Source: Stenotrophomonas maltophilia (GTDB lineage Bacteria; Pseudomonadota; Gammaproteobacteria; Xanthomonadales; Xanthomonadaceae). From it: a stretch of 64,000 bases of DNA. This document shows positions 1 through 64,000 of this stretch, in pieces; position 1 is the first letter of the stretch, and each line of letters begins with the position of its first letter. The stretch is taken from the NCBI RefSeq assembly GCF_002138415.1, contig NZ_CP015612.1:2706001-2770000 (forward strand). Direction: 5' to 3'. The position numbers and the translations under genes are program-made. The notes under the pieces were generated by a model. That model made no database searches and was not told the origin of the DNA. It saw only the letters and a program-made list of their open reading frames with translations.

Positions 1-972
1 CGACTTGAACGGCTTGATGCTCCACAGCGTGACCATCGCGGTAAGGATCAGGAACGGCGACCACGCCTTGGCGATCTGGCCGACGCTGTAGCGCGGTGCT
101 TCCAACGCCTGCGCAGCCGCCTCGGCGCTGGTTTCGGTGTCGAAGCGGAAGATCCGCACCGGCTTCCAGCGGCGCAGGAACAGGGTCAGGCAGACCAGCG
201 ATGCCAGCGACGCGGTGATGTCCGGCAGTTCCGGGCCGATGAAATTGGAGGTCAGGTACTGCGCGATCGCGAACGAGCCACCGGCCACCAGCACCGCCGG
301 CCAGGTTTCCTTGATGCCGCGCCAACCATCCATGATCGCCATGATCCAGAACAGCACGATGATGGTCAGGAACGGCAGCTGGCGGCCGGCCATCTGGCCG
401 ATCTCGAATGCATCCAGGCCAGTGACCTGCCCGGCCACGATGATCGGAATGCCCATTGCACCGAACGCCACCGGCGCGGTGTTGACGATCAGGCACAGGC
501 CGGCGGCATACAGCGGCTTGAAGCCCAACCCGACCAGCAGTGCCGCGGTGATCGCCACCGGCGCACCGAAACCGGCCGCGCCTTCCAGGAAGGCACCGAA
601 GGCGAAGCCCACCATCAGCATCTGCAGGCGCTGGTCTTCGGTCACCGACAGGATCGAAGCGCGGATGATGTCGAACTGACCGGTCTTGACCGAGACCTTG
701 TAGAGGAACACCGCGCCGATGATGATCCAGGCGATCGGCCACAGGCCGTAGACGAAGCCGAAGCCGGCCGCACCCAGCGCCTGGCTCAGCGGCATGCGGT
801 AGAACAGCAGGGCCACGCCGAGCGCGATGGCCACGGTGATCGTGCCGGCCAGCCAGCCCTTCATGCGCAGCACGGCCAGGGCAATGAAAAAAAACGCGAT
901 CGGCAGCAGCGCGATCAGGCTGGACAACCACAGGTTGCCGGCGGGGTCGTACAGGTGTTGCCAGGGCTGCAT
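1..972 (-). CDS. lctP: L-lactate permease (LctP family), 3' part outside the window
   Basis: Inner-membrane lactate importer of the LctP/GlcA family. The first 324 codons are present; the gene runs off the left edge. The start is the ATG at 972, giving the family-typical beginning [10 protein letters not shown] followed by a run of hydrophobic helices. The signature region [19 protein letters not shown] (about residues 120-140) is typical of lactate permeases. Family members are about 530-560 residues, so roughly 60 percent is visible. The promoter region to its right holds two palindromes of the LldR/PdhR type, suggesting lactate-responsive control. The rest of an lld operon (lldR, lldD) would lie left of the window, which I cannot see. 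Confidence 0.9.
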
Positions 973-1034
973 GAAGACTCTCGACTGGATGCGGAAGGTG
1001 CCCCACCGCGGGCGGTGGATCGCCGTGGTCGCCG

Positions 1035-1055
1035 ATTATTGGTCCTACCAATAAT
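1035..1055. promoter_or_regulatory. LldR/PdhR-type operator palindrome
   Basis: A perfect dyad with arms ATTATTGGT and ACCAATAAT around a CCT centre, 63 bp upstream of the lactate permease start. FadR-subfamily GntR regulators such as LldR and PdhR bind sites of the form TTGGT-N3-ACCAA. The assignment to LldR is inferred from the downstream gene. Confidence 0.7.
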
Positions 1056-1134
1056 GATCGCGATCAGACCACTTGCAGCGGATTTAACCGCCACTCCGAC
1101 GAATAGCCTATTAGACCATAGGGCTAGATGCGAT

Positions 1135-1148
1135 ATTGGTCCGACCAT
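1135..1148. promoter_or_regulatory. second, weaker LldR-type operator
   Basis: ATTGGT-CCG-ACCATT, a partial copy of the palindrome at 1035-1055, about 97 bp further upstream of the permease. Two spaced operators fit the known lldPRD arrangement in which LldR can loop DNA between two sites; that mechanism is inferred here. A degenerate SMAG-like hairpin (GTGGTGCCGGCCACCGACCG, 1161-1185) follows directly. Confidence 0.5.
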
Positions 1149-1195
1149 TTAGACCGCATGGTGGTGCCGGCCACCGACCGGCAACTCGCCACTCC

Positions 1196-1648
1196 CTACG
1201 AAATCCGCTTCTCCAACCGCCGCATCACCGCCAGCACCAGCACGCACAGCACGCTGACGCCAATCGCAATCACGTATTTGCCGATACCCACGGCGATCCC
1301 GATGGCCGCGGCCATGATCAGCGAGCTGGCCGTGGTCAACCCGCTGACCTGGTCCTCGCGCGAGCCGCGCAGGATGGTGCCGGCAGCAACGAAGCCAACG
1401 CAGGCCACCACGGCCTCGATGAGGCGTACCGGGTCAACCTGCAGCAGGTCGCGGTAACGCTCCTGCTGGAAATGCTCTGCCACTGAATCGCCGAGTCCAA
1501 CAATCAGCGCAGCAGCGCCGGCAATCAGCATGTGGGTGCGCAGGCCGGCAGCGTGCTTGCCCATCTCGCGCTCGACGCCGAGCACGCCGCCGAACAACAT
1601 GGCTGCGGCCACCCGCAGCAGGATCGAGACATCCTGGGTGAGTTCCAT
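1196..1648 (-). CDS. MgtC/SapB-family inner membrane protein
   Basis: 150 residues beginning MELTQDVSILLRVAAAMLFG, with four or five predicted membrane helices. The conserved N-terminal motif GGVLGVEREMGKHAAGLRTH (residues 17-36) is diagnostic of the MgtC/SapB family. The C-terminal soluble ACT-like domain of virulence-type MgtC is absent, so this is the short SapB-like form. The family is linked to low-magnesium adaptation and F-type ATPase modulation in pathogens, but short members are mostly uncharacterised. The start at 1648 is preferred over an upstream extension because it begins directly with the hydrophobic region. Confidence 0.85.
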   Translation of the reverse strand: MELTQDVSILLRVAAAMLFGGVLGVEREMGKHAAGLRTHMLIAGAAALIVGLGDSVAEHFQQERYRDLLQVDPVRLIEAVVACVGFVAAGTILRGSREDQVSGLTTASSLIMAAAIGIAVGIGKYVIAIGVSVLCVLVLAVMRRLEKRIS

Positions 1649-1778
1649 GGGAAAGGCTCCGGGATTTTCCCGGAGCGTCGCGCGGCAGCCGTGGCACAGA
1701 GGTGAAGGCCACACAACAGCCCGTTCACCCGACAGCGCCGGGCCGTGCCCAACGCCTGCACCATCTGTGATCAACGCA

Positions 1779-2537
1779 TCACTGCGCCAGGTAGCCACCA
1801 TCAATGGCGTAATAGGTACCGGTCGCGAACGAGGCGTCGTCGCTGGCCAACCAGGCCACCAGTGCCGCTACTTCCTCGGCCGTGCCCAGCCGCTTCAGTG
1901 CGTGCCGTCCTTCCAGCGTGGCACGCACCTTCGGGTCCATCTTCTCCAGCAGCGGTGTGCTGATGAAGCCCGGGCCGACCGCGTTGACACGGATACCGTC
2001 GCCCGCATGCTCCCAGGCGGCAGTCTGGGTCAGCCCGACCACGCCGTGCTTGGCCGCCACGTACGCAGTGGAACCGGCATAGCCCACCTGGCCCAGGATC
2101 GAGGCCATGTTGATGATGCTGCCGCCGGTTCCGGCCGCGCGCATCGCCTGGATCTGCGCACGCTGGCACAGGAACACGCTGGTGAGGTTGACGTCGATTA
2201 CCCGCTGCCAGCCATCGATCGGATAATCACCACTGCTGGCGGCCGGCCCACTGATGCCCGCATTGTTGACCGCCACATGCAGGCCGTTGAGTTCCTTGAT
2301 CGTGCGCTGCACTGCTGCCTCTACCGCCGCGTCGTCGGTGACGTCCAGCGCGATGCCGATGGCCTGTGTACCGGCACTGCGCAGCTGCGCCACGGTGGCA
2401 TCGACTGCATCCTGTTTCAGGTCCCAGACCGAAATACGGGCACCGGACGCGGCCAGCGTCTGCGCCACGGCCAGGCCGATGCCCGACACGCCGCCGGTCA
2501 CGATCGCGGTTTTGCCGGTCAACTGGTAATCAATCAT
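1779..2537 (-). CDS. SDR-family NAD(P)-dependent oxidoreductase
   Basis: 252-residue classical short-chain dehydrogenase/reductase. It shows the Rossmann glycine motif TGGVSGIG (about residues 14-21), the NNAG structural motif and the catalytic Ser / Tyr-x-x-x-Lys set (SIINMAS, then YVAAK). The C-terminal DGGYLAQ is typical of the family. Substrate cannot be told from sequence. The ATG at 2537 is chosen because GGAGA lies 7 bases upstream; an ATG 6 bases earlier sits too close to that ribosome binding site. A dyad like a SoxR box lies about 120 bp upstream at 2660-2677. Confidence 0.88.
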   Translation of the reverse strand: MIDYQLTGKTAIVTGGVSGIGLAVAQTLAASGARISVWDLKQDAVDATVAQLRSAGTQAIGIALDVTDDAAVEAAVQRTIKELNGLHVAVNNAGISGPAASSGDYPIDGWQRVIDVNLTSVFLCQRAQIQAMRAAGTGGSIINMASILGQVGYAGSTAYVAAKHGVVGLTQTAAWEHAGDGIRVNAVGPGFISTPLLEKMDPKVRATLEGRHALKRLGTAEEVAALVAWLASDDASFATGTYYAIDGGYLAQ

Positions 2538-2983
2538 CTGCATTCTCCATCGGTGGGGGTATCAAAGTGGCCTGCAACAGCCAACCGCCCCACCCTACGC
2601 GCGCGCCCGTGATGACCTGGCTGACATCGGGTCTACGGGTGATCGTTCCAGTCATGAAACCTCAACTCAAGTTGATGTATGGAATTGCGTACGGATATGC
2701 ATGCAAAACGCTGGCGTATGTTCGGCGGCATTCTCACTTTGGCCGTAATCGTCAATCGTTTTGACCCTATTGAAATCAAAAGCGCGCGAATCGAGGCGAC
2801 AATGGGAAACGTTTCCAGTTTCTTCGACACATTCCATTCAACCTGGTGTTTCCCCGCCATCCAGAGTGCCCACGCCACTGCTTCCCAGCATGTCTGCACG
2901 GGTAACGACCGGATCTGCATCTGCGTTGCAGAGCGCGTGGGCGAGGTAATGCCAGCGTCCACCTCCAAAGCACGTGCCGAGCG
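2538..2983. other. intergenic region between divergent SDR and AraC genes
   Basis: 446 bp without a convincing gene. The reading frames that cross it lack family resemblance. It contains the dyad at 2660-2677 and a more AT-rich stretch at about 2690-2860 that is the likely location of the two divergent promoters. Confidence 0.6.
2660..2677. promoter_or_regulatory. SoxR/MerR-like dyad (weak)
   Basis: CCTCAACTCAAGTTGATG, an 18-bp imperfect dyad with arms TCAACT and AGTTGA. It has the length and CCTCAA start of SoxR boxes, but the right half does not end in GAGG. It lies between the divergent SDR and AraC genes. A more convincing relative lies upstream of ridA at 34414. Confidence 0.3.
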
Positions 2984-3937
2984 ATGTCCCGATATTTCAC
3001 TTTTGCTGATTACCGCCGCTTCGGCCACCGCCATGGCTTCGATTACCGCGCCGACCCGGAACACCTGCGCGACGACCAGTGGGCCGGCCATGGCGAGGTC
3101 AACGAGCAGTTCCTGCGCGGCGGCATGAGCCTGATCGCCTCCGACGTCCATAATCGCTTCCCTTATGTCGCCACCGCCCAGCAGAGTCCCGGCCTGGCCA
3201 TCCGCGTGATGCTGCAGGGCCAGGTCGATGTGCGCATTCCGCGACGCGGTGGCTTCACCCTGCGCGCTGGCACGGCGATGACCGCGCACCACCGCGAACA
3301 GGTCGAGATGACGGGTGCGCATCCTGGCGAAACGCGCATGCGCGGCGTCAGCGTGATGGTGCCCGGCCAGATCGATCCGGACCTGTTCCAGCTGCCGCAG
3401 CTGGAGACCGCGCTCAACACCCACCTGGAATGCCGCCACTGGGCCATTCCGCATACCCTGCTGCCGGTACTCGGCCAGCTCTTCGACAGCCCCTGGCAGG
3501 ACGGCATCGATGCGCTGTGGCGCGAAGGCGTTGCCCTGCAGCTGCTGGCCGTCGGTCTACAGGCCGAAGATCTGCAGACCGACCATGTGCGTACGCTGCG
3601 CGCGGGTCAGCGCGAACGGCTGGAGCGTGTGCGCGCCTATCTGCATGACGATCCCAGCCATGCCCACAGCCTGGTCGAACTGGCCCAGCTGGCCTGCATG
3701 AGCCCCAGCTCGCTGCGCCGCCACTTCGCCCAGCAATACGGCTGCTCGGTATTCGACTACCTGCACGAACAACGCATGCGCCACGCCGAACAGGGCCTGC
3801 GCGAGGACGGCTGGACTGTCGAGCAGGCTGCGGCCGCCAGTGGTTACCGCCACCCCAGCAACTTCGCGGCTGCGTTCCGCAAGCGCTTCGGCCTGGTGCC
3901 CAGCCGCTGGCGCACCGGCCCTTCGAAGGTCGGCTGA
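2984..3937 (+). CDS. AraC-family transcriptional regulator
   Basis: 317 residues. The C-terminal third (about 215-310) holds a standard AraC/XylS double helix-turn-helix: SLVELAQLACMSPSSLRRHF, then EQAAAASGYRHPSNFAAAFR and KRFGLVPSRWR. The N-terminal part resembles the ligand domain of PchR-like regulators (FNEQFLRGG-type start, then a cupin-like segment), which often sense siderophores, but no ferric uptake gene is adjacent. It is divergent from the SDR gene and is its most likely target. No clear ribosome binding site precedes the chosen ATG; a start a few codons later is possible. Confidence 0.85.
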   Translation: MSRYFTFADYRRFGHRHGFDYRADPEHLRDDQWAGHGEVNEQFLRGGMSLIASDVHNRFPYVATAQQSPGLAIRVMLQGQVDVRIPRRGGFTLRAGTAMTAHHREQVEMTGAHPGETRMRGVSVMVPGQIDPDLFQLPQLETALNTHLECRHWAIPHTLLPVLGQLFDSPWQDGIDALWREGVALQLLAVGLQAEDLQTDHVRTLRAGQRERLERVRAYLHDDPSHAHSLVELAQLACMSPSSLRRHFAQQYGCSVFDYLHEQRMRHAEQGLREDGWTVEQAAAASGYRHPSNFAAAFRKRFGLVPSRWRTGPSKVG

Positions 3938-3951
3938 AGGCCTGTGCCCTG

Positions 3952-4017
3952 GTAGGTGTCGACCTTGGTCGACACGCTCCCGCGCCATCGCGAACGCCGG
4001 CCAGCGGCCGGCACTGC
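3952..4017. repeat. SMAG/REP pair
   Basis: A head-out pair of short hairpins: GTAGGTGTCGACCTTGGTCG at 3952 onwards and the inverted GCCGGCCAGCGGCCGGCACT at 3996-4017. GTAG-headed hairpins are the SMAG elements of Stenotrophomonas. It sits between the convergent araC and hydrolase genes and may act as a transcription or mRNA-decay boundary (inference). Confidence 0.8.
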
Positions 4018-4059
4018 CGCAGCCGCCGGGCATCGCGCACCCGGCGTATCTCACCAACC

Positions 4060-5970
4060 TCAATACACCGGCAGATCGATGTAGCTCGCCTGCGCCTCGC
4101 TGTGCCAGACCCGCTGCGTGGCCTTCTGGTAATCGCCCGGCTTGGCCAGGTAGATGTTCGGCACATAGGTCTGCGGGTTGCGGTCGTACAACGGGAACAG
4201 GCTGGACTGCACCTGCACCATCACCCGGTGCCCCTTCTGGAAGGTGTGGTTGGCGTTGGGCAGGTCGAAGCGATACGGCAGCACCTGGTTCGCCGCCAGC
4301 GGCTTCGGATCGCTGAAGCTTTCGCGGTAGCGACCACGGAAGATCGCCAGCGACACCGGCAGCTCGTAACCGCCCATCTCCGGCGTCGATGCTTCCTGGT
4401 CTGGATACACATCGATCAGCTTCACCACCCAGTCGCTGTCGGTGCCGCTGGTCGAAGCCTGCAGATGCACCACCGGCGCGCCGCCGATGCGCAGCGGCGC
4501 GGTCAGCGGTTCGGTGATGAAGGTAAGAACGTCCGGGCGGCCATCAACGAAACGCTGATCCTTGACCAGCCAGGTGGTCCACATGTCACGGTCACCGAAA
4601 CGCACCGGTCGCGGCACGAACGGCACCGGCTTTGCCGGGTCGGACACGTATTCCTCGAAGTCGCCCTCGCCCGCCGCCGGCGCCTGGAACGCCAGCTTGC
4701 CGCCGGCGCGCAGGTACAGCGGCTTGCTGCTGGCGGCACAGCCCTTGTCGCAGCTGCGTGGCCAGCCCTTCAAGCGGTCCCAGTGGTTCTCGCCAGTGTT
4801 GTAGATCAGCACCGGCGGCGTATCGGCCTTTGGCGCACCGTCCACCAGGTACTGGTCGAAGAACGGCTTGAGCACATCGCGGCGGAACTGCAGCGCGGTA
4901 TCGCCATCGAACTTCAGCGCACCCAGCTCGCTGCCGCTGTAGTTCACCTGGCTGTGCCGCCACGGGCCCATCACCAGGTAGTTGCGGTTGTTGCCGCTAT
5001 CGCGCCCTTCCATCGCCTGGTAGGCGTGGTTGGCGCCCCACATGTCTTCCTGATCCCACAGGCCCTGCAGCCACATGGTCGGCACCTTCAACGGCGTTTT
5101 CGCCATCACCGCATCCAGCGCCTGGCCCTGCCAGAACGCGTCATAGGCGGGGTGCTCGACCAGCTTCTTCCACCAGGTCAGCTGATCCACACCGGTGAAA
5201 CGCGCGTAGTCGCCGGCCGAACCGATGCGCAGGAAAGTACTGTAGTCGTCGTAGCCGAGGCTGGGCAGCGGTGTTCCCTTGCCGCGCTTCTCGGTCTGCA
5301 TCGCGAAATAGTTGAAGTTGACCTGGCGGAACGCACCGTAGTTGAGCCAGTCGTCGCCCATCCAGCCATCAACCATCGGGCTCTGCGGCGCAGCCACCTT
5401 CAGCGCCGGGTGGGGGTCGGTCAACGCCATCACCACGGTGAAGCCCTCGTACGACGAGCCGAGCATGCCGACCTTGCCGTTGCTCTCCGGCACGTTCTTC
5501 ACCAGCCAGTCGATGGTGTCCCAGGCGTCGGTGGAGTGGTCCACCTTGGTGTTGTTCAACGGCCCGCGCAGCGGTCGGGTCATCACATAATCGCCTTCAG
5601 AACCGTACTTGCCACGGATGTCCTGGAACACGCGGATATAGCCGCCGTCGACAAACACCTCGTCGCCCTGCGGCAGCAGGTCACGCTTGCGCGGCGAATC
5701 ACTGCGGCTGGCGCGACCGGCAGCGTCGTAGGGGGTACGGGTCAGCAGGATCGGTGCATTGCGGGCGCCCTTGGGCACCACGATCACCGTATACAGCTTG
5801 GTGCCATCACGCATCGGCACCATCACCACGCGCTTGTCGTAGTCGCGACCGACATCCGGGGCAACGAACGGCTTGCCGCTGATATCCGGGGTCATCGGCG
5901 GGGTATCGGCGGCCAGCACGGTGCTGGACAGGCAAAGGGCAATGGCTACAGCGACGGCACGCACACGCAT
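4060..5970 (-). CDS. secreted CocE/NonD-family hydrolase (X-Pro dipeptidyl-peptidase S15-like)
   Basis: 636 residues starting MRVRAVAVAIALCLSSTVLA, a clear Sec signal peptide, so the enzyme is exported. The alpha/beta-hydrolase core has the nucleophile motif GSSYEG (about residue 172), and the C-terminal part is the jelly-roll domain typical of cocaine esterase, glutaryl-7-ACA acylase and X-Pro peptidases (WTTWLV..., VHLQASTSGTDSDWVVKLID). Likely activity is hydrolysis of an ester or amide of a peptide-like substrate; the exact one is unknown. The start is set by a strong GGGAGGGG ribosome binding site and by the signal peptide. Confidence 0.9.
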   Translation of the reverse strand: MRVRAVAVAIALCLSSTVLAADTPPMTPDISGKPFVAPDVGRDYDKRVVMVPMRDGTKLYTVIVVPKGARNAPILLTRTPYDAAGRASRSDSPRKRDLLPQGDEVFVDGGYIRVFQDIRGKYGSEGDYVMTRPLRGPLNNTKVDHSTDAWDTIDWLVKNVPESNGKVGMLGSSYEGFTVVMALTDPHPALKVAAPQSPMVDGWMGDDWLNYGAFRQVNFNYFAMQTEKRGKGTPLPSLGYDDYSTFLRIGSAGDYARFTGVDQLTWWKKLVEHPAYDAFWQGQALDAVMAKTPLKVPTMWLQGLWDQEDMWGANHAYQAMEGRDSGNNRNYLVMGPWRHSQVNYSGSELGALKFDGDTALQFRRDVLKPFFDQYLVDGAPKADTPPVLIYNTGENHWDRLKGWPRSCDKGCAASSKPLYLRAGGKLAFQAPAAGEGDFEEYVSDPAKPVPFVPRPVRFGDRDMWTTWLVKDQRFVDGRPDVLTFITEPLTAPLRIGGAPVVHLQASTSGTDSDWVVKLIDVYPDQEASTPEMGGYELPVSLAIFRGRYRESFSDPKPLAANQVLPYRFDLPNANHTFQKGHRVMVQVQSSLFPLYDRNPQTYVPNIYLAKPGDYQKATQRVWHSEAQASYIDLPVY

Positions 5971-6112
5971 GGACAACCCCTCCCGGCAGGAAAGCCTCAA
6001 GCCTACTCCTGCCTGGCGCCGTGAAGTGTGTGCAGGCTTTGCATTCTTCGGTGGATGCAGGCAGGACTGATGGCACATGTGCCTGCGGTGCCGCTGCGCT
6101 CGCCGGCGAACG

Positions 6113-6188
6113 GTAGTGCCGGCCGCTGGCCGGCAACCGCGTAACGCGCCCCAGGATCATGAAGTTGCCGGCCAGCGGCCGGAACTAC
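6113..6188. repeat. SMAG/REP pair
   Basis: GTAGTGCCGGCCGCTGGCCG hairpin at 6113-6137 and its inverted partner ending GGAACTAC at 6164-6188, separated by 26 bp. It fills the gap between the divergent hydrolase promoter and the 3' end of the DUF4440-like gene. Confidence 0.85.
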
Positions 6189-6192
6189 CCGG

Positions 6193-6579
6193 TCAGGCCA
6201 CCACCACCTCATGCAGCGCCAGCCAGCGCCAGCGACCCTCTTCCTGCCTCAGCACCGCCAGCGATTCGCGCCACGCGGGCTGGCCGTCATCGATCGAATG
6301 CCCTTCGCGATAGCGCAGCACCGCCAGCGGCAACGGCACATCCACCGCCTGCACGGCGTCGATGGAAATCCGCAGCCCTGGGCGCGCCCCGTGACCACCG
6401 GCGAACAACGCCTGCACGGCCCGCCGATCCAATCGGCGTCCGGCGATGCCGACCATGCTGAAGTCCCTGCAGAAATGCGTCATCAGATCATCCAGCGCAT
6501 CCGCATCAACCTCGGCCCGGAACCAGGCCTGCAGCTTGTCATGCAGGCAGTGAATTTCATGTTCTGCGGTGGTGTCCAT
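6193..6579 (-). CDS. DUF4440/SnoaL-like (NTF2 fold) protein
   Basis: 128 residues starting MDTTAEHEIHCLHDKLQAWF. The arrangement (N-terminal helices, DDLMTHFCRDFSMVG, then strands ending RWRWLALHEVVV) fits the NTF2/SnoaL fold used for small-molecule binding or catalysis. It lies 17 bp downstream of the MFS exporter stop and is probably co-transcribed with it. Its role there (for example modification of an exported compound) is unknown. A much longer frame that includes this gene is open but overlaps the exporter and is not real. Confidence 0.75.
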   Translation of the reverse strand: MDTTAEHEIHCLHDKLQAWFRAEVDADALDDLMTHFCRDFSMVGIAGRRLDRRAVQALFAGGHGARPGLRISIDAVQAVDVPLPLAVLRYREGHSIDDGQPAWRESLAVLRQEEGRWRWLALHEVVVA

Positions 6580-6596
6580 CAGGTGTTCTCCGGTTG

Positions 6597-7937
6597 CTAA
6601 AAGGTGATCCTCTGCGACCTGCGCAGCAATGCCATCGGTAGCAGGGTCAGCAGGGCGGCCAGCCCCAACGCCACGCGGGTGGCGTTGGCCGGCAGCCATT
6701 GCATGGCCAATGCCAGCAGCAGTGCGATGGCGGCGGTGCCGAGGCAGAAGCTGAGCTGGCGGTTGAGGTTCCAGAGTGCACTGGCATCGCCCAACGCCTC
6801 GCCTTCCACGCCCTGGAAGGCCAGCGTCTGCGCGGTGCTGCTGCACAGGCTGCCGCCGGCGCCCGTCAGCGCGAACAACAATCCGGCCAGCACGAAGGCC
6901 GGCTGTGGCAGCAGCGCCATCAACAACAGGCCACTGGCCTGCAGGAGCATGCCGACGCGCAGTACCGCGGCCGGACCGAAGCGAGCCAGCAGGCGCTTGC
7001 TGGCCATGATCGCGATGGCCGCAGCCAGCGCCCAGGGCAGCATCAGCGCGCCGATGCGTGCCGCGCTGTAACCGGCGTGGTGCAATTGCAGGGTACTGAC
7101 CAGTTGGCTGCCAATGAACACACCGGGTACGGCGAGATACACCAGCATCGCCAGCCGCAGCCCGCGATGGGACAGCAACGACCAGCGCAGCAGTGGCTGC
7201 GCCTGCCGACGTGCATGCCGCAGGTGCGTCGCCGCCAGCAACAGCGCGGCCAGCAGCAACACGGCACCTGCACCGCGATGTCCCGATTCGCCCAGCCAGG
7301 TCAGCGCCAGCAGCAGCGCGCCCAGCGCCAGCATCGCGGTGGACAGCGCATAGGCCTGCAGGCGCGGCGCACTGCGCGCGCCATCGGCCGGCATCCACGC
7401 CAGCACCAGTCCCATCGCCACCACGGCCAGTGGCAGGCTGGCCCAGAGCACACCGCGCCAGGACAACCACTGCACCAGCAGCCCACCGAGCGCGGGCGCC
7501 AGTGCTGGTACCAGCAGCGCAACCAGCAGGATGCGCCGGGTCAGCGCACCACGCTGCCCGGTCGTGCACTGTCGGTAGGCCGCCGCCTGTGCCACCGGAA
7601 TCAGCAGGCCACCGGCCAGGCCCTGCAGCAGGCGCCAGCTCAGCAGCCAGCCAATACCCGGTGCTGCGCCGGCCAGCGCAGCGGCAACCGCGAACAGCAG
7701 CAACGCCACCAGCAGCAGGCGACGCTCGCCACAGCGCGCGGCCAACCAGGGCGCCAGCGGAATCACCACGCTCAGACCCAGCATGTAGGCGGTGCCCACC
7801 CAGGCCAGGGTGCTGATATCGGTGTGCATCTCCGCTGCCAATGCCGGATAGGCCACCGTGGCGATGAACATGTTGACCAGATCCAGGGCGAACACCAGCA
7901 GGAAGATCACCTCATGGCGCAGGCGGGGGGACGGCAT
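6597..7937 (-). CDS. MFS transporter, drug:H+ antiporter type
   Basis: 446 residues with about 12-14 hydrophobic helices. After TM1-2 comes GTAYMLGLSVVIPLAPWLAARCGERR, the MFS motif A region, and later GLAGGLLIPVAQA, as in DHA-type exporters. It is divergent from the LysR gene at 8043 with about 105 bp between them, the classic arrangement of an efflux pump and its regulator. The substrate is not predictable. The DUF4440-like gene follows in the same direction. Confidence 0.88.
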   Translation of the reverse strand: MPSPRLRHEVIFLLVFALDLVNMFIATVAYPALAAEMHTDISTLAWVGTAYMLGLSVVIPLAPWLAARCGERRLLLVALLLFAVAAALAGAAPGIGWLLSWRLLQGLAGGLLIPVAQAAAYRQCTTGQRGALTRRILLVALLVPALAPALGGLLVQWLSWRGVLWASLPLAVVAMGLVLAWMPADGARSAPRLQAYALSTAMLALGALLLALTWLGESGHRGAGAVLLLAALLLAATHLRHARRQAQPLLRWSLLSHRGLRLAMLVYLAVPGVFIGSQLVSTLQLHHAGYSAARIGALMLPWALAAAIAIMASKRLLARFGPAAVLRVGMLLQASGLLLMALLPQPAFVLAGLLFALTGAGGSLCSSTAQTLAFQGVEGEALGDASALWNLNRQLSFCLGTAAIALLLALAMQWLPANATRVALGLAALLTLLPMALLRRSQRITF

Positions 7938-8042
7938 CGGCGGCGCTCCAGCAGAGAAGCCACCAGCATGTCGCCCGGACCTTGTTGGAAAAACACGACG
8001 ACAGCTGCAACACTGTCAAATCTGTTTTGACAATGGATCGCC

Positions 8043-8939
8043 ATGGTCAGCCTCGATCGCTTCGATATCTTCCGCGCCGTGGTCGACGCCGGCAGCCTGA
8101 CTGCCGCGGCTGATCGGCTCGGCCTGAGCCGCGCGGTGGTCAGCTTCAACCTGAAGCGGCTGGAGCAGGAGCTGGGCGTGACCCTGCTGCTGCGCAGTAC
8201 TCGCCACCTGGCGCTGACCGACGCCGGCGAGCAGTTCCTGCAGCACTGTGTGCAGGCACTGGATGCAGCACAGGCGGCGATTGATGCCGCACGCCGCGAC
8301 CAGCATCAGCTGCAGGGCGTGCTGCGCCTGACCACCACCCCGGAGTACGCGCAGCTGCGCCTGATTCCCGCACTGGAAGCCTTCCGTGCTCGGCATCCGG
8401 CCCTGCAGTTGCACCTGTCCACGTCACCCGCGCCGGCGGACCTGATTCCCGAACGCTTCGACCTGGCGATCCGGCTGGGACGCCTGCCGGATTCGCAGCT
8501 GCATGCCAGCGAGCTGGAACGGCATCCGTTGTGCGCGGTCGCCGCACCGGCGCTGCTGGCGCGCCTGGCGTCCGCCGACGCCGCCGATGATCCGGTGCAG
8601 GTCGGTACCCTGCCCCGTCTCGGTTATCCGCGCCTGGCCGATGTACCGGTCATCGCCGCCGACGGCAGCGAGGCCCTGTTCGCCACCAATCCCGGCAATG
8701 CGGTGGTGCGCGTGGATGGCGCCAGCAGCCTGCGCGCCTTCGCCGTGGCCGGTGCCGGCGTGACCGTACTGCCGCGCTGGCTGATCGAAGACGACCTCGC
8801 CCAGGACCGGCTGCGGCCGATCCTTCGCCAGCACCGCTTCCCGCAGCAGAGCGTGTACGCGGTCTACCCGCACAGCACACAGCCCTCACCGAAGGTACGG
8901 CAGCTGATTGATTTCCTGCTCGGGTGGTTCGGTAAATGA
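8043..8939 (+). CDS. LysR-family transcriptional regulator
   Basis: 298 residues with the N-terminal winged helix (DIFRAVVDAGSLTAAADRLGLSRAVVSFNLKRLEQELG, residues 6-44) and a LysR substrate domain of the CrgA/AaeR-like subgroup. It is divergent from the MFS exporter and most likely controls it. The stop codon runs straight into a long perfect palindrome (8940-9005) that should terminate its transcript. Confidence 0.9.
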   Translation: MVSLDRFDIFRAVVDAGSLTAAADRLGLSRAVVSFNLKRLEQELGVTLLLRSTRHLALTDAGEQFLQHCVQALDAAQAAIDAARRDQHQLQGVLRLTTTPEYAQLRLIPALEAFRARHPALQLHLSTSPAPADLIPERFDLAIRLGRLPDSQLHASELERHPLCAVAAPALLARLASADAADDPVQVGTLPRLGYPRLADVPVIAADGSEALFATNPGNAVVRVDGASSLRAFAVAGAGVTVLPRWLIEDDLAQDRLRPILRQHRFPQQSVYAVYPHSTQPSPKVRQLIDFLLGWFGK

Positions 8940-9005
8940 AAAAAGGGGACGGAGGGGATTAAGTCGTTTATGCATAAACGACTTGATCCCCTCCGTCCCC
9001 TTTTT
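8940..9005. repeat. 66-bp near-perfect palindrome; putative bidirectional terminator or RAYT-type element
   Basis: Two 33-nt arms meet at ATGCAT with no loop and only one mismatch. Each arm runs AAAAGGGGACGGAGGGGATT then AAGTCGTTT; the outer ends are an A-run and a T-run. It starts at the base after the lysR stop and ends 37 bp before the glycosidase stop, so it can form a strong hairpin plus U-tract in both directions. Sequences of the AGGGGACGGAGGGGATTAAG type recur near REP-associated tyrosine transposases in many proteobacteria; that link is from memory. Confidence 0.8.
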
Positions 9006-9042
9006 CTTTGCATGGCCCCTTGCGGGGCCATGCCTTCAAGCC

Positions 9043-11838
9043 TCAGCGCAGCACCTGCTCCAGCAGCTGCACATCCACCGTCTGCAGCGGCTCGGCAGCG
9101 TTGCGTGACAGCTGAACCTGATAGGTGCCGCCGTCGATCTTCCACTGGCGGGCCTGTGCATCGTAGTGAGCCAGGGTCTTCGGCTCGGCTTCGATGCGGA
9201 TGCGGCGCTGTTCGCCCGGCTGCAGGTTCACCTTGTCGTAGCCGATCAGGCGGATCGGCGTGGTGCTGCCGGCCGGCAGCTTCAGGTACAGCTGGGCCAC
9301 GTCGGCACCAGCGCGCTTGCCGGTGTTGCGGATGTCGACGCTGGCGACCAGGCGCGAGCCTTCCACGCTCACCTTGAGGTTTTCATAGGCAAACGAGGTG
9401 TAGGACAGGCCATGACCAAAGGCGAAGGTCGGGGTCAGGCCCTTGGCTGCCATCCACTTGTAGCCGACGTTGGCGCCTTCGATATCGAAATCGAACACAT
9501 CACCGAACGGCTTGGCCGGCTTGAAGCCGAGGCCGTCGATGTGCGGGCGAGGCAGCTGCGATTCATCCGTCACCCAGGTCACCGGCAGGCGGCCGGACGG
9601 ATTGACCTGGCCGGTCAACAGCGCGGCAATGCCTTCGCCACCGCGGATGCCCGGGTACCAGGCCTGCAGCATCGCCGGCACCTGCGCCAGCCACGGCGTG
9701 CGCACCGGGCCGTTGGTTTCCAGCACCAGCACGGTCTTCGGGTTGGCCTTGGCCACGGCCGAGATCAGGGCATCCTGATTGTCCGGCAACTGCATGTCCG
9801 GCAGGTCCACCGATTCGGCCGCCCACTGGGTGGCGAACACGATGGCCACGTCGGCCTGTGCTGCTGCCTTGGCCGCAGCGGCGGCATTGGTGCCATCCAC
9901 ATACTCGATGGTTGCATCCGGACGCGCCGCACGCAGCGATTCCAGCGGCGAGGACGGGTGGAAGATCACCGGCCCCGGCCAGGTGGTCGGCAGCACGCCC
10001 GGCACCGCGTTGGTGCCCTTGGCGGTCACGCCCACCATCGACGAACCACCGCCACCGATCACGCCCTTGTCGGCGTGGCCGCCGATGATGACGATGCGCT
10101 TCACGCTGTCGGCCAGCGGCAGCAGGCTGCCTTCATTGCGCAACAGCACGCTTCCCTCTTCCACCGTGCGCTGGGCGACGGCGAAACCGGCCTCGGCATC
10201 CACCTTCTGGTGCTGCGGCGGGTTGTCGAAATTGCCGTGCAGGAACATCGTGCGCAGGATGCGCGCCACCATGTCGTTCAGGCGCGCCTGCGGCACCACG
10301 CCACCGTGCACGGCCAGGCGCAGCGGCTCATCGAAGAACACCGCCGCATCGAACACTTCACCGGCCGACTGCTGGTCCAGGCCGGCCAGCGCTGCCTTCG
10401 AGCCGCTGTGCACGCCGCCCCAGTCGGACATCACGAAACCGGGGAACTTCCATTCCTGCTTCAGCACCTGGTTCATCAGGTAACCGTTCTCGCAGCCGTA
10501 GGTGCCATTGATCTTGTTGTACGAGCACATCGCCACGCCCGGGCGACCAGCCTCCAGCGCGATCTCGAAGGCCAGCAGGTCCGACTCGTGCATGGCCTGT
10601 TCGCCGATGCGCACGTCGTGGAAGTTGCGGCGGGTCTCCATGTCGTTCAGCGCGAAATGCTTCATCGACGAGATCACGTGCTGGCTCTGCACGCCCTGGA
10701 TCAGCGCGCCAACCATCGAACCGGCCAGCAGCGGGTCTTCGCCGGCATATTCGAAGTTGCGGCCGTTGCGCGGGTCGCGCTGCAGGTTGACGCTGCCCGA
10801 CAGCAGAATGTTGAAGCGCTGCTGCCACGCCTCGCGGCCCATGGTCGCGCCGCCGGCAAAGGCAACTTCGCGGTTCCAGCTGGAGGCCGTGGACGGGCCC
10901 GACGGCATCGCCGTGGCGAAATCGCCCGGACGGATGCCACCCGGATTGGTCACGCCGACGCCGGCATCGGCCGACTGCTGCGACGGAATGCCCAGGCGCG
11001 CCACGCCGGGCACGAAACCGGCCGAACCGACCGCACCTTCCGGCAGCGGACCACCATCCTTGCCCAGCCCAAAGTAGCTGTGCAGCATCTGGAACTTCTC
11101 ATCCTCGGTCATCGCCTTCAGCAGCAGCGCAGCGCGCGCATCGGCGTTGAGGGTGGTGTCCATCCACGGCGTGTTGCCGTGCTTGTCGGCGGCATAGGCC
11201 AGGGTCAGCAGTGTGGCGCGCAGGGTGCTGCCTTCCACCTTGAACGGTGCACTGCTGGCGGCCTGGAAGCCGTCGCTGAAATAGCTGGCATCCGCTTCCA
11301 GCGCCACACGCGCCGGATCGAAGCCTGCGGCCTTGGCCGATTCACCGGCCACCGCGCCGAGCAGCACCGCCGGTGCACCCAGCCGCGAACGGGTGACCAG
11401 CGCCGGCAACTGCGCGGCACCTGCACCGGCATCGGTGTAGACCGCTACGGTGTGGCGACCATCGTCCAGGCGCAGGTAGTTCAGGCCCGGCTGGTCGGGG
11501 CCGGATTCAGCGGCGATCGGCAGCCGGGTCAGCACGGCCTGGCCGCGCTGGGTCTGGCCATCGTCCTTGCCGGCGGCAATGAAGCGGTACTCGTAGCCCA
11601 GGCCGTCGGCCAGCACCTGCAGCGGATCAACCTGGCCGATGCCGCGCTGCACCTGACGCACACTCACCGCGTCCACCTGCAGGGTCTTCAGCTGGGCGGC
11701 CAGGGCCGGCATCGCTTCGGCGGTCGGCGCCTGCTCCAGGGTCAGCACCGTGAACGCGGCGGGGTCGGCCCAGGCCGGGGCGGCCAGTGCGGCAGACAGG
11801 GCCAGGGACAGTGCAAGCGGCTTTGTAAACGTTTTCAT
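9043..11838 (-). CDS. secreted GH3 beta-glycosidase with an N-terminal EEP-like domain
   Basis: 931 residues. Residues 1-24 (MKTFTKPLALSLALSAALAA, then PAWA) are a signal peptide and fix the start at 11838. Residues about 25-230 do not belong to GH3. They resemble an endonuclease/exonuclease/phosphatase fold lacking catalytic residues. The GH3 part follows: TPWMDTTLNADARAALLLKAMT (start), KHFALNDMETRRN (substrate pocket), and FVMSDWGG with Asp about 472 as nucleophile. The second alpha/beta domain and a C-terminal fibronectin-III-like domain (ASVDIRNTGKRAGADVAQLY) complete a BglX-like enzyme. It should release glucose or xylose from oligosaccharides in the periplasm. GH3 enzymes of this type are usually 720-900 residues. 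Confidence 0.9.
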   Translation of the reverse strand: MKTFTKPLALSLALSAALAAPAWADPAAFTVLTLEQAPTAEAMPALAAQLKTLQVDAVSVRQVQRGIGQVDPLQVLADGLGYEYRFIAAGKDDGQTQRGQAVLTRLPIAAESGPDQPGLNYLRLDDGRHTVAVYTDAGAGAAQLPALVTRSRLGAPAVLLGAVAGESAKAAGFDPARVALEADASYFSDGFQAASSAPFKVEGSTLRATLLTLAYAADKHGNTPWMDTTLNADARAALLLKAMTEDEKFQMLHSYFGLGKDGGPLPEGAVGSAGFVPGVARLGIPSQQSADAGVGVTNPGGIRPGDFATAMPSGPSTASSWNREVAFAGGATMGREAWQQRFNILLSGSVNLQRDPRNGRNFEYAGEDPLLAGSMVGALIQGVQSQHVISSMKHFALNDMETRRNFHDVRIGEQAMHESDLLAFEIALEAGRPGVAMCSYNKINGTYGCENGYLMNQVLKQEWKFPGFVMSDWGGVHSGSKAALAGLDQQSAGEVFDAAVFFDEPLRLAVHGGVVPQARLNDMVARILRTMFLHGNFDNPPQHQKVDAEAGFAVAQRTVEEGSVLLRNEGSLLPLADSVKRIVIIGGHADKGVIGGGGSSMVGVTAKGTNAVPGVLPTTWPGPVIFHPSSPLESLRAARPDATIEYVDGTNAAAAAKAAAQADVAIVFATQWAAESVDLPDMQLPDNQDALISAVAKANPKTVLVLETNGPVRTPWLAQVPAMLQAWYPGIRGGEGIAALLTGQVNPSGRLPVTWVTDESQLPRPHIDGLGFKPAKPFGDVFDFDIEGANVGYKWMAAKGLTPTFAFGHGLSYTSFAYENLKVSVEGSRLVASVDIRNTGKRAGADVAQLYLKLPAGSTTPIRLIGYDKVNLQPGEQRRIRIEAEPKTLAHYDAQARQWKIDGGTYQVQLSRNAAEPLQTVDVQLLEQVLR

Positions 11839-12175
11839 CAGCGGGCGTAATTCCGTTGCCAAGGCAATCGGTCCAGGGAAAGTGCCGCCGAAGGGTGCAG
11901 CGTTCATGCCGCACAGGGGTTGCCAGGCAACGTCCCGCAGGCCGAAGGACGGGCCGGTCTGCGCCTGGGACCCTCCTCCCGGCGTGACAACCTGCCTGTC
12001 CGGGCCGCGCAGGGCGACCCAATCATGTGAAGATTGTGCGAGGGCGTTCACACCTGTCAACAGGACCTAAGTCACAGGGGCAACCTGGCCTTCGGTTATC
12101 AGTCCATCACCGGCGGTCATCAGCGCGCCGCGCGAGGCTGCTGATAATGAGGGTCCCTGGCCACGAACCGAGCCC
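11839..12175. other. intergenic region upstream of the GH3 gene
   Basis: 337 bp between the divergent GH3 and VOC genes. I see no gene, repeat or clear operator in it. It must hold both promoters. A run GTCACAGGGGCAACCTGG near 12072 is a mild dyad only. Confidence 0.5.
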
Positions 12176-12610
12176 ATGACCGTCCACCGCGACTTCGACC
12201 ATCTCTGGCGTGACCGCTGCGATACGTCCAGCCAGCGCGCGCCGCGCGTGCTGATCCGGGTGTTCGTGGCACCCGGTGAGCTGGAGCGCAGCGTGGCGTT
12301 CTACGAGCAGTTGCAGGGTGTGGTGGCCGATGCGGGGTTCCCGTTTCCGGAGGCTGGCCTGCGTCTGGCGATGGTCGGTGCGTTTCTGTTGATCGAGGGC
12401 AGCGAGGCGGCGCTGGCGCCGTTCACTTCGACCACGGGGACGCTGCTGGTCGATGACGTTCGGCCCTATCACGACAAGCTGGTGGCGGCCGGCGCCGAGA
12501 TCATCTTCCCGTTGCAGGTGGTGCCCACCGGGGCGGCATTCAATGCGGTGCATCCCGATGGCACGGTGGTCGAGTACGTGCATCACCGGCCCGACCCGCA
12601 CGGGCGGTGA
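12176..12610 (+). CDS. VOC-family (glyoxalase/bleomycin resistance-like) protein
   Basis: 144 residues with the two beta-alpha-beta-beta-beta halves of the vicinal oxygen chelate fold: RVLIRVFVAPGELERSVAFYEQLQG near residue 25, then GTLLVDDVRPYHDKLVAAGAEI and NAVHPDGTVVEYVHH at the end. The final E in VVEYV matches the usual metal-ligand position. Substrate is unknown. It is followed by a long inverted repeat and a SMAG pair. Confidence 0.8.
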   Translation: MTVHRDFDHLWRDRCDTSSQRAPRVLIRVFVAPGELERSVAFYEQLQGVVADAGFPFPEAGLRLAMVGAFLLIEGSEAALAPFTSTTGTLLVDDVRPYHDKLVAAGAEIIFPLQVVPTGAAFNAVHPDGTVVEYVHHRPDPHGR

Positions 12611-12698
12611 GGTGACGGCCGGGCTGCGCCCGGCACCCGCAGAGGCAACGGCCGAAGCAACAGCAGAATCAAATGCCGCATTCCGTGGGATGGCGGGA

Positions 12699-12786
12699 CA
12701 CTGTGGGTCTGCGGGGACGGCGCAAGTACGTCCATGTAGCCTTGGTCGCCGCATCCATGCGGCTCACACCCCGCAAACCCACAGTG
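12699..12786. repeat. long inverted repeat, copy A of a variable-arm family
   Basis: Outer arms CACTGTGGGTCTGCGGGG (12699-12716) and CCCCGCAAACCCACAGTG (12769-12786) pair at 17 of 18 positions. Between them is a core GACGGCGCAAGTACGTCCAT, then an inner hairpin GCCGCAT-CC-ATGCGGC. The core aligns with that of the copies at 58.4 and 58.8 kb although the arms do not. It lies downstream of the VOC gene, and nothing suggests it codes for protein. Confidence 0.7.
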
Positions 12787-12815
12787 CTCCGCCTTCGACA
12801 GCTGGCTGGTGGCCA

Positions 12816-12904
12816 GTAGATCCACGCCATGCGTGGATGCTTTTCAAATCAACACGAGATATTCGATTCCGGTGGAGGTTCATCCACGCATGGCGTGGAT
12901 CTAC
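12816..12904. repeat. SMAG/REP pair (GTAGATCCACG subtype)
   Basis: GTAGATCCACGCCATGCGTG hairpin at 12816-12839 and its exact inverse ending GGATCTAC at 12881-12904, 41 bp apart. The same subtype occurs at 45578-45660 in the opposite arrangement. It ends 9 bp before the AraC start, so the hairpins lie in that gene's leader. Confidence 0.85.
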
Positions 12905-12913
12905 AATCCCTCC

Positions 12914-13594
12914 ATGTCCTCCCCCGCCCTGCCCTGGAATGGCACGCTGCTGCTGGATGCTCACGTGGCCGTGCTGCAGGGCCACGCCGGTGGCAGCGAT
13001 ACGCACGCGCACTACGCCCATCAACTGCTGCTGAGCGACGGCGCGCCCTGGCAGGTCGAGATCGATGGCGCGCAGCAGCAGGGCCAGCGGCTGTGGCTGC
13101 CGTCATTCCAGCCGCACGCGATCCTGTCGGCGCCGGAAGCGGGCTGCACGGTGTTCCTTGAGCCGGCACATGCCGATCCCGGGCAGATCCAGCAGCACCT
13201 GCACGCGCTGCCGGGCAACGCGCTGGAGCTGCACGACTGGCTGCCACGGCTGAGCCGGCCGCAACCGCTGGACCGCCGCGTGCAGGCAGCGCTGTCCCGT
13301 ATCGCCCAGCACCTGCCCGGCCCGGTGCCGGCCGCCGACATCGCCGAGGCGGCGCATCTATCCACCAGCCAGCTGCACCGGCGTTTCCAGGCCGATCTGG
13401 CGGTGACCCTGCGCGGCTGGGTACTGTGGCGGCGCTTGCGTGCCGCGCTCGCGCACCACCTGCAGGGGCACAGCCTGACCGACAGTGCACATGCCGCCGG
13501 CTTCGCCGACCTGGCCCATCTGTCACGCAGCCTGCGCCGCATGTTCGGCATCGGTGCCGCACAGCTGCAGGGCCTGCAGCTGCAGGCGGCCTGA
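12914..13594 (+). CDS. AraC-family transcriptional regulator
   Basis: 226 residues from MSSPALPWNGTLLLDAHVAV. An N-terminal cupin-like sensor (HAHYAHQLLLSDGAPWQVEID, about 35-55) is followed by the AraC DNA-binding domain (AADIAEAAHLSTSQLHRRFQ and LTDSAHAAGFADLAHLSRSLRRMFG). The start at 12914 is preferred because an upstream extension would read through the SMAG hairpin. It is convergent with the fatty acid hydroxylase gene. Confidence 0.82.
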   Translation: MSSPALPWNGTLLLDAHVAVLQGHAGGSDTHAHYAHQLLLSDGAPWQVEIDGAQQQGQRLWLPSFQPHAILSAPEAGCTVFLEPAHADPGQIQQHLHALPGNALELHDWLPRLSRPQPLDRRVQAALSRIAQHLPGPVPAADIAEAAHLSTSQLHRRFQADLAVTLRGWVLWRRLRAALAHHLQGHSLTDSAHAAGFADLAHLSRSLRRMFGIGAAQLQGLQLQAA

Positions 13595-13603
13595 CACGGC
13601 CGA

Positions 13604-14494
13604 TCATCCGCGCCTGCGCAATCCTTCCGGCAACTCCGGCACCTCGCCATGCGGCAGTTCACGGAACGGTGCCAGCAGCTGCCCGGGATAATCGTGCGGA
13701 TAGTCCGGCTGGCTGCCGATACCCAGGTCAGGCCGGCCCAGGCGATAGCCCGGTGCATCAAAGGCGGTCCCCAGCACGTGGTCCCACACGGTCAGGAACA
13801 AACCGAAATTGACATCGCCGGCGGTGCCGTAACGCATGTGGTGGAAGCGATGCAGCGGTGCCCATGCCATCACCCGGCCCAGCACGCCCGGGCGCATGTC
13901 CACGTTGGAATGCTGCAGCAGCAGCTGGATGGCGATGGCGAACGCCAACACCGCCGCCACCGGCATCGGCAGGCCCAACAGCAGCAGTGGCAGCACACCG
14001 CCCACCGCTTCGGCGGCCTGGTGCAGTGGGTGCTTCATCAGCCCGTTGAAGCCGTACATGCGGGTAACGCTGTGATGCACCGCGTGCAACCGCCACAGCC
14101 AGCCGATGCGATGACTGGCGTAGTGCACCAGGGTGATGCCAAGGTCGGCGCAGACGATAGCCAGCAGTACCTGCAGAACAAACGGCCACTGCACCGGCCA
14201 CAGTTGCCACGGAATGAGCGCTGACAGCAGCGGCACCGCCGCGATCGACAGTAGATTCAGGCTCTCGTTGACCAGCGCATGCAGGGTGTCACGCAGGCTG
14301 TCGCCGTGGTCGTGGTTGAACGCGGGGTCATACGGCCAGGCACGTTCGGCAGCGAACGAAACCGCGATGGCAACCGCGAGCAGGGCCAGCAACCACAACG
14401 GGTCACCGTGACAGTGGCCGACCCATACGATGGCGGCGGCAACGAACCCCAGCAGGAACAGCGGGGCATACAGGCGGAGCATCCAGTGCTTCAT
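13604..14494 (-). CDS. fatty acid hydroxylase / sterol desaturase family protein
   Basis: 296-residue integral membrane di-iron enzyme. The three histidine clusters are visible: HYASH, HAVHH and a later HRFHH, with hydrophobic helices between. The family adds hydroxyl groups or double bonds to lipids; the substrate here is unknown. The start MKHWMLRLYAPLFLL at 14494 begins with the first helix; the upstream extension looks like promoter DNA. It is divergent from the LysR gene at 14671, which may control it. Confidence 0.85.
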   Translation of the reverse strand: MKHWMLRLYAPLFLLGFVAAAIVWVGHCHGDPLWLLALLAVAIAVSFAAERAWPYDPAFNHDHGDSLRDTLHALVNESLNLLSIAAVPLLSALIPWQLWPVQWPFVLQVLLAIVCADLGITLVHYASHRIGWLWRLHAVHHSVTRMYGFNGLMKHPLHQAAEAVGGVLPLLLLGLPMPVAAVLAFAIAIQLLLQHSNVDMRPGVLGRVMAWAPLHRFHHMRYGTAGDVNFGLFLTVWDHVLGTAFDAPGYRLGRPDLGIGSQPDYPHDYPGQLLAPFRELPHGEVPELPEGLRRRG

Positions 14495-14670
14495 GGGCAA
14501 TCCGAAACGTGAGGGGCCTGCATGCTGGCGCGGCGCGACGGTTGCGGGCTTGAACAAACGGCGCAACACGGCCCGCCTCTGGTGGATGCCCATCGTGGTC
14601 GGCACCGCGTTTGCCACATCCACCCACGGCGCGGCTCTACAATGGCGCCCTCATCGCGCCCGGGACCGGC

Positions 14671-15576
14671 ATGGATTCCTTCAACCTGATGCGTGCCTTC
14701 CGCCGCATCGTCGAACGCGGCGGGCTGGCCCGTGCCGCCGAAGACCTGGGCATGTCGCCCGCCGGGCTCAGCAAGCAGCTGCGCACGCTGGAAGCGCACC
14801 TGGGCGTGGTACTGCTGCAGCGGACCACGCGGCGCATGAGCCTGACCGAAACCGGCCACGCCTATTACCGCGAATGCTGCCGCCTGCTCGACGAACTGGA
14901 GGCGCTGGAACGCGGCATCGCTGAACAGCGCGGCGACGTGGCCGGGCGCCTGCGCGTCAATGCGCCGCAGTCGTTCGCGCTGAGCACGCTGTCACCGCTG
15001 CTGCCACGCTTTCTGCAGCAGCATCCGCAGCTGTCGCTGGACCTGGTGATGGAAGACCGCCTGCTCGATGCGGTCGGCGAAGGTTTCGATGTGTCGCTGC
15101 GGCTGCGTGCCGAGCTGGACGACTCGCGGCTGGTGGCGCGCCGGCTGGCCTCGCTGCAGCAGGTGCTGTGCGCGGCCCCGTCCTACCTTCAGCAGCATCC
15201 GGCACCGCAGGCGGTGGACGAGCTGCAGGCGCACAGCGTGCTGGCCTACAGCCTGTCCGACTCGCCCGGCAGTTGGCCGCTGCTCGGCCCCGACGGCCAG
15301 GTGACCATCACCCTGCCGGCGCGCGTCACCGTCAACAACAGCCTGCTGCTGCGCGACCTGCTGGTGGCCGGCATGGGCATCGGCGCCCTGCCCTCGTTCC
15401 TGGCGGCACCGGCACTGGCTCGTGGCGAACTGCAGCAGGTGCTGCCCGACCACCGCTATCCGCCGCGCTTCGTGCATGCGGTCTATCCCACGTCGCGCCA
15501 CCTGCAGCCCAAGGTGCGCGCGTTCATCGATTTCCTGCACGCCGAGCTGCCCGGCTGCGCTGGCCTGGATTCGTAA
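14671..15576 (+). CDS. LysR-family transcriptional regulator
   Basis: 301 residues from MDSFNLMRAFRRIVERGGLA. The winged helix is RAAEDLGMSPAGLSKQLRTLEAHLGVVLLQRTTRRM; the effector domain is the CrgA-like type (RLRVNAPQSFALSTLSPLLPRFLQQHPQL). The adjacent candidates for control are the divergent hydroxylase and the downstream DsbA-like gene about 90 bp away. Confidence 0.88.
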   Translation: MDSFNLMRAFRRIVERGGLARAAEDLGMSPAGLSKQLRTLEAHLGVVLLQRTTRRMSLTETGHAYYRECCRLLDELEALERGIAEQRGDVAGRLRVNAPQSFALSTLSPLLPRFLQQHPQLSLDLVMEDRLLDAVGEGFDVSLRLRAELDDSRLVARRLASLQQVLCAAPSYLQQHPAPQAVDELQAHSVLAYSLSDSPGSWPLLGPDGQVTITLPARVTVNNSLLLRDLLVAGMGIGALPSFLAAPALARGELQQVLPDHRYPPRFVHAVYPTSRHLQPKVRAFIDFLHAELPGCAGLDS

Positions 15577-15668
15577 CCGTCAGCGAAAACTGAGCTGCCC
15601 GCGGCGTGCTGTTTCAGCCACGCTGCGCTGCCTAATCTGCCGCCTCCCCTCTCACCGATGGCAGGCAG

Positions 15669-16319
15669 ATGTCTCCCGTTCCTTCCCCCGCCACCGCCGC
15701 GCCGGTGGTCGATTTCTTCCACGACGTGGTCTGCGGCTGGTGCTTCGTGCTGGCCCCGCGCCTGCAGCAGGTCTCGGCCGAACTCGGCATCCAGGTGCGC
15801 CACCGCAGCTTCGTGCTGCAGGACTCGCGCGCGCAGATGGTCGAGGTGTTCGGCTCGATGGAACGCGCCAAGGCGATCATCCTGCGCCACTGGACCGACT
15901 GCGCCGCGCATGAAGACACCGCGCGCATCGATATCGAAGGCATGCGCGCACAGGACTTCGAGTATCCGTCCGGCTGGCTCGGCGCACTGGCCTGCCAGTC
16001 CGCCGGCATGCTCGGCGGCAACGACGCCCATGGCGCGATGTTCGATGCCGTGCAGTGGGCGCACCTGCACCAGCACCGCAACATCGGCGACGCCGAAGTG
16101 CTGCTGGATATCGCCGAAGCGCTGGGTCACCCGCGTGGCGCCTTCGCTGACCACATGCGCAGCGACGCAGTAGCCCGGCGCGTGCAGGCCGACCGTGCCG
16201 AAGCCGCGGCCCTCGGCATCCGCTCCATTCCCACCGTGATCGGCGGCAACGGCCTGCGCCTGCAGACCCTGCCGCTGCCGCAACTGCGCCAGGCCCTGGC
16301 GCACCTGGTCGCGGCCTGA
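15669..16319 (+). CDS. DsbA-family oxidoreductase (FrnE-like)
   Basis: 216 residues with a thioredoxin-fold start VVDFFHDVVCGWCFVLAPRL carrying Cys22-Gly-Trp-Cys25, an inserted helical region, and the C-terminal GIRSIPTVIGGNG cis-proline segment. No signal peptide is visible, so it should be cytoplasmic like FrnE. Relatives are polyketide-biosynthesis or stress-related disulfide isomerases. It probably forms a unit with the cyclase gene 35 bp downstream. Confidence 0.85.
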   Translation: MSPVPSPATAAPVVDFFHDVVCGWCFVLAPRLQQVSAELGIQVRHRSFVLQDSRAQMVEVFGSMERAKAIILRHWTDCAAHEDTARIDIEGMRAQDFEYPSGWLGALACQSAGMLGGNDAHGAMFDAVQWAHLHQHRNIGDAEVLLDIAEALGHPRGAFADHMRSDAVARRVQADRAEAAALGIRSIPTVIGGNGLRLQTLPLPQLRQALAHLVAA

Positions 16320-16354
16320 GCCGCACCATCCCCCACCCTGCAAGGAGACTCCCC

Positions 16355-17362
16355 ATGACCCCACGTACCCTGGCCACCGCGCTGGCCCTGCTGCTGGCCG
16401 GCACCGCCGCTTCCACCGCCGTGTCCGCACACGAACGCGTTCCCTCCGGCCAGCAGGTCGGCACCAGCCCCTGGGGGCCGAAGGACGAGATCGGCCGCCT
16501 CAACCTGATCACCGAGGCCTCGCGTGCAGCGATCCTGTCGCGGGTCAGCGGCGGCAAGGCCTATGACCTGGCCACCGAATACTACGTCGGCATGCCCAGC
16601 TGGCAGGATGCCGGCGACCCGCACTACCAGTTCTGGATGACCCACACCCCGCGCGGCACGGTGATGGATGATCCGATGGGCGTGGGTGAAACCATGAACC
16701 TCACCCGCAGCTACACCGGCACCGCGTTCTCGATGTACAGCCACACCGGCACCCACATCGATGCGCTGAACCATTTCGGCATCCACGGAAAGATCTGGAA
16801 CGGCTTCGAGGCCGACAAGCACCTCGGTGACCGTGGCTGGAACGTCACCGGCATCGAGAAATTCCCGCCGCTGATCGCGCGTGGCGTGCTGATCGACGTG
16901 GCCGGCGCCAAGGGCGTGGACATGCTGCCGGACAGCTACCGCGTCACCCGCCAGGACCTGAAGGATGCGCTGGCACGCCAGCAGGTGAAGCTGCAGCAGG
17001 GCGACGTGGTGCTGATCCGCACCGGCCGCATGCGCCTGTTCGAACAGCCCAGGGCCTACATGGCCAACCCGCCGGGCATGGGCCTGGACGCCGCGCGCTT
17101 CCTGGTCGAGGACAGCGGCGCGATGATCGTCGGCGCCGACAACCTCAGCTTCGAGACCTTCCCCTCGGAGGTGTCGGACGACTACGTGCCGCTGCACACC
17201 TACCTGCTGGCCCAGCAGGGCGCGCCGATCATCGAACTGGTGGCGTTGGACGAACTGGCCCGCGACAAGGTCTACGAGTTCGCCTTCATCGGCGGCCCAC
17301 TGAAGATCCGCGGCGGCGATGCCGCGCCGCTGCGCCCGGTCGCGCTGCCGGTCCGCCCGTAA
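16355..17362 (+). CDS. secreted cyclase-family (kynurenine formamidase-like) metal hydrolase
   Basis: 335 residues with a signal peptide (MTPRTLATALALLLAGTAAS, then TAVSA). The family motif HTGTHIDALNHF (about residue 130) supplies the metal-binding His/His/Asp set of the KynB/cyclase fold. Relatives hydrolyse cyclic amides or formamides; export suggests action on an environmental compound. An AAGGAG site 8 bases before the ATG sets the start. Confidence 0.87.
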   Translation: MTPRTLATALALLLAGTAASTAVSAHERVPSGQQVGTSPWGPKDEIGRLNLITEASRAAILSRVSGGKAYDLATEYYVGMPSWQDAGDPHYQFWMTHTPRGTVMDDPMGVGETMNLTRSYTGTAFSMYSHTGTHIDALNHFGIHGKIWNGFEADKHLGDRGWNVTGIEKFPPLIARGVLIDVAGAKGVDMLPDSYRVTRQDLKDALARQQVKLQQGDVVLIRTGRMRLFEQPRAYMANPPGMGLDAARFLVEDSGAMIVGADNLSFETFPSEVSDDYVPLHTYLLAQQGAPIIELVALDELARDKVYEFAFIGGPLKIRGGDAAPLRPVALPVRP

Positions 17363-17374
17363 CCGGGAGTGCCC

Positions 17375-17436
17375 GTGCCGACCCTGGTCGACATTCCGTC
17401 CCATGCCGGGTGGGTGCCGACCTTGGTCGGCACTCC
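17375..17436. repeat. SMAG-like hairpin pair (degenerate)
   Basis: GTGCCGACCCTGGTCGACAT at 17375-17394 and GGTGCCGACCTTGGTCGGCA within 17412-17436. Both carry the SMAG stem but have lost the GTAG head. They follow the cyclase stop and may serve as its transcript end. Confidence 0.65.
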
Positions 17437-17478
17437 TTTCCCCCCTTCAGCAACCTGAAACCCGACCTTCCGATTTCA

Positions 17479-17493
17479 TTAGTAATTCTACTC
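17479..17493. promoter_or_regulatory. LexA box of the imu operon
   Basis: TTAG-TAATTC-TACTC matches the Xanthomonadaceae LexA consensus TTAG-N6-TACTA at all but the last base. It lies 128 bp upstream of imuA. The imuA-imuB-dnaE2 cassette is a well-known SOS target, which supports the call. Confidence 0.8.
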
Positions 17494-17620
17494 ACAAGGC
17501 GAGTAGCATGTCCGGTCTCAGCCCCTGATACCGGCCCGTCGATACTCGCGCCATGCCTGTCGTTTCCGCCCGCTTCTGCCGCTTTCAGCCCGCTCGGCGC
17601 CTCCCTTGGAGGACCGGCTG

Positions 17621-18235
17621 ATGGGTGCCGTCGTCGCCCTCGACCGGCTGCTGGATGGGCGCCAGCTGTGGCGCGGCCCGGCCCGCCAGGGCCCGGCCAG
17701 CGACCACCTGGCCAGCGGCCATCCGGCACTGGATGCACGCCTGCCCGGCGGTGGCTGGCCGGCCAGCGGGCTGTGCGAGGTGCTGCAGGCAGCGCCCGGC
17801 GTGGGCGAGCTGGCCCTGGTCTGGCCGGTGCTGGCGAAGCTGAGCCAGCGCGACCGCCCGATCGTGCTGGTCGCCCCACCCTATCGCCCGCATGCCCCGG
17901 CCTGGGCCGCCGCCGGGCTGGACCTGGCCCAGCTGCAGATCATCCACGCCGCGCCGAAACAGGCGCTGTGGGCCACCGAACAATGCCTGCGCTCTGCCGC
18001 CTGCGCGGCGGTACTGTGCTGGCCGCACCAGGCCGATGATCGCGCCCTGCGCCGGCTGCAGGTGGCTGCCGACAGCGGCCAATGCCTGGGCTTCGTGTTC
18101 CGCGAGGCGCAGGCGGCGCGCAATCCCTCCCCGGCCAGCCTGCGCCTGCAGCTCGACCACGGCCAGGTGCGGGTGCTGAAGTGCCGTGGCGGCCTGCCGC
18201 CGGCGCAGCCGTTGCCGCTGGCCATCGCCCACTGA
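17621..18235 (+). CDS. imuA: ImuA, SOS mutasome accessory protein
   Basis: 204 residues starting MGAVVALDRLLDGRQLWRG. It is a RecA-like protein without a clean Walker A motif; SGHPALDARLPGGGWPASGLCEVL (about 30-53) is the typical ImuA N-terminal region. ImuA acts with ImuB and DnaE2 in damage-induced mutagenesis. The start is set by GGAGG 8 bases upstream; an in-frame TTG five codons earlier overlaps that site and is rejected. First gene of a tight operon (9 bp to imuB). Confidence 0.9.
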   Translation: MGAVVALDRLLDGRQLWRGPARQGPASDHLASGHPALDARLPGGGWPASGLCEVLQAAPGVGELALVWPVLAKLSQRDRPIVLVAPPYRPHAPAWAAAGLDLAQLQIIHAAPKQALWATEQCLRSAACAAVLCWPHQADDRALRRLQVAADSGQCLGFVFREAQAARNPSPASLRLQLDHGQVRVLKCRGGLPPAQPLPLAIAH

Positions 18236-18244
18236 GGCCGCGCC

Positions 18245-19654
18245 ATGCACTGGGCCTGTCTGTTGTTGCCGCAGCTGGCGCTGGACAGCGTGCTGCGCCT
18301 GCAACCGGATCCGCAGCGGCCACTGGTGTTGCTGCAGGGGCCGGCACAGCGTCGCGTACTGCGTGCGGTCAGCCCGTCGGCACGCGCAGCGGGGCTGCGT
18401 CCAGGCATGCTGCTGTCGGCTGCGCAGGTACTGGTGCAGGACCTGCATCTGCACGATTACGATCCCACCGCCGAACAGCACACCCGGCAGCTGCTGGCCA
18501 GCTGGGCCTATGCCTACAGCTCGCAGGTCAGCCTCGATTTTCCACACGCGCTGGTCATGGAAATCGGTGCCAGCCGTGCCCTGTTCGGCGACTGGCTGAC
18601 GATCGAGCAGCGGCTGCGCAACGAACTGCATGAGCTTGGTTTCCGCCATCGTCTGGTGGCCGCGCCCACCGCGCATGCCGCGCGCGTGCTGGCCAACGTC
18701 CACGACGGCCTCGGCATCGATGCGCAGCAGCTGCCAGCGGCACTGGCGCAGCTGCCATTGCCGCGCTGTGGCCTGCCCAGCGAAGCGGTGACCGTACTCG
18801 GCCGTTCCGGTCTTCGCACGCTGGGTGCGGTGCTCGAGCTGCCGCGCGACAGCCTGGCCCGGCGCTTCTCACCCGAGGTGCTGCAGCAACTGGATGCGCT
18901 GCGCGGCCTGCCCACCGCGCCACTGCGCTACTACCAGCCACCGGACCGTTTCGATGCACGCATCGAATTCGAATACGAGATCGAATCCAGCCAGGCCCTG
19001 CTGTTCCCGCTGCGCCGCCTGCTGCTGGACCTGGCGGCCTTCCTGTGCTCGCGCGATGGCGGCGTACAGCGCTTCGACCTGCACTTCGAGCATGACCTGC
19101 TGCCGGCCAGCGTGCTGACCATCGGCCTGCTGGCACCCGAGCGCGATCCCGCGCTGCTGTTCGAGATCGCACGCAACCGCATGGAAGCGTTCGCCCTGCC
19201 CGCTGGCAGCCGCGCACTGCGCCTGCAGGCCGAACAGCTGCCACCGTTCGTGCCCGCCGCGCGTGACCTGTTCGACACCCGGCCGGCGCAGGCGATGCCC
19301 TGGAACCAGCTGCGCGAGCGCCTGCGTGCGCGGCTCGGCGATGACGCCGTGCAACCGCTGGCGGTGCAGGCCGACCATCGCCCCGAACGCGCCAGTGGCA
19401 CCCAGCCTGCGGTCAAGCCTCCGTCGTACTGGCCGCTGCGTCCGGGCTGGCTGCTGGACTCGCCGCAACCGCTGCGTGATCCACGGCTGCGCATCGTCAC
19501 CGGACCGGAGCGGATCGAATCGGGCTGGTGGGACCAGGCCGACGCACGCCGCGACTACTACGTGGTGGAGACCGCACACGGCCAGCGCGGCTGGGCTTTC
19601 CGTGAGCGCAACGATCCGCAGGCGCCGTGGATGCTGCACGGCTGGTTCGGCTGA
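18245..19654 (+). CDS. imuB: ImuB, Y-family polymerase-like mutasome scaffold
   Basis: 469 residues related to Y-family DNA polymerases. The acidic residues that bind metal in active polymerases are not present where expected: the N-terminus reads CLLLPQLALDSVLRL rather than a DxD-like motif, and the second motif is VMEIGASRALFG. This fits ImuB being a non-catalytic scaffold that binds the beta clamp and recruits DnaE2. Six bases separate it from dnaE2. Confidence 0.92.
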   Translation: MHWACLLLPQLALDSVLRLQPDPQRPLVLLQGPAQRRVLRAVSPSARAAGLRPGMLLSAAQVLVQDLHLHDYDPTAEQHTRQLLASWAYAYSSQVSLDFPHALVMEIGASRALFGDWLTIEQRLRNELHELGFRHRLVAAPTAHAARVLANVHDGLGIDAQQLPAALAQLPLPRCGLPSEAVTVLGRSGLRTLGAVLELPRDSLARRFSPEVLQQLDALRGLPTAPLRYYQPPDRFDARIEFEYEIESSQALLFPLRRLLLDLAAFLCSRDGGVQRFDLHFEHDLLPASVLTIGLLAPERDPALLFEIARNRMEAFALPAGSRALRLQAEQLPPFVPAARDLFDTRPAQAMPWNQLRERLRARLGDDAVQPLAVQADHRPERASGTQPAVKPPSYWPLRPGWLLDSPQPLRDPRLRIVTGPERIESGWWDQADARRDYYVVETAHGQRGWAFRERNDPQAPWMLHGWFG

Positions 19655-19660
19655 GCCGCC

Positions 19661-22600
19661 ATGCACAGCGAACTGCCCGGCTACGCCGAACTGCACTGCC
19701 TGTCGGCCTTCAGTTTCCAGCGCGGTGCTTCGATCGCCGAGGAACTGTTCGCGCGCGCCGCCGGCCAGGGCTACCGCGCGTTGGCGATCACCGACGAATG
19801 CTCGCTGGCCGGCATCGTGCGCGCCTGGCAGGCGGCGAAGACGCATGGCGTGGCACTGATCGTCGGCGCCGAATTCCAGGTCGAGGACGGGCCGAAGCTG
19901 GCCCTGCTGTGCACCGACCAGGCCGCCTACGCCGGCTTGTGCCAGTTGATAACCACCTGCCGGCGACGGGCCGCCAAGGGCGAGTACCGCTGCCTGCGCG
20001 AGGACCTGCTCGGCCTGCCCGACGGTCTGCTGTGCCTGTGGCTGGACCGGCAACCGGCTGCCACCGATCTGGAACTGCTGCGCACCGGCTTCGATGATCG
20101 GCTGTGGCTGGCGGTGGAGCTGCACCATGAGCATGACGACGCGCGTCGCCTGCAACAGCTGCAGGCCTTCGGCGAACGCCACCGCCTGCCGCTGGTCGCC
20201 AGTGGTGATGTGCACATGCACGTGCGCCGCCGCCGCGCCCTGCAGGACACCCTGACCGCGATCCGCCACCGCTGCAGCGTGGCCGAGGCCGGCTGGCGCC
20301 TGTTCCCCAACGGCGAGCGCCACCTGCGCCCGCGTACCGCGCTGGCCCAGCTGTATCCGCCCGAGCTGCTGGCCGAGACCCTGCGCATCACCGAGCGTTG
20401 CCACTTCACGCTGGAGCAGCTGCAGTACACCTATCCGCGCGAGCTGGTGCCGGAGGGCCACGATCCGGACAGCTGGCTGCGCGTGCTGGTCGAGCGCGGC
20501 ATCCCGTGGCGCTGGAAAGATGGCATCAAACCGGCACAACGCACGCAGGTCGAACACGAACTGGCGTTGATCCGGGAGAAAAACTACGCCTCCTACTTCC
20601 TTACCGTGCATGACATCGTGCGCTTCGCCCGCAGCCAGGACATCCTCTGCCAGGGCCGCGGCTCGGCGGCCAACTCGGCAGTGTGCTTCGTGTTGGGCGT
20701 GACCGAGATCGACCCGGCGCGCAGCAACCTGCTGTTCGAGCGCTTCATCTCCGCTGAGCGCGATGAACCACCGGATATCGACATCGACTTCGAGCACGAG
20801 CGCCGCGAGGAAGTACTGCAGTACGTGTTCAAGCGCTATGGGCGTGAACGTGCCGCATTGACGGCAGTGGCGATCAGCTACCGTGGCCGCAGCGCGATCC
20901 GCGACGTCGCCCGCGCGCTCGGCCTGCCGATGGACCAGGTCAACGAACTGGGCGCGGCGATGGACCACTGGGGCGGCCACGTGCCGCTGCCGGAGACCCT
21001 GCGCGAGCGCGGCTTCGATCCGGAAACACCGCTGATGCGGCGGTTGCTGGCGCTGACCACCGAACTGATCGACTTCCCGCGCCACCTGTCGCAGCACCCG
21101 GGCGGCTTCGTGATTTCCGAGCACCCGCTGTCGACGCTGGTGCCGGTGGAAAACGCGGCGATGGCCGACCGCACCGTCATCCAGTGGGACAAGGATGACC
21201 TGGATGCCACCGGCCTGATGAAGGTCGACTGCCTGGCGCTGGGCATGCTCACCGCCATCCGCAAGTGCCTGGCGATGCTGCAGCAGCATGGCCTGCACGA
21301 AGGACGCATGGATGCGATCCCGCCCAAGGATGCGAAGACCTTCGACATGATCTGCGCCGCCGACACCATCGGCGTGTTCCAGATCGAATCGCGCGCGCAG
21401 ATGGCAATGCTGCCGCGCATGCAGCCGCGCACGTTCTATGACCTGGTGATCGAGGTGGCGATCGTGCGACCCGGCCCGATCCAGGGTGACATGGTCCATC
21501 CTTACCTTGAGCGGCGGCGGATCCTGCGCGAACAGGGCCCGGACGCGTTGAACGATCCGGACAATCCGCTCTACCCACCGCAGCTGGAAGGCGTGTTCGC
21601 GCGCACCCTCGGCGTGCCACTGTTCCAGGAACAGGTGATGCAGCTGGCGGTGGAAGCGGCCGGCTACACCCCGGGCCAGGCCGATGCCCTGCGCCGCTCG
21701 ATGGCGGCGTGGAAGCGCCGTGGCGGCCTGGAACCGCATCGCGAGAAGCTGCTGGCCGGCATGTTGAAGAATGGCTTCAGCCGTGAGTACGGCGAACACC
21801 TCTTCGAGCAGATCAAGGGCTTCGGTGATTACGGTTTCCCGGAGAGCCATGCTGCCAGCTTCGCCCTGCTGACCTATAACAGCTGTTGGCTGAAGTGCCA
21901 TCATCCCGCCGCGTTCACTGCCAGCCTGATCAACAGCCAGCCGCTGGGCTTCTACAGCCCCGACCAGCTGCTGCAGGATGCGCGCCGGCATGGCATCCGC
22001 GTGTTGCCGGTGGACGTGCGCCACAGCGACTGGGATTGCACCCTGGATTTCAGCAAGGGCGCGGCGGCGATCCGGCTCGGCCTGCGCCTGGTCGATGGCT
22101 GCAACGAACCCGCCGTGCAGGCCATCATGCGCGAACGTGCCCGGCGCCCGTTCGACGATGTGGGTGACCTGTGCCAGCGCACCGCCCTGGACCGCCGCCA
22201 GCAGGGCCTGCTGGCCGATGCCGGGGCACTGCGTGGGCTCAGCGGCCATCGCCATCGTGCACGCTGGGATATCTCCGGCGTGGAAAACCGGCTGCCGCTG
22301 TTCGACCAGGCCCGCGCCACCGCCGAAGCCCGCGTGCCGCTGCCCCTGCCCAGCGCCTGGGAGGACATGCAGGCCGATTATCGCAGCACCGGCACCACCC
22401 TCGGCCGCCACCCGATCTCGTTCCTGCGTGCGCAACTGCGCAGCCGCGGCTGCCTGGATGCCGCACAGCTGGCGGGCCACGGCCATGGCCGGCGCGTGCG
22501 TATCGCCGGCCTGGTGCGCATGCGCCAGCGCCCGCAGACCGCCAGCGGCGTCACCTTCCTCACGCTTGAGGACGAGACCGGCATGGTCAACGCCGTGGTC

Positions 22601-22771
22601 TGGCGGCACCTGGCCGACCGCCAGCACCGCGTACTGGTCGACACCCAGCTGATGCAGATCGATGGCCGCCTGGAACGCGTCGATGGCGTGCAGCACGTCA
22701 TCGTGCAGCGCATGCACTGCCTGGATGAACTGCTGCAGGGACTGCGCAGCCACAGCCGCGATTTCCATTGA
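19661..22771 (+). CDS. dnaE2: error-prone DNA polymerase DnaE2
   Basis: 1036 residues, normal for DnaE2 and shorter than DnaE1. An N-terminal PHP domain ([22 protein letters not shown]), the polymerase catalytic acidic motif [16 protein letters not shown] (about 367-382), the helix-hairpin-helix region and a C-terminal OB domain ([18 protein letters not shown]) are all visible. It performs SOS-induced translesion synthesis with ImuA and ImuB. Last gene of the LexA-controlled operon. Confidence 0.95.
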
Positions 22772-22852
22772 CGATACACAACGTCACACAACGAACTGGC
22801 CATTGCCGGTCCGCATCCGCTATCGTCGGCACATCCAAGGAAGGACGACGCC

Positions 22853-23359
22853 ATGCCCCGCGCACTGCTGCTGACCACGCTGGTGGTCTCGACCCTCGCC
22901 CTGCTTGTTTCCGGCTGGACCGCCTGGAACCTGCATCGCAGCCAATCACCACAGCGCATCATCGAAGCACGCGGGCTGGTCATCCACGATGCAAGCGGCC
23001 AACCGCGGGTGATCCTCGGCGCACCGGTTCCCGATCCGCTCAGCCAGGGCCGCACCCAGGGGCCGCGCGCCACCGCCCTGTCCGGCCTGATCCTGCTCGG
23101 CCCCGACGGCTCTGAACGCGGCGGCTACGGCACCAGCGACCGCGGCGGCGAAGCGCTGCTGACCCTGGACGATGCCACTGGCACCACCGAAGTGTTCAAG
23201 GTCGTCGCCAACCCCGACCGCGGTGCCAGCCTGATGGTCAAGCACCAGAACAACACCGGCGCCATGCTCACCTCCTGGCAGGGCAAGCCGGAGTTGATGT
23301 TCGTCGATGACAGCGGCCAGTCCTACTACGTGCGCCCCGGCGCCAACGCCGCACCCTGA
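22853..23359 (+). CDS. membrane-anchored protein of unknown function
   Basis: 168 residues. A single N-terminal membrane helix (LLLTTLVVSTLALLVSGWTA, residues 5-24) is followed by a beta-rich extracytoplasmic domain with repeated glycine turns (IEARGLVIHDASGQPRVILG, LLGPDGSERGGYGTSDRGGE, LTLDDATGTTEVF). The pattern of short 'DASGQPR' and 'DDSGQSYY' units suggests a repeating beta structure. AAGGA precedes the ATG. I do not recognise the family. Its 3' end adjoins the SMAG pair that the IS110 element entered. Confidence 0.75.
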   Translation: MPRALLLTTLVVSTLALLVSGWTAWNLHRSQSPQRIIEARGLVIHDASGQPRVILGAPVPDPLSQGRTQGPRATALSGLILLGPDGSERGGYGTSDRGGEALLTLDDATGTTEVFKVVANPDRGASLMVKHQNNTGAMLTSWQGKPELMFVDDSGQSYYVRPGANAAP

Positions 23360-23368
23360 TCTGCTTGT

Positions 23369-23428
23369 GTAGTGTCGAGCCATGCTCGACTGCTTCTACA
23401 CAACAGCAGCCGAGCATGGCTCGGCTCT
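23369..23428. repeat. SMAG/REP pair, left part, cut by the IS110 element
   Basis: GTAGTGTCGAGCCATGCTCG hairpin at 23369-23394 and an inverse hairpin AGCCGAGCATGGCTCGGCTC at 23408-23428. The inverse copy should end GGCTCTAC but is broken after GGCTCT. The missing CTAC is found at 24651, immediately after the IS. Confidence 0.9.
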
Positions 23429-23441
23429 TGTGTCTTGGATC

Positions 23442-23627
23442 GTGCCCTGATCAGGCACAATCCCCCGGTGACCCGGGAGGCTCCGATGACGCTGCCTCGG
23501 CTCTTAAGCCTTCGAGCTTGCAAAGTAGATTCAGCGCGTCGGCGGCCTGACACCGCCTTGGAACTTGAACGGTATCTTAGGCCCACCATGGGGTGAGAGC
23601 CTGTACTCACAAGGGCAAGTCTGGCGG
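23442..23627 (+). ncRNA. predicted IS110 bridge RNA
   Basis: Three structured parts follow in bridge-RNA order. A 5' hairpin: GTGCC/GGCAC, 23442-23458. Target-binding loop: outer stem GACGCTG (23488-23494) with CAGCG..TC (23532-23540), inner UUCG-type hairpin AAGC/GCTT (23506-23519). Its left side holds CTCGGCTCT (23496-23504), identical to the left target at 23420-23428; its right side holds GTAG (23525-23528), complementary to CTAC at 24651-24654. Donor-binding loop: stems CCGCC/GGCGG and ACTTG/CAAGT. Here ACGGTATCT (23569-23577) is identical to the right end (24644-24652), and CACAAG (23608-23613) is complementary to the left end CTTGTG (23427-23432). Transcript ends are not known. Confidence 0.85.
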
Positions 23628-23666
23628 CTTCCGATCACGATCGTAAGTTCAAGCTGGAGCCAAATC

Positions 23667-24632
23667 ATGCAATTTATCGGCATCGACGCTGCCAAGGCGA
23701 CCTTTGATATCGCCGTGCCACTATCTGGCAGCAAGTATCGAACCAAGGCCAAACTCCCCAATACGCCAAAGGGCTTTGATGAGCTTCTTGCGTGGCGCGC
23801 CAAGCATGCACCGAACGCGGCGGTAGGCATGGAGGCTACAGGTATCTATCACGAAGCCTTGGCTCGAGCCCTGGTGGAGGCGGGGGTGGTGGTTCATGTG
23901 GCCAATCCCGCCCGAGTAAAGGCGTTTGGGCAGGCGGAGGGAATCCGGACCAAGACGGATCGCAGCGACGCCAAGCTGATTGCCCGGTTCTTTGAGGCAC
24001 AACGCCCGGAAAAGCTGCATCCCTACGTTCCGCCGACCCCCTCGGAGGTGAAGCTGCGCGCCTTGGTACGGCGTCGAGACGACCTCCAGGAAATGCTGCA
24101 GATGGAGCACAACCGCCTGGACGTTGCCGATATCTCGGTCCAGCAAGGGATCAAGGATGTGATCCGGACGCTGGAAGAGCAGATCAAGCAGGTCCAAAAG
24201 GCGATTGAGGACCATATCGATAACGATCCGGACCTGCGCCGGCGTCATCAACTGCTTACCAGCATTCCCGGTATAGGCAACATCAGCAGTGCCCAGCTGC
24301 TGGCCATGCTGGGGGATCTAAGCAAATACAGCGACGTGCGCCAGGTGGTTGCCCACGCGGGCCTGAATCCGGCCCAGCGTCAATCAGGAAATTACGAAGG
24401 TAAATCCCGGATATCACGCGTCGGCGATGCCGTTTTCCGCAAGAAACTGTACATGCCGGCGCTGACCGGGAAGACCCACAACCCTACGCTGAAGTCCTTT
24501 GCAGACCGGCTCAGCGCGAAAGGAAAGCCCTTCAAGGTCGTCATGTGTGCGGTGATGCGTAAACTCATCCATCTGGTTTGGGGCGTACTGAGAAGTGGCC
24601 GACCCTTTGAGCCGGACGGTGCCCTTGCCTAG
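23667..24632 (+). CDS. IS110-family transposase (recombinase)
   Basis: 321 residues with an N-terminal RuvC-like DEDD catalytic domain (Asp7 in GIDAAK, Glu56 in VGMEATG, Asp98 and Asp101 in TDRSDAK), a central coiled coil (about 130-185) and the C-terminal Tnp domain (LTSIPGIGNISSAQLLAML, then NPAQRQSG carrying the conserved serine at about 240). The start MQFIGIDAAK at 23667 aligns with family members; a longer in-frame extension would overlap the bridge RNA. A palindrome GCCCTTGCCTAGGCAAGGGC (24621-24640) spans the stop codon and may end its transcript. Confidence 0.95.
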   Translation: MQFIGIDAAKATFDIAVPLSGSKYRTKAKLPNTPKGFDELLAWRAKHAPNAAVGMEATGIYHEALARALVEAGVVVHVANPARVKAFGQAEGIRTKTDRSDAKLIARFFEAQRPEKLHPYVPPTPSEVKLRALVRRRDDLQEMLQMEHNRLDVADISVQQGIKDVIRTLEEQIKQVQKAIEDHIDNDPDLRRRHQLLTSIPGIGNISSAQLLAMLGDLSKYSDVRQVVAHAGLNPAQRQSGNYEGKSRISRVGDAVFRKKLYMPALTGKTHNPTLKSFADRLSAKGKPFKVVMCAVMRKLIHLVWGVLRSGRPFEPDGALA

Positions 24633-24650
24633 GCAAGGGCAACACGGTAT

Positions 24651-24690
24651 CTACAAAAGCGAAGCAAAGTCGAGCATGGCGCGACGCTAC
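24651..24690. repeat. SMAG right half plus a further SMAG hairpin
   Basis: CTAC (24651-24654) completes the SMAG hairpin interrupted by the IS. A second inverse hairpin GTCGAGCATGGCGCGACGCT follows at 24669-24690 and ends in CTAC. That CTAC supplies the TAG stop codon of the minus-strand MocR gene. Confidence 0.8.
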
Positions 24691-25973
24691 AGACCACACA
24701 CCGCCGCCAGGTCATCGGCCAGCTGCCGCAGCTGCGCCGATCCCAGCGCCGCGCAGGTAATGCGCAGACCATGGCCCGGTGCCGCCACCGCGAACACTTC
24801 GCCTGCACGCACATGCCATCCACGCGAAGCCAGCGCCAGCACCTGCGGATGGCTGTCCGCCAGCAACGGCAACCACAGGTTCAATCCTTCCATCGGCTGC
24901 GGTGTCGGTACGCCCCGCGCACGCAGCAGTTCCTGCAACGACTGCAACCGTTGCTGGTAGCGCTCCCCCGCCAACGCGATCTTCGCCTGCTGCGTCGTCG
25001 ATGCCAGCACCGAAGTCGCCGCATCCTGCAGCAGGTGGCTGACCCAGCCGGTACCGGACGCCAACCGCAACCGTAACCGCGACGCGGTCTCTTCATCGCA
25101 GGCCAACCACGCCAGCCGCAGATCGGGACCGAGTGGCTTGGACAACGAGCGCAGCACAGCCCAGCGACGACCATCCAGCGGCAGCACCGAGTGATAGGCC
25201 TGCTGCGAGAGCAGCGCATAGTGATCATCGATCAGCACCGGCACCTGCGGGTAGGCCGCCAGCAACTGCCGCAACGCCCGCGCCCGCTTCGCATCCAGGC
25301 TGGCCCCGGTCGGGTTGTGTGCCCGCGGCGTCAGCAGCACCGCGCGTGCGCCGGCCTCCAGTGCCGCACGCAGCGAATCGACCTGCATGCCATGCGCGTC
25401 CACCGCCACCGGCAACGGCGCGTGACCCACGGCGTTGAGCACGTTGAGGCTGCCGAGGAAACACGGATCCTCCACCGCGATGCGATCCCCCGGCAGCAGC
25501 CACGCCGCCAGCAGGCGTTCGATGCCATCGACCGCGCCATGGGTCAGCTCCAGGGCGTACCCCTCGGGGCAGTCCGCATCCAGCGAAGCGCGTGCCAGCG
25601 CCTGCAACCTCGGGTCGACCGTGCCCACGCCATACAGCCGTGGCGCCGCCGGGGCCAGGCGCAGGTTCGGCAGCAGGCGCGGGTCCGGGTTGCCACCGGC
25701 CAGGTCCTGCAGCGCCAGCCCGGGCGTACTGCCCTCGCGCGCCAGCGTCGGCGGCAATCCGCGCACCACCGTGCCACGACGGCCCGCTGTGCTGGCCAGG
25801 CCCGCCGCATCCAATCGCTTGTAGGCAGCGGCCACCGTATTGCGGTTCACGCCCAGCTGCTCGGCCAGCTCACGCACTGGCGGCAGCACGCTGCCGGCCG
25901 GCAGACGGCCCTTGCCGATGCCATCGCGGATGCTGTCGAAGATCGACTCGGCGCTATGCCCGGTGATTTTCAT
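24687..25973 (-). CDS. MocR/GntR-type regulator with aminotransferase domain
   Basis: 428 residues. Residues 1-70 form a GntR winged helix (SIFDSIRDGIGKGRLPAGSV, then RELAEQLGVNRNTVAAAYKR). The rest is a fold-type I aminotransferase domain; Lys279 in SLSKPLGPDLR is the likely PLP Schiff-base lysine. MocR proteins sense PLP or an amino acid-PLP adduct and control adjacent genes. It is divergent from yggS, a PLP homeostasis gene, with 76 bp between them holding two direct repeats. Its TAG stop lies in a SMAG hairpin. Confidence 0.9.
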   Translation of the reverse strand: MKITGHSAESIFDSIRDGIGKGRLPAGSVLPPVRELAEQLGVNRNTVAAAYKRLDAAGLASTAGRRGTVVRGLPPTLAREGSTPGLALQDLAGGNPDPRLLPNLRLAPAAPRLYGVGTVDPRLQALARASLDADCPEGYALELTHGAVDGIERLLAAWLLPGDRIAVEDPCFLGSLNVLNAVGHAPLPVAVDAHGMQVDSLRAALEAGARAVLLTPRAHNPTGASLDAKRARALRQLLAAYPQVPVLIDDHYALLSQQAYHSVLPLDGRRWAVLRSLSKPLGPDLRLAWLACDEETASRLRLRLASGTGWVSHLLQDAATSVLASTTQQAKIALAGERYQQRLQSLQELLRARGVPTPQPMEGLNLWLPLLADSHPQVLALASRGWHVRAGEVFAVAAPGHGLRITCAALGSAQLRQLADDLAAVCGL

Positions 25974-25974
25974 T

Positions 25975-26009
25975 TTGTCCTATGCCAAAATATCTCTTGT
26001 CCTGTGCCA
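25975..26009. promoter_or_regulatory. direct-repeat operator for the MocR regulator
   Basis: TTGTCCTATGCCA (25975-25987) and TTGTCCTGTGCCA (25997-26009) differ at one base and are spaced 22 bp, about two helical turns. Tandem repeats of this kind are the usual binding pattern of MocR proteins. They sit between the divergent MocR and yggS genes. Confidence 0.75.
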
Positions 26010-26049
26010 GTGTATCCCACCCTGGCCACCCTGCATTGGAGGTGCCCAC

Positions 26050-26823
26050 ATGCCCCTTGCCGCTGCCGACTGGCCCGTTGCCCAGTCCATTGAACAGATC
26101 GCCGCCAACCTGGTCACGGTGCGCCAACGCATCGCCGATGCCTGCGCGCGAGTCGGCCGGGACCCGGCCAGCGTGCGCCTGCTGCCGGTCAGCAAGACCG
26201 TCGATGACGCCCGCATCCGCATGGCGGTGGCCGCAGGCTGTCACGAACTGGGCGAGAACAAGGTGCAGGAGGCGCAGCGCAAGGCCGAAACAATGGCCGA
26301 CCTGGGCGTGCACTGGTCGGTGATCGGCCATCTGCAGACCAACAAGGCGCGCTACGTGGCGCGCTTTGCCAGCGAGTTCCAGGCGCTGGACAGCCTGCGC
26401 GTGGCCGAGGCCCTGCAGCAGCGCCTGCAGCTGGAAGACCGCACGCTGGATGTATTCGTGCAGGTCAACACCTCGGCCGAACCGAGCAAGTACGGCCTGG
26501 AACCCGACGCGGTCGAGGCCTTCGTGCAGCAGCTTCCTGCATTCGATCGCCTGCGCGTGCGCGGCCTGATGACCTTGGCCGTTTTCACCCCCGAGGTCGA
26601 GCGCGTGCGCGCCTGCTTCGTGCGCCTGCGTGAACTGCGCGACCAGCTGCAACGCACCGCTCCGCCCGGCCTGGACCTGTCGCAGTTGTCGATGGGCATG
26701 TCCGGTGATTTCGAAGTGGCTATCGAGGAAGGTGCAACCGTGGTCCGCGTCGGCCAGGCCATTTTCGGCGCCCGCGCCACCCCGGACAGCTTCTACTGGC
26801 CGAGCAGCGGAGCCCCGGCATGA
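26050..26823 (+). CDS. yggS: YggS/PLPBP-family PLP homeostasis protein
   Basis: 257 residues with a single TIM-barrel domain like the N-terminal half of alanine racemase. Lys49 in RLLPVSKTVDD is the PLP lysine; ELGENKVQEAQ, WSVIGHLQTNKAR and LSMGMSGDFEVAIEEGATVVRVGQAIFG are family signatures. It buffers free PLP and affects amino-acid and keto-acid balance rather than acting as an enzyme. The gene is usually next to proC or pilT; here it leads an operon facing a MocR regulator. It overlaps the next gene by 4 bp (ATGA). Confidence 0.93.
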   Translation: MPLAAADWPVAQSIEQIAANLVTVRQRIADACARVGRDPASVRLLPVSKTVDDARIRMAVAAGCHELGENKVQEAQRKAETMADLGVHWSVIGHLQTNKARYVARFASEFQALDSLRVAEALQQRLQLEDRTLDVFVQVNTSAEPSKYGLEPDAVEAFVQQLPAFDRLRVRGLMTLAVFTPEVERVRACFVRLRELRDQLQRTAPPGLDLSQLSMGMSGDFEVAIEEGATVVRVGQAIFGARATPDSFYWPSSGAPA

Positions 26824-27521
26824 AGCACGCGGTCGTTCTGCAACACGTTGGCTTTGAAGACCTCGGCACCCTGCAGCCGCTGCTGCTGGCGCAGGGTTGG
26901 CAGTTGCAGGTGCTGCAGGCCGGTATCGACGCGCTGGACTCCGCCGAAACAGCCGACCTGCTGGTGGTGCTGGGCGGCCCGATCAGTGTCAATGACACAG
27001 CGACCTATCCCTTCGTCACCGACAGCATCGCCCTGCTGCAGCGCCGGCTGCAACAACAGCGGCCGACCCTGGGCATCTGCCTGGGTGCACAGCTGATGGC
27101 CCGTGCACTCGGTGCCAGTGTCGCTCCCAGTGGCGGCAAGGAGATCGGCTTTGCGCCACTACTGCTGACCGATGAAGGCCAGCGCTCGCCGCTGCAGGCC
27201 TTGCAGGGCATCCCGGTACTGCACTGGCATGGTGAAGCCTTCGAGCTTCCGGCCGGCGCACGCCGCCTGGCCAGTACGCCGGCCTGCCGTCACCAGGCGT
27301 TCGCCATCGGCAGCCACGCACTGGCCCTGCAATGCCATCCGGAACTGGACGCCCGCCAGTTCGAGCGCTGGCTGATCGGCCACACGCTGGAGCTGGCCCA
27401 GGCCGGCATCGATCCCAACGACCTGCGCGCGCAGGCGCGTCGCTATGGCGCGCCACTGGCCGCAGCCGCCACCGCGATGTTCGACCATTGGCTGCAGGAC
27501 CTGCCGGAGACACCGCAATGA
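26820..27521 (+). CDS. class I glutamine amidotransferase-like protein
   Basis: 233 residues with the GATase1 triad: Cys87 in GICLGAQLMA, His in ALQCHPELD and the following acidic residue. LVVLGGPISVNDTATYP matches the GMP-synthase-like stand-alone amidotransferases (YfeJ-like). No synthetase partner is adjacent, so the ammonia acceptor is unknown. Translationally coupled to yggS and to the next small gene by ATGA overlaps. Confidence 0.88.
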   Translation: MKHAVVLQHVGFEDLGTLQPLLLAQGWQLQVLQAGIDALDSAETADLLVVLGGPISVNDTATYPFVTDSIALLQRRLQQQRPTLGICLGAQLMARALGASVAPSGGKEIGFAPLLLTDEGQRSPLQALQGIPVLHWHGEAFELPAGARRLASTPACRHQAFAIGSHALALQCHPELDARQFERWLIGHTLELAQAGIDPNDLRAQARRYGAPLAAAATAMFDHWLQDLPETPQ

Positions 27522-27742
27522 ACTACCGACTGCAGATCCACCGTGATGGCGCCCACTGGGGCCACTTCGACTGCAGCGGCCCCGATGCCCTGCAGCGCAT
27601 GGACGCCATTGCCGCACAGCTGCCTGCCGATCAGGGCTTCCAGTTGAAACGGCAGAAAGGCGTCGGCGAAGAGCGCATCCTGTCCAGCAATGCCGATGGC
27701 CTGCGCGTACTGGCTTCGAAGATCCAGTACCGCGACATCTGA
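27518..27742 (+). CDS. small conserved-looking protein of unknown function
   Basis: 74 residues starting MNYRLQIHRDGAHWGHFDCS. The ATG overlaps the stop of the amidotransferase (ATGA), and the frame keeps the strong codon bias of its neighbours. It contains no membrane helix or cysteine pair; the C-terminal half (FQLKRQKGVGEERILSSNAD) is basic and polar. I cannot assign a function. A SMAG pair follows 12 bp after the stop and probably marks the end of the operon. Confidence 0.7.
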   Translation: MNYRLQIHRDGAHWGHFDCSGPDALQRMDAIAAQLPADQGFQLKRQKGVGEERILSSNADGLRVLASKIQYRDI

Positions 27743-27753
27743 CGATCGTCACG

Positions 27754-27818
27754 GTAGTGCCGGCCGCTGGCCGGTACCCGACGGGAGAACAGGTTTGCCG
27801 GCCAGCGGCCGGCACTAC
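27754..27818. repeat. SMAG/REP pair
   Basis: GTAGTGCCGGCCGCTGGCCG at 27754-27777 and the inverse ending GGCCGGCACTAC at 27794-27818, spaced by 16 bp. Located between the end of the yggS operon and the next gene. Confidence 0.88.
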
Positions 27819-27851
27819 CCCGGCTGTTCGGCCGCGTGCGAAGCTTCACCG

Positions 27852-28358
27852 ATGTTGACCCTGCAACGCGGCAGCCACCACGGACTGCTCATCGCCCCGC
27901 GCTGGCCCTCCACCCGCATCCAACTGGAAGAAGAGGCACTGCAATGCCTGCTCGACGCGCAGGCTCTGCTGCCTACCGGGCTGCGCCTGCTGCTCACCCG
28001 TGGCTTCGAACCCAGCCACAGCCGTCTCGGTGGCTTCCGCCGCGTGGTGCGACGGATCGGCATTGCGGTGTTCCGCACCTGCTACCCGCAGCGCCGCGAT
28101 GAAATCGACGCCATCTTCGGCGCCAACGGCCACGACATCGATGGCCGTCATGTCGATGTCTCACTGGTACTCCACGGCAAGCGGCTGCGCTTGCTGCCCC
28201 TGGGCGTATTCACCCCACCGCGCTGGCAGCACCGCCGCGTCGCCCGGTATGCCGAGCTGGTCGCACGAGCGAAGCGCAGCCTGCAGGACTGCGGCTTCGA
28301 GCTGCATCACAACCCCACCGAAGCGCTGCAGATCCACTGCGATTACCCACCACGGTGA
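27852..28358 (+). CDS. hypothetical protein with weak resemblance to VanX-type (M15D) dipeptidases
   Basis: 168 residues from MLTLQRGSHHGLLIAPRWPS. The segment GHDIDGRHVDVSLVLHGKRL (about 98-117) resembles the His/Asp zinc-binding region of D-Ala-D-Ala dipeptidases. The helix LLPTGLRLLLTRGFEPSHSR also fits their 'G-L-R-I-x-D-G-Y-R' segment. The expected C-terminal E-x-W motif is not clear (EALQIHCDYP). It may be a degenerate or divergent M15 peptidase; no signal peptide is seen. Coding status is well supported by frame and codon use, function is not. Confidence 0.65.
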   Translation: MLTLQRGSHHGLLIAPRWPSTRIQLEEEALQCLLDAQALLPTGLRLLLTRGFEPSHSRLGGFRRVVRRIGIAVFRTCYPQRRDEIDAIFGANGHDIDGRHVDVSLVLHGKRLRLLPLGVFTPPRWQHRRVARYAELVARAKRSLQDCGFELHHNPTEALQIHCDYPPR

Positions 28359-28402
28359 CCCCCGCGACTGGTTGTGCAGCGTTCGCCGCTCGCCCCGTTG
28401 AT

Positions 28403-28421
28403 GCAAATGATTCTCTTTTGC
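28403..28421. promoter_or_regulatory. Fur box of the haem-uptake sigma operon
   Basis: GCAAATGATTCTCTTTTGC, a 19-bp dyad with arms GCAAA and TTTGC around ATGATTCTC. It is 65 bp upstream of the ECF sigma start and close to the Fur consensus GATAATGATAATCATTATC. Iron-repressed expression of the sigma factor is the expected result. Confidence 0.75.
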
Positions 28422-28485
28422 TGTAAGGTGCAGCCGCTGCCCTTGCCGCCGCGGGCTGTTCCCTTTCCCAGTTGTCGCCCGCCCC

Positions 28486-28995
28486 GTGTCCACGCCTGTC
28501 GAACCGACGGATGTCGCGCAGCTGTGTGCGGCCCATTACCGGCCGCTGCACGCCCATGTCCGCCGCAAACTCCCGCAACGCAGCGACGCCGATGACGTCG
28601 TCCAGGAAACCTGGCTGCGTGTCGTCAAAGTCGCCACCAGCGGCCTGCTGAGCAATGGCCGCGCGTATCTGTACCGCGTTGCCCACAACCTGATCGCCGA
28701 TCACTTCCGGCAACGTCAGCGCCGTCGTGAGGAAGCGCTGGACGAGGCGCAGCTGCACGCTTTCGTCGATCCTGCACCGCTGCCGGAGCAGCGCCTGCTC
28801 GACGCCGAACAGCTGCGCCATCTCGATGCGATCATCGCCGCGCTGCCACCGCGCTCGCGCCAAGTGTTCCTGCTGGCACGTGTGGAACAGATGGCCTTGG
28901 CCGAGATCGGCCGCCAGCTGGGCATCAGCCGACAGACCGCGCACGGCCATCTGCTGCGCGCCCTCGTCGCCCTGCAGCAGGTGCCGGGTGCATGA
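28486..28995 (+). CDS. ECF sigma factor, FecI-like
   Basis: 169 residues starting at a GTG. Region 2 is visible as DADDVVQETWLRVVK and GRAYLYRVAHNLIADHFRQR; region 4 as ALPPRSRQVFLLARVEQMALAEIGRQLGISRQTAHGHLLRAL. It belongs to the iron-starvation sigma group that answers signals from an outer-membrane receptor through a FecR partner. The fecR gene overlaps by 4 bp (ATGA). Upstream lies a Fur box. Confidence 0.92.
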   Translation: MSTPVEPTDVAQLCAAHYRPLHAHVRRKLPQRSDADDVVQETWLRVVKVATSGLLSNGRAYLYRVAHNLIADHFRQRQRRREEALDEAQLHAFVDPAPLPEQRLLDAEQLRHLDAIIAALPPRSRQVFLLARVEQMALAEIGRQLGISRQTAHGHLLRALVALQQVPGA

Positions 28996-29918
28996 GCCAG
29001 GACGCGATCGCACGCGAAGCCGCCCGCTGGTGGCTGGATGGACACGATGGCACCCGCGACGAGAACGCGTTCGACCAGTGGTGCCAGGCCGATCCGCGCC
29101 ATGTTGCGCAATACCAGCATCTGCAGCAGCTGTGGCAGGCCGGTGCAACCTTGCCCAGCCTGCAACGGCAACAGCAACGGCGGCAGCGACGGCGCCTGGG
29201 CGAGGCCGGCATTGCGGTACTGCTGCTGTGCGCGCTCGGCCTGTACAGCCGCACCGCTTCGCCACCCGCCGCGCAGGTACTGCGCACTGCCGCCGGTGAG
29301 ATCCGTGACGAAGCCCTGCCCGATGGTTCGCATGTCCTGCTGTCACCAGGCAGCGAAGTACATGTGCGCGTCGATGCACAGCGCCGCCAGTTGCAGCTGC
29401 AGCGGGGGCAAGCCTGGTTCAAGGTCGCCGCGGATGCCGGCCGGCCATTCCAGGTACACACCCCACAGGGCACGGTCACTGCGCTGGGAACCGCGTTTGA
29501 TCTGGCCGTACAGGGCGACAACAGCGTGGTCACGGTCACCGAGCACAGCGTCCGCGTAGAGAGCGGTACCGCCAGCGTGCAGGCCAGCGAGGGGCAGCAG
29601 ATACGCTTCAACGGACAAGCGACTGCTGCAGCACATCCCGCAGACGGCGGCACCCTGGCGTGGCGCGAACGGCGCCTGCACTGGGTTTCGGCCCCGCTGG
29701 CCGACGTCACCCAGGGGCTGGACCGTTGGCATGGCGGACATACCTGGATCGTCGGTGCACGGCTTCGCCAATGGCCGGTCACCCTGCTGGGCAATGCAGA
29801 TGGTGCCGCCAGCAACCGCGACCAGCTCGCCGCGCAGCTGCATGTGCGTGTGCTGCGTATCGGCGCGGGCATGCAGGTGTGGTTGCCGCCGCGCGAGGAG
29901 CAGCGCGATGCACCCTGA
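28992..29918 (+). CDS. FecR-type anti-sigma / sigma regulator
   Basis: 308 residues. The N-terminal DUF4880-like segment REAARWWLDGHDGTRDENAFDQWCQADPRH is cytoplasmic and binds sigma. One membrane helix lies at about 74-92 (LGEAGIAVLLLCALGLYSR). The periplasmic FecR domain follows (TAAGEIRDEALPDGSHVLLSPGSEVHV). It carries the signal from the receptor's N-terminal STN domain to the sigma factor. Confidence 0.9.
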   Translation: MSQDAIAREAARWWLDGHDGTRDENAFDQWCQADPRHVAQYQHLQQLWQAGATLPSLQRQQQRRQRRRLGEAGIAVLLLCALGLYSRTASPPAAQVLRTAAGEIRDEALPDGSHVLLSPGSEVHVRVDAQRRQLQLQRGQAWFKVAADAGRPFQVHTPQGTVTALGTAFDLAVQGDNSVVTVTEHSVRVESGTASVQASEGQQIRFNGQATAAAHPADGGTLAWRERRLHWVSAPLADVTQGLDRWHGGHTWIVGARLRQWPVTLLGNADGAASNRDQLAAQLHVRVLRIGAGMQVWLPPREEQRDAP

Positions 29919-29982
29919 CATTGGACGCACCACTGCGTCTACCCAGGATGACGACGCTTTGCGTCAGCCCCTGGAGCCCCCG

Positions 29983-32454
29983 ATGCTGTGCCCCCGCCCC
30001 CTTGTCCTCGCACTGTCGCTGGCCTGCGCCAGCACCGTTCCACTGCTGCCAAACAGCGCCCACGCGCAGGCCGCCACTCGAAGCTACGATCTGCACGCCC
30101 AGCCACTGGCCGCCGCCCTGGACGCCTACAGCCGGCTGACCGGTGTCGATCTGGTGATCGGCGCGGCGCTGCCTGCCGGTCATTCGGCGCCTGCTCTGCG
30201 CGGTGACTTCGACGATGCGCAGGCCCTGACGCGCCTGCTGGCGGGCAGCGGCCTGCGCCCGCGCTTCGTGGATGCGCGTCGTGCCGCCCTGGAACCGGCG
30301 CCGGCCGAACGCGCCGATGGCAGCCGCCGCACCGGCCCGCTGCGGGTGCAGGGCACTACCGCGCACGGCCAGGCACCGGGTGCCGGTGCCAGCCAATACG
30401 TACCGGCCACCCGCGATGGCTTTGCGCCCTCGGTCGGCAGCGAGCGCGTGGCGATGGCCGAACGCCAGGAAGGCAACAGCCTGCTGCGCTCGATGCCCGG
30501 CACCCACAGCTTCCATTCGCGCAGCCAGCCGGGCCTGCAGGTCAACATCCGCGGCATGACCGGTGCCGGCCGGGTCAACACCATGATCGATGGTGTCACC
30601 CAGACCTTCCGCAACAATGCCGGGCATGGCTCGGGCGGTCCGTTCGCCTATGTCGATCCCTTCCTGCTGGCCGGCGTGGACGTGCAGCGCGGCGCGGTCG
30701 CCGGCGGAGATGGCGCCGGTACGCTGGCTGGCAGTGCCAACTTCCGTACGCTGGATATCGACGACCTGCTCGGTGAGGGGCGCGACTGGGGCCTGCGAGC
30801 GGGCTATCGCCATGGCAACAACGGCTATGGCAGCGGCCGCACCTTCGCCGGTGCGTGGCGTCACAGCGAGGACGGCGGTGACCGCCAGTTCGGCCTGCTG
30901 GCCGCCGCCAGCAGCAGCCGCAGCAACGAGTACGCCACCGCCCGCGGGCAGAAGAACAGTGCCGACCCCGGCAGCCAGCAGCCCAGCAGCTGGCTGTTGA
31001 AAGCGCGCCTGCAGCCCAGTGACCAGCATCGACTGGACCTGAGCCACATGCGTTACGAAAACGACTTCTACCACAACTACCCGTGGCAGATTTCCGCGCG
31101 CAACCAGCGCGTCAGTTACCACTACACGCCCTACTCGCCGTGGATCGATCTGCGCGCGACCTTCGCCGGCAACAAGACCCGGCTGTTCTATCCGCCGGTA
31201 GAGGATTCGAGCTACATCGGCCGCCGCACCCACAGCAGCCTGAGCAGCTGGACCGTGGACAACACCAGCCACTTCGATATCGGTGCGCTGCAGGCGCGCT
31301 GGAACACCGGCATCAAGCACCAGTCGGACATCTACGTGGCCGACACCCCGACCCTGCGCGGCGCCAACCCGCAGGGTCGCAGCCAGCTGGACAGTGTGTT
31401 CAGCACGCTGGAACTGCAGTACGACGTCTACGCGCTGACCGCAGGCCTGCGCCAGGATCGCTATGGCATCCGTGGCCACGTCCCGGTGTGCTCGGATGTC
31501 CCCGGCCAGTGCGCGGAGATCAACGGCGGCGGCATCGACGTGCGCCGCACCCAGCACGCGCTCAGCCCCAGCCTGGCGGTTTCGTGGCAGGCCACCGACT
31601 GGCTGCAGCTGTTCGCCGAAGCCTCGCGCACATCGCGGCCGCCGCGCGTGCAGGAGATGTTCTTCGAGAAAATCCCGCTGGAAGGCATGAGCGATGCCGA
31701 CGGCGTGGGCGCCAACCCGTTCCTGCGCCGTGAGCGCTCGCGCAACCTGCAGTTCGGCGCCAACCTCAGCACCGACTCGCTGCTGGTTGACGGCGACCTG
31801 GCCCAGCTGCGCGTCACCCGCTTCGACAACCGCATCCGCGACTACATCAAGCCGCAATACCTGCTGATCGTGCATCCGCCTGAAGTGGAGCCGTTCGTGG
31901 TACCGATCGACAGCGATCCCCAGCTCACTGCCTGGACCGATGCGCTGGACGTGGACGATTTCAGCACCACCACGCGCTGGATGAACCACCCGGGCGTGGT
32001 GCGCATGCGCGGTATCGAACTGGAAGCGCACTACGCCAGCGAGCACTACCACGCCACACTGAGCTGGACCCGCTCGCGCACCAGTGCGCCGGCCATCGAG
32101 TTCGTCAACCTGGAAGACATCACCGCCCTGCCCGATCGCTACTGGACACTGGACGTGGGCGGCCGCTGGTGGCAGCAGCGCGTGCAGGCCGGCCTGCGTG
32201 CCGAGTACTCCGGCCCGACCGAGGAAGGCTACGACTTCTTCCAGACCCGCAAGACCGGCGGTACCGGTGTACTGCTCGACTTCTACGCCAGCTTCAAGCC
32301 CCAGCCCAACACCACGCTGTGGCTGAACATCGAAAACCTGCAGAACAAGGCCTATGACAACAATGCCTCGATCGACAGCATCTTCAGCCCGATCCTGGAC
32401 CGCGGCAACGGCCGTGGCCGTACCGTCTCGATGGGCGTCAATGTGGCGTTCTAG
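29983..32454 (+). CDS. TonB-dependent transducer, haem/haemoglobin receptor-like, with STN domain
   Basis: 823 residues. Signal peptide 1-29, then an STN signalling domain (YDLHAQPLAAALDAYSRLTG) at about 33-100 that should contact FecR. The plug follows (VNIRGMTGAGRVNTMIDGVT) and then a 22-strand barrel ending in Phe. The region SRPPRVQEMF followed by NPFLRRERSRN matches the FRAP/NPDL area of haem receptors, although FRAP itself reads SRPP. With ChaN and TonB genes downstream, haem or haemoprotein is the likeliest ligand. The ATG at 29983 has GGAG 7 bases upstream and starts the signal peptide directly. Confidence 0.88.
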   Translation: MLCPRPLVLALSLACASTVPLLPNSAHAQAATRSYDLHAQPLAAALDAYSRLTGVDLVIGAALPAGHSAPALRGDFDDAQALTRLLAGSGLRPRFVDARRAALEPAPAERADGSRRTGPLRVQGTTAHGQAPGAGASQYVPATRDGFAPSVGSERVAMAERQEGNSLLRSMPGTHSFHSRSQPGLQVNIRGMTGAGRVNTMIDGVTQTFRNNAGHGSGGPFAYVDPFLLAGVDVQRGAVAGGDGAGTLAGSANFRTLDIDDLLGEGRDWGLRAGYRHGNNGYGSGRTFAGAWRHSEDGGDRQFGLLAAASSSRSNEYATARGQKNSADPGSQQPSSWLLKARLQPSDQHRLDLSHMRYENDFYHNYPWQISARNQRVSYHYTPYSPWIDLRATFAGNKTRLFYPPVEDSSYIGRRTHSSLSSWTVDNTSHFDIGALQARWNTGIKHQSDIYVADTPTLRGANPQGRSQLDSVFSTLELQYDVYALTAGLRQDRYGIRGHVPVCSDVPGQCAEINGGGIDVRRTQHALSPSLAVSWQATDWLQLFAEASRTSRPPRVQEMFFEKIPLEGMSDADGVGANPFLRRERSRNLQFGANLSTDSLLVDGDLAQLRVTRFDNRIRDYIKPQYLLIVHPPEVEPFVVPIDSDPQLTAWTDALDVDDFSTTTRWMNHPGVVRMRGIELEAHYASEHYHATLSWTRSRTSAPAIEFVNLEDITALPDRYWTLDVGGRWWQQRVQAGLRAEYSGPTEEGYDFFQTRKTGGTGVLLDFYASFKPQPNTTLWLNIENLQNKAYDNNASIDSIFSPILDRGNGRGRTVSMGVNVAF

Positions 32455-33241
32455 CCGCCGCTGGCTGCCGCTGTGCCTGCTGGCCCTGGCGGGCGCGGCC
32501 AGCGCGCAGCCGATGCCTGGCACGGTGATCGACCTGGACACCGGCCAGCGCCTGGACGAAGCCGCATTCGTGACGCGTGCGGCGGATGCCCAGCGGCTGC
32601 TGCTGGGTGAACGCCATGACCTCGCCGGAGACCACGCCGCCCAGCGCTGGCTGCTGCAGGCCCTGCAGCGGCAGCGCCCGCAGGGTTCACTGGTGCTGGA
32701 AATGATCGCCAGTGAGCGCCAGCCACGCCTGCAGCGGGTGCAGCGCTGGCTGGCCAAGGGCAACCAGGCCGAAGGTGCACGCCTGCAGGAACTGCTGGAC
32801 TGGGACACGCGCTGGCCGTGGGCCGCGTATGGCGGGCTGGTACGGGATGCTGCCGATGCAGGCACGCCGCTGTTCGGCGGCAACCTATCGCGTGCCGAGG
32901 TCAACGCGCTGCTCGCCTCCAGCGAGGCGGTGCGTTTCCCGGTGGCCGCTGCCCGCCAGCGCCTGTCGGCGGTGGTGCTGGCCCAGCACACAGACGCGGC
33001 ACCGATGCTGGAAGGGATGCTGGCCGTGCAGCAGGCCCGCGACACGCGCATGGCGCAGGTGCTGTTTGATGCGCCCGCGCCGGCGCTGCTGGTCGCGGGT
33101 CGCTGGCATGTACTGCGCGGCACCGGGGTACCGGGCTACCTTTCACCGGGTACGCCTGCGCTGGTGATCGCGTTGGCCTCGCCGGGTGAAACCGTCGATG
33201 CGATTGATGCCGATCTGCTGTGGGTGCTGGGCGATGAGTGA
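32441..33241 (+). CDS. ChaN-family haem-binding protein
   Basis: 266 residues with a signal peptide (RRWLPLCLLALAGAASAQPM). The DUF399/ChaN domain shows RLLLGERHDLAGDHAAQRWLL near 55-75, with Glu/His residues at the position used for ligand binding in the family, and WDTRWPWAAYGGLVRDA further on. ChaN of Campylobacter binds cofacial haems and works with a TonB receptor. The mature N-terminus has no lipobox cysteine, unlike many ChaN lipoproteins. It overlaps the receptor gene by 14 bp and tonB by 8 bp. Confidence 0.85.
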   Translation: MWRSSRRWLPLCLLALAGAASAQPMPGTVIDLDTGQRLDEAAFVTRAADAQRLLLGERHDLAGDHAAQRWLLQALQRQRPQGSLVLEMIASERQPRLQRVQRWLAKGNQAEGARLQELLDWDTRWPWAAYGGLVRDAADAGTPLFGGNLSRAEVNALLASSEAVRFPVAAARQRLSAVVLAQHTDAAPMLEGMLAVQQARDTRMAQVLFDAPAPALLVAGRWHVLRGTGVPGYLSPGTPALVIALASPGETVDAIDADLLWVLGDE

Positions 33242-33947
33242 ACGCGGCCAACACTGGCAGGCGATTGCCATCACCATCGGCCTTCATCTGCTGCCCTTGC
33301 TGCTGCTGTTGCATTGGGTCGCGACGCCGCCCATGCTCCCGCCACCGGAGCAGGACGTGCGCATCAGCCTGCGCCTGCTGGCACCGGCCACGCCGCCGCA
33401 GCCGGTCGAGGAGCGCCAGGCCGATACCCCCAGCCAGGCGCAGCAGGCGCGTGCGTCGCAGCCGACAAAGTCGCCCCCGCCACCGAAACCCACCGCCGCG
33501 CGCGAGGGCGAGTTGGCCGCCAGCGAAACGAGCGGGACGGGTCGAAAGCCGCTGCCGGTCGCCCCGCCTGCGGCCGCGACCGATGCAAGTCCCGCACCGG
33601 CATCGATCACGGCCGCGCCGCCCGCTCCGGACGCGCCACCGGCGGACTTCCAGGCCGGCGCCGCCAGCGACCAGTGGGAAGCCCGCCTGATGGCGCGGCT
33701 GGAGCGCTATCGCTACTACCCTGCCGCCGCGCGCTCGCGCCGGCAGCAGGGCACCGCCTGGGTCAGGGCCAGCATCGACCGCGAGGGCCGCCTGCTGGCC
33801 CTGCGGCTGGAGCAGTCCAGTGGCCAGCCGACGCTGAATGACGCAGCGCTGCAGACCTTCCGTCGTGCACAGCCGCTGCCGCCCATTCCCGTGGAAATGA
33901 AGGCACCGCAGGAGCTGGTGGTACCGGTGGAGTACTACCTGCGCTAG
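33234..33947 (+). CDS. TonB-like energy transducer dedicated to the haem locus
   Basis: 237 residues. One N-terminal membrane helix (AIAITIGLHLLPLLLLLHWV, about 10-29), a long Pro/Ala/Lys-rich periplasmic spacer (about 45-150), and a C-terminal TonB domain (YYPAAARSRRQQGTAWVRAS, ending VPVEYYLR). As last gene of the sigma-receptor operon it resembles dedicated TonB paralogues such as HasB. It is convergent with ridA; the two coding regions overlap by 4 bp. Confidence 0.9.
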   Translation: MSERGQHWQAIAITIGLHLLPLLLLLHWVATPPMLPPPEQDVRISLRLLAPATPPQPVEERQADTPSQAQQARASQPTKSPPPPKPTAAREGELAASETSGTGRKPLPVAPPAAATDASPAPASITAAPPAPDAPPADFQAGAASDQWEARLMARLERYRYYPAAARSRRQQGTAWVRASIDREGRLLALRLEQSSGQPTLNDAALQTFRRAQPLPPIPVEMKAPQELVVPVEYYLR

Positions 33948-34378
33948 GCGGCATAGGCCTCCGCCTCGATCTCGAACAGCATGCCGTCCAGCGCCAGCCG
34001 CGGCACCGGGATCAGCGTGCAGGTGGGCGCCGCACGGTTCGGCCAGCGCCGCCGCACCTGATGAGCGATGATGCCCAGCCGGTCCTCGTCGTGGTCGACC
34101 ACCAGGATACGCAACCGTGCGACATCGGCCAGGCTGGCCTGCGCCGAACGCAATGCAATCTGCAGGTTGTCCAGTGCCTGCCCGACCTGTTCCTCGAAAC
34201 CGGGGGAGAGATGGCCATCGGCATCCTCCCCGCCCTGCCCGGCGATATGGATCACCCGCGCCGGCAACCGCACCACGGCCACGTGTGAGTACCCGTTGCC
34301 GGAAGGGTCGTAGAGACCGGGAGGATTGAAAAGCTCCAGCAGGCCATGGCTGAGGTCCGGGGTGGTCAGCAGGTTCAT
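33944..34378 (-). CDS. RidA-family (YjgF/UK114) protein
   Basis: 144 residues starting MNLLTTPDLSHGLLELFNPP. The family core is visible: SHVAVVRLPARVIHIAGQGG, FEEQVGQALDNLQIALRSAQ, and PNRAAPTCTLIPVPRLALDGMLFEIEAEA. The Arg in NRAAPTC corresponds to the catalytic arginine of enamine deaminases in related proteins. RidA proteins hydrolyse reactive enamine/imine intermediates formed by PLP enzymes. Upstream is an SoxR-like box at 34414-34435. Confidence 0.88.
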   Translation of the reverse strand: MNLLTTPDLSHGLLELFNPPGLYDPSGNGYSHVAVVRLPARVIHIAGQGGEDADGHLSPGFEEQVGQALDNLQIALRSAQASLADVARLRILVVDHDEDRLGIIAHQVRRRWPNRAAPTCTLIPVPRLALDGMLFEIEAEAYAA

Positions 34379-34413
34379 GCCGCATGCCTCGTGGGGGATA
34401 CGAGGCACTCTGC

Positions 34414-34435
34414 GACCTCAACTCCGGTTGAGGTC
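34414..34435. promoter_or_regulatory. SoxR-like operator upstream of ridA
   Basis: GACCTCAAC-TCCG-GTTGAGGTC, a perfect 9-bp dyad. Its inner 18 bp (CCTCAACTCCGGTTGAGG) has the same ends and length as the SoxR box CCTCAAGTTAACTTGAGG. On the minus strand TTGACC precedes it like a -35 element, as in MerR-family promoters with long spacers. It lies 36 bp from the ridA start. Confidence 0.55.
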
Positions 34436-34489
34436 AAATGGAACTGGCGCAACAGAGTGGTCCGCCATGCGCAACGATCGCGCCCGCTT

Positions 34490-34548
34490 GTAGAGCCGAG
34501 CCCATGCTCGGCTACCGTTCGCGTGGAGCAGCCGAGCATGGGCTCTAC
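34490..34548. repeat. SMAG/REP pair (GTAGAGCCGAG subtype)
   Basis: GTAGAGCCGAGCCCATGCTC at 34490-34515 and an inverse hairpin ending GGGCTCTAC at 34530-34548. The head GTAGAGCCGAG is the exact complement of the sequence recognised by the bridge RNA at 23442-23627, making this an unoccupied predicted target site. Confidence 0.9.
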
Positions 34549-34558
34549 AGATTCAAGG

Positions 34559-35461
34559 TCACGTCCACGCCGGGTCTGCGGTGAAATCGATGGTCAACCA
34601 GAATGTGCTGCCGCGCGCGTCCAGCCGCACCGCGATCTCATCGCGCATCGCATCGACTTCGCCCACCGACCCCATCGGCGTGGTCGGGTCAGCCAACACG
34701 TGGATCTCGATGAAGCGCATCCGCCCCATCTTCGCCACGTGGCTGGTGAAACCGGCATAGCCGCGCTCGGTCACGAACGCCTGCATCACCTGCTGCACGC
34801 GCCGGTCCAGATCATCCGGTGCCACCTGCAGCACTTCCCGCATGGCCTTCCACGCGCTGCGCGCCGGCACCGGCAAGACCGCCAGGCTGATCAACGCCAG
34901 CACGATTGAATCCAGGTACGGCACCCAGTGGTGCCACTCACCGCCGTGCAGGATCAGCGCCAGCACGAAGGCCAGCACCACCGCCAGGCTCATCAATCCG
35001 CCCAGCAGCCAGCCGCGCACGTCCAGCCACAACAGGGCGGAGCGCAGGTGCCGCGCACGCTGTGCGACAAATGCCGCCATCGCCAGATTGCTGGCACTCA
35101 GCAGTGCCGCCCACCACAGCGCGGGCCCGAACTTCACCTCGTGCCCGCCCGTGGTCAATCCGATCACGGCGTTGGCCAGCGCATACACGCAGGCCAGCGA
35201 CAGGATCACACCGCCCAGCGCCTCGACCATCGGCTCCAGGTGCCAGTAGCCGTACTGGAAGCGCGGGCTCTGCTCCCGCGCCACCAGCCGCAGCACCGAC
35301 AACGACACCAGGGTCAGGGCGACGTCGACCAGGCTGTACACGCCGTCGAACAGGATGGCCTGCGATCCCACCAGCAGGCCACCGATGAAGCCGACCGCGC
35401 TCACCGCAAGGGTGACCCCGATCGAGAATTTCAGGATGCGTTGCTCGCGCGCGGTATCCAT
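34559..35461 (-). CDS. cation diffusion facilitator (CDF) family transporter
   Basis: 300 residues with six predicted helices and a C-terminal cytoplasmic domain (GMGRMRFIEIHVLADPTTPMGSV-like). TM2 keeps the paired aspartates (FDGVYSLVD, Asp39 and Asp46). The TM5 counterpart of the canonical HxxxD site reads LWLDVRGWLLGG with no His-x3-Asp, so the metal site differs from YiiP/CzcD. Metal or even substrate class is uncertain. It lies 28 bp downstream of the decarboxylase stop, same strand, and may share its transcript. Confidence 0.8.
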   Translation of the reverse strand: MDTAREQRILKFSIGVTLAVSAVGFIGGLLVGSQAILFDGVYSLVDVALTLVSLSVLRLVAREQSPRFQYGYWHLEPMVEALGGVILSLACVYALANAVIGLTTGGHEVKFGPALWWAALLSASNLAMAAFVAQRARHLRSALLWLDVRGWLLGGLMSLAVVLAFVLALILHGGEWHHWVPYLDSIVLALISLAVLPVPARSAWKAMREVLQVAPDDLDRRVQQVMQAFVTERGYAGFTSHVAKMGRMRFIEIHVLADPTTPMGSVGEVDAMRDEIAVRLDARGSTFWLTIDFTADPAWT

Positions 35462-35489
35462 CGTTCGCCGAAGGGCCGACCGTTGCGGG

Positions 35490-37778
35490 TCAGGCCTTCA
35501 GCACCTCCACCTTGTACGACACCGCATCCCCCTCCTGCTCGATGATGAGCCCATGCACGTCCGATTCGAAGCCCGGGAAACGGGCGTTCTGCTCGCGGGC
35601 GATGCGCAGCGACTGGATGATCGGCTCGTCGCTGTCGCCGAAACGCTCGCCCGGCATGATGGTCGGGATGCCGGGCGGGTACGGCACCAGCATGGTCGCC
35701 GCAATGCGGCCGCTGATCTGCTCGATGTCGACCCGTTCGATCTCGCCCTTGACCAGGTGGTTGTAGGCATCGGCCGGGGTCATCACCGGCGTCGGCAGAT
35801 CCACGTACATTTCGCGCATCACCTTGGCCACGGCAAATTCCTGGTTGAACGCGTGCAGCGCGTCGCACAGGTCGCGCAGGCCCCAACCGGCGTAGGCATT
35901 CGGATAGTCGGCGGCCAGCGTCGGCAGTGCCTGGCTCAGCGGCGCATTGCGGTCGTACAGCTCCTTGAACGCCATCAGCTCGGTGACCAGGGTGCTCCAC
36001 TTGCCCTTGGTGATGCCCATCGAGAACAGGAACAGCACCGAGTACAGGTTGGTCTTCTCCACGGTGATGCCGCGGCCCCACAGGAACTTGCTCAGCACTG
36101 CCGCCGGGATGCCCAGCTTGCCCATGCTGCCGTCCATCGCCAGGCCCGGGGTCAGCAGGGTCACCTTGATCGGATCGATCAGCACGTAGTCGTCGACCAG
36201 GTTCTCGAAGCCGTGCCAATGCGCATCCGGCTGCAGGTACCACTCCTCGCGCTTGGCCACCAGCGGTGCCGGCGTATCGCCCTTGTCCAGGCTGCGCTCG
36301 ACCTTGGTGGGCTGCCACACGCTGAACCACCAGTCATCGCGGCCCAGGTCATCGCGGACGTGCAGCATTGCGCGGCGGAAGGCGATGGCCTCGTCGTGCA
36401 TTTCCTGAACCAGCGAACGGCCGGCATCGCCCTCCATCATCTTCGAGGCCACGTCACAGGCTGCGATCACCCCGTAGTGCGGGCTGGTCGAGGTGTGCAT
36501 CATGAACGACTCGTTGAAGCGTTCGGCATCCAGGTTGCGCTGCGCCGAGTTGCGCACGTGGATCATCGACGCCTGCGAGAACGCGGCCAGCAGCTTGTGC
36601 GTGGAATGCGTGGTGAAGATGATCGCATCCTGCTCGCGCGGCTTGCCCTTGGCCATGCCGTAGTGGTTCTCGTAGAACGGATGGAACGCGGCGTAGGCGT
36701 ACCAGGCTTCGTCGAAGTGCAGGAAGTCGACCGCGCTGCCGATCTCGTCGGCGATCTTCTCGGCGTTGTAGCACAGGCCATCGTAGGTCGAGTTGGTGAC
36801 CACCGCGATGCGCGGCTTGGAGCCGGCCTTGTAGGCCTGGCTGGCCAGCGGGTTGGCAGCGATGCGCTGCTGCAGTGACTCCGGCGTGAACTGGTCCAGG
36901 CTGATCGGGCCGATGATGCCGTGCGCGTTGCGGCTGGGGGTGAAGTACACCGGCACCGCGCCGGTCATGATCAGCGCGTGCAGCAGCGACTTGTGGCAGT
37001 TGCGATCGACGAACACCACGTCGCCGCGGGCTACCGTGCCATGCCAGACGATCTTGTTGGCGGTGGAGGTGCCATTGGTGACGAAGAACGTATGGTCGGC
37101 ACCGAAGTTGCGCGCGGCTTCGTTCTCGGCGTCCTTGATCGGGCCGGTGTGATCGAGCAGCGAGCCCAGCTCCGGCACCGAGATCGACAGATCGCTGCGC
37201 AGGGTGTTCTCGCCGTAGAACTGATGGAATGCGCGGCCGACCGGCGACTTGGTGAACGCCACGCCGCCGGCATGGCCCGGCGTGTGCCAGGAGTAGTTCG
37301 ACTCGGCCGCATGATGGATCAGCGCCTTGAAGAACGGCGGCAGCAGGTTCTTCATGTAGTCTTCGGCCGCGCGCATCACCTGCCGCGAGATGAAGCTCTT
37401 GGTGTCTTCAAACAGGAAGATGAAGCCGTGGATGTACTTGAGCAGCTTGCTCGGCACCTTCTCGATGGTGCGGCGCTCGCCGTACAGGAACACCGGCAGA
37501 TTGGCGCGGCGCGCACTCTGTTCGCGCAGGAAGGCAGTCAGGCGCTGGAACTCGCCATCCACCTCTTCACTGCCATCAATCGAGATCAGCACTGCCGAGG
37601 CCGCCACGTAGGTGCGGGTACCGGCGCGGGCATCATCCAGGTTCAGACCGCACAGCACGCGCTGGTCGTTGCTGCGCAATTCTTCCACCAGGGCGCGGAT
37701 CAGGATGCCGCCGATGCGCGGCGACTCGTAGTCGTTGTCGATGACAATGACCGGATAGTCCAGGGACTTGAAGTACAC
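35490..37778 (-). CDS. Orn/Lys/Arg decarboxylase, AdiA-like
   Basis: 762 residues starting at a GTG that follows AAGGAG by 7 bases. It has an N-terminal wing/flavodoxin-like domain (YFKSLDYPVIVIDNDYESPR), a PLP domain with THSTHKLLAAFSQ (Lys395 as Schiff base) and WHTPGHAGG, and the C-terminal domain with YPPGIPTIMPGERF. Length and domain order match the inducible arginine/lysine decarboxylases (AdiA about 756). It should decarboxylate a basic amino acid and consume a proton. The antiporter gene lies 20 bp upstream in the same direction. Arginine is favoured over lysine by overall similarity, but I cannot be sure. Confidence 0.9.
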   Translation of the reverse strand: MYFKSLDYPVIVIDNDYESPRIGGILIRALVEELRSNDQRVLCGLNLDDARAGTRTYVAASAVLISIDGSEEVDGEFQRLTAFLREQSARRANLPVFLYGERRTIEKVPSKLLKYIHGFIFLFEDTKSFISRQVMRAAEDYMKNLLPPFFKALIHHAAESNYSWHTPGHAGGVAFTKSPVGRAFHQFYGENTLRSDLSISVPELGSLLDHTGPIKDAENEAARNFGADHTFFVTNGTSTANKIVWHGTVARGDVVFVDRNCHKSLLHALIMTGAVPVYFTPSRNAHGIIGPISLDQFTPESLQQRIAANPLASQAYKAGSKPRIAVVTNSTYDGLCYNAEKIADEIGSAVDFLHFDEAWYAYAAFHPFYENHYGMAKGKPREQDAIIFTTHSTHKLLAAFSQASMIHVRNSAQRNLDAERFNESFMMHTSTSPHYGVIAACDVASKMMEGDAGRSLVQEMHDEAIAFRRAMLHVRDDLGRDDWWFSVWQPTKVERSLDKGDTPAPLVAKREEWYLQPDAHWHGFENLVDDYVLIDPIKVTLLTPGLAMDGSMGKLGIPAAVLSKFLWGRGITVEKTNLYSVLFLFSMGITKGKWSTLVTELMAFKELYDRNAPLSQALPTLAADYPNAYAGWGLRDLCDALHAFNQEFAVAKVMREMYVDLPTPVMTPADAYNHLVKGEIERVDIEQISGRIAATMLVPYPPGIPTIMPGERFGDSDEPIIQSLRIAREQNARFPGFESDVHGLIIEQEGDAVSYKVEVLKA

Positions 37779-37798
37779 GTTGATTCTCCTTGTCGAAC

Positions 37799-39151
37799 TC
37801 AGGAACGCTGGGCGCCGGCGCTGATCGCCGAGGCCTCGCGGGCGCGCTGCCGCTGCTGGCGGCGCTCCTCGCTGAAGAAGGGATAGAACACGGTGATGAA
37901 CAGCACGAACAGGAAGGCGTACTGCACGATGGTTCCCGACGAGCCGTAGATCGCCCACAGGCAGTACACGACGGTCAGGCTGGTGAGCGTCCAGAACGCA
38001 CCGGTGTGAACCAGGGTGTGCGAACGCTCGACCACGAAGTAGCAGGCCACGCACGAATAGATGTAGGGCAGCAGGGTCAGCACCACCGCCGCCGACGTGA
38101 TGACGTCGAACTGTGCCGACGCGGTTTCCGAGGTGGAGGTGACCAGCACCGCCAGGGTCATCAGCACTGCTACGATCAGCACGCCCTTGACCGGCACGTC
38201 ATCCTTGTTGGTCTTGCTGAAGATGCTCGGGAACAGACCGTCATCGGAGGCCGCCTTGGCACTCTGCGCGGTCAGCAGGATCCAGCCGCCCAGCGAACCG
38301 GCTGCGCCGATGAAGGCGCACAGGCTGACCAGCGCACCGCCCCAACCGCCCACCGCCTTGGCCGCGGCCAGCGCGAACGGCGCATCGGACGTCTGCAGCT
38401 CGCCATTGGGCACCATGCCCATGATCACCGAGGAGCTGGCGATGTAAGCGATGGCGGCCAGGAACACACCGGCCAGGGTGGCGCGGGCCACGTTCTTTTC
38501 CGGATTCTCCACCACGCCGGCAGTGACCGAAGCGGATTCGACGCCGATGAAGGCCCACAGGGTCAGTGCCGCAGCGCTGGAGATTGCGCCGAAGTTGGAC
38601 TCACCGGACACGTTGTAGGCGCCCTTGAAGATGTCGGCATCGAAGAAGAACCAGCCGAAGATGGCGATGCCCAGGATCGGAACCAGCGCGAAGCTGGTGG
38701 TGACCGTCTGCACCCGGCTGACGAAGGCCGGCCCGATCATGTTGGCGAAGCTCAGCGCCCACACCAGCACCAGCACCGCGATGCAGCGCACCAGCGGCTC
38801 GGACAGGATCGGGAAGAAGTAGCTGAAGTAGCCCACCGCCGCGATCGGGATGGCGACGTTGCCGATCCAGTTGGCGAACCAGTAGATGGTATTGGTCTGG
38901 AAGCCCATGTAGGGCCCGAACCAGTCACGCGCATAGGCATAGGGGCCACCCGCCTTGGGGGCCAGCTTGCCCAGCTTGGCGAACACGAAGGCCAGCAGCA
39001 GCGCGCCCGCGGTGGTGATCAGCCAGCCCCAGATCGAGGCGGTACCGATCTTGGCCAGGCTGGATGGCAGCAGGAACACGCCTGAGCCCATCATGTTGCC
39101 GGCGACGAGGAAGGTGGCTCCGACCACCCCGATTTTCTTTGCTTCTGCCAT
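37799..39151 (-). CDS. APC-family basic amino acid/polyamine antiporter (AdiC/CadB-like)
   Basis: 450 residues with 12 predicted helices. The N-terminal GVVGATFLVAGNMMGSGVFLLP contains the GSG substrate-binding loop of AdiC-type exchangers, and the length matches AdiC (445). It should swap external amino acid for the internal decarboxylation product (for example arginine/agmatine). AGGAG precedes the ATG at 39151. It sits between the DcaP-like porin and the decarboxylase, all in one direction. Confidence 0.9.
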   Translation of the reverse strand: MAEAKKIGVVGATFLVAGNMMGSGVFLLPSSLAKIGTASIWGWLITTAGALLLAFVFAKLGKLAPKAGGPYAYARDWFGPYMGFQTNTIYWFANWIGNVAIPIAAVGYFSYFFPILSEPLVRCIAVLVLVWALSFANMIGPAFVSRVQTVTTSFALVPILGIAIFGWFFFDADIFKGAYNVSGESNFGAISSAAALTLWAFIGVESASVTAGVVENPEKNVARATLAGVFLAAIAYIASSSVIMGMVPNGELQTSDAPFALAAAKAVGGWGGALVSLCAFIGAAGSLGGWILLTAQSAKAASDDGLFPSIFSKTNKDDVPVKGVLIVAVLMTLAVLVTSTSETASAQFDVITSAAVVLTLLPYIYSCVACYFVVERSHTLVHTGAFWTLTSLTVVYCLWAIYGSSGTIVQYAFLFVLFITVFYPFFSEERRQQRQRAREASAISAGAQRS

Positions 39152-39228
39152 GACAATCTCCTGTACTGGCATGAGCCCGGTGCAGCCGGGCATGGGGACG
39201 GGTTACGCTGGCGTACGACCGCTGGCGC

Positions 39229-40662
39229 CTATTTGATGAAGTTGTATTGCAGGCTGCCCTGCACCCGGACCGTGTCGCCGCGCGCACCGCCCTGCTGTTC
39301 CAGGCGGCCGTACAGCAGCTCCATGCCCATCGTCCACGAGGGCGCCGGGCTCCAGATCAGGTTGAACACGCCGTAGCGGCTCTGCCGGAAGGCCTCGGCC
39401 GCCAGTGCGGCGTTCCGCTCCAGGGTCAGCTGGCCGAAGATCAGGTTCGAACGCCACAGCCCGGACCAGTAATGGGTGTAGCCGACGAAGCCGCCGTGCA
39501 GATCCAGTGCATCAAGGCGGCCATCGGCACCGACCACCGCGTCCAGTCCGGAGCCGGTCAGGTCGGCGGTGTAGCGGCTGAGACCGCGACCACCCAGCGC
39601 ACCGAACAGCAGCAGGTCACGCTCGCCCACCGATGCCGAGCCACTCAGCTGCAGGCCGCCGGCCATGCGCCGGTCGCGCTCTCCATCGCCGTCATAGGCC
39701 AGACTGCGTGCCACTGCGCCAAGCTGCATGTGGCCCCAGTCGCGCTCCATGCGCGCCGTCACCGTCACATCAGGCAGCCGATTCACCGCAGCCCGCTCAT
39801 CGCTGGCACCAGCCAGTTCGGTCTTTGGATCTTCGGCGGCGATGGTCAGGGTGTTGCCCTTGCCCATCGCGAAGCTGTGGTGAATGCCCGCCACCAACAG
39901 GTAGCCGGCACCACCGGGCCCTGCGAAGTCCAATGTGTCAGGCAGGCTGTCCGGATCCATGAAGCTGGAGTAGCCGTAACCGGCGTAGGTATTGCCCAGC
40001 TGGCCATAGGCATGGCGCAGGCGGAATTCGTAGCCGTCACTGCTGCCGAAGAAGTCATTCTCCAGGTAGAAGCGCAGGTTGCCGTGCGTGGTCGGACGAC
40101 GCGCCTCGAAGCTGAAGCGGGTCTGCTTGGCATGGATGTTGAAGTTGGAAACATCGCGATGACGACCACCCACCGGCATCGACGAAGGAATGAACTGATC
40201 CTCATCCCCCGCTGCACGCGAATCTGCGATGGCATCCAGCTTGGCGTAACCGCCGATGCGGATCACTGTATCGGTACCGGGAATGGCGAAGAAGCCCTTC
40301 AGGTCAGGATCGGTCGGACCAGCTGCACTGTCGGGACGCGATGCAGCAGTAGATGGATCGGCCACCGACTCGCGCTGCGGCAGTACGGGTTGTGCCACGC
40401 CCGGCACCTGGGTGGGATGCAGCAGATGGGCAGAGCTGGCGGGCGCGACCACGGACGCGGGCGCCTGCGCGGTGGCAGGCCCAACGGCTCCATCGCGCTG
40501 TTCGAGACGGTCCAGCCGCAGCTGCATGCCCTCCAGCGCCTGCCGCATCGCTGCGATCTCACGACGCAGTGCCTGCGCGTCCTCCTTGTCGTCCGTCTGT
40601 GCATACGCCGGCGTGATCGCCAGTGCGGTCAAGCAGGCCAGACTCAGTACCGCCACGCGCAT
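39229..40662 (-). CDS. DcaP-like trimeric outer-membrane porin
   Basis: 477 residues. A signal peptide (MRVAVLSLACLTALAITPAY, then AQ) is followed by a coiled coil (about 27-58, ALRREIAAMRQALEGMQLRL) and a Pro/Ala/Ser linker. The barrel starts with GYAKLDAIADSRAAGDEDQF and ends QGSLQYNFIK. DcaP porins take up acidic or dipeptide-like small molecules. Here it likely gives the antiporter-decarboxylase pair access to external substrate. The start has AGGA 6 bases upstream. Confidence 0.82.
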   Translation of the reverse strand: MRVAVLSLACLTALAITPAYAQTDDKEDAQALRREIAAMRQALEGMQLRLDRLEQRDGAVGPATAQAPASVVAPASSAHLLHPTQVPGVAQPVLPQRESVADPSTAASRPDSAAGPTDPDLKGFFAIPGTDTVIRIGGYAKLDAIADSRAAGDEDQFIPSSMPVGGRHRDVSNFNIHAKQTRFSFEARRPTTHGNLRFYLENDFFGSSDGYEFRLRHAYGQLGNTYAGYGYSSFMDPDSLPDTLDFAGPGGAGYLLVAGIHHSFAMGKGNTLTIAAEDPKTELAGASDERAAVNRLPDVTVTARMERDWGHMQLGAVARSLAYDGDGERDRRMAGGLQLSGSASVGERDLLLFGALGGRGLSRYTADLTGSGLDAVVGADGRLDALDLHGGFVGYTHYWSGLWRSNLIFGQLTLERNAALAAEAFRQSRYGVFNLIWSPAPSWTMGMELLYGRLEQQGGARGDTVRVQGSLQYNFIK

Positions 40663-41013
40663 TGCATCCTCCCTGGACGAACACTTGATTCGCGCTGACG
40701 GGACGCACGCATGTGCCACCCCGGCCTCGCGCTGCCGTTGCTGGAAATGCGGATACTGCGTCGACGACACCGGACAGCCTGCGCATGACAGGCAACAGGA
40801 CCGTGACACTGCCCTGCCTGTACCGATGTCGACGCCATCAAGGCCGCACTGCCAGAGAGGTGGCGACCGCAGCGGTCTGGGTAACAAGCACAGGGTGAGA
40901 GTGTCGTGAATGGCTGAGCCGACCGGCCCCGATCAGAGCCTGGCGAGCGCGGCATCCATCGCGCATTGACGCTGTATTCCATGCGTCACAGGCTAGCTCA
41001 GCTGTCGTTTTTG

Positions 41014-41033
41014 GCCTTGATTGGAATCAAGGC
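41014..41033. promoter_or_regulatory. perfect dyad, putative operator
   Basis: GCCTTGATT-GG-AATCAAGGC, 9-bp arms with a 2-bp centre, in a locally AT-richer stretch about 350 bp upstream of the porin start. No T-run follows, so an operator is likelier than a terminator. The binding protein is unknown. Confidence 0.4.
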
Positions 41034-41121
41034 GCGAGGCTTGATGTCAGTCACTATTCAGACGTGACGACGAACAGATGATGCGCAGGCCGCACATCGA
41101 TCCTGATCACGGAAAGCAACA

Positions 41122-41145
41122 GGCCCGCATGCTGCCATGCGGGCC
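41122..41145 (-). terminator. terminator of the dsbG transcript
   Basis: Hairpin arms GGCCCGCATG and CATGCGGGCC with a 4-nt loop. On the minus strand it is followed by TGTTGCTTT, a short T-rich tract. It lies 30 bp after the dsbG stop. Confidence 0.7.
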
Positions 41146-41174
41146 CGTGGGTCATTCACGATGAGAGGCGCGAC

Positions 41175-42011
41175 TCAGCGCGGGCCCAGCACCGTCTGCA
41201 GGTCAGCGCCCTGCGGCAGGCCGGCGCGACGCTGCACCTGGCCCTGCGCGTCCTGGAACAGGATACCCGGCGTGCCCTGGAAGCCCATCTCGATCATCAA
41301 CACCTGGTTGGCGTCGAGCTTGCCAGCGATCTCGCGGCTGATGTTCGGCAGCGCCTTGATGCCACCGCGATCAAAATCGTGTTCGTTCTGCAGCAGCGCC
41401 GCGCTCGGGTCACGTGCAGCGAGGATGGCCGCCGCCTTGGCCGGGCTGTCCTCGCGGATGACGCCGACCATGATGTGACGCAGCTGCACCTTGCCGGCAT
41501 CGACCCACGGCCGTGCTGCTTCCCAGAACTTGTGACAGTAGGGGCAGTTGGCATCGCTGAAGGTATAGACCACGCGCGGTGCATCGGCCTTGCCGTCACG
41601 CACCCAGGCACTGGCTTCCAGCTTGGTCCACATCTTGGCCGACATCGGCGCGGCGACCAGTTTCTCCACGGCTTCGGCTGCGACGTCATTGCCCTCGGCG
41701 TCAAACAGGCTGCCCACCAGTACGTGCTTGCCATCGGCGGTGACGTAGGCCGCGGCCGGTTGCTGGCCACCCACCACGCCGGCAAAGCCACGCAGGCCGC
41801 CCGGCGCATCGAACTCGGCAACGACCTCGAAACCGTGCTTTTCGATGCCCTTCAGCACGGCAGGACGGTCGCCCTTGGTCGCAGCAACCGGAGCAGTTGC
41901 TGCCGGGGCCGTCTTGCCCGGTGGGGTCTGGGCCTGGCTGCAGGCGGCCAATGCCAGCATGACCGGCAGCAACAGCACCGCCGGAGCGATGCGCATGGAA
42001 GTCGACAACAT
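41175..42011 (-). CDS. dsbG: DsbG-like thiol:disulfide isomerase, predicted lipoprotein
   Basis: 278 residues. The signal peptide ends in a lipobox, LAAC (Cys24), so the protein is probably lipid-anchored, unlike soluble E. coli DsbG. A linker and an N-terminal dimerisation domain (VLKGIEKHGFEVVAEFDAPG) precede the thioredoxin domain with Cys156-Pro-Tyr-Cys159, the same CPYC as E. coli DsbG, and GFQGTPGILFQD with the cis-proline. It should rescue sulfenylated or misoxidised periplasmic proteins. It lies 30 bp downstream of the TlpA-like gene. Start at 42011, or at Met6. Confidence 0.88.
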   Translation of the reverse strand: MLSTSMRIAPAVLLLPVMLALAACSQAQTPPGKTAPAATAPVAATKGDRPAVLKGIEKHGFEVVAEFDAPGGLRGFAGVVGGQQPAAAYVTADGKHVLVGSLFDAEGNDVAAEAVEKLVAAPMSAKMWTKLEASAWVRDGKADAPRVVYTFSDANCPYCHKFWEAARPWVDAGKVQLRHIMVGVIREDSPAKAAAILAARDPSAALLQNEHDFDRGGIKALPNISREIAGKLDANQVLMIEMGFQGTPGILFQDAQGQVQRRAGLPQGADLQTVLGPR

Positions 42012-42041
42012 GGGAACTCCGTAGTGAGATGCCTGGGCAGG

Positions 42042-42845
42042 CTACCGCAGCCGGCGCAGTTTGTGTTCAAGACCGGCCGCAGTCAGTTCGCCCAGGTGCA
42101 GTTCACGCAGGCGCCCGTCGGCATCGAAGAAGAGCGTGGAAGGATAGGCCTGCACGCCCAGCACAGTTGAAGCGGCAGCGTCATCGTCCAGCAACACGTT
42201 GCCCAGCACCAGTCGTTCGCTGGCGAGGAAACCCTGGACCTCATCCAGGGTTTCACCCTGATTGAGGAACACGAACTGCACATCGACATGTGCCTGCTGT
42301 GCCGCCGCCAACACGGGCATTTCGCGACGGCAGGGTCCGCACCATGTGGCCCATAGATTCAGCACCAGCGGCCTGCCCCGGAACTGCTGCAGATCGACCT
42401 CGCCGCCTTGAAGGTCCGTTACCTGTAGCACCGGCAATGGCATCTGGCGCTCCTGCCACGCCGACAGCAACTGGCCGCCACCTGCCCAGAGCAGCACGCC
42501 GATCAGAGCGCTGATCAGCACCGGCATACGCAGCGTGGGCCACGGCCGCAAGCGCCACAAACCCCATGCCAGTCCTGCCACCAGCACCACCACCAGGTGA
42601 TAACCACCGTCGGCGATCTGCAGAATGCTCCAGGGAGCCTCGCGATAGAGCGCGAAGTTCAGGGCGACAAAACTGAGGCGGCCACACAACAGGCCGATCA
42701 GCAGCATGTCCAACACCATGCCTGCTGCCGATGGCAGCGGTCTTTCGTCTTTCCTGTGTGGCCACAGACGGGCGACAGCCGCCGCCAGCAACATGCAAAC
42801 GAGGATCAACACCACCGGCATGGGTACCGGTCCAACACTCGACAT
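42042..42845 (-). CDS. membrane-anchored TlpA-like thioredoxin with four-helix membrane domain
   Basis: 267 residues. Residues 1-125 hold about four hydrophobic helices (VVLILVCMLLAAAVARLW, MVLDMLLIGLLCGRLSFVAL, YHLVVVLVAGLAWGLW, MPVLISALIGVLLWAG) in a layout reminiscent of the Lgt N-terminus. Residues 135-267 are a TlpA/ResA-like thioredoxin domain with Trp-Cys169-Gly-Pro-Cys172. Most TlpA proteins have a single anchor helix. It probably passes electrons to the neighbouring DsbG across the inner membrane or keeps it reduced. Confidence 0.82.
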   Translation of the reverse strand: MSSVGPVPMPVVLILVCMLLAAAVARLWPHRKDERPLPSAAGMVLDMLLIGLLCGRLSFVALNFALYREAPWSILQIADGGYHLVVVLVAGLAWGLWRLRPWPTLRMPVLISALIGVLLWAGGGQLLSAWQERQMPLPVLQVTDLQGGEVDLQQFRGRPLVLNLWATWCGPCRREMPVLAAAQQAHVDVQFVFLNQGETLDEVQGFLASERLVLGNVLLDDDAAASTVLGVQAYPSTLFFDADGRLRELHLGELTAAGLEHKLRRLR

Positions 42846-42925
42846 CAGCCCACCTGTTCAATCGTCCACTGCCTGCATGGTCGAAGCGTCGCGCCCAGGT
42901 TGCAAGCGACGCCCGATATCAGGCA

Positions 42926-43993
42926 TCAGGCGGCACTTCGCCCCAACTGCACAGCAGAAGGTGCCTGCAACCCGCGCAGACTGCCTGCGACCGAGGGCAT
43001 CAGAGGCCTCTCGCGCCGCTTGCTGCTGACGTGGCGACGATAGTTGGCCGGCGTCATGCCCACGATACGAAGGAACAGGCGCCGGAAAGCGCTCTGATCG
43101 GCATAGCCCACGCCCCAGGCAACTTCGTCGATACCTGCCCCCTGCTGCAGCAGGGTCTGGGCCTTGGCAATGCGCAGCCGCTGGCAGTACTCGATCGGGC
43201 GCAGGCCGGTGGCCCGGAGGAAACGTCGCTGCAGCGTGCGCGGCTCCAACCCGGAAACCTCACAGATCGCCGCCAGGGTGGCGCCTCGCGCCGCAGTGGT
43301 ATGCAGCCACCGCTGTGCCTTCAGCACGTCGCGATCACCATGGGCGAAATTGGCACTGAAACGCTCCAGATCCTGCTGGATCCCCGCTGGCACAGTGATG
43401 CCCAGCTGTTGCGCGACCGCGCTCGCCACCCCCTGCCCGTGCAGCCGGTACAGCAGCCGCAGGCCCAGGAAACGCCAGGCCTGCGAACCACCGACCGTCA
43501 GCAGATCGCCATCGTCGACCAGCGCACGCTCACTGGGTACCCAGCTCATCGCCTGCGCCTGCAATCCGGGATGTCGCCCCAGATCGGGTCCACTGACCGT
43601 TCGCCCGGCCAGCAGGCCGGCACGCGCCAGCACACCAACCCCATCACTGGCAGCGGCCAGCAGGCTGCCACCGTCGTAGTGGGCACGCAGCCAGTCCAGC
43701 AGGACTTCTTCGGCACGCAGGCAGGTTCCGGGACTGATCTGGCCGGGAACCGCGATCACCGCAGGAATGGCGGCTTCGAGCATTTCCGCACCGGCAATGC
43801 GATGCACGCCGGTCTGGCTGGCCGGTACGATCCAGCGCGTGACCAGTACGCGCTTGAACGGTCGGCGCTGCTGCTGGGCGAGGCGATTGGCGACGTGGGC
43901 CATTTCCGCCAGCACCGACGCCGCGGACGGGTCGCCTCCGGGATACTCGACCACCGCGACCTCGACGAATCCTTCGTTCCTGATTCCATCCAC
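42926..43993 (-). CDS. GlxA-type transcriptional regulator (DJ-1/PfpI plus AraC)
   Basis: 355 residues. The N-terminal DJ-1/PfpI-like domain (about 1-190) lacks an obvious nucleophile cysteine at the elbow (LLAAASDGVGVLARAG), as in other regulatory members. The C-terminal AraC domain shows ATLAAICEVSGLEPRTLQRRF and IDEVAWGVGYADQSAFRRLF. GlxA-type proteins often control amine or amino acid catabolism. The GTG at 43993 is chosen because AGGAGG lies 8 bases upstream; an ATG at 44023 has no such site. Neighbouring dsb genes run the same way. Confidence 0.83.
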   Translation of the reverse strand: MDGIRNEGFVEVAVVEYPGGDPSAASVLAEMAHVANRLAQQQRRPFKRVLVTRWIVPASQTGVHRIAGAEMLEAAIPAVIAVPGQISPGTCLRAEEVLLDWLRAHYDGGSLLAAASDGVGVLARAGLLAGRTVSGPDLGRHPGLQAQAMSWVPSERALVDDGDLLTVGGSQAWRFLGLRLLYRLHGQGVASAVAQQLGITVPAGIQQDLERFSANFAHGDRDVLKAQRWLHTTAARGATLAAICEVSGLEPRTLQRRFLRATGLRPIEYCQRLRIAKAQTLLQQGAGIDEVAWGVGYADQSAFRRLFLRIVGMTPANYRRHVSSKRRERPLMPSVAGSLRGLQAPSAVQLGRSAA

Positions 43994-44113
43994 TGACCAC
44001 CTCCTCGGTTCGTTGCAGGCCATCGAATGGCCGGTTCAGGCGAAGGGTAGAAACTGGTCCAGCGGCAGGGCTATGAAGAAAGTTGCAAAGTGCGCTGAAT
44101 GCGCACATCGGCG

Positions 44114-44144
44114 TAAAGCCTTGACCCTCGACCAGACTCAAGGC
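44114..44144. promoter_or_regulatory. MerR-type operator/promoter
   Basis: AAGCCTTGA-N13-TCAAGGCTT, a perfect 9-bp dyad, 35 bp upstream of the merR-like gene. The TTGACC inside the left arm can act as a -35 element. Dyads between -35 and -10 with long spacing are the hallmark of MerR-family promoters, so autoregulation is likely. Confidence 0.65.
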
Positions 44145-44178
44145 TTCACAATGGCCGCAGCATCCGCAGGAATCCGCG

Positions 44179-44577
44179 ATGAACATTGGACAACTGGCCC
44201 GCCAGGCGGGCGTGCCGATCGATACGGTGCGCTACTACGAGCGGCAGCAGCTGCTGCCGACGGCGGCCCGCTCGGCCGGGGGCTACCGCATCTTCGGTGA
44301 GCCGGACCTGCGCCGGCTGCGCTTCATCCGCCGCGCCAAGGCGCTGGGCTTCAGCCTGGAGGAAATCGGCGAACTGCTCGCACTCAGCGATCGCCATCAG
44401 CAGGACATGGGCAGCGTGCGCGAAACCGCGCAGGCCCGCCTGCAGGACATCGCGCAACGGATGGCCGAACTGCAGCGCATGCACACCGCGCTGTCGCAGC
44501 TGGTCGACGCCTGTCCCGGCCACGGCTCGCTGGATCAGTGCCCGATTCTGGCGGCACTGACCGACGACAACGCATAG
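44179..44577 (+). CDS. MerR-family heavy-metal-responsive regulator
   Basis: 132 residues with the MerR winged helix (MNIGQLARQAGVPIDTVRYY) and a dimerisation helix. The C-terminal metal loop is Cys112-PGHGSLDQ-Cys121, close to the CueR/ZntR arrangement. The residue that is Cys in divalent-metal sensors at the start of the dimer helix is not Cys here, which leans towards a Cu/Ag-like site (inference). No metal exporter is adjacent, so it may control a distant gene or only itself in this window. Confidence 0.85.
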   Translation: MNIGQLARQAGVPIDTVRYYERQQLLPTAARSAGGYRIFGEPDLRRLRFIRRAKALGFSLEEIGELLALSDRHQQDMGSVRETAQARLQDIAQRMAELQRMHTALSQLVDACPGHGSLDQCPILAALTDDNA

Positions 44578-44633
44578 GCATGGGCGACTGATATCGGCGT
44601 TGCGGCGCACGTGAAGAAAAGTGCAACAAATGC

Positions 44634-44662
44634 TTGCCAACCCCCTGGGGCAAGGCTATTAT
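44634..44662 (+). promoter_or_regulatory. sigma-70 promoter for the first tRNA pair
   Basis: -35 TTGCCA (44634-44639) and -10 TATTAT (44657-44662) with a 17-bp spacer, followed by a GC-rich discriminator before the tRNA at 44681. Confidence 0.7.
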
Positions 44663-44680
44663 TTCGCTCCTCAGCGACGT

Positions 44681-44756
44681 GGGGCCATAGCTCAGCTGGG
44701 AGAGCGCCTGCATGGCATGCAGGAGGTCAGCGGTTCGATCCCGCTTGGCTCCACCA
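44681..44756 (+). tRNA. tRNA-Ala(GGC), copy 1
   Basis: 76 nt with encoded CCA end. Acceptor GGGGCCA pairs with TGGCTCC; D-arm AGCTCAGCTGGGAGAGC; anticodon loop ATGGCAT gives GGC (alanine, GCC codon); T-arm GGTTCGATCC. Identical to the copies at 45071 and 45317. Confidence 0.97.
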
Positions 44757-44810
44757 ATCTTTCGGCATTAGGCCGTCGAAAGGTCGCTAAAGAACATTGA
44801 TGAGAATTGC

Positions 44811-44886
44811 GTCCCCATCGTCTAGAGGCCTAGGACATCACCCTTTCACGGTGGCGACCGGGGTTCGAATCCCCGTGGGGACGCCA
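44811..44886 (+). tRNA. tRNA-Glu(TTC), copy 1
   Basis: 76 nt with encoded CCA. Acceptor GTCCCCA pairs with TGGGGAC; anticodon loop CTTTCAC gives TTC (glutamate); T-arm GGGTTCGAATCCCC. Identical to the copies at 45196 and 45440. Confidence 0.97.
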
Positions 44887-44904
44887 CTCATCACGAACAA
44901 CGAG

Positions 44905-44931
44905 GACCCGGCCGATAACCGGGTCTTTTTT
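44905..44931 (+). terminator. intrinsic terminator after the first tRNA pair
   Basis: Stem GACCCGG (44905-44911) with CCGGGTC (44919-44925), followed by TTTTTT. It separates the first Ala/Glu pair from the next two. Confidence 0.85.
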
Positions 44932-45024
44932 GTTCACCGCCTACCGGCATTCAGCTTGTGGCGTTGCGGTTCCCCTGCCCCCGTGGCTGCGGTTGAACCG
45001 AAACGAAAAAAGTTCAAAAAAGAC

Positions 45025-45053
45025 TTCCACAAACGTGAACACGCAGGTATGAT
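45025..45053 (+). promoter_or_regulatory. sigma-70 promoter for tRNA pairs 2 and 3
   Basis: -35 TTCCAC (45025-45030) and -10 TATGAT (45048-45053) with a 17-bp spacer, in an A-rich upstream context (AACGAAAAAAGTTCAAAAAA) that could serve as an UP element. Confidence 0.6.
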
Positions 45054-45070
45054 AGGCGGCTCGGTAACAC

Positions 45071-45146
45071 GGGGCCATAGCTCAGCTGGGAGAGCGCCTG
45101 CATGGCATGCAGGAGGTCAGCGGTTCGATCCCGCTTGGCTCCACCA
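45071..45146 (+). tRNA. tRNA-Ala(GGC), copy 2
   Basis: Identical in sequence to the copy at 44681 (anticodon GGC, encoded CCA). First gene of the second transcription unit. Confidence 0.97.
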
Positions 45147-45195
45147 CTTTCGACATTAGGCCGTCGAAGGTTCTACAACTTGAAGTTTTTCGTGC

Positions 45196-45271
45196 GTCCC
45201 CATCGTCTAGAGGCCTAGGACATCACCCTTTCACGGTGGCGACCGGGGTTCGAATCCCCGTGGGGACGCCA
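45196..45271 (+). tRNA. tRNA-Glu(TTC), copy 2
   Basis: Identical to the copy at 44811. No terminator lies between this gene and the third pair, so pairs 2 and 3 are probably one transcript. Confidence 0.97.
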
Positions 45272-45316
45272 GTTTCAAAACGGACTCTGCTCCCGGCAGA
45301 TCATCCGGAGTTTCAT

Positions 45317-45392
45317 GGGGCCATAGCTCAGCTGGGAGAGCGCCTGCATGGCATGCAGGAGGTCAGCGGTTCGATCCCGCTTGGCTCCACCA
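45317..45392 (+). tRNA. tRNA-Ala(GGC), copy 3
   Basis: Identical to the other two alanine copies. Its spacer to the following tRNA-Glu (CACTTCGACATTAGGCCGTC...) is almost the same as in pair 2, pointing to recent duplication. Confidence 0.97.
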
Positions 45393-45439
45393 CTTCGACA
45401 TTAGGCCGTCGAAGGATCTACAACTTGAAGTTTTCGTGC

Positions 45440-45515
45440 GTCCCCATCGTCTAGAGGCCTAGGACATCACCCTTTCACGGTGGCGACCGGGGTTCGAATC
45501 CCCGTGGGGACGCCA
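45440..45515 (+). tRNA. tRNA-Glu(TTC), copy 3
   Basis: Identical to the other glutamate copies; followed 11 bp later by a strong terminator. Confidence 0.97.
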
Positions 45516-45523
45516 ATTCTTTA

Positions 45524-45549
45524 AAACCCCGGCTTCGGCCGGGGTTTTT
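45524..45549 (+). terminator. intrinsic terminator of the tRNA cluster
   Basis: CCCCGGC-TTCG-GCCGGGG (45527-45544) with a TTCG tetraloop, preceded by AAA and followed by TTTTT. Confidence 0.93.
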
Positions 45550-45577
45550 CTTTGCCTGCGATTCCTAGGAAGGCCCT

Positions 45578-45660
45578 ATCCACGCATGGCGTGGATCTAC
45601 TGCAGGGCCGGGATGGATCCGGCGGCCGGTTGGCCCAGTAGATCCACGCCATGCGTGGAT
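45578..45660. repeat. SMAG/REP pair (GTAGATCCACG subtype), tail-in arrangement
   Basis: Inverse hairpin ATCCACGCATGGCGTGGATC ending CTAC at 45578-45600 and direct hairpin GTAGATCCACGCCATGCGTG at 45638-45660. The GTAG heads face inward, opposite to most pairs in the window. Confidence 0.85.
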
Positions 45661-45680
45661 GGCCTCACCTCGACCACACC

Positions 45681-46097
45681 TCAGAACCGGCGATACATCC
45701 CGATCGATGCCGGCGCGGTGGGCGCGAAACCAAACTGCGCGTACAACCGATGCGCTTCACCATCGGCAAGCAGGCTGACGTACGCCGACGGCGGCAGGTT
45801 CGCCTGCATCCAGCCATCCAGGCGGCGCATCACCTCCTTGCCCAGCCCCTGTCCCTGCAGCCGTGGCAGCACGGCGATATCGCAGACCTGCAGGTGGCAA
45901 CCACCATCACCCACGATGCGCCCCATCGCCACCAGCTCGCTGCCCTGGTACGCACAGACACCAAACAGCGTGTTGGGCAGTGCGCGCGTTGCCGCCTCCT
46001 GGCTCTTGGCGCTGAGGCCCGCCAGTACACGCAGCTGGCAGTAGTCCTCGACCGTGGGCACGCCCTCGCGGAATTGGCAGGCGACGGAATTGTTCAT
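45681..46097 (-). CDS. GNAT-family N-acetyltransferase
   Basis: 138 residues from MNNSVACQFREGVPTVEDYC. The acetyl-CoA binding motif A is VCDIAVLPRLQGQGLGKEVMRRL (about 72-94), followed by a C-terminal YAQFGFAPTAPASIGMYRRF as in YhhK/ElaA-like small GNATs. The substrate is unknown. The gene is divergent from the SRAP gene with 77 bp between. Confidence 0.85.
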   Translation of the reverse strand: MNNSVACQFREGVPTVEDYCQLRVLAGLSAKSQEAATRALPNTLFGVCAYQGSELVAMGRIVGDGGCHLQVCDIAVLPRLQGQGLGKEVMRRLDGWMQANLPPSAYVSLLADGEAHRLYAQFGFAPTAPASIGMYRRF

Positions 46098-46174
46098 GCG
46101 GTATCTCCCTGTAAGTCGGGCTATCCTGCCGCATCCACGTCGCAGCCGCTGCGACCCATGCCGGCAGAACATCC

Positions 46175-47131
46175 ATGTGCTATTCCGCCCTGATCCGCGC
46201 CGACTACGCCAAGCTGGTCCGCGAGTTCGGCGCCATCCTGTCGCTGGAAGATTTCGCGGAGCTGTACGCACACGATCCCGGCAAGAAGCGCCCGAAGACG
46301 CCCAAGGCCATGGACGACGGCTTTGCCGCTGCGCGCACCGAGCAGGGCCGTGACATCGTTGCAAAGATCCAGCAATGGCATGCGCAGGAACGCCAGGACC
46401 TGGAAGCGGAGCTGGCGCGCCAGCGCGAACGACGCGATATCGCCAACGCCACCCTGGCGACCCGCCCCACCCAGAAGGCACGCAACGACCTGCGCGTGGC
46501 CGGCAACCGCATCGAGCGCGCGCAGTCCCGCCTGGAAGACCTGCACCGGGTACAGTTGCTGCCGCGCGACAACCGTATTTTCCCCGGCACCTACGCACCG
46601 GTGATGGTCAGCGAGAGCGGCAAGCGCGTGATCAAGCCGATGCGCTACCAGTGCCGACTGCCGGACAAGCCCGCGCGCAACGACGTGCTTTATCCGGGCA
46701 CCTACAACGCGCGGCGAGACAGCCTGGAAGGCTATTGGCGCGGCGCGTTCGGCCTGCGCCACGGCGTGGTGGTGGTACAGGCGTTCTACGAACACGTACC
46801 CCGACATGCCATCGCCGGGCGCACGCTCGACACCGGCGAGAAGGAGGATGACGTGGTACTGGAGTTCCGCCCCGATCCACAGCGTGACCTGCTGCTGGCC
46901 TGCCTGTGGGCGGAATGGGAAGGGCCGGAAGGTCGCCTGCTGTCATTCGCCACGATCACCGATACCCCTCCGCACGACGTCGCCGCTGCGGGCCACGACC
47001 GCGGCGTGGTGCCGATCCGCAGGGAGCAACTGGACGCCTGGCTCAATCCCGATCCGGATGATCTGGCCAAGCAGTACCGGATCCTCGACGACCGTGAGGA
47101 CATCCGCTACGTGTATGAGGAAGCTGGCTGA
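46175..47131 (+). CDS. SRAP-family (YedK/HMCES-like) protein with a coiled-coil insert
   Basis: 318 residues; ordinary YedK is about 220. Cys2 (MCYSA) is the residue that crosslinks to abasic sites after removal of Met1. Other core motifs are FPGTYAPVMV, YNARRDSLEG, AFYEHV with the catalytic Glu, and HDRGVVPI with the active-site His. Residues about 55-118 form a charged helical insert (QQWHAQERQDLEAELARQRE and further) between strand 1 and the rest of the fold. It should protect single-stranded abasic DNA. The start must be 46175 because Cys has to be residue 2. Confidence 0.87.
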   Translation: MCYSALIRADYAKLVREFGAILSLEDFAELYAHDPGKKRPKTPKAMDDGFAAARTEQGRDIVAKIQQWHAQERQDLEAELARQRERRDIANATLATRPTQKARNDLRVAGNRIERAQSRLEDLHRVQLLPRDNRIFPGTYAPVMVSESGKRVIKPMRYQCRLPDKPARNDVLYPGTYNARRDSLEGYWRGAFGLRHGVVVVQAFYEHVPRHAIAGRTLDTGEKEDDVVLEFRPDPQRDLLLACLWAEWEGPEGRLLSFATITDTPPHDVAAAGHDRGVVPIRREQLDAWLNPDPDDLAKQYRILDDREDIRYVYEEAG

Positions 47132-47141
47132 AACGCAGGTC

Positions 47142-47522
47142 TCAGGCCTTGACCCGGGAGCGACCCACGGCACGCACCAGCGCCTGGCACAGATCCGCCG
47201 ACAGGTACGGCTTGACCAGCAGCACGCCGGTCAGCATCGACGCCGGCAACTGCTCGGCCAGCATCCCGGTCGCCAGTACGAACGGCACGCCGCGTGCCGA
47301 CAACGCTGCAGCCACCGGCTCACTGGTCTCGTTCCGGGCCAGGCGGTAGTCGAGCAGAGCCACGTCTGGAGAGCTTTCCTTCAACAGGCGCAGTGCCTCA
47401 TCCACGCTCGCCGCCAACCCGACCACGGTCGCGCCGGCATGCACCAGCTGCATCTGCAGCAGTGCGGCACTCATCTCGTCGTTCTCGACCACCAGCACCC
47501 TCAGGTCCTGCAACACTGTCAT
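47142..47522 (-). CDS. stand-alone response regulator receiver domain
   Basis: 126 residues, a single CheY-like receiver. The acidic pocket is VVENDE, the phosphoacceptor is Asp58 in VALLDYRL, the Thr position is in LATGM and the conserved Lys is in LLVKPY. There is no output domain and no adjacent kinase. It is convergent with the SRAP gene. Partner kinase and role are unknown. Confidence 0.88.
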   Translation of the reverse strand: MTVLQDLRVLVVENDEMSAALLQMQLVHAGATVVGLAASVDEALRLLKESSPDVALLDYRLARNETSEPVAAALSARGVPFVLATGMLAEQLPASMLTGVLLVKPYLSADLCQALVRAVGRSRVKA

Positions 47523-47654
47523 CGGCTACCGCTCCTGGAGGCATTCAAGCCGCCGCAGTATAGCCATCACAGAGCCGATGCCGACAGGAAGCGCCCCGAT
47601 TGGCCTTGCCTCTATGAAAGCCGTGCCGACCTCGGTTACACTCGCATACTGCCT

Positions 47655-47740
47655 GCCGGTGTGGCGGAATGGTATACGCAGCTGACTCAAAATCAGCCGG
47701 GGGTGACCCCATGAAGGTTCGAGTCCTTTCACCGGCACCA
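47655..47740 (+). tRNA. tRNA-Leu(CAA)
   Basis: 86 nt with a long variable arm, as in leucine tRNAs. Acceptor GCCGGTG pairs with CACCGGC; anticodon stem GCTGA/TCAGC with loop CTCAAAA gives CAA (codon TTG); T-arm GGTTCGAGTCC; CCA is encoded. Confidence 0.96.
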
Positions 47741-47747
47741 CTGCATC

Positions 47748-47780
47748 AAAGGCCAGGTCCTCGACCTGGCCTTTTGCTTT
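47748..47780 (+). terminator. intrinsic terminator after tRNA-Leu
   Basis: AAAGGCCAGGT (47748-47758) pairs with ACCTGGCCTTT (47764-47774), followed by TTTGCTTTT. Confidence 0.85.
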
Positions 47781-47792
47781 TCCAGGCTCAGG

Positions 47793-48356
47793 ATGCCCAC
47801 ACTGCCCGGCATGCCTGCGTCACTTCTGCCGTCACTTCCAGACACCCTGCCCGCACGCCTGCGCGCCCTGCGGATGGATGATGCGGCCGCATGGTCCCGC
47901 TACCTGTCTCTGCCGGGCGTGATCGAACACACCAGCTGGAACGAGGTCTCGGAAGCCGCATTGCGCCAGCTGATCGCCGGTTACCTGCCCACGTCCCCCG
48001 ACCAGCGCTGGGCACTGGTGGATGCCGGCGACCGCCTGATCGGCACCTTCGGCCTGAACGGCATCGACCTCCTGCATGGCCGCGGCGAGCTCGCCTATGA
48101 CCTCGACCCGCACTGGCAGGGACAGGGGCTGGCCACGCAGGCGGCACGCGCGGTGCTCGACTGGGGTCATGCGGTACGGTCCCTGACGCGCATCCAGGCG
48201 ACCGTTCTGGACAGCAACGCCCGCTCGATCGCCGTGCTGGAACGCCTCGACATGCAGCGCGAAGGACTGCTGCACGCCTATCGCAAGGTGCGGGGCCGCC
48301 CGCGGAATTTCTGGATGTACGCCCACCTTGAGGGCACCGTCGCGTCACCCCTGTGA
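47793..48356 (+). CDS. GNAT-family acetyltransferase (RimJ/RimL-like)
   Basis: 187 residues. The RimJ/L pattern is clear: LRALRMDDAAAWSRYLSLPG, then GELAYDLDPHWQGQGLATQAARAVLDWGH (acetyl-CoA motif) and RIQATVLDSNARSIAVLERLDMQREGLL. The acceptor could be a protein N-terminus or a small molecule. It begins directly after the tRNA-Leu terminator; Met7 at 47811 is an alternative start, and neither has a strong ribosome binding site. Confidence 0.85.
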   Translation: MPTLPGMPASLLPSLPDTLPARLRALRMDDAAAWSRYLSLPGVIEHTSWNEVSEAALRQLIAGYLPTSPDQRWALVDAGDRLIGTFGLNGIDLLHGRGELAYDLDPHWQGQGLATQAARAVLDWGHAVRSLTRIQATVLDSNARSIAVLERLDMQREGLLHAYRKVRGRPRNFWMYAHLEGTVASPL

Positions 48357-48470
48357 AATACAACTGCGACTTCTGACAAGGTTGTCACTAGACGCAGCGC
48401 ACACTTTTCTTGCCAGCCTCACGTACATCTGCCTATCGTGATCCTGCCGGATCCGGGGGCGGGGGAATGC

Positions 48471-49910
48471 ATGACGTTGCGTGCTGCACTGTTTTTTCTG
48501 GTCACGCACGCGCTCGTCATTGCCTTGATCGGCCCCCAGGACCCGGTCGGTTCCTACCTGATGCTGATCACCGCCCCACTGCTGGCTGCACTGGCCTGCG
48601 TGCGGCGCGCACGTGACAGCCAGGCCGCCTGCAAATGGCGGACGCTGGGCGCTGCCGTGGGCCTGTTGTCGCTTGCATTGCTGGCCCTGCTGTACCGCAA
48701 CGTGGCCGGCCTCGACCCTGCGCAGATGACCGCGTCATCCTTGATCCTGTACGTGTTCTACCGGATTCCACTGACCTACGTGGCCGCCAGCCCGGGCGGC
48801 GGGAACCGCTGCATCCGTGCGGTGGACCTGGCGATCATCGCGTTGCTGTGGCTGTTGTACTACGGGCATACGCGGGCGATGGCACCGCTGAACACGGCCT
48901 TGTGGACGCAATGCCTGAACACCATGAGCAGCGTGCAGAACAGCCTGGTGTTCTGCTTCGCACTGATCCGCTTCCTGGCCGAGGACAACCCGGACCGCCG
49001 CGATTTTTTCCGGACGCTGACGATCTACGCGCTGGGCTACTTCCTGCTGGCCTTCTACATCAACACCTACCAGCCGCAGGTGCCCGACGGCAACTGGGGC
49101 GACCTGCTGATCAGCGGACTGTTCGTACTGCTGGCCATCATGGCCGGCAGCAACCGTCGCCGCCCTGCAGCACAGGTATCGCCCAACCTGCGCCGCATCG
49201 TCGATGCCGGTGTGCCACTGATGCTGCCGTTGCTGCTGATGATGGTGGCGCTGCTGGTCGCACGCCTGCAGCCGACCCTGGCCACGGTCGGCTTCATCGG
49301 CGCCCTGCTCGGCTATGCGCTGCGCAGCGTGCTGAACCAGGCCGAGATCCAGCGCCAGCGCGATGAGCTGGAAACACTGGCCCGGCGCGATCCGCTGACC
49401 GGGCTGGGCAACCGGCGCAGCTTCGATGAATCGCTTGGCGCGGCCCACCGCCGCGCTCGCCGCCAAGGCCTGGGCCTGGCCGTGCTGATGATCGACATCG
49501 ATCACTTCAAGCGGCTCAATGACACCTACGGTCACCCTGAAGGTGACCGCCGCCTGCGCGCCGTTGCCGCGATCCTCGACGGCTGCCTGCAGCGCGGTGA
49601 TGACCTGCTGGCCCGCTACGGTGGCGAGGAGTTCATCGCCGCCCTGCCCTCATCCGACACCTCGCATGCGCTGGATCTGGGCGAGCGATTGCGTGCTGCT
49701 GTCGAATACGCGGCGTTGCCCGCCCCGGACGGCCATGTGACCATCAGCGTCGGCGTCGCCTGGCAGTCCGCCAGCGACCAGCGCGAGCCGGATGATCTGG
49801 TCGACCGCGCCGACCAGGCCCTGTACCGGGCCAAGCACGCCGGCCGCAACTGCGTGCAGCTCGCCCCGGCCGAGGTGTCCGGGGAAGCGACTGCCGGACG
49901 CCGCGCCTAG
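48471..49910 (+). CDS. membrane diguanylate cyclase (GGDEF)
   Basis: 479 residues. Residues 1-300 hold about eight hydrophobic helices (a MASE-like sensor region that I cannot name). The GGDEF domain covers about 310-465 with [36 protein letters not shown] and the active-site motif GGEEF. RGDD nine residues before it is an intact inhibitory I-site (RxxD). It should make cyclic di-GMP with product inhibition. The ATG at 48471 is preferred over an upstream GTG because of the GGGGG stretch before it. It overlaps the convergent chemoreceptor gene by 4 bp. Confidence 0.9.
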
Positions 49911-51733
49911 ACCGCGTGCAGCGCGGCCACCCCATGCGGATGGCCGCCCCCGCCCTGCACACGGAAGCTCGCCACGGTCTGCAGCAGTTGCGCCGACTGT
50001 TCCTCCATGCTGCGTGCCGCCGCCGAGGCCTCCTCGACCAGCGCCGCGTTCTGCTGGGTGCCCTGGTCGATCAGATCGACGGCATGGTTCATCTGCTGGA
50101 TGTCGTCACTCTGCTGCTGCGAGGCAGTGCTGATCTCGGTCATCAGGTCGCTCACCCGGCGGACGTTGGTCACGATTTCATCCATGGTGCGGCCCGCGCT
50201 CTCGACCTGGGCGGTGCCGGCCCCCACATTGGCAACCGACTCGTCGATCAGATGCTTGATCTCCTTGGCTGCGCTGGCCGAACGCTGCGACAGCTCACGG
50301 ATCTCGGTGGCGACCACGGCGAAGCCACGGCCATGTTCACCGGCACGTGCGGCCTCCACCGCTGCATTCAGCGCCAGGATATTGGTCTGGAAGGCGATGC
50401 CATCGATCACGCCGATGATGTCGACGATGCGCCGCGACGACGCATTGATCACCGCCATTGTCTCGACCACCTCATGCACCACGCTGCCGCCACGCGCAGC
50501 GACATCGGCCGCGCCACCGGCCAGCTGGCTGGCCTGGCGGGCATTGGTGGCGGTGCGCTGCACGGTCTCGGCCAGGCCCTTCATCGAAACAGCGGTCTCC
50601 TCCAGCGAGGCGGCCTGCTGTTCGGTGCGCTGCGACAGATCGCTGTTGCCCTGCGCGATTTCGGTGGCACCGACCGCAATGGTGTCGGCAGCGAACTTGA
50701 TCTGGCCAATGATGGCGGCCATCGCCTCGACCAGCGCGTTCACGCCCTCGCACAGCTCCGCGATCGAGCCCTGCTTGTCGGCCATGGCGACGCGCCGGGT
50801 CAGATCGCCCTGTTTGGCAGCCGCCACCACTTCCCGGGTCTGCGCCACCGCGCGCTGCATGGCCTGGTTCTCATGCACCTGCGCGGTGATGTCGGTCGCG
50901 TACTTGACGACCTTGAACGGCTTCCCGTTGAGGTCGAGGATGGGGTTGTAGGAGGCCTGGATCCATACCTCGCGCCCGCCCTTGCCCAAGCGACGATACT
51001 GGCCGGCATCGTATTCGCCGCGTCCGAGTTTCTCCCAGAAGCGGCGGTACTCCTCACTGCTGCGATGGCCCGGCTCGACGAACAGTGAGTGGTGCTGTCC
51101 ACGCACCTCATCCAGGCTGTAGCCGGTGACGGCGAGGAAGTTCTCGTTGGCCGAGAGAATGCGCCCATCCATGCTGAACTCGATCACCGCCTGCGATTTG
51201 GCGATCGCGGCCAGCTGCCCGGCCGAATCGGCCGCCTGCAGTTTCTGCGCGGTGATGTCGGTGGCGAACTTGACCACCTTGTACGGCCGCCCCTGGCGGT
51301 CCAGCACCGGGTTGTACGATGCCTGGATCCAGATCTCGCGCTGCCCCTTGCCGAAGCGGCGGTACTGTCCGGCGTCATATTCGCCGCGCCCCAACCGCGC
51401 CCAGAAGTCGCGGTATTCGGCGCTACGCGCCTGTTCGGGGTCGACGAACAGGGAATGATGCTTGCCCTGGATCTCGTCCAGCCGGTAGCCCATCGCCTGC
51501 AGGAAATTGTCATTGGCCTGCAGGATGGTGCCGTCGAGCGCGAACTCGATGACCGCCTGCACGCGATGCAGCGCCGCGACCTGGGCTTCAAGTTCGGCGC
51601 GGTCGGTTGCCGCCGGCTCGGTGCGGGTGCGCTGCTGCGGAGCAAGTGCGCCCAGCAGCGCGCGCCACGGCGACCAACGGGTATGCAGCTCGGCCGGCGC
51701 CTGCGCGCCCGCCGTGAAGCCTGGAATGAGCAT
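49907..51733 (-). CDS. soluble chemoreceptor with two PAS domains (BdlA-like)
   Basis: 608 residues and no membrane helix, so it is cytoplasmic. Two nearly identical PAS domains (about 55-165 and 175-290) share VIEF..DG.IL.AN.NFL and the segment [17 protein letters not shown]. A HAMP-like linker and the methyl-accepting signalling domain follow, with the hairpin tip [20 protein letters not shown]. This matches BdlA of Pseudomonas, which links c-di-GMP to biofilm dispersal. Two diguanylate cyclase genes flank it. Reading frames right of it to 51987 (254 bp) look non-coding. Confidence 0.9.
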
Positions 51734-51987
51734 TGTCTGATCCTCGGTGTCCGGTAAGCGGTTGCGACCCGACGGGCGGGATGCCCGGCGGCAACTTCAG
51801 TTGCTTGGGACTACAGGTACCGGCAGGCACCCCTCGAGCGGCTGGCAAGAACGTCTGGTGCGGGTGCGATCGGCATAGGGAACGGCGGAACACACAGCGC
51901 GGACCGCCCATCGGGGGCAGCCTGGGGTCCTGCAGCGGGTGACTGGAGCGGGATCCAGAGGGGATATCGGCGATGGGGATCGGGGCT

Positions 51988-52533
51988 TTAGCCGGATTCC
52001 GCGACGTCCGTCGCAACTCCAGGCATACGCGCAGGAATGCGATAGACGATCGCCGTGTACTTCACTTCCTGCTCACGCGCAACGGGCACGCCCCCCAGGG
52101 ATTCGGCCAGACGCCGACTCGGCGCGTTCTGCTCGGCGACCGGATAGCGGAATGCCGCGCATCGCAGGCGCCCCGAAGCCCACGACCACACCGCCGCCAC
52201 GGCTTCCCGGCCGTAGCCCTGCCCATGCATCGCTTCGTCGATCCAGATGCCGAGTTCGGGCTCGTCGTCCATGGTTCGATGCAGGCCGGCCAGACCAAGG
52301 AAGGTGCCATCGTCACGTCGGCGGATGACAAAGGTGATGTCCGTCCCCTCGGCGATGGTGGGCAACCACGCCTGCCAGACCGCAGTGAAGGCCTCCTCCG
52401 ACGGCGGCGGTTCGAAGGCCATGTAGCGCGTCAGCCCCGGCGTGATCGCTGCGAATGCCTCATCGGCATCCGCCGCCGTGAAAGGCCGCAGGCACAACCT
52501 CGCACTTTCGATCGCCCGGTTGCCTGGGGTCAT
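51988..52533 (-). CDS. GNAT-family acetyltransferase (RimJ/RimL-like)
   Basis: 181 residues from MTPGNRAIESARLCLRPFTA. The family pattern includes RPFTAADADEAFAAITPGL, PELGIWIDEAMHGQGYGREAVAAVWSWA (acetyl-CoA loop) and NAPSRRLAESLGGVPV. Longer starts at 52572 or 52590 are open, but the chosen one leaves the usual ten or so residues before LRPF. Substrate unknown. Confidence 0.8.
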   Translation of the reverse strand: MTPGNRAIESARLCLRPFTAADADEAFAAITPGLTRYMAFEPPPSEEAFTAVWQAWLPTIAEGTDITFVIRRRDDGTFLGLAGLHRTMDDEPELGIWIDEAMHGQGYGREAVAAVWSWASGRLRCAAFRYPVAEQNAPSRRLAESLGGVPVAREQEVKYTAIVYRIPARMPGVATDVAESG

Positions 52534-52647
52534 GTCCTGCACCACGATTCCATTGAATCCAGCCTCGCTCATGAGACGCGTGCAACGCACGATGAAGTAC
52601 TGCGCTGATGCAACATGACATGGCGGATGCGGTGACCGTCCAGTGCA

Positions 52648-52878
52648 TCACTCCACCGCATTCCTGCCCGCCCGCCACAGCACGATGCTGGTGGCACCGA
52701 TGCAGGACAGCGTGAACACCAGCAGGGCGACCGCGCCACCTTGCAGTACCGGCAGCAGGGCCTGCGCGTGCAGATCGCCGCGCAGCTGTTCCGCACGCAG
52801 GCAGGCGGCCAGCGCGAGGCACCAGCCAACCATCGCCGGGGCGTAGGCCCGCATCGCAACCGGGTTCCAGACCTTCAT
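52648..52878 (-). CDS. small membrane protein of unknown function
   Basis: 76 residues from MKVWNPVAMRAYAPAMVGWC. Two hydrophobic segments (AYAPAMVGWCLALAACL and LLPVLQGGAVALLVFTLSCI) suggest two membrane helices joined by a short polar loop. AGGTGA lies 6 bases before the ATG. No family recognised. It sits 62 bp upstream of nothing obvious on its strand and may be a single-gene unit. Confidence 0.55.
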   Translation of the reverse strand: MKVWNPVAMRAYAPAMVGWCLALAACLRAEQLRGDLHAQALLPVLQGGAVALLVFTLSCIGATSIVLWRAGRNAVE

Positions 52879-52940
52879 GGGATCACCTGCATGAGTGGAT
52901 GTGCGCGCAGTATTCGCGCACGTCCTCTCACAGGCTGAGA

Positions 52941-55130
52941 TCAGCTCTCGGTCGGGTCGATGTCGTCACCCGGCAGCTCACTGGCCTCGCCCTGCACCTG
53001 TACGTTGTTGCGACCCATCGCCTTGGCCCGGTAGCACTGGGCATCAGCCGCTGCCACGGCCTGGTCCACGCTCATCCCACCCGCCAATGGCGCGATACCG
53101 ATGCTGGCGCCCACATGCAGGCGGTCCCGGTCCCACGGAATCGACAGCGATGCCAAGGTGTGCAGTAGTTCAGCACCGATGCGGGCCGCGCGGCGCGGCG
53201 TACACCCGGACAGGATCACCGCGAACTCGTCGCCGCCCAGCCGCGCCACCACGTCCGAATCGCGCACGCCGTGGCGCAGCACGCTGGCCACCGCCCACAG
53301 CACGGCATCGCCGGCCAGATGGCCCCAGGTGTCATTGACCGGCTTGAAGCGGTCCAGGTCGATGTACATCAACGAGGCGGCCTGGCCGGTGCGCTCGACG
53401 CGGGTGATGGCCTGCTGCAGGTGAACCTCGAAACCACGGCGGTTGCTCAGCTCGGTCAGCGGATCGATCTCGGCCAGGTGGCGGGCTTCGCGCTGGCGCG
53501 CACGCTGCTGGGTGTCGTCGCGCAGTACCCAGACCGCGCCACGCACATGGCCTTCGTCATCGCGCAGCCACGCGCGGGTCAGGTCCACCGGTACCGTGGC
53601 GGTGCCGAGACGAAGCAACAGATCGGCATGCAGGTCCACGGCATTGCTTTCCGGGTCCAGCAGTACCGAGACATCCAGCACCGAGCCCGGCGCGTACTCG
53701 GTGGTCAGCGCCAGCACGTCCTGCACCTTGTGCCCGGCCAGCGACAGTGCACCGTCGCCCGCCAGCGTGCGCACCGCGGCGGCATTGGCGTAGTCGATAC
53801 GGCCATCCAGGCTGACACTGAGCACCAGATCGGCCACCGCATCAAGCGTGATACGACTGCGCTGCTCGCTCTCGAACAGGCGCTGCTCGCTGCTGCGCTG
53901 GGCGCTGATGTCCTGGATCTGCGACACGAAATGCAGCGGTTCGCCGTGCTCGTTGCGCACCAGTGACACCGACAGCCGCGCCCAGATGATGCGTCCGTCG
54001 CGGTCGAGATAGCGCTTTTCCAGGTGGTAGTGGCTGCGTCGCCCGGCCAGCAGGTCCTGCACCAGGGCCAGATCGGTCTGCAGGTCGTCGGGATGGGTCA
54101 GCCGCTGGAAATCGACCTGCAGCAGCTCTTCGCGCGGGTAGCCCAGGATCCGGCACAGCGCGTCGTTGACGTCCAGCCAGCGCCCTTCCAGCGACACCAG
54201 TGCCATGCCCAGCGCGGCGGAGGTGAACGCCCCGGCGAACTTCTCCGCCGACAGCCGCGCTTCGGCGCGCGCCTGCAGGATCTCGGTGATGTCGATGGCC
54301 ATGCCGACGTAGCCGATGCGCGCTCCATCGGCACTCTCCATGCGGCTGATCGACAGGCGCACCTGGCGAGACTGGCCATCCTTGCGCAGCAGCGTCCACT
54401 GCCGCGAGTAGGTCTGCCCGTCCGCACGCGCGCTCAGCGCCTCGAAGACGCCGGGCAGATTGCCATCGGCATCGGCCAGCGGCTGCAACCAGGCCTGCAG
54501 TTCGGCCGGATCATGGAAGGCATCCAGGCGGCGCTGGCCGACTACCTCCGACGCGGTATAACCGAGCAGGCGCTGTGCGCCGGTGTTGAACAGGGTGATG
54601 GTGCCATCGGTATCGGTGGCGATCACCGCCACCTCGTCGGAGGCATCGACCACCGCCTGCAGGCGCTGGCGGGTCTCGGCCGCATCCTGGCGGGCCTGCT
54701 GCAGCTCGGTCACATCGGCATGGGCACCGGCCATCCACAGCGGTTTGCCCTGCCCATCCCACTCAAAAACCCGGCCACGGTCCTGGATCCAGATCCAGTG
54801 GCCATTCTTGTGGCGCATGCGCAGCAGGCAGGCGTAGTTGTCGGCGCGCCCTTCAAAATGCTCATCCAGCGCTGCATCGGACAACGCGATGTCATCCGGG
54901 TGCACCAGCTTCAGGAAGGTCTTCTGGCAGATCGGTTCCAGTTCTTCCAGGCGGTAGCCGACGATCTCGGCCCAGCGCGCATTGACCCGCATCTCGCCGG
55001 TCTGCACGTTCCATTCCCAGGTGCCCGCAGCGGTGCCATCGATGATCATCGCCAGCCGGCGGCGTTCTTCGGCCAGCTCCTGCAGGCGCCGCTCCAGCAG
55101 CCCGTTACCGTTGTTTCCCTGGCCCGCCAT
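52941..55130 (-). CDS. cytoplasmic diguanylate cyclase with four PAS domains
   Basis: 729 residues from MAGQGNNGNGLLERRLQELA. Four consecutive PAS/PAC units can be traced at about 25-145, 150-270, 278-400 and 405-530, each ending in a PAC-like strand (for example WMAGAHADVTELQQ and FVSQIQDISAQR). The GGDEF domain (about 545-705) has IDPLTELSNRRGFEVH, YIDLDRFKPVNDTWGHLAGD and LGGDEF, with RDSD as I-site. No EAL domain follows. It should synthesise c-di-GMP under control of small-molecule or redox signals. The start at 55130 follows the last in-frame Met before the coiled-coil region. Confidence 0.9.
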   Translation of the reverse strand: MAGQGNNGNGLLERRLQELAEERRRLAMIIDGTAAGTWEWNVQTGEMRVNARWAEIVGYRLEELEPICQKTFLKLVHPDDIALSDAALDEHFEGRADNYACLLRMRHKNGHWIWIQDRGRVFEWDGQGKPLWMAGAHADVTELQQARQDAAETRQRLQAVVDASDEVAVIATDTDGTITLFNTGAQRLLGYTASEVVGQRRLDAFHDPAELQAWLQPLADADGNLPGVFEALSARADGQTYSRQWTLLRKDGQSRQVRLSISRMESADGARIGYVGMAIDITEILQARAEARLSAEKFAGAFTSAALGMALVSLEGRWLDVNDALCRILGYPREELLQVDFQRLTHPDDLQTDLALVQDLLAGRRSHYHLEKRYLDRDGRIIWARLSVSLVRNEHGEPLHFVSQIQDISAQRSSEQRLFESEQRSRITLDAVADLVLSVSLDGRIDYANAAAVRTLAGDGALSLAGHKVQDVLALTTEYAPGSVLDVSVLLDPESNAVDLHADLLLRLGTATVPVDLTRAWLRDDEGHVRGAVWVLRDDTQQRARQREARHLAEIDPLTELSNRRGFEVHLQQAITRVERTGQAASLMYIDLDRFKPVNDTWGHLAGDAVLWAVASVLRHGVRDSDVVARLGGDEFAVILSGCTPRRAARIGAELLHTLASLSIPWDRDRLHVGASIGIAPLAGGMSVDQAVAAADAQCYRAKAMGRNNVQVQGEASELPGDDIDPTES

Positions 55131-55337
55131 CACTCCGGTCCCCTGCCGGCACGGGCAGGCGCCGACCGCAGCGAAGCGCTGCAGCCTGCGACGAAGACGG
55201 CGGCTCCTGCTGGCGTCATGGCCCTCCCCAGCGACAGCGGGGAGGCCGAAGGCCCCCCTCAGGCGCAAGTGTGCGCAATCACGGGGAAAACCGACAAGTC
55301 CCCCGCCCCGGATCAACCGTGACGGGGGGCACGATCC

Positions 55338-57725
<2,388 letters not shown>

Positions 57726-57932
57726 TGCTTCAGGTCTGTGCCGCGTTACGGGAAGACCCCATTCTGGCAATCCACGACGGAGCCGGACAAGGCATTGACA
57801 GGGGGCGAGGTTCAGCGGCGGGGCCGGAGTGGACGCCGGCATCCTGGCGAAGAGAGGGCTCGGACTGGCCCTGGGCTGGGATGCCGGCGCGGGCGCGCGA
57901 TGGTGGGCGCGCCCTGCCGCGTGTTGCGAAGG

Positions 57933-58148
57933 TCAGCGGTAGTGGCGGGCGGCGCGCTGCATGACGATCTCGTCACGCATGCCTTCCAGGGCCATCAGGC
58001 GGACCTTGCCGACACCCTGCAGTTCCATGAACCGCTCCGTGTAGAACTCCGGCCCCAGCGCGGTGTCGGCGCGGGATTTGCTGAAGCCGTAGGGCACCAC
58101 GCCCTTCTCGCCATCCTTGCTACCACCGACATAAAGAACGATTGCCAT
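57933..58148 (-). CDS. small conserved-looking protein of unknown function
   Basis: 71 residues from MAIVLYVGGSKDGEKGVVPY. It looks like a compact alpha/beta protein: strand (AIVLYVGG), a loop with charged residues, and helices (TERFMELQGVGKVRLMALEG). GGAG-like GGAGGAATACATC precedes the ATG on the minus strand. I cannot assign a function. A perfect inverted repeat lies in its leader at 58185-58214. Confidence 0.65.
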   Translation of the reverse strand: MAIVLYVGGSKDGEKGVVPYGFSKSRADTALGPEFYTERFMELQGVGKVRLMALEGMRDEIVMQRAARHYR

Positions 58149-58184
58149 GTGATGTATTCCTCCAAATTGCTACTGCGTACTGCA

Positions 58185-58214
58185 CTCGATGAGCGATGCT
58201 GCGAGCTCATCGAG
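58185..58214. promoter_or_regulatory. perfect inverted repeat in the leader of the 71-residue gene
   Basis: CTCGATGAGC (58185-58194) and GCTCATCGAG (58205-58214) around a 10-nt loop, 37 bp upstream of the minus-strand start at 58148. It could be an operator or an RNA hairpin in the 5' leader. No T-run follows. Confidence 0.45.
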
Positions 58215-58342
58215 GGAGAGCTTACCGCGTCGAACCTGACTGGAACGTCACGAAGGCTAATGACGATCGGTTGCATGCAGATGACTGCGGGATCGCAGCA
58301 GAATGCTTACGGATCCTTAACTTCCGGCTAACGAATCGGGGA

Positions 58343-58561
58343 TTTCCAGCGAACGGCGCAGCCCCTCGTGGGTGGTTTGGGATGATCGCGGAAGCCGGTT
58401 TCCTGTGGGCTGGCCGGGTGGGTGGGGCTGGCGGGGACGCCGTGAACCCGTCCCTGGGGGCTTAGCCGCGGCATCCATGCCGCGGATACCCCGCCAGCCC
58501 CACCCACCCGGCCGCTGACAGATTTCTGCTGCGTCTGCCACCCACGGAAAAGAAAAAAGAA
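58343..58561 (+). repeat. variable-arm long inverted repeat, copy B
   Basis: Left flank TTTCCAGCGAACGGCGCAGC onwards (58343-58371). Arms GGCCGGGTGGGTGGGGCTGG... (58412-58436) and its perfect 25-bp complement (58489-58513) enclose the core GACGCCGTGAACCCGTCCCT and an inner hairpin CCGCGGCAT-CC-ATGCCGCGG. The right flank ends in CCACGGAAAAGAAAAAAGAA. Core and flanks match copy C; the arms do not. Confidence 0.8.
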
Positions 58562-58597
58562 GATCAAAAGCAAAAGCAGCCTGGCTGGCCGCTTTTT

Positions 58598-58623
58598 GTA
58601 GAGCCGAGCCCACGCTCGGCTGC
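58598..58623 (+). repeat. single SMAG hairpin (GTAGAGCCGAG subtype)
   Basis: GTAGAGCCGAGCCCACGCTC at 58598-58623. It lies between the inverted copies B and C and carries the head recognised by the predicted IS110 bridge RNA. Confidence 0.85.
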
Positions 58624-58698
58624 TTTCAGGTCAGTCCGCGAAACCGACCGCAGGCTCGGCTCGCGAGCAAGCGCAGCGCGCGACCCGCTTCTGCTGTT

Positions 58699-58982
58699 CT
58701 TTTTCTTCTCCGTGGCTGGACGCGCACGGAAACTGTCAGGGGTCGGGCGGGGTGGGTTCGCGGGACCGTTGGCGCCATGGGCCCGAGGCATTCCTCGGGC
58801 GGGTTGGGCAGGACGCCCAACCCCGGTCTTGCCGTGTGCGCAGGACAGCGCACGCGAGCAAGGCGCCATCGAGCCCCCAGGGACGGGTTTACGGCGTGTC
58901 CCGCGAACCCACCCCGCCCGGCCCAATCACATGAAACATATTCCGCGACCAAGCCACGAGGGGCTGCGCCGTTGGCTGGAAA
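58699..58982 (-). repeat. variable-arm long inverted repeat, copy C (extended)
   Basis: Inverted relative to copy B. Flanks match B: TTTCCAGC(C)AACGGCGCAG on the minus strand (58954-58982, 28 of 29 identical) and CCACGGAGAAGAAAAAGAA at the other end. Arms CGGGCGGGGTGGGTTCGCGG... (58744-58765) and 58899-58920 form a perfect 22-bp pair. The centre holds three further hairpins: CCCGAG/CTCGGG, GTTGGGC/GCCCAAC and GTGCGC/GCGCAC. Confidence 0.8.
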
Positions 58983-59462
58983 CTACGGCCACCAGCCACG
59001 CCCGAACCGGGCGAAATGATCGGCCGCGCGCTCGAATGGATTGCGCACACTCACTCCGCCGCACAGCAGGTACACCGGCAGGTACAGCGGCCCCAGCACC
59101 ATGTATTGGTAAACGTGCGCGCGTTCGTGGTCATCCAACCGGATCAGCGGCTCCACGCCCCACCCCGCCTGATGGGCATAGGTGCGACAGGAAATGCCCA
59201 GATCGTGGCCGGTGTGCAGGATCACGTTGCCCAGCGTGATCGCCCCGCCCGGTCCCCAGGGCCAGCGGTCGAACACCAGCGCGCAGTCACGCCCGCTCCA
59301 GCGCAATGTCGCGCCGCCGAGCACGCCGGCCAGGCCGCCGATCACGCCGAGCAGGGAATTGGGTGACGTCCACACCGCGCCCAACACCTGCAGCGCGCGC
59401 AGCCAGATCGGCCAGGGCTCCGGGGCAGTCTTCAATCGGCCTCGTTCGGCATCAGCAGCCAC
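58983..59462 (-). CDS. membrane protein with HERxH motif, unknown function
   Basis: 159 residues if the GTG at 59462 is used; a TTG at 59435 with GAGG before it is an alternative and would avoid most of the overlap with pspC. A hydrophobic N-terminal segment (PNSLLGVIGGLAGVLGGATL) and a C-terminal one (MVLGPLYLPVYLLCGGVSV) flank DDHERAHVYQY. HERAH fits a zinc-metallopeptidase HExxH pattern. The protein ends NPFERAADHFARFGRGWWP. Not assignable to a named family by eye. Confidence 0.65.
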   Translation of the reverse strand: MAADAERGRLKTAPEPWPIWLRALQVLGAVWTSPNSLLGVIGGLAGVLGGATLRWSGRDCALVFDRWPWGPGGAITLGNVILHTGHDLGISCRTYAHQAGWGVEPLIRLDDHERAHVYQYMVLGPLYLPVYLLCGGVSVRNPFERAADHFARFGRGWWP

Positions 59463-59635
59463 AGGATCAGGTAGACCAGGATGCCGGGGAAGGCCGCCGA
59501 ACCGATCGAGACCAGCACGAACACGATCCGCACCAGCGTGGGGTTCCAGCCGAAGCGGTGGGCGATGCCGCCCATCACGCCGGCAATCATGCGGTCGTTC
59601 AATGAACGCGACAGCGTGCGCGGCGTGGTGTTCAT
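59432..59635 (-). CDS. PspC-domain protein
   Basis: 67 residues from MNTTPRTLSRSLNDRMIAGV. The PspC domain is complete: MIAGVMGGIAHRFGWNPTLVRIVF, then a membrane helix GILVYLILWLLM. Stand-alone short PspC proteins are common and are thought to respond to envelope stress; the longer PspC of the phage-shock system has an added C-terminal part missing here. No pspA or pspB is adjacent. Confidence 0.88.
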   Translation of the reverse strand: MNTTPRTLSRSLNDRMIAGVMGGIAHRFGWNPTLVRIVFVLVSIGSAAFPGILVYLILWLLMPNEAD

Positions 59636-59664
59636 GGCGGTTCTCCTGGGCTACGGGAAAAGGC

Positions 59665-59687
59665 AGTCGAGCATGGCTCGACTCTAC
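59665..59687 (-). repeat. single SMAG hairpin
   Basis: AGTCGAGCATGGCTCGACTC then TAC (59665-59687), the inverse orientation with CTAC at the right end. Located between the pspC promoter and the DUF5329-like gene. Confidence 0.85.
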
Positions 59688-59700
59688 ACCGCCCCCATGT

Positions 59701-60072
59701 CTACGGCGTGCGGTGGCGCAGGGCCTGCAGGCGTGCGCCGAACCAGGCGGCCGCGGTCTGTTCAGGCTGCCCCGGGCACTGGATGCGATAGGGCTTGCCG
59801 CTCATGCTGCTCTGGCTGGCGGCGCGCTCGATGAACTGCTCGGCGCTGTCCACCATGTCTTTCTTCAACAGGTAGTCGTACTTGCGCTGCAGATGCGCTC
59901 GCGCATCGCTGCCGTCGTACCAGCTGCCATTGCGCTGGAACCGGCACTGGGAGCCGTCCAGGCTGGAGATCAGCTGGGCGATCTCCCGCCGTGCATCCGC
60001 ACTGGGTGCGGCGTGGGCAAGCGGCGCTGCCAGCAGTGCCGCAAGAATCAACAGAATCCGGTACATCATCAT
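59701..60072 (-). CDS. DUF5329-like periplasmic protein
   Basis: 123 residues. A signal peptide (MYRILLILAALLAAPLAHAA) is followed by a small helical domain: REIAQLISSLDGSQCRFQRNGSWYDGSDARAHLQRKYDYLLKK. The two Cys (SQCRFQRNG and RIQCPG) could form a disulfide. The pattern matches DUF5329 proteins as I remember them. Three successive ATG codons lie at the start; the third (60066) has the best spacing to a G-run. Function unknown. Confidence 0.78.
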   Translation of the reverse strand: MMMYRILLILAALLAAPLAHAAPSADARREIAQLISSLDGSQCRFQRNGSWYDGSDARAHLQRKYDYLLKKDMVDSAEQFIERAASQSSMSGKPYRIQCPGQPEQTAAAWFGARLQALRHRTP

Positions 60073-60083
60073 CCCCCCAGGTC

Positions 60084-60106
60084 AGTCGAGCATGGCTCGA
60101 CTCTAC
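60084..60106 (-). repeat. single SMAG hairpin overlapping the phaC stop
   Basis: AGTCGAGCATGGCTCGACTC then TAC (60084-60106), identical to the hairpin at 59665. The CTAC end provides the TAG stop codon of phaC (60103-60105). Confidence 0.88.
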
Positions 60107-61170
60107 AGGTCGCGCGCCTTCAGCCAGCCATCGATCGTGGCCGGCACTTCGCGCTGCGCGCGACCAGACACGTAGATACCGATATGGCCGCCACGGAAAC
60201 TGGACTCGGTGTAATCCTCGGTGCCCAGGCGTCCACGCATCGCGCGCGAGGCGTCCGGCGGCACCAGATGGTCCTGCTCGGCATAGATGTTCAGCACCGG
60301 CAGGGTCACCTGCGACAGATCCACCGCTTCCTCGCCAATCCGCACCGTGCCGTTCACCAGCCCGTTGCCCTGGTAGAACTGCTTGATGAAGTCGCGGAAC
60401 GCCTCGCCCGCCAGGTCCGGTGAATCGAAGATCCACTTCTCCATGCGCAGGAAATCCTCCAGCGCGGCCCTGTCATCGAGGATGTCGAGCAGGCCCACGT
60501 ACTTCTGCACGTTCAGGCGGAACGGCTTGAGCATCAGGTAACTGGCATTCATCAGATCAGCCGGGATGTTGCCCAGCGTGTCGACCAGCAGGTCTACATC
60601 CACCTGCTGCGCCCAATGCGAAAGCATGTTGTCGGCCGTCTGGAAATCGACCGGGGTGACCATGGTGATCAGTTTGCCCAGCTTCTGCCGGCGCAGCGCG
60701 GCGTAGCACAGCGCGAACACGCCGCCCTGGCAGATGCCCAGCATGTCCACCGGACCACCGCTGCGCGCGCGCAGCGCATCCACCGCGCCATCGATGTAGC
60801 GCAGCAGGTAGTCCTCCAGGGTCTGGAAGCGTTCGGAGCGGTCCGGGTAGCCCCAGTCCAGCACGTAAACATCCTGGCCCAGCGCCAGCAGCTTCTGCAC
60901 CAGCGATCGGTCGGCCTGCAGATCGACCATGTACGGCCGGTTGACCAGCGCGTAGACGATCAGCAGCGGCGTGCGTCGGGTCGGTGCCTGTTCGCCGACG
61001 AAACGGTACAGCACCACCTTGCCGTCGCGCCACACTTCCTCGCGCGCGGTCACGCCATAGTTCACGTCTTCCACCTGCGGCAGCAGCTTCAGCCCTTCCA
61101 TCAGCTTGCGCTGCATGGCCAGGGTTTCCTGCATCAGGTCATCGGCGTTGAAGCCCAGCGGTCCTTTCAT
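60103..61170 (-). CDS. phaC: class III poly(R)-hydroxyalkanoate synthase subunit PhaC
   Basis: 355 residues, the short form used with PhaE. The lipase-like box is GICQGG with catalytic Cys147; the catalytic Asp (YAEQDHLVPP) and His (GGHIGIYVSG) follow. YVLDWGYPDRSER is a family signature. It polymerises 3-hydroxyacyl-CoA into storage polyester granules. The ATG overlaps the phaE stop (ATGA). The stop codon lies in a SMAG hairpin. Confidence 0.94.
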   Translation of the reverse strand: MKGPLGFNADDLMQETLAMQRKLMEGLKLLPQVEDVNYGVTAREEVWRDGKVVLYRFVGEQAPTRRTPLLIVYALVNRPYMVDLQADRSLVQKLLALGQDVYVLDWGYPDRSERFQTLEDYLLRYIDGAVDALRARSGGPVDMLGICQGGVFALCYAALRRQKLGKLITMVTPVDFQTADNMLSHWAQQVDVDLLVDTLGNIPADLMNASYLMLKPFRLNVQKYVGLLDILDDRAALEDFLRMEKWIFDSPDLAGEAFRDFIKQFYQGNGLVNGTVRIGEEAVDLSQVTLPVLNIYAEQDHLVPPDASRAMRGRLGTEDYTESSFRGGHIGIYVSGRAQREVPATIDGWLKARDL

Positions 61171-62243
61171 CGGTCACGCGTCCGCGTGGAAGTACGGGGC
61201 GCTGCCTTTGGTGCAGCCTTTTTCGCAGGCGCCTTTTTCGCAGCCGCCTTCTTTGCCGGCGCGGCCTTCTTCGCGGCCTTGCGCGCGACCGGCTTCACCT
61301 TCGCCGGCGCCGGCTGTGCCACCGGATCGACCTCGCCCGCACCGGCCATGGCCACCACCTGAGCCTGCAGGCGGCGCAGGCTGCGCTCCAGCTCGGCGAT
61401 GCGGCGGTGTGCGGCGTCCATCTCACTGCGGGTCGGCAAGCCGATCCGTTCACTCATCTGTTCCACCTCCCGCTGCAGGCCAGCGCGCAGGCGCATCTGT
61501 GCGTTGCCCAGCGACGCATATACCTGCTGGAACGGCTCGGACATGGCGACCTTGGCGTAGGCCTCCTCGGCCACTTCGATCCACAGGTCGAACATCGCGC
61601 GGGCGCTGGTCAGCTGGCTGCCGGGCTGCTCGTGCTCGGCCAGGCGCTGCTCGAACAGCGCGAAGGCCTCGTCCAGCGCCTGCTTGATCTGATCGACGTA
61701 GGCGCGCGAATGCTGCTGGTACTCCTCCTGCGCCCGCAGCAGTGCCTGCCAGCGGGCCTGATGCTCACGGCCGGGGCCGAACGCCGGGCTCTGCAGCCAC
61801 GGGCCAGCCTGCAGCTGAAACTGCTGCAGCCATGCAGCGAATTCGGGCACGGCGGCGCCGGCCTGGGTGCTGCCACGAGCGCCTTGCAGCATCCACTGCA
61901 GCATGCCGTCGCCCTGCCCCTGCACCGCCTCGCGCCAGGCTTGGGCCACATCAGCGCTGCTGGCGTCGCGGCCGGCGAAGCGCGCAGCGACCTCCTGCAT
62001 GGTGCCGTACCAGCTGCCGGCCTGTTCGCGGAACCGGCGCACGGCATCTTCCGGCGCGCCCTGCCCCTGTTCGGGCAGCAGCTGGCCCCACCAGTCGAAC
62101 AGCCGCTTCCAGCTGCCGGGGTCGTCGCCAGCCGGCGCACCGGGCGTGGTCGCATGGCGCAGGGCATCGCCCCAGGCGCCGAAATACTGCCGGGCCAGCG
62201 TCTCGAAATCGCTGCTGCCGGCGTCATGGGCCGAGCTGGTCAT
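61167..62243 (-). CDS. phaE: PHA synthase subunit PhaE with a histone H1-like tail
   Basis: 358 residues. The helical PhaE domain (about 10-300) includes WWGQLLPEQGQG-like and FDLWIEVAEEAYAKVAMSEPFQQVYASLGN segments. After a coiled coil (AHRRIAELERSLRRLQAQVV) comes a Lys/Ala/Pro-rich tail of about 50 residues (KAAKKAAPAKKAAAKKAPAK and more) like the DNA-binding tails of PhaF phasins. PhaE is required for PhaC activity. The tail may tie granules to the nucleoid. It starts 22 bp after pssA stops. Confidence 0.9.
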   Translation of the reverse strand: MTSSAHDAGSSDFETLARQYFGAWGDALRHATTPGAPAGDDPGSWKRLFDWWGQLLPEQGQGAPEDAVRRFREQAGSWYGTMQEVAARFAGRDASSADVAQAWREAVQGQGDGMLQWMLQGARGSTQAGAAVPEFAAWLQQFQLQAGPWLQSPAFGPGREHQARWQALLRAQEEYQQHSRAYVDQIKQALDEAFALFEQRLAEHEQPGSQLTSARAMFDLWIEVAEEAYAKVAMSEPFQQVYASLGNAQMRLRAGLQREVEQMSERIGLPTRSEMDAAHRRIAELERSLRRLQAQVVAMAGAGEVDPVAQPAPAKVKPVARKAAKKAAPAKKAAAKKAPAKKAAPKAAPRTSTRTRDR

Positions 62244-62265
62244 CGCAGGCCTCCGCAGGGCTGGC

Positions 62266-62880
62266 TCATGGCTTGGGGATGCGCAGGGTCTTGCTGATCA
62301 TCAGCGACCCGGAGAGGGCGAACAGCAGCACCATCGGATGCAGCTGCCACGGACCGATCTGCCACTGGCCGAACCAGATGTCCCGACCGATGGCGCCGGT
62401 GCCGGCAGCGATCGCCAGCACGATCACCAGCACCAGGCTGGTCGGGATCGGGGTGCCTTCGAAATACGTGACCTTGCCCTCGTCGCCGGCCAGTGCCTCG
62501 GCAGTGACGTTGTAGCGCGCCAGGCGGCTGACGCCACAGCAGACGAAGTAGCTCAGCACCAGCCAGTCCCAGCCGCCCTGCATGCCACAGGCATAGGCCA
62601 AGGCCGCCGGGGCCACACCGAAGGAGATCACGTCTGACAGCGAATCCAGCTCGCGGCCCAGGGTCGAACTGGACTTGCGCCAGCGCGCGATGCGCCCGTC
62701 GAGGGCGTCGAAGATGAAGGCCAGCGGGATCAGCGCCATGCCGAACAGCAGGTACCCGCGCTCGCCGTCCTGCAGGAAGCGCATCGCGGCGAACACCGCA
62801 CCGGTGCCGCAGAAAGCATTGGCCAGGGTGAACCAGTCGGCCAGCTGGAATTCGCGCAGCATCGAGAAGTGACGTTTCAT
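62266..62880 (-). CDS. pssA: CDP-diacylglycerol-serine O-phosphatidyltransferase
   Basis: 204 residues, all-helical membrane enzyme. The CDP-alcohol phosphatidyltransferase motif D-x2-DG-x2-AR-x8-G-x3-D-x3-D is intact as DALDGRIARWRKSSSTLGRELDSLSD (about 58-83). It makes phosphatidylserine, the precursor of phosphatidylethanolamine. Length and sequence fit the PssA type of Gram-positives and some proteobacteria rather than E. coli PssA. It is first of a set with phaE and phaC. Confidence 0.88.
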   Translation of the reverse strand: MKRHFSMLREFQLADWFTLANAFCGTGAVFAAMRFLQDGERGYLLFGMALIPLAFIFDALDGRIARWRKSSSTLGRELDSLSDVISFGVAPAALAYACGMQGGWDWLVLSYFVCCGVSRLARYNVTAEALAGDEGKVTYFEGTPIPTSLVLVIVLAIAAGTGAIGRDIWFGQWQIGPWQLHPMVLLFALSGSLMISKTLRIPKP

Positions 62881-63224
62881 GGGGTCTCACGGAGCATCAA
62901 GGCCCACAGGTTACCGCGAGCGCCGCCGCCGGCGACAGCGCCGACAGAGCTGATTCTTCACCGCTCCCTCACCCACCCTCACCAGCGGTGAATTTTTCGC
63001 CACCCATCTTGACACCCTAGGGGGGTGGCGCCTGTCACGGCTTATCCACAAAGTTGCCCACGCGTAATCCACACCCCCTGTGGACAACCAGATCTCACCG
63101 ACTGCGACGGTGGACATTTCCTCATCACCCTGCTGCGGGGTTTCCCTACTTCCCAAGCCACAAGGTCGGCGCTATGGTCACCGGCGGACCCGCCGCCGCC
63201 ACGTCCGAAACTCTGCAACGGACG
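62881..63224. other. intergenic region with DnaA boxes
   Basis: 344 bp between the divergent pssA and methyltransferase genes. It holds three DnaA-box-like sites (63042-63087) and a CACCC-TAGGG-GGGTG dyad at about 63014-63028 preceded by TTGACA. No gene is evident. Confidence 0.6.
63042..63087. promoter_or_regulatory. cluster of three DnaA boxes
   Basis: A perfect TTATCCACA (63042-63050), a one-mismatch TAATCCACA (63065-63073), and TTGTCCACA on the minus strand (63079-63087), all within 46 bp. This density is well above chance for a GC-rich sequence. Confidence 0.7.
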
Positions 63225-63875
63225 ATGATGATGCTGGATGCTCCCACCCTGGCCGCGCAGCTGCGGCAGCCCCATGGCGACGCCGCGCTGGCGGTCGCCG
63301 ACTCGATGAACCGCAGCAACGGCGCACTCAACCTGGCCGCGATCGGGCTGCTGGCCGTTGGCGCTGGCGAACGGATCCTGGAGGTCGGCCCGGGCAATGC
63401 GGCCTTCGCACCGCTGATGCTGCAGGCCGCCGGCAGCCACTATCTGGGTATCGAGCTGTCCACGGCCATGGTCGAGGCCGGCAACCGGCGGCTGGCCAGC
63501 GCCGGGTTGGCCGAGCGTGCGGCGATGCGTCATGGCGACGCCCATGCGCTGCCGGTCGCCGATGCCACGATGGATGCCGCGCTGGCGGTCAACACCCTGT
63601 ACTTCTGGCCGAACCTGGCCCCGGTGCTGGACGAGCTGGCGCGGGTGCTGCGCCGGGGCGGCCGCCTGTGCCTGGCCTTTGGCGATGCGGCCTTCATGCG
63701 CAGCCTGCCGTTCGCCGCCGACTTCCAGCTGCACGAACTGGACGCAGTGGAGCTGGCCCTGCGGGTAGCCGGCTTCCGCGTCTCGGCCTGGCGCAGCCAC
63801 CGCGAAACCGCAAGCGGCAATGACGGCCAGACCCGCGAAAAGCACTTCCATCTGCTGCTGGCGCAACGGCACTGA
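63225..63875 (+). CDS. class I SAM-dependent methyltransferase
   Basis: 216 residues from MMMLDAPTLAAQLRQPHGDA. Motif I is ERILEVGPGNAAFAPLMLQA, the acidic end of strand 2 is GIELSTAMVEAGN, and NTLYFWPNLAPVLDELARVLRRGGRL is the post-II/III region of UbiE-like methyltransferases. The acceptor is unknown. A start at 63174 (MVTGGPAAATSE) with AAGG upstream is also possible. DnaA boxes lie in its upstream region. Confidence 0.85.
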   Translation: MMMLDAPTLAAQLRQPHGDAALAVADSMNRSNGALNLAAIGLLAVGAGERILEVGPGNAAFAPLMLQAAGSHYLGIELSTAMVEAGNRRLASAGLAERAAMRHGDAHALPVADATMDAALAVNTLYFWPNLAPVLDELARVLRRGGRLCLAFGDAAFMRSLPFAADFQLHELDAVELALRVAGFRVSAWRSHRETASGNDGQTREKHFHLLLAQRH

Positions 63876-63879
63876 AGTG

Positions 63880-63943
63880 GTAGAGCCGGCCGCTGGCCGG
63901 CTGCCCCGGCCATTCCGGGTTGCCGGCCAGCGGCCGGCACTAC
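63880..63943. repeat. SMAG/REP pair
   Basis: GTAGAGCCGGCCGCTGGCCG at 63880-63904 and an inverse hairpin ending GGCCGGCACTAC at 63919-63943, 14 bp apart. It follows the methyltransferase stop by 4 bp. Confidence 0.9.
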
Positions 63944-63999
63944 CCACCCTGCACCCGCCGCCAGCGAGCAAAACAGAGCACCTGCATCACCAGCATGGC
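63940..63999 (-). CDS. possible C-terminus of a minus-strand gene cut by the window edge
   Basis: The minus-strand frame reads MLVMQVLCFARWRRVQGG and then TAG, where the stop comes from the SMAG CTAC end. A hydrophobic stretch followed by basic residues would fit the last helix of a membrane protein. With only 60 bases visible this is tentative. Confidence 0.3.
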   Translation of the reverse strand, partial: AMLVMQVLCFARWRRVQGG

Positions 64000-64000
64000 C

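Follow-up and report, generated by a model that had tools for sequence, protein, structure and literature searches.

Within the window, by which we mean the whole 64-kb stretch of DNA analysed here, lies an insertion sequence of the IS110 group at 23429–24652, which is 1,224 bp long when one CT core is counted (this and all features below are on the + strand). It comprises a non-coding left end (LE) of 238 nt (23429–23666) that holds a predicted bridge RNA, a gene encoding a recombinase of 321 amino acids (23667–24632), and a short right end (RE) of 20 nt including the core (24633–24652), which terminates in ACGGTATCT. To its left are the palindrome arms and head side of a host REP (AGCCGAGCATGGCTCGGCTCT, 23408–23428), recognized by reading the sequence and by repeat search. 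This REP provides the left part of the target, with the left target (LT) at 23420–23426 followed by the CT core at 23427–23428; the right core CT and the right target AC occupy 24651–24654.

The boundaries of the element are based on empty sites and on the copies in its own genome. At this locus, five of 11 related genomes (L221, L222, L223, L225 and L226) carry the empty site CTCGGCTCTACAAA (CTCGGCT-CT-ACAAA), in which the REP is unbroken, and the remaining six have a different REP arrangement or an altered site. (L228 has the exact empty-site string on the opposite strand and was excluded from the five.) Because the REP is uninterrupted in these five genomes, we define the element as 23429–24652, counting one core. 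In the close group, the sequence at the left end is GGCTCGGCTCT in all six copies of the window's own genome and all seven of genome G039, and also in the left ends found in G074 (4/4) and G013 (6/6). The AC continues all 24 right ends found in these four genomes and, in one case, in G038; right-end BLAST rows that match the palindrome alone were excluded from these counts. It could be supposed that the copies in this genome have lost the mobility that their ancestors owed to a functional RNA and recombinase, and a copy number as small as six would fit such decay. However, the six copies are 99–100% alike, are located at six REPs and have stop-free reading frames, and G039 has its seven copies at different left flanks while the window's locus is empty there. 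The near-identical copies and the differences in G039 indicate recent movement, and we regard a decayed passenger as improbable.

The recombinase contains a DEDD RuvC-like domain (DEDD_Tnp_IS110, PF01548) and a C-terminal Transposase_20 domain (PF02371), which score 98.6 and 84.4 bits, both over the curated Pfam cut-offs, and which place it in the IS110 family. By sequence comparison with the PDB, its closest solved relatives are the recombinases of IS621 (8wt6, E 1.9e-69) and ISCro4 (E 1.1e-68). As between the IS110 and IS1111 groups, the long LE, the short RE and the match of an RNA model inside the LE (see below) assign the element to the IS110 group. Also as in this group, no inverted pair connecting the element's two ends was detected with an exact seed of 9 and a length of at least 10, settings for which repeats of 7–8 bp are below detection; the inverted pair I1 is located in the flanking REPs, not in the element ends. 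Judged by sequence, the defining features of an IS110-group bridge RNA are present wherever they were checked.

The LE carries four segments that correspond to target and donor DNA. The left target guide (LTG), CTCGGCTCT at 23496–23504, repeats LT plus core in sense orientation and is identical to the site at 23420–23428, and the right target guide (RTG), GTAG at 23525–23528, is the complement of CTAC at 24651–24654. The left donor guide (LDG), ACGGTATCT at 23569–23577, repeats the right end with its core (24644–24652), also in sense orientation, and the right donor guide (RDG), CACAAG at 23608–23613, is the complement of CTTGTG at 23427–23432, that is, of core plus left end. As in IS621, LTG and LDG have the top-strand sequence of target and donor, to which RTG and RDG are complementary, and each guide includes the core. 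Each nine-base sequence is present at exactly two places on the + strand of the window, once as guide and once as site. The original prediction had given all four matches with their order and strand, and coordinates for the two nine-base guides, and direct reading and a script reproduced them to the base. It had also called chance matches very unlikely. Among 200,000 letter shuffles of 23442–23627 (186 bases), one contained both 9-mers and none had all four guides in order; taken individually, the 4- and 6-base matches carry little weight.

The predicted bridge RNA extends over 23439–23627. The stretch folds with −78.8 kcal/mol, compared with −67.8 ± 4.2 for 200 shuffles (z −2.62), three of which were equally stable. 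Two hairpins, one at 23442–23458 that comes from the single-sequence fold and one at 23464–23477 that corresponds to helix 1 of the alignment described below, precede a target-binding stem-loop (loop 1, 23478–23548) and a donor-binding stem-loop (loop 2, 23553–23627). A 5′ stem-loop followed by two stem-loops with internal loops is the layout of the IS621 RNA. The left end had been described as one 5′ hairpin and two internal loops; the two loops stand, but at the 5′ side there are two short hairpins rather than one. Similarly, LTG is placed in loop 1 as described, but the single-sequence fold pairs part of LTG inside this loop, which is thus not fully open.

We aligned 20 left ends, namely that of the window and 19 others (L122 and L158 included), from hosts with 46–100% protein identity or a broken gene. 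Their consensus structure has 24 pairs, of which 15 are changed on both sides, and 97.2% of the cells are paired, compared with only 24–44% once partners are slid by 1–3 columns as a control. The covariation score was reached by none of 500 shuffles, a control that ignores relatedness; one further covariation measure, the number of further pair types, gave no excess over shuffles (487 of 500 as high). Compensatory changes are found in helices 1 (four of six pairs changed on both sides), 2, 3, 5 and 6, of which 3, 5 and 6 belong to loop 2, and none are found in helix 4, which is situated in the donor guides. The closing stem of loop 1 is absent from the consensus structure and derives its support from single-sequence folds: the minimum free energy structure (MFE) contains a stem-closed loop 1 with an inner hairpin in 18 of the 20 left ends, including the window's, and loop 2 in 17, whereas in letter shuffles the frequency was 1–15 per 100 for each row. 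We also built a covariance model from 15 relatives, all Stenotrophomonas sequences excluded; it matched 23439–23622 with 60.7 bits (E 1.3e-16), and the next best match in the window has 9 bits. A covariance search and conserved stems among left ends had been proposed as checks on the RNA, and both turned out in its favour, the former with our own model and the latter with compensatory changes. In a scan with Rfam at the gathering threshold, tRNAs were the sole entries in the window. (Six tRNA genes form a tight array at 44681–45512, in which two score classes alternate three times, and one more tRNA is at 47655–47737.)

Relatives of the element were taken from two sources. From a scan of genome contigs, 80 of 178 confirmed loci were kept; the second source was searches at the level of the genus (91 genomes), the family (395) and the class (369), in each of which at most 30 loci were listed. 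Among the loci listed, 205 have a recombinase match and 120 have a left end that fits a start pattern, which fixes the core and the first left-end bases but leaves the guide free; removal of 22 left-flank duplicates gave 98 loci. The guide and site tests used the 87 of these with at least 34% protein identity, which have 33 distinct guides, and left out the 11 below 34%. A further 48 loci with at least 34% identity lack the start pattern (contig ends, broken copies and differing left-end starts, e.g. L190, L191, L193 and L196) and are in no guide count, although in L193 and L196 the guide seems to match the site by eye. L019 was excluded from site counts because its contig begins inside the site. 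Some distant rows with the guide shifted by one base (L025, L028, L202 and L205) remained in the analysis, and sites were permuted both without and with a one-base register freedom.

With one locus for each of the 33 distinct guides, 5.27 of the 7 non-core bases are identical to the guide's own site, a value that 0 of 2000 permutations of the sites reached (permuted, 2.85 ± 0.21); with one-base register freedom, the numbers are 6.21 and 3.67 ± 0.17. At the 86 loci with a full site, all seven bases are pairable (G.U counted) in 64 when the alignment register is used, and in 69 when registers −1, 0 and +1 are allowed. The expected covariation of loop-1 guides with insertion sites is therefore borne out, with exceptions: despite register freedom, nine of the 86 loci have fewer than six of seven pairable bases. 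Some of these nine are distant rows in which the alignment may have misplaced the guide, while L016, L036, L038 and L201 look like genuine off-target or decayed sites. These four are also the clearest among the few copies that present what the original prediction had named as contrary evidence, the same guide at another site. (The copy at L038, in Halomonas beimenensis, whose guide fits its site badly, lies within the coding sequence of a second copy of this element.)

The other guides were compared in the same manner. By our own reading of the tally, RTG and right target form Watson–Crick pairs in 69 of 74 loci (64 GTAG-CTAC, two TCAG-CTGA, and one each of CTAG-CTAG, ATAG-CTAT and AGAG-CTCT), three have one G.U pair, and two are mismatched (ATAG-CTAC and GTAG-CTAA). 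The donor guides of relatives mostly track the right end, in the classes ACGGTAT, ATGGTAT, ACAGTAT and ACGGTTA, with a few mismatches.

The 11-bp site CTCGGCT-CT-AC consists of the GTAG head and first palindrome arm of the host REP. The 11-mer CTCGGCTCTAC has 120 copies in the genome, compared with one for the reversed control, and is the reverse complement of the head and first arm of the REP listed as Smal1 for S. maltophilia R551-3 (PMC2817692). As the target is REP head plus palindrome arm, the element enters intergenic repeats. The guides of window-type Stenotrophomonas copies read the GCCGAGC-type REP, those of Pseudomonas relatives mostly GTAGGGTGG-type plus other repeats, and those of Xanthomonadaceae-type relatives GTAGGAGCGGC-type repeats; in these sequences, guides differ in step with the REP of the host.

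One alternative is that the recombinase itself reads the REP palindrome, in which case the left-end matches would be fortuitous or left over from earlier insertions. Such protein-only targeting would agree with the finding that all window-type Stenotrophomonas copies that were read sit in one REP type, and with an excess of second hairpin arms: the other arm of the site is present as an inverted copy in 51 of 85 left flanks, compared with 10.2 from shuffles, as a palindrome-reading protein would give. However, the other 34 of the 85 left flanks have no second arm by the same measure, and the nine bases in the left end change along with the site across 33 guides. These nine bases moreover sit in a covarying RNA fold, the second loop of which matches the element's own ends. 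We consider targeting by protein alone to be very improbable.

One Stenotrophomonas relative departs from exact agreement between guide and site. The guide in genome G014, CTCCGCACT, has two changes from that of the window. Its six distinct left ends, for which the left ends alone were read, are at CCCGCACCT (three) or CCCGCATCT (three), all in a CCCGCA(C/T)CT REP whose two site forms are CCCGCACCTAC and CCCGCATCTAC. The guide has no contiguous match to these CCCGCA(C/T)CT sites, and the exact 11-mer that it spells, CTCCGCACTAC, is absent from the G014 genome, in which CCCGCAYCTAC occurs 193 times (reversed control, 20). Pairing of guide and site would require either one looped-out target base or a one-base shift with two G.U pairs, and with the shift a mismatch remains at the T form.

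Other IS110-like elements of the genus were also seen near such repeats. Six loci with approximately 30% identity (L095, L100, L104, L108, L109 and L114), and another IS110-like element of the window's own genome (G000:C1:3234052-3234888, with CTCGGCTCTAC at 3234946), seem to lie within similar REPs, in the loop or in an arm, with flanks such as GCCGAGCATGG-CT. Different IS110 lineages may therefore insert at different positions of the same REP.

In IS621, the RNA is driven by a promoter that spans the core of the joined ends (PMC11208160). Joining RE to LE in this element yields TTGCCT, 17 bases and TATCTT, with the core within the latter. The proposed −35 is TTGCCT (24625–24630), and the proposed −10 combines TATCT of the RE (24648–24652) with the first base of the LE (23429), so that this promoter would be assembled only when the ends are joined in a circle. 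Among 49 sequence-distinct junctions, many of them related, TTG is present at exactly this spacing in 35 and missing in 14, including L019, L021, L023 and L078. We thus propose a reconstituted junction promoter of the IS621 type, as predicted from sequence. A perfect 11-bp palindrome (TGCCCTTGCCT/AGGCAAGGGCA, 24620–24641) spans the recombinase stop codon and the proposed −35. Its interpretation as a regulatory hairpin was rejected, as several Xanthomonadaceae-type relatives keep TTGCCT without the palindrome.

The guide matches, the covariation of guides with sites and of stems with each other, and the match to the covariance model all argue for the IS621-like bridge-RNA interpretation with which we began. 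We therefore conclude, with a probability of roughly 95%, that this is an IS110-group insertion sequence that targets itself by means of a bridge RNA in the manner of IS621; the element, boundaries, guide matches, fold and guide–site agreement are read from sequence, and the steps of its activity are drawn by analogy. By this analogy, the element would excise as a circle, and joining of its right and left ends would create the promoter TTGCCT-17-TATCTT, whose −10 contains the core and from which the RNA would be transcribed starting at about 23436–23439. The recombinase would bind this RNA, the circle junction would be recognized through pairing with loop 2 and the 11-bp site CTCGGCT-CT-AC through pairing with loop 1, and strands would be exchanged at the CT core.

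Since LTG duplicates LT and core in the sense orientation, each insertion holds two left targets, approximately 76–83 bases apart. AC, the right target of most sites, follows none of the 33 guides taken as representatives; as these sequences are related and some are misaligned, the pattern is no more than suggestive. In L174 (copy at G096:C1:3587413-3588366, junction at G096:C1:3588609-3588627), and also in L214, a REP is followed by a left end duplicated exactly to the guide core and then by a complete element. Either self-insertion into guide DNA with subsequent recombination, or slippage between the 8–9-base repeats LT and LTG, would give L174, and because slippage yields the identical sequence, we do not assign L174 to self-insertion. 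Three more junctions with the same pattern (G317, G365 and G380) are ordinary REP sites. In L151/L009 (G013:C52), a 15-base tandem duplication in loop 1 repeats most of LTG (TCGGCTCTTAAGCCT twice). A 29-base similarity between left junction and loop 1, longer than the nine-base guide, was dropped from consideration, as its extra part looked chance-level by eye in Pseudomonas-type relatives.

A tentative reading, which we would not favour at present, is that the target-binding loop of this clade is split in its role. RTG would be nearly fixed as GTAG, the head common to many REPs, while LTG would track the palindrome arm of the host's REP family. The G014 element would then be in mid-change, with a guide that fits its present REP by a one-base bulge or a one-base shift with G.U pairs, and the second left target of an insertion would be protected only by the missing AC after the guide core, a protection of which L174 might be a breach.

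Much of this biology has precedents. Published work already covers the mechanism as well as REP targeting, guide–target covariation and natural reprogramming (Durrant et al. 2024, PMC11208160; Siddiquee 2024; Hiraizumi 2024; Tobes and Pareja 2006, PMC1525189). Among the papers searched, none combined bridge RNA with Stenotrophomonas, and one, a review, combined bridge RNA, self-targeting and IS110. Insertion of the IS110-family elements ISPpu9, ISPpu10 and ISPa11 of Pseudomonas in REPs was reported long before the guide RNA (Tobes and Pareja 2006); ISPa11 differs in that it is of the IS1111 group and its RNA maps downstream of the transposase gene (PMC11187229). ISStma4, ISStma6 and ISStma7 of S. 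maltophilia are likewise of the IS110 family and from the same genus (PMC13296070), and the element described here may be one of them or new.

The closest known system is IS621 of E. coli (Durrant et al. 2024, PMC11208160), in which a change of the guide alone shifts insertion to the matching new site. Like our element, IS621 has its guide RNA in the left end, the order LTG-RTG-LDG-RDG, a CT core, a GTAG RTG, a REP target and a circle-junction promoter (here predicted), and the recombinases are alike over their whole length. Protein identity to IS621-annotated plasmid copies is about 43%, and L217, which is annotated as IS621 family, shares the layout of the window's element. The two differ in guide, REP family and donor (ACGGTAT here, ACAGTAT in IS621). 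To the known systems we add a further element, described in its exact anatomy, and a set of natural guide–site pairs whose misfits are informative. For an RNA-guided recombinase, a working model with element ends, four guides, target and circle promoter is thus readable from a single raw window, and its relatives form a natural series of guide–site pairs, the imperfect members of which bear on mismatch tolerance in nature.
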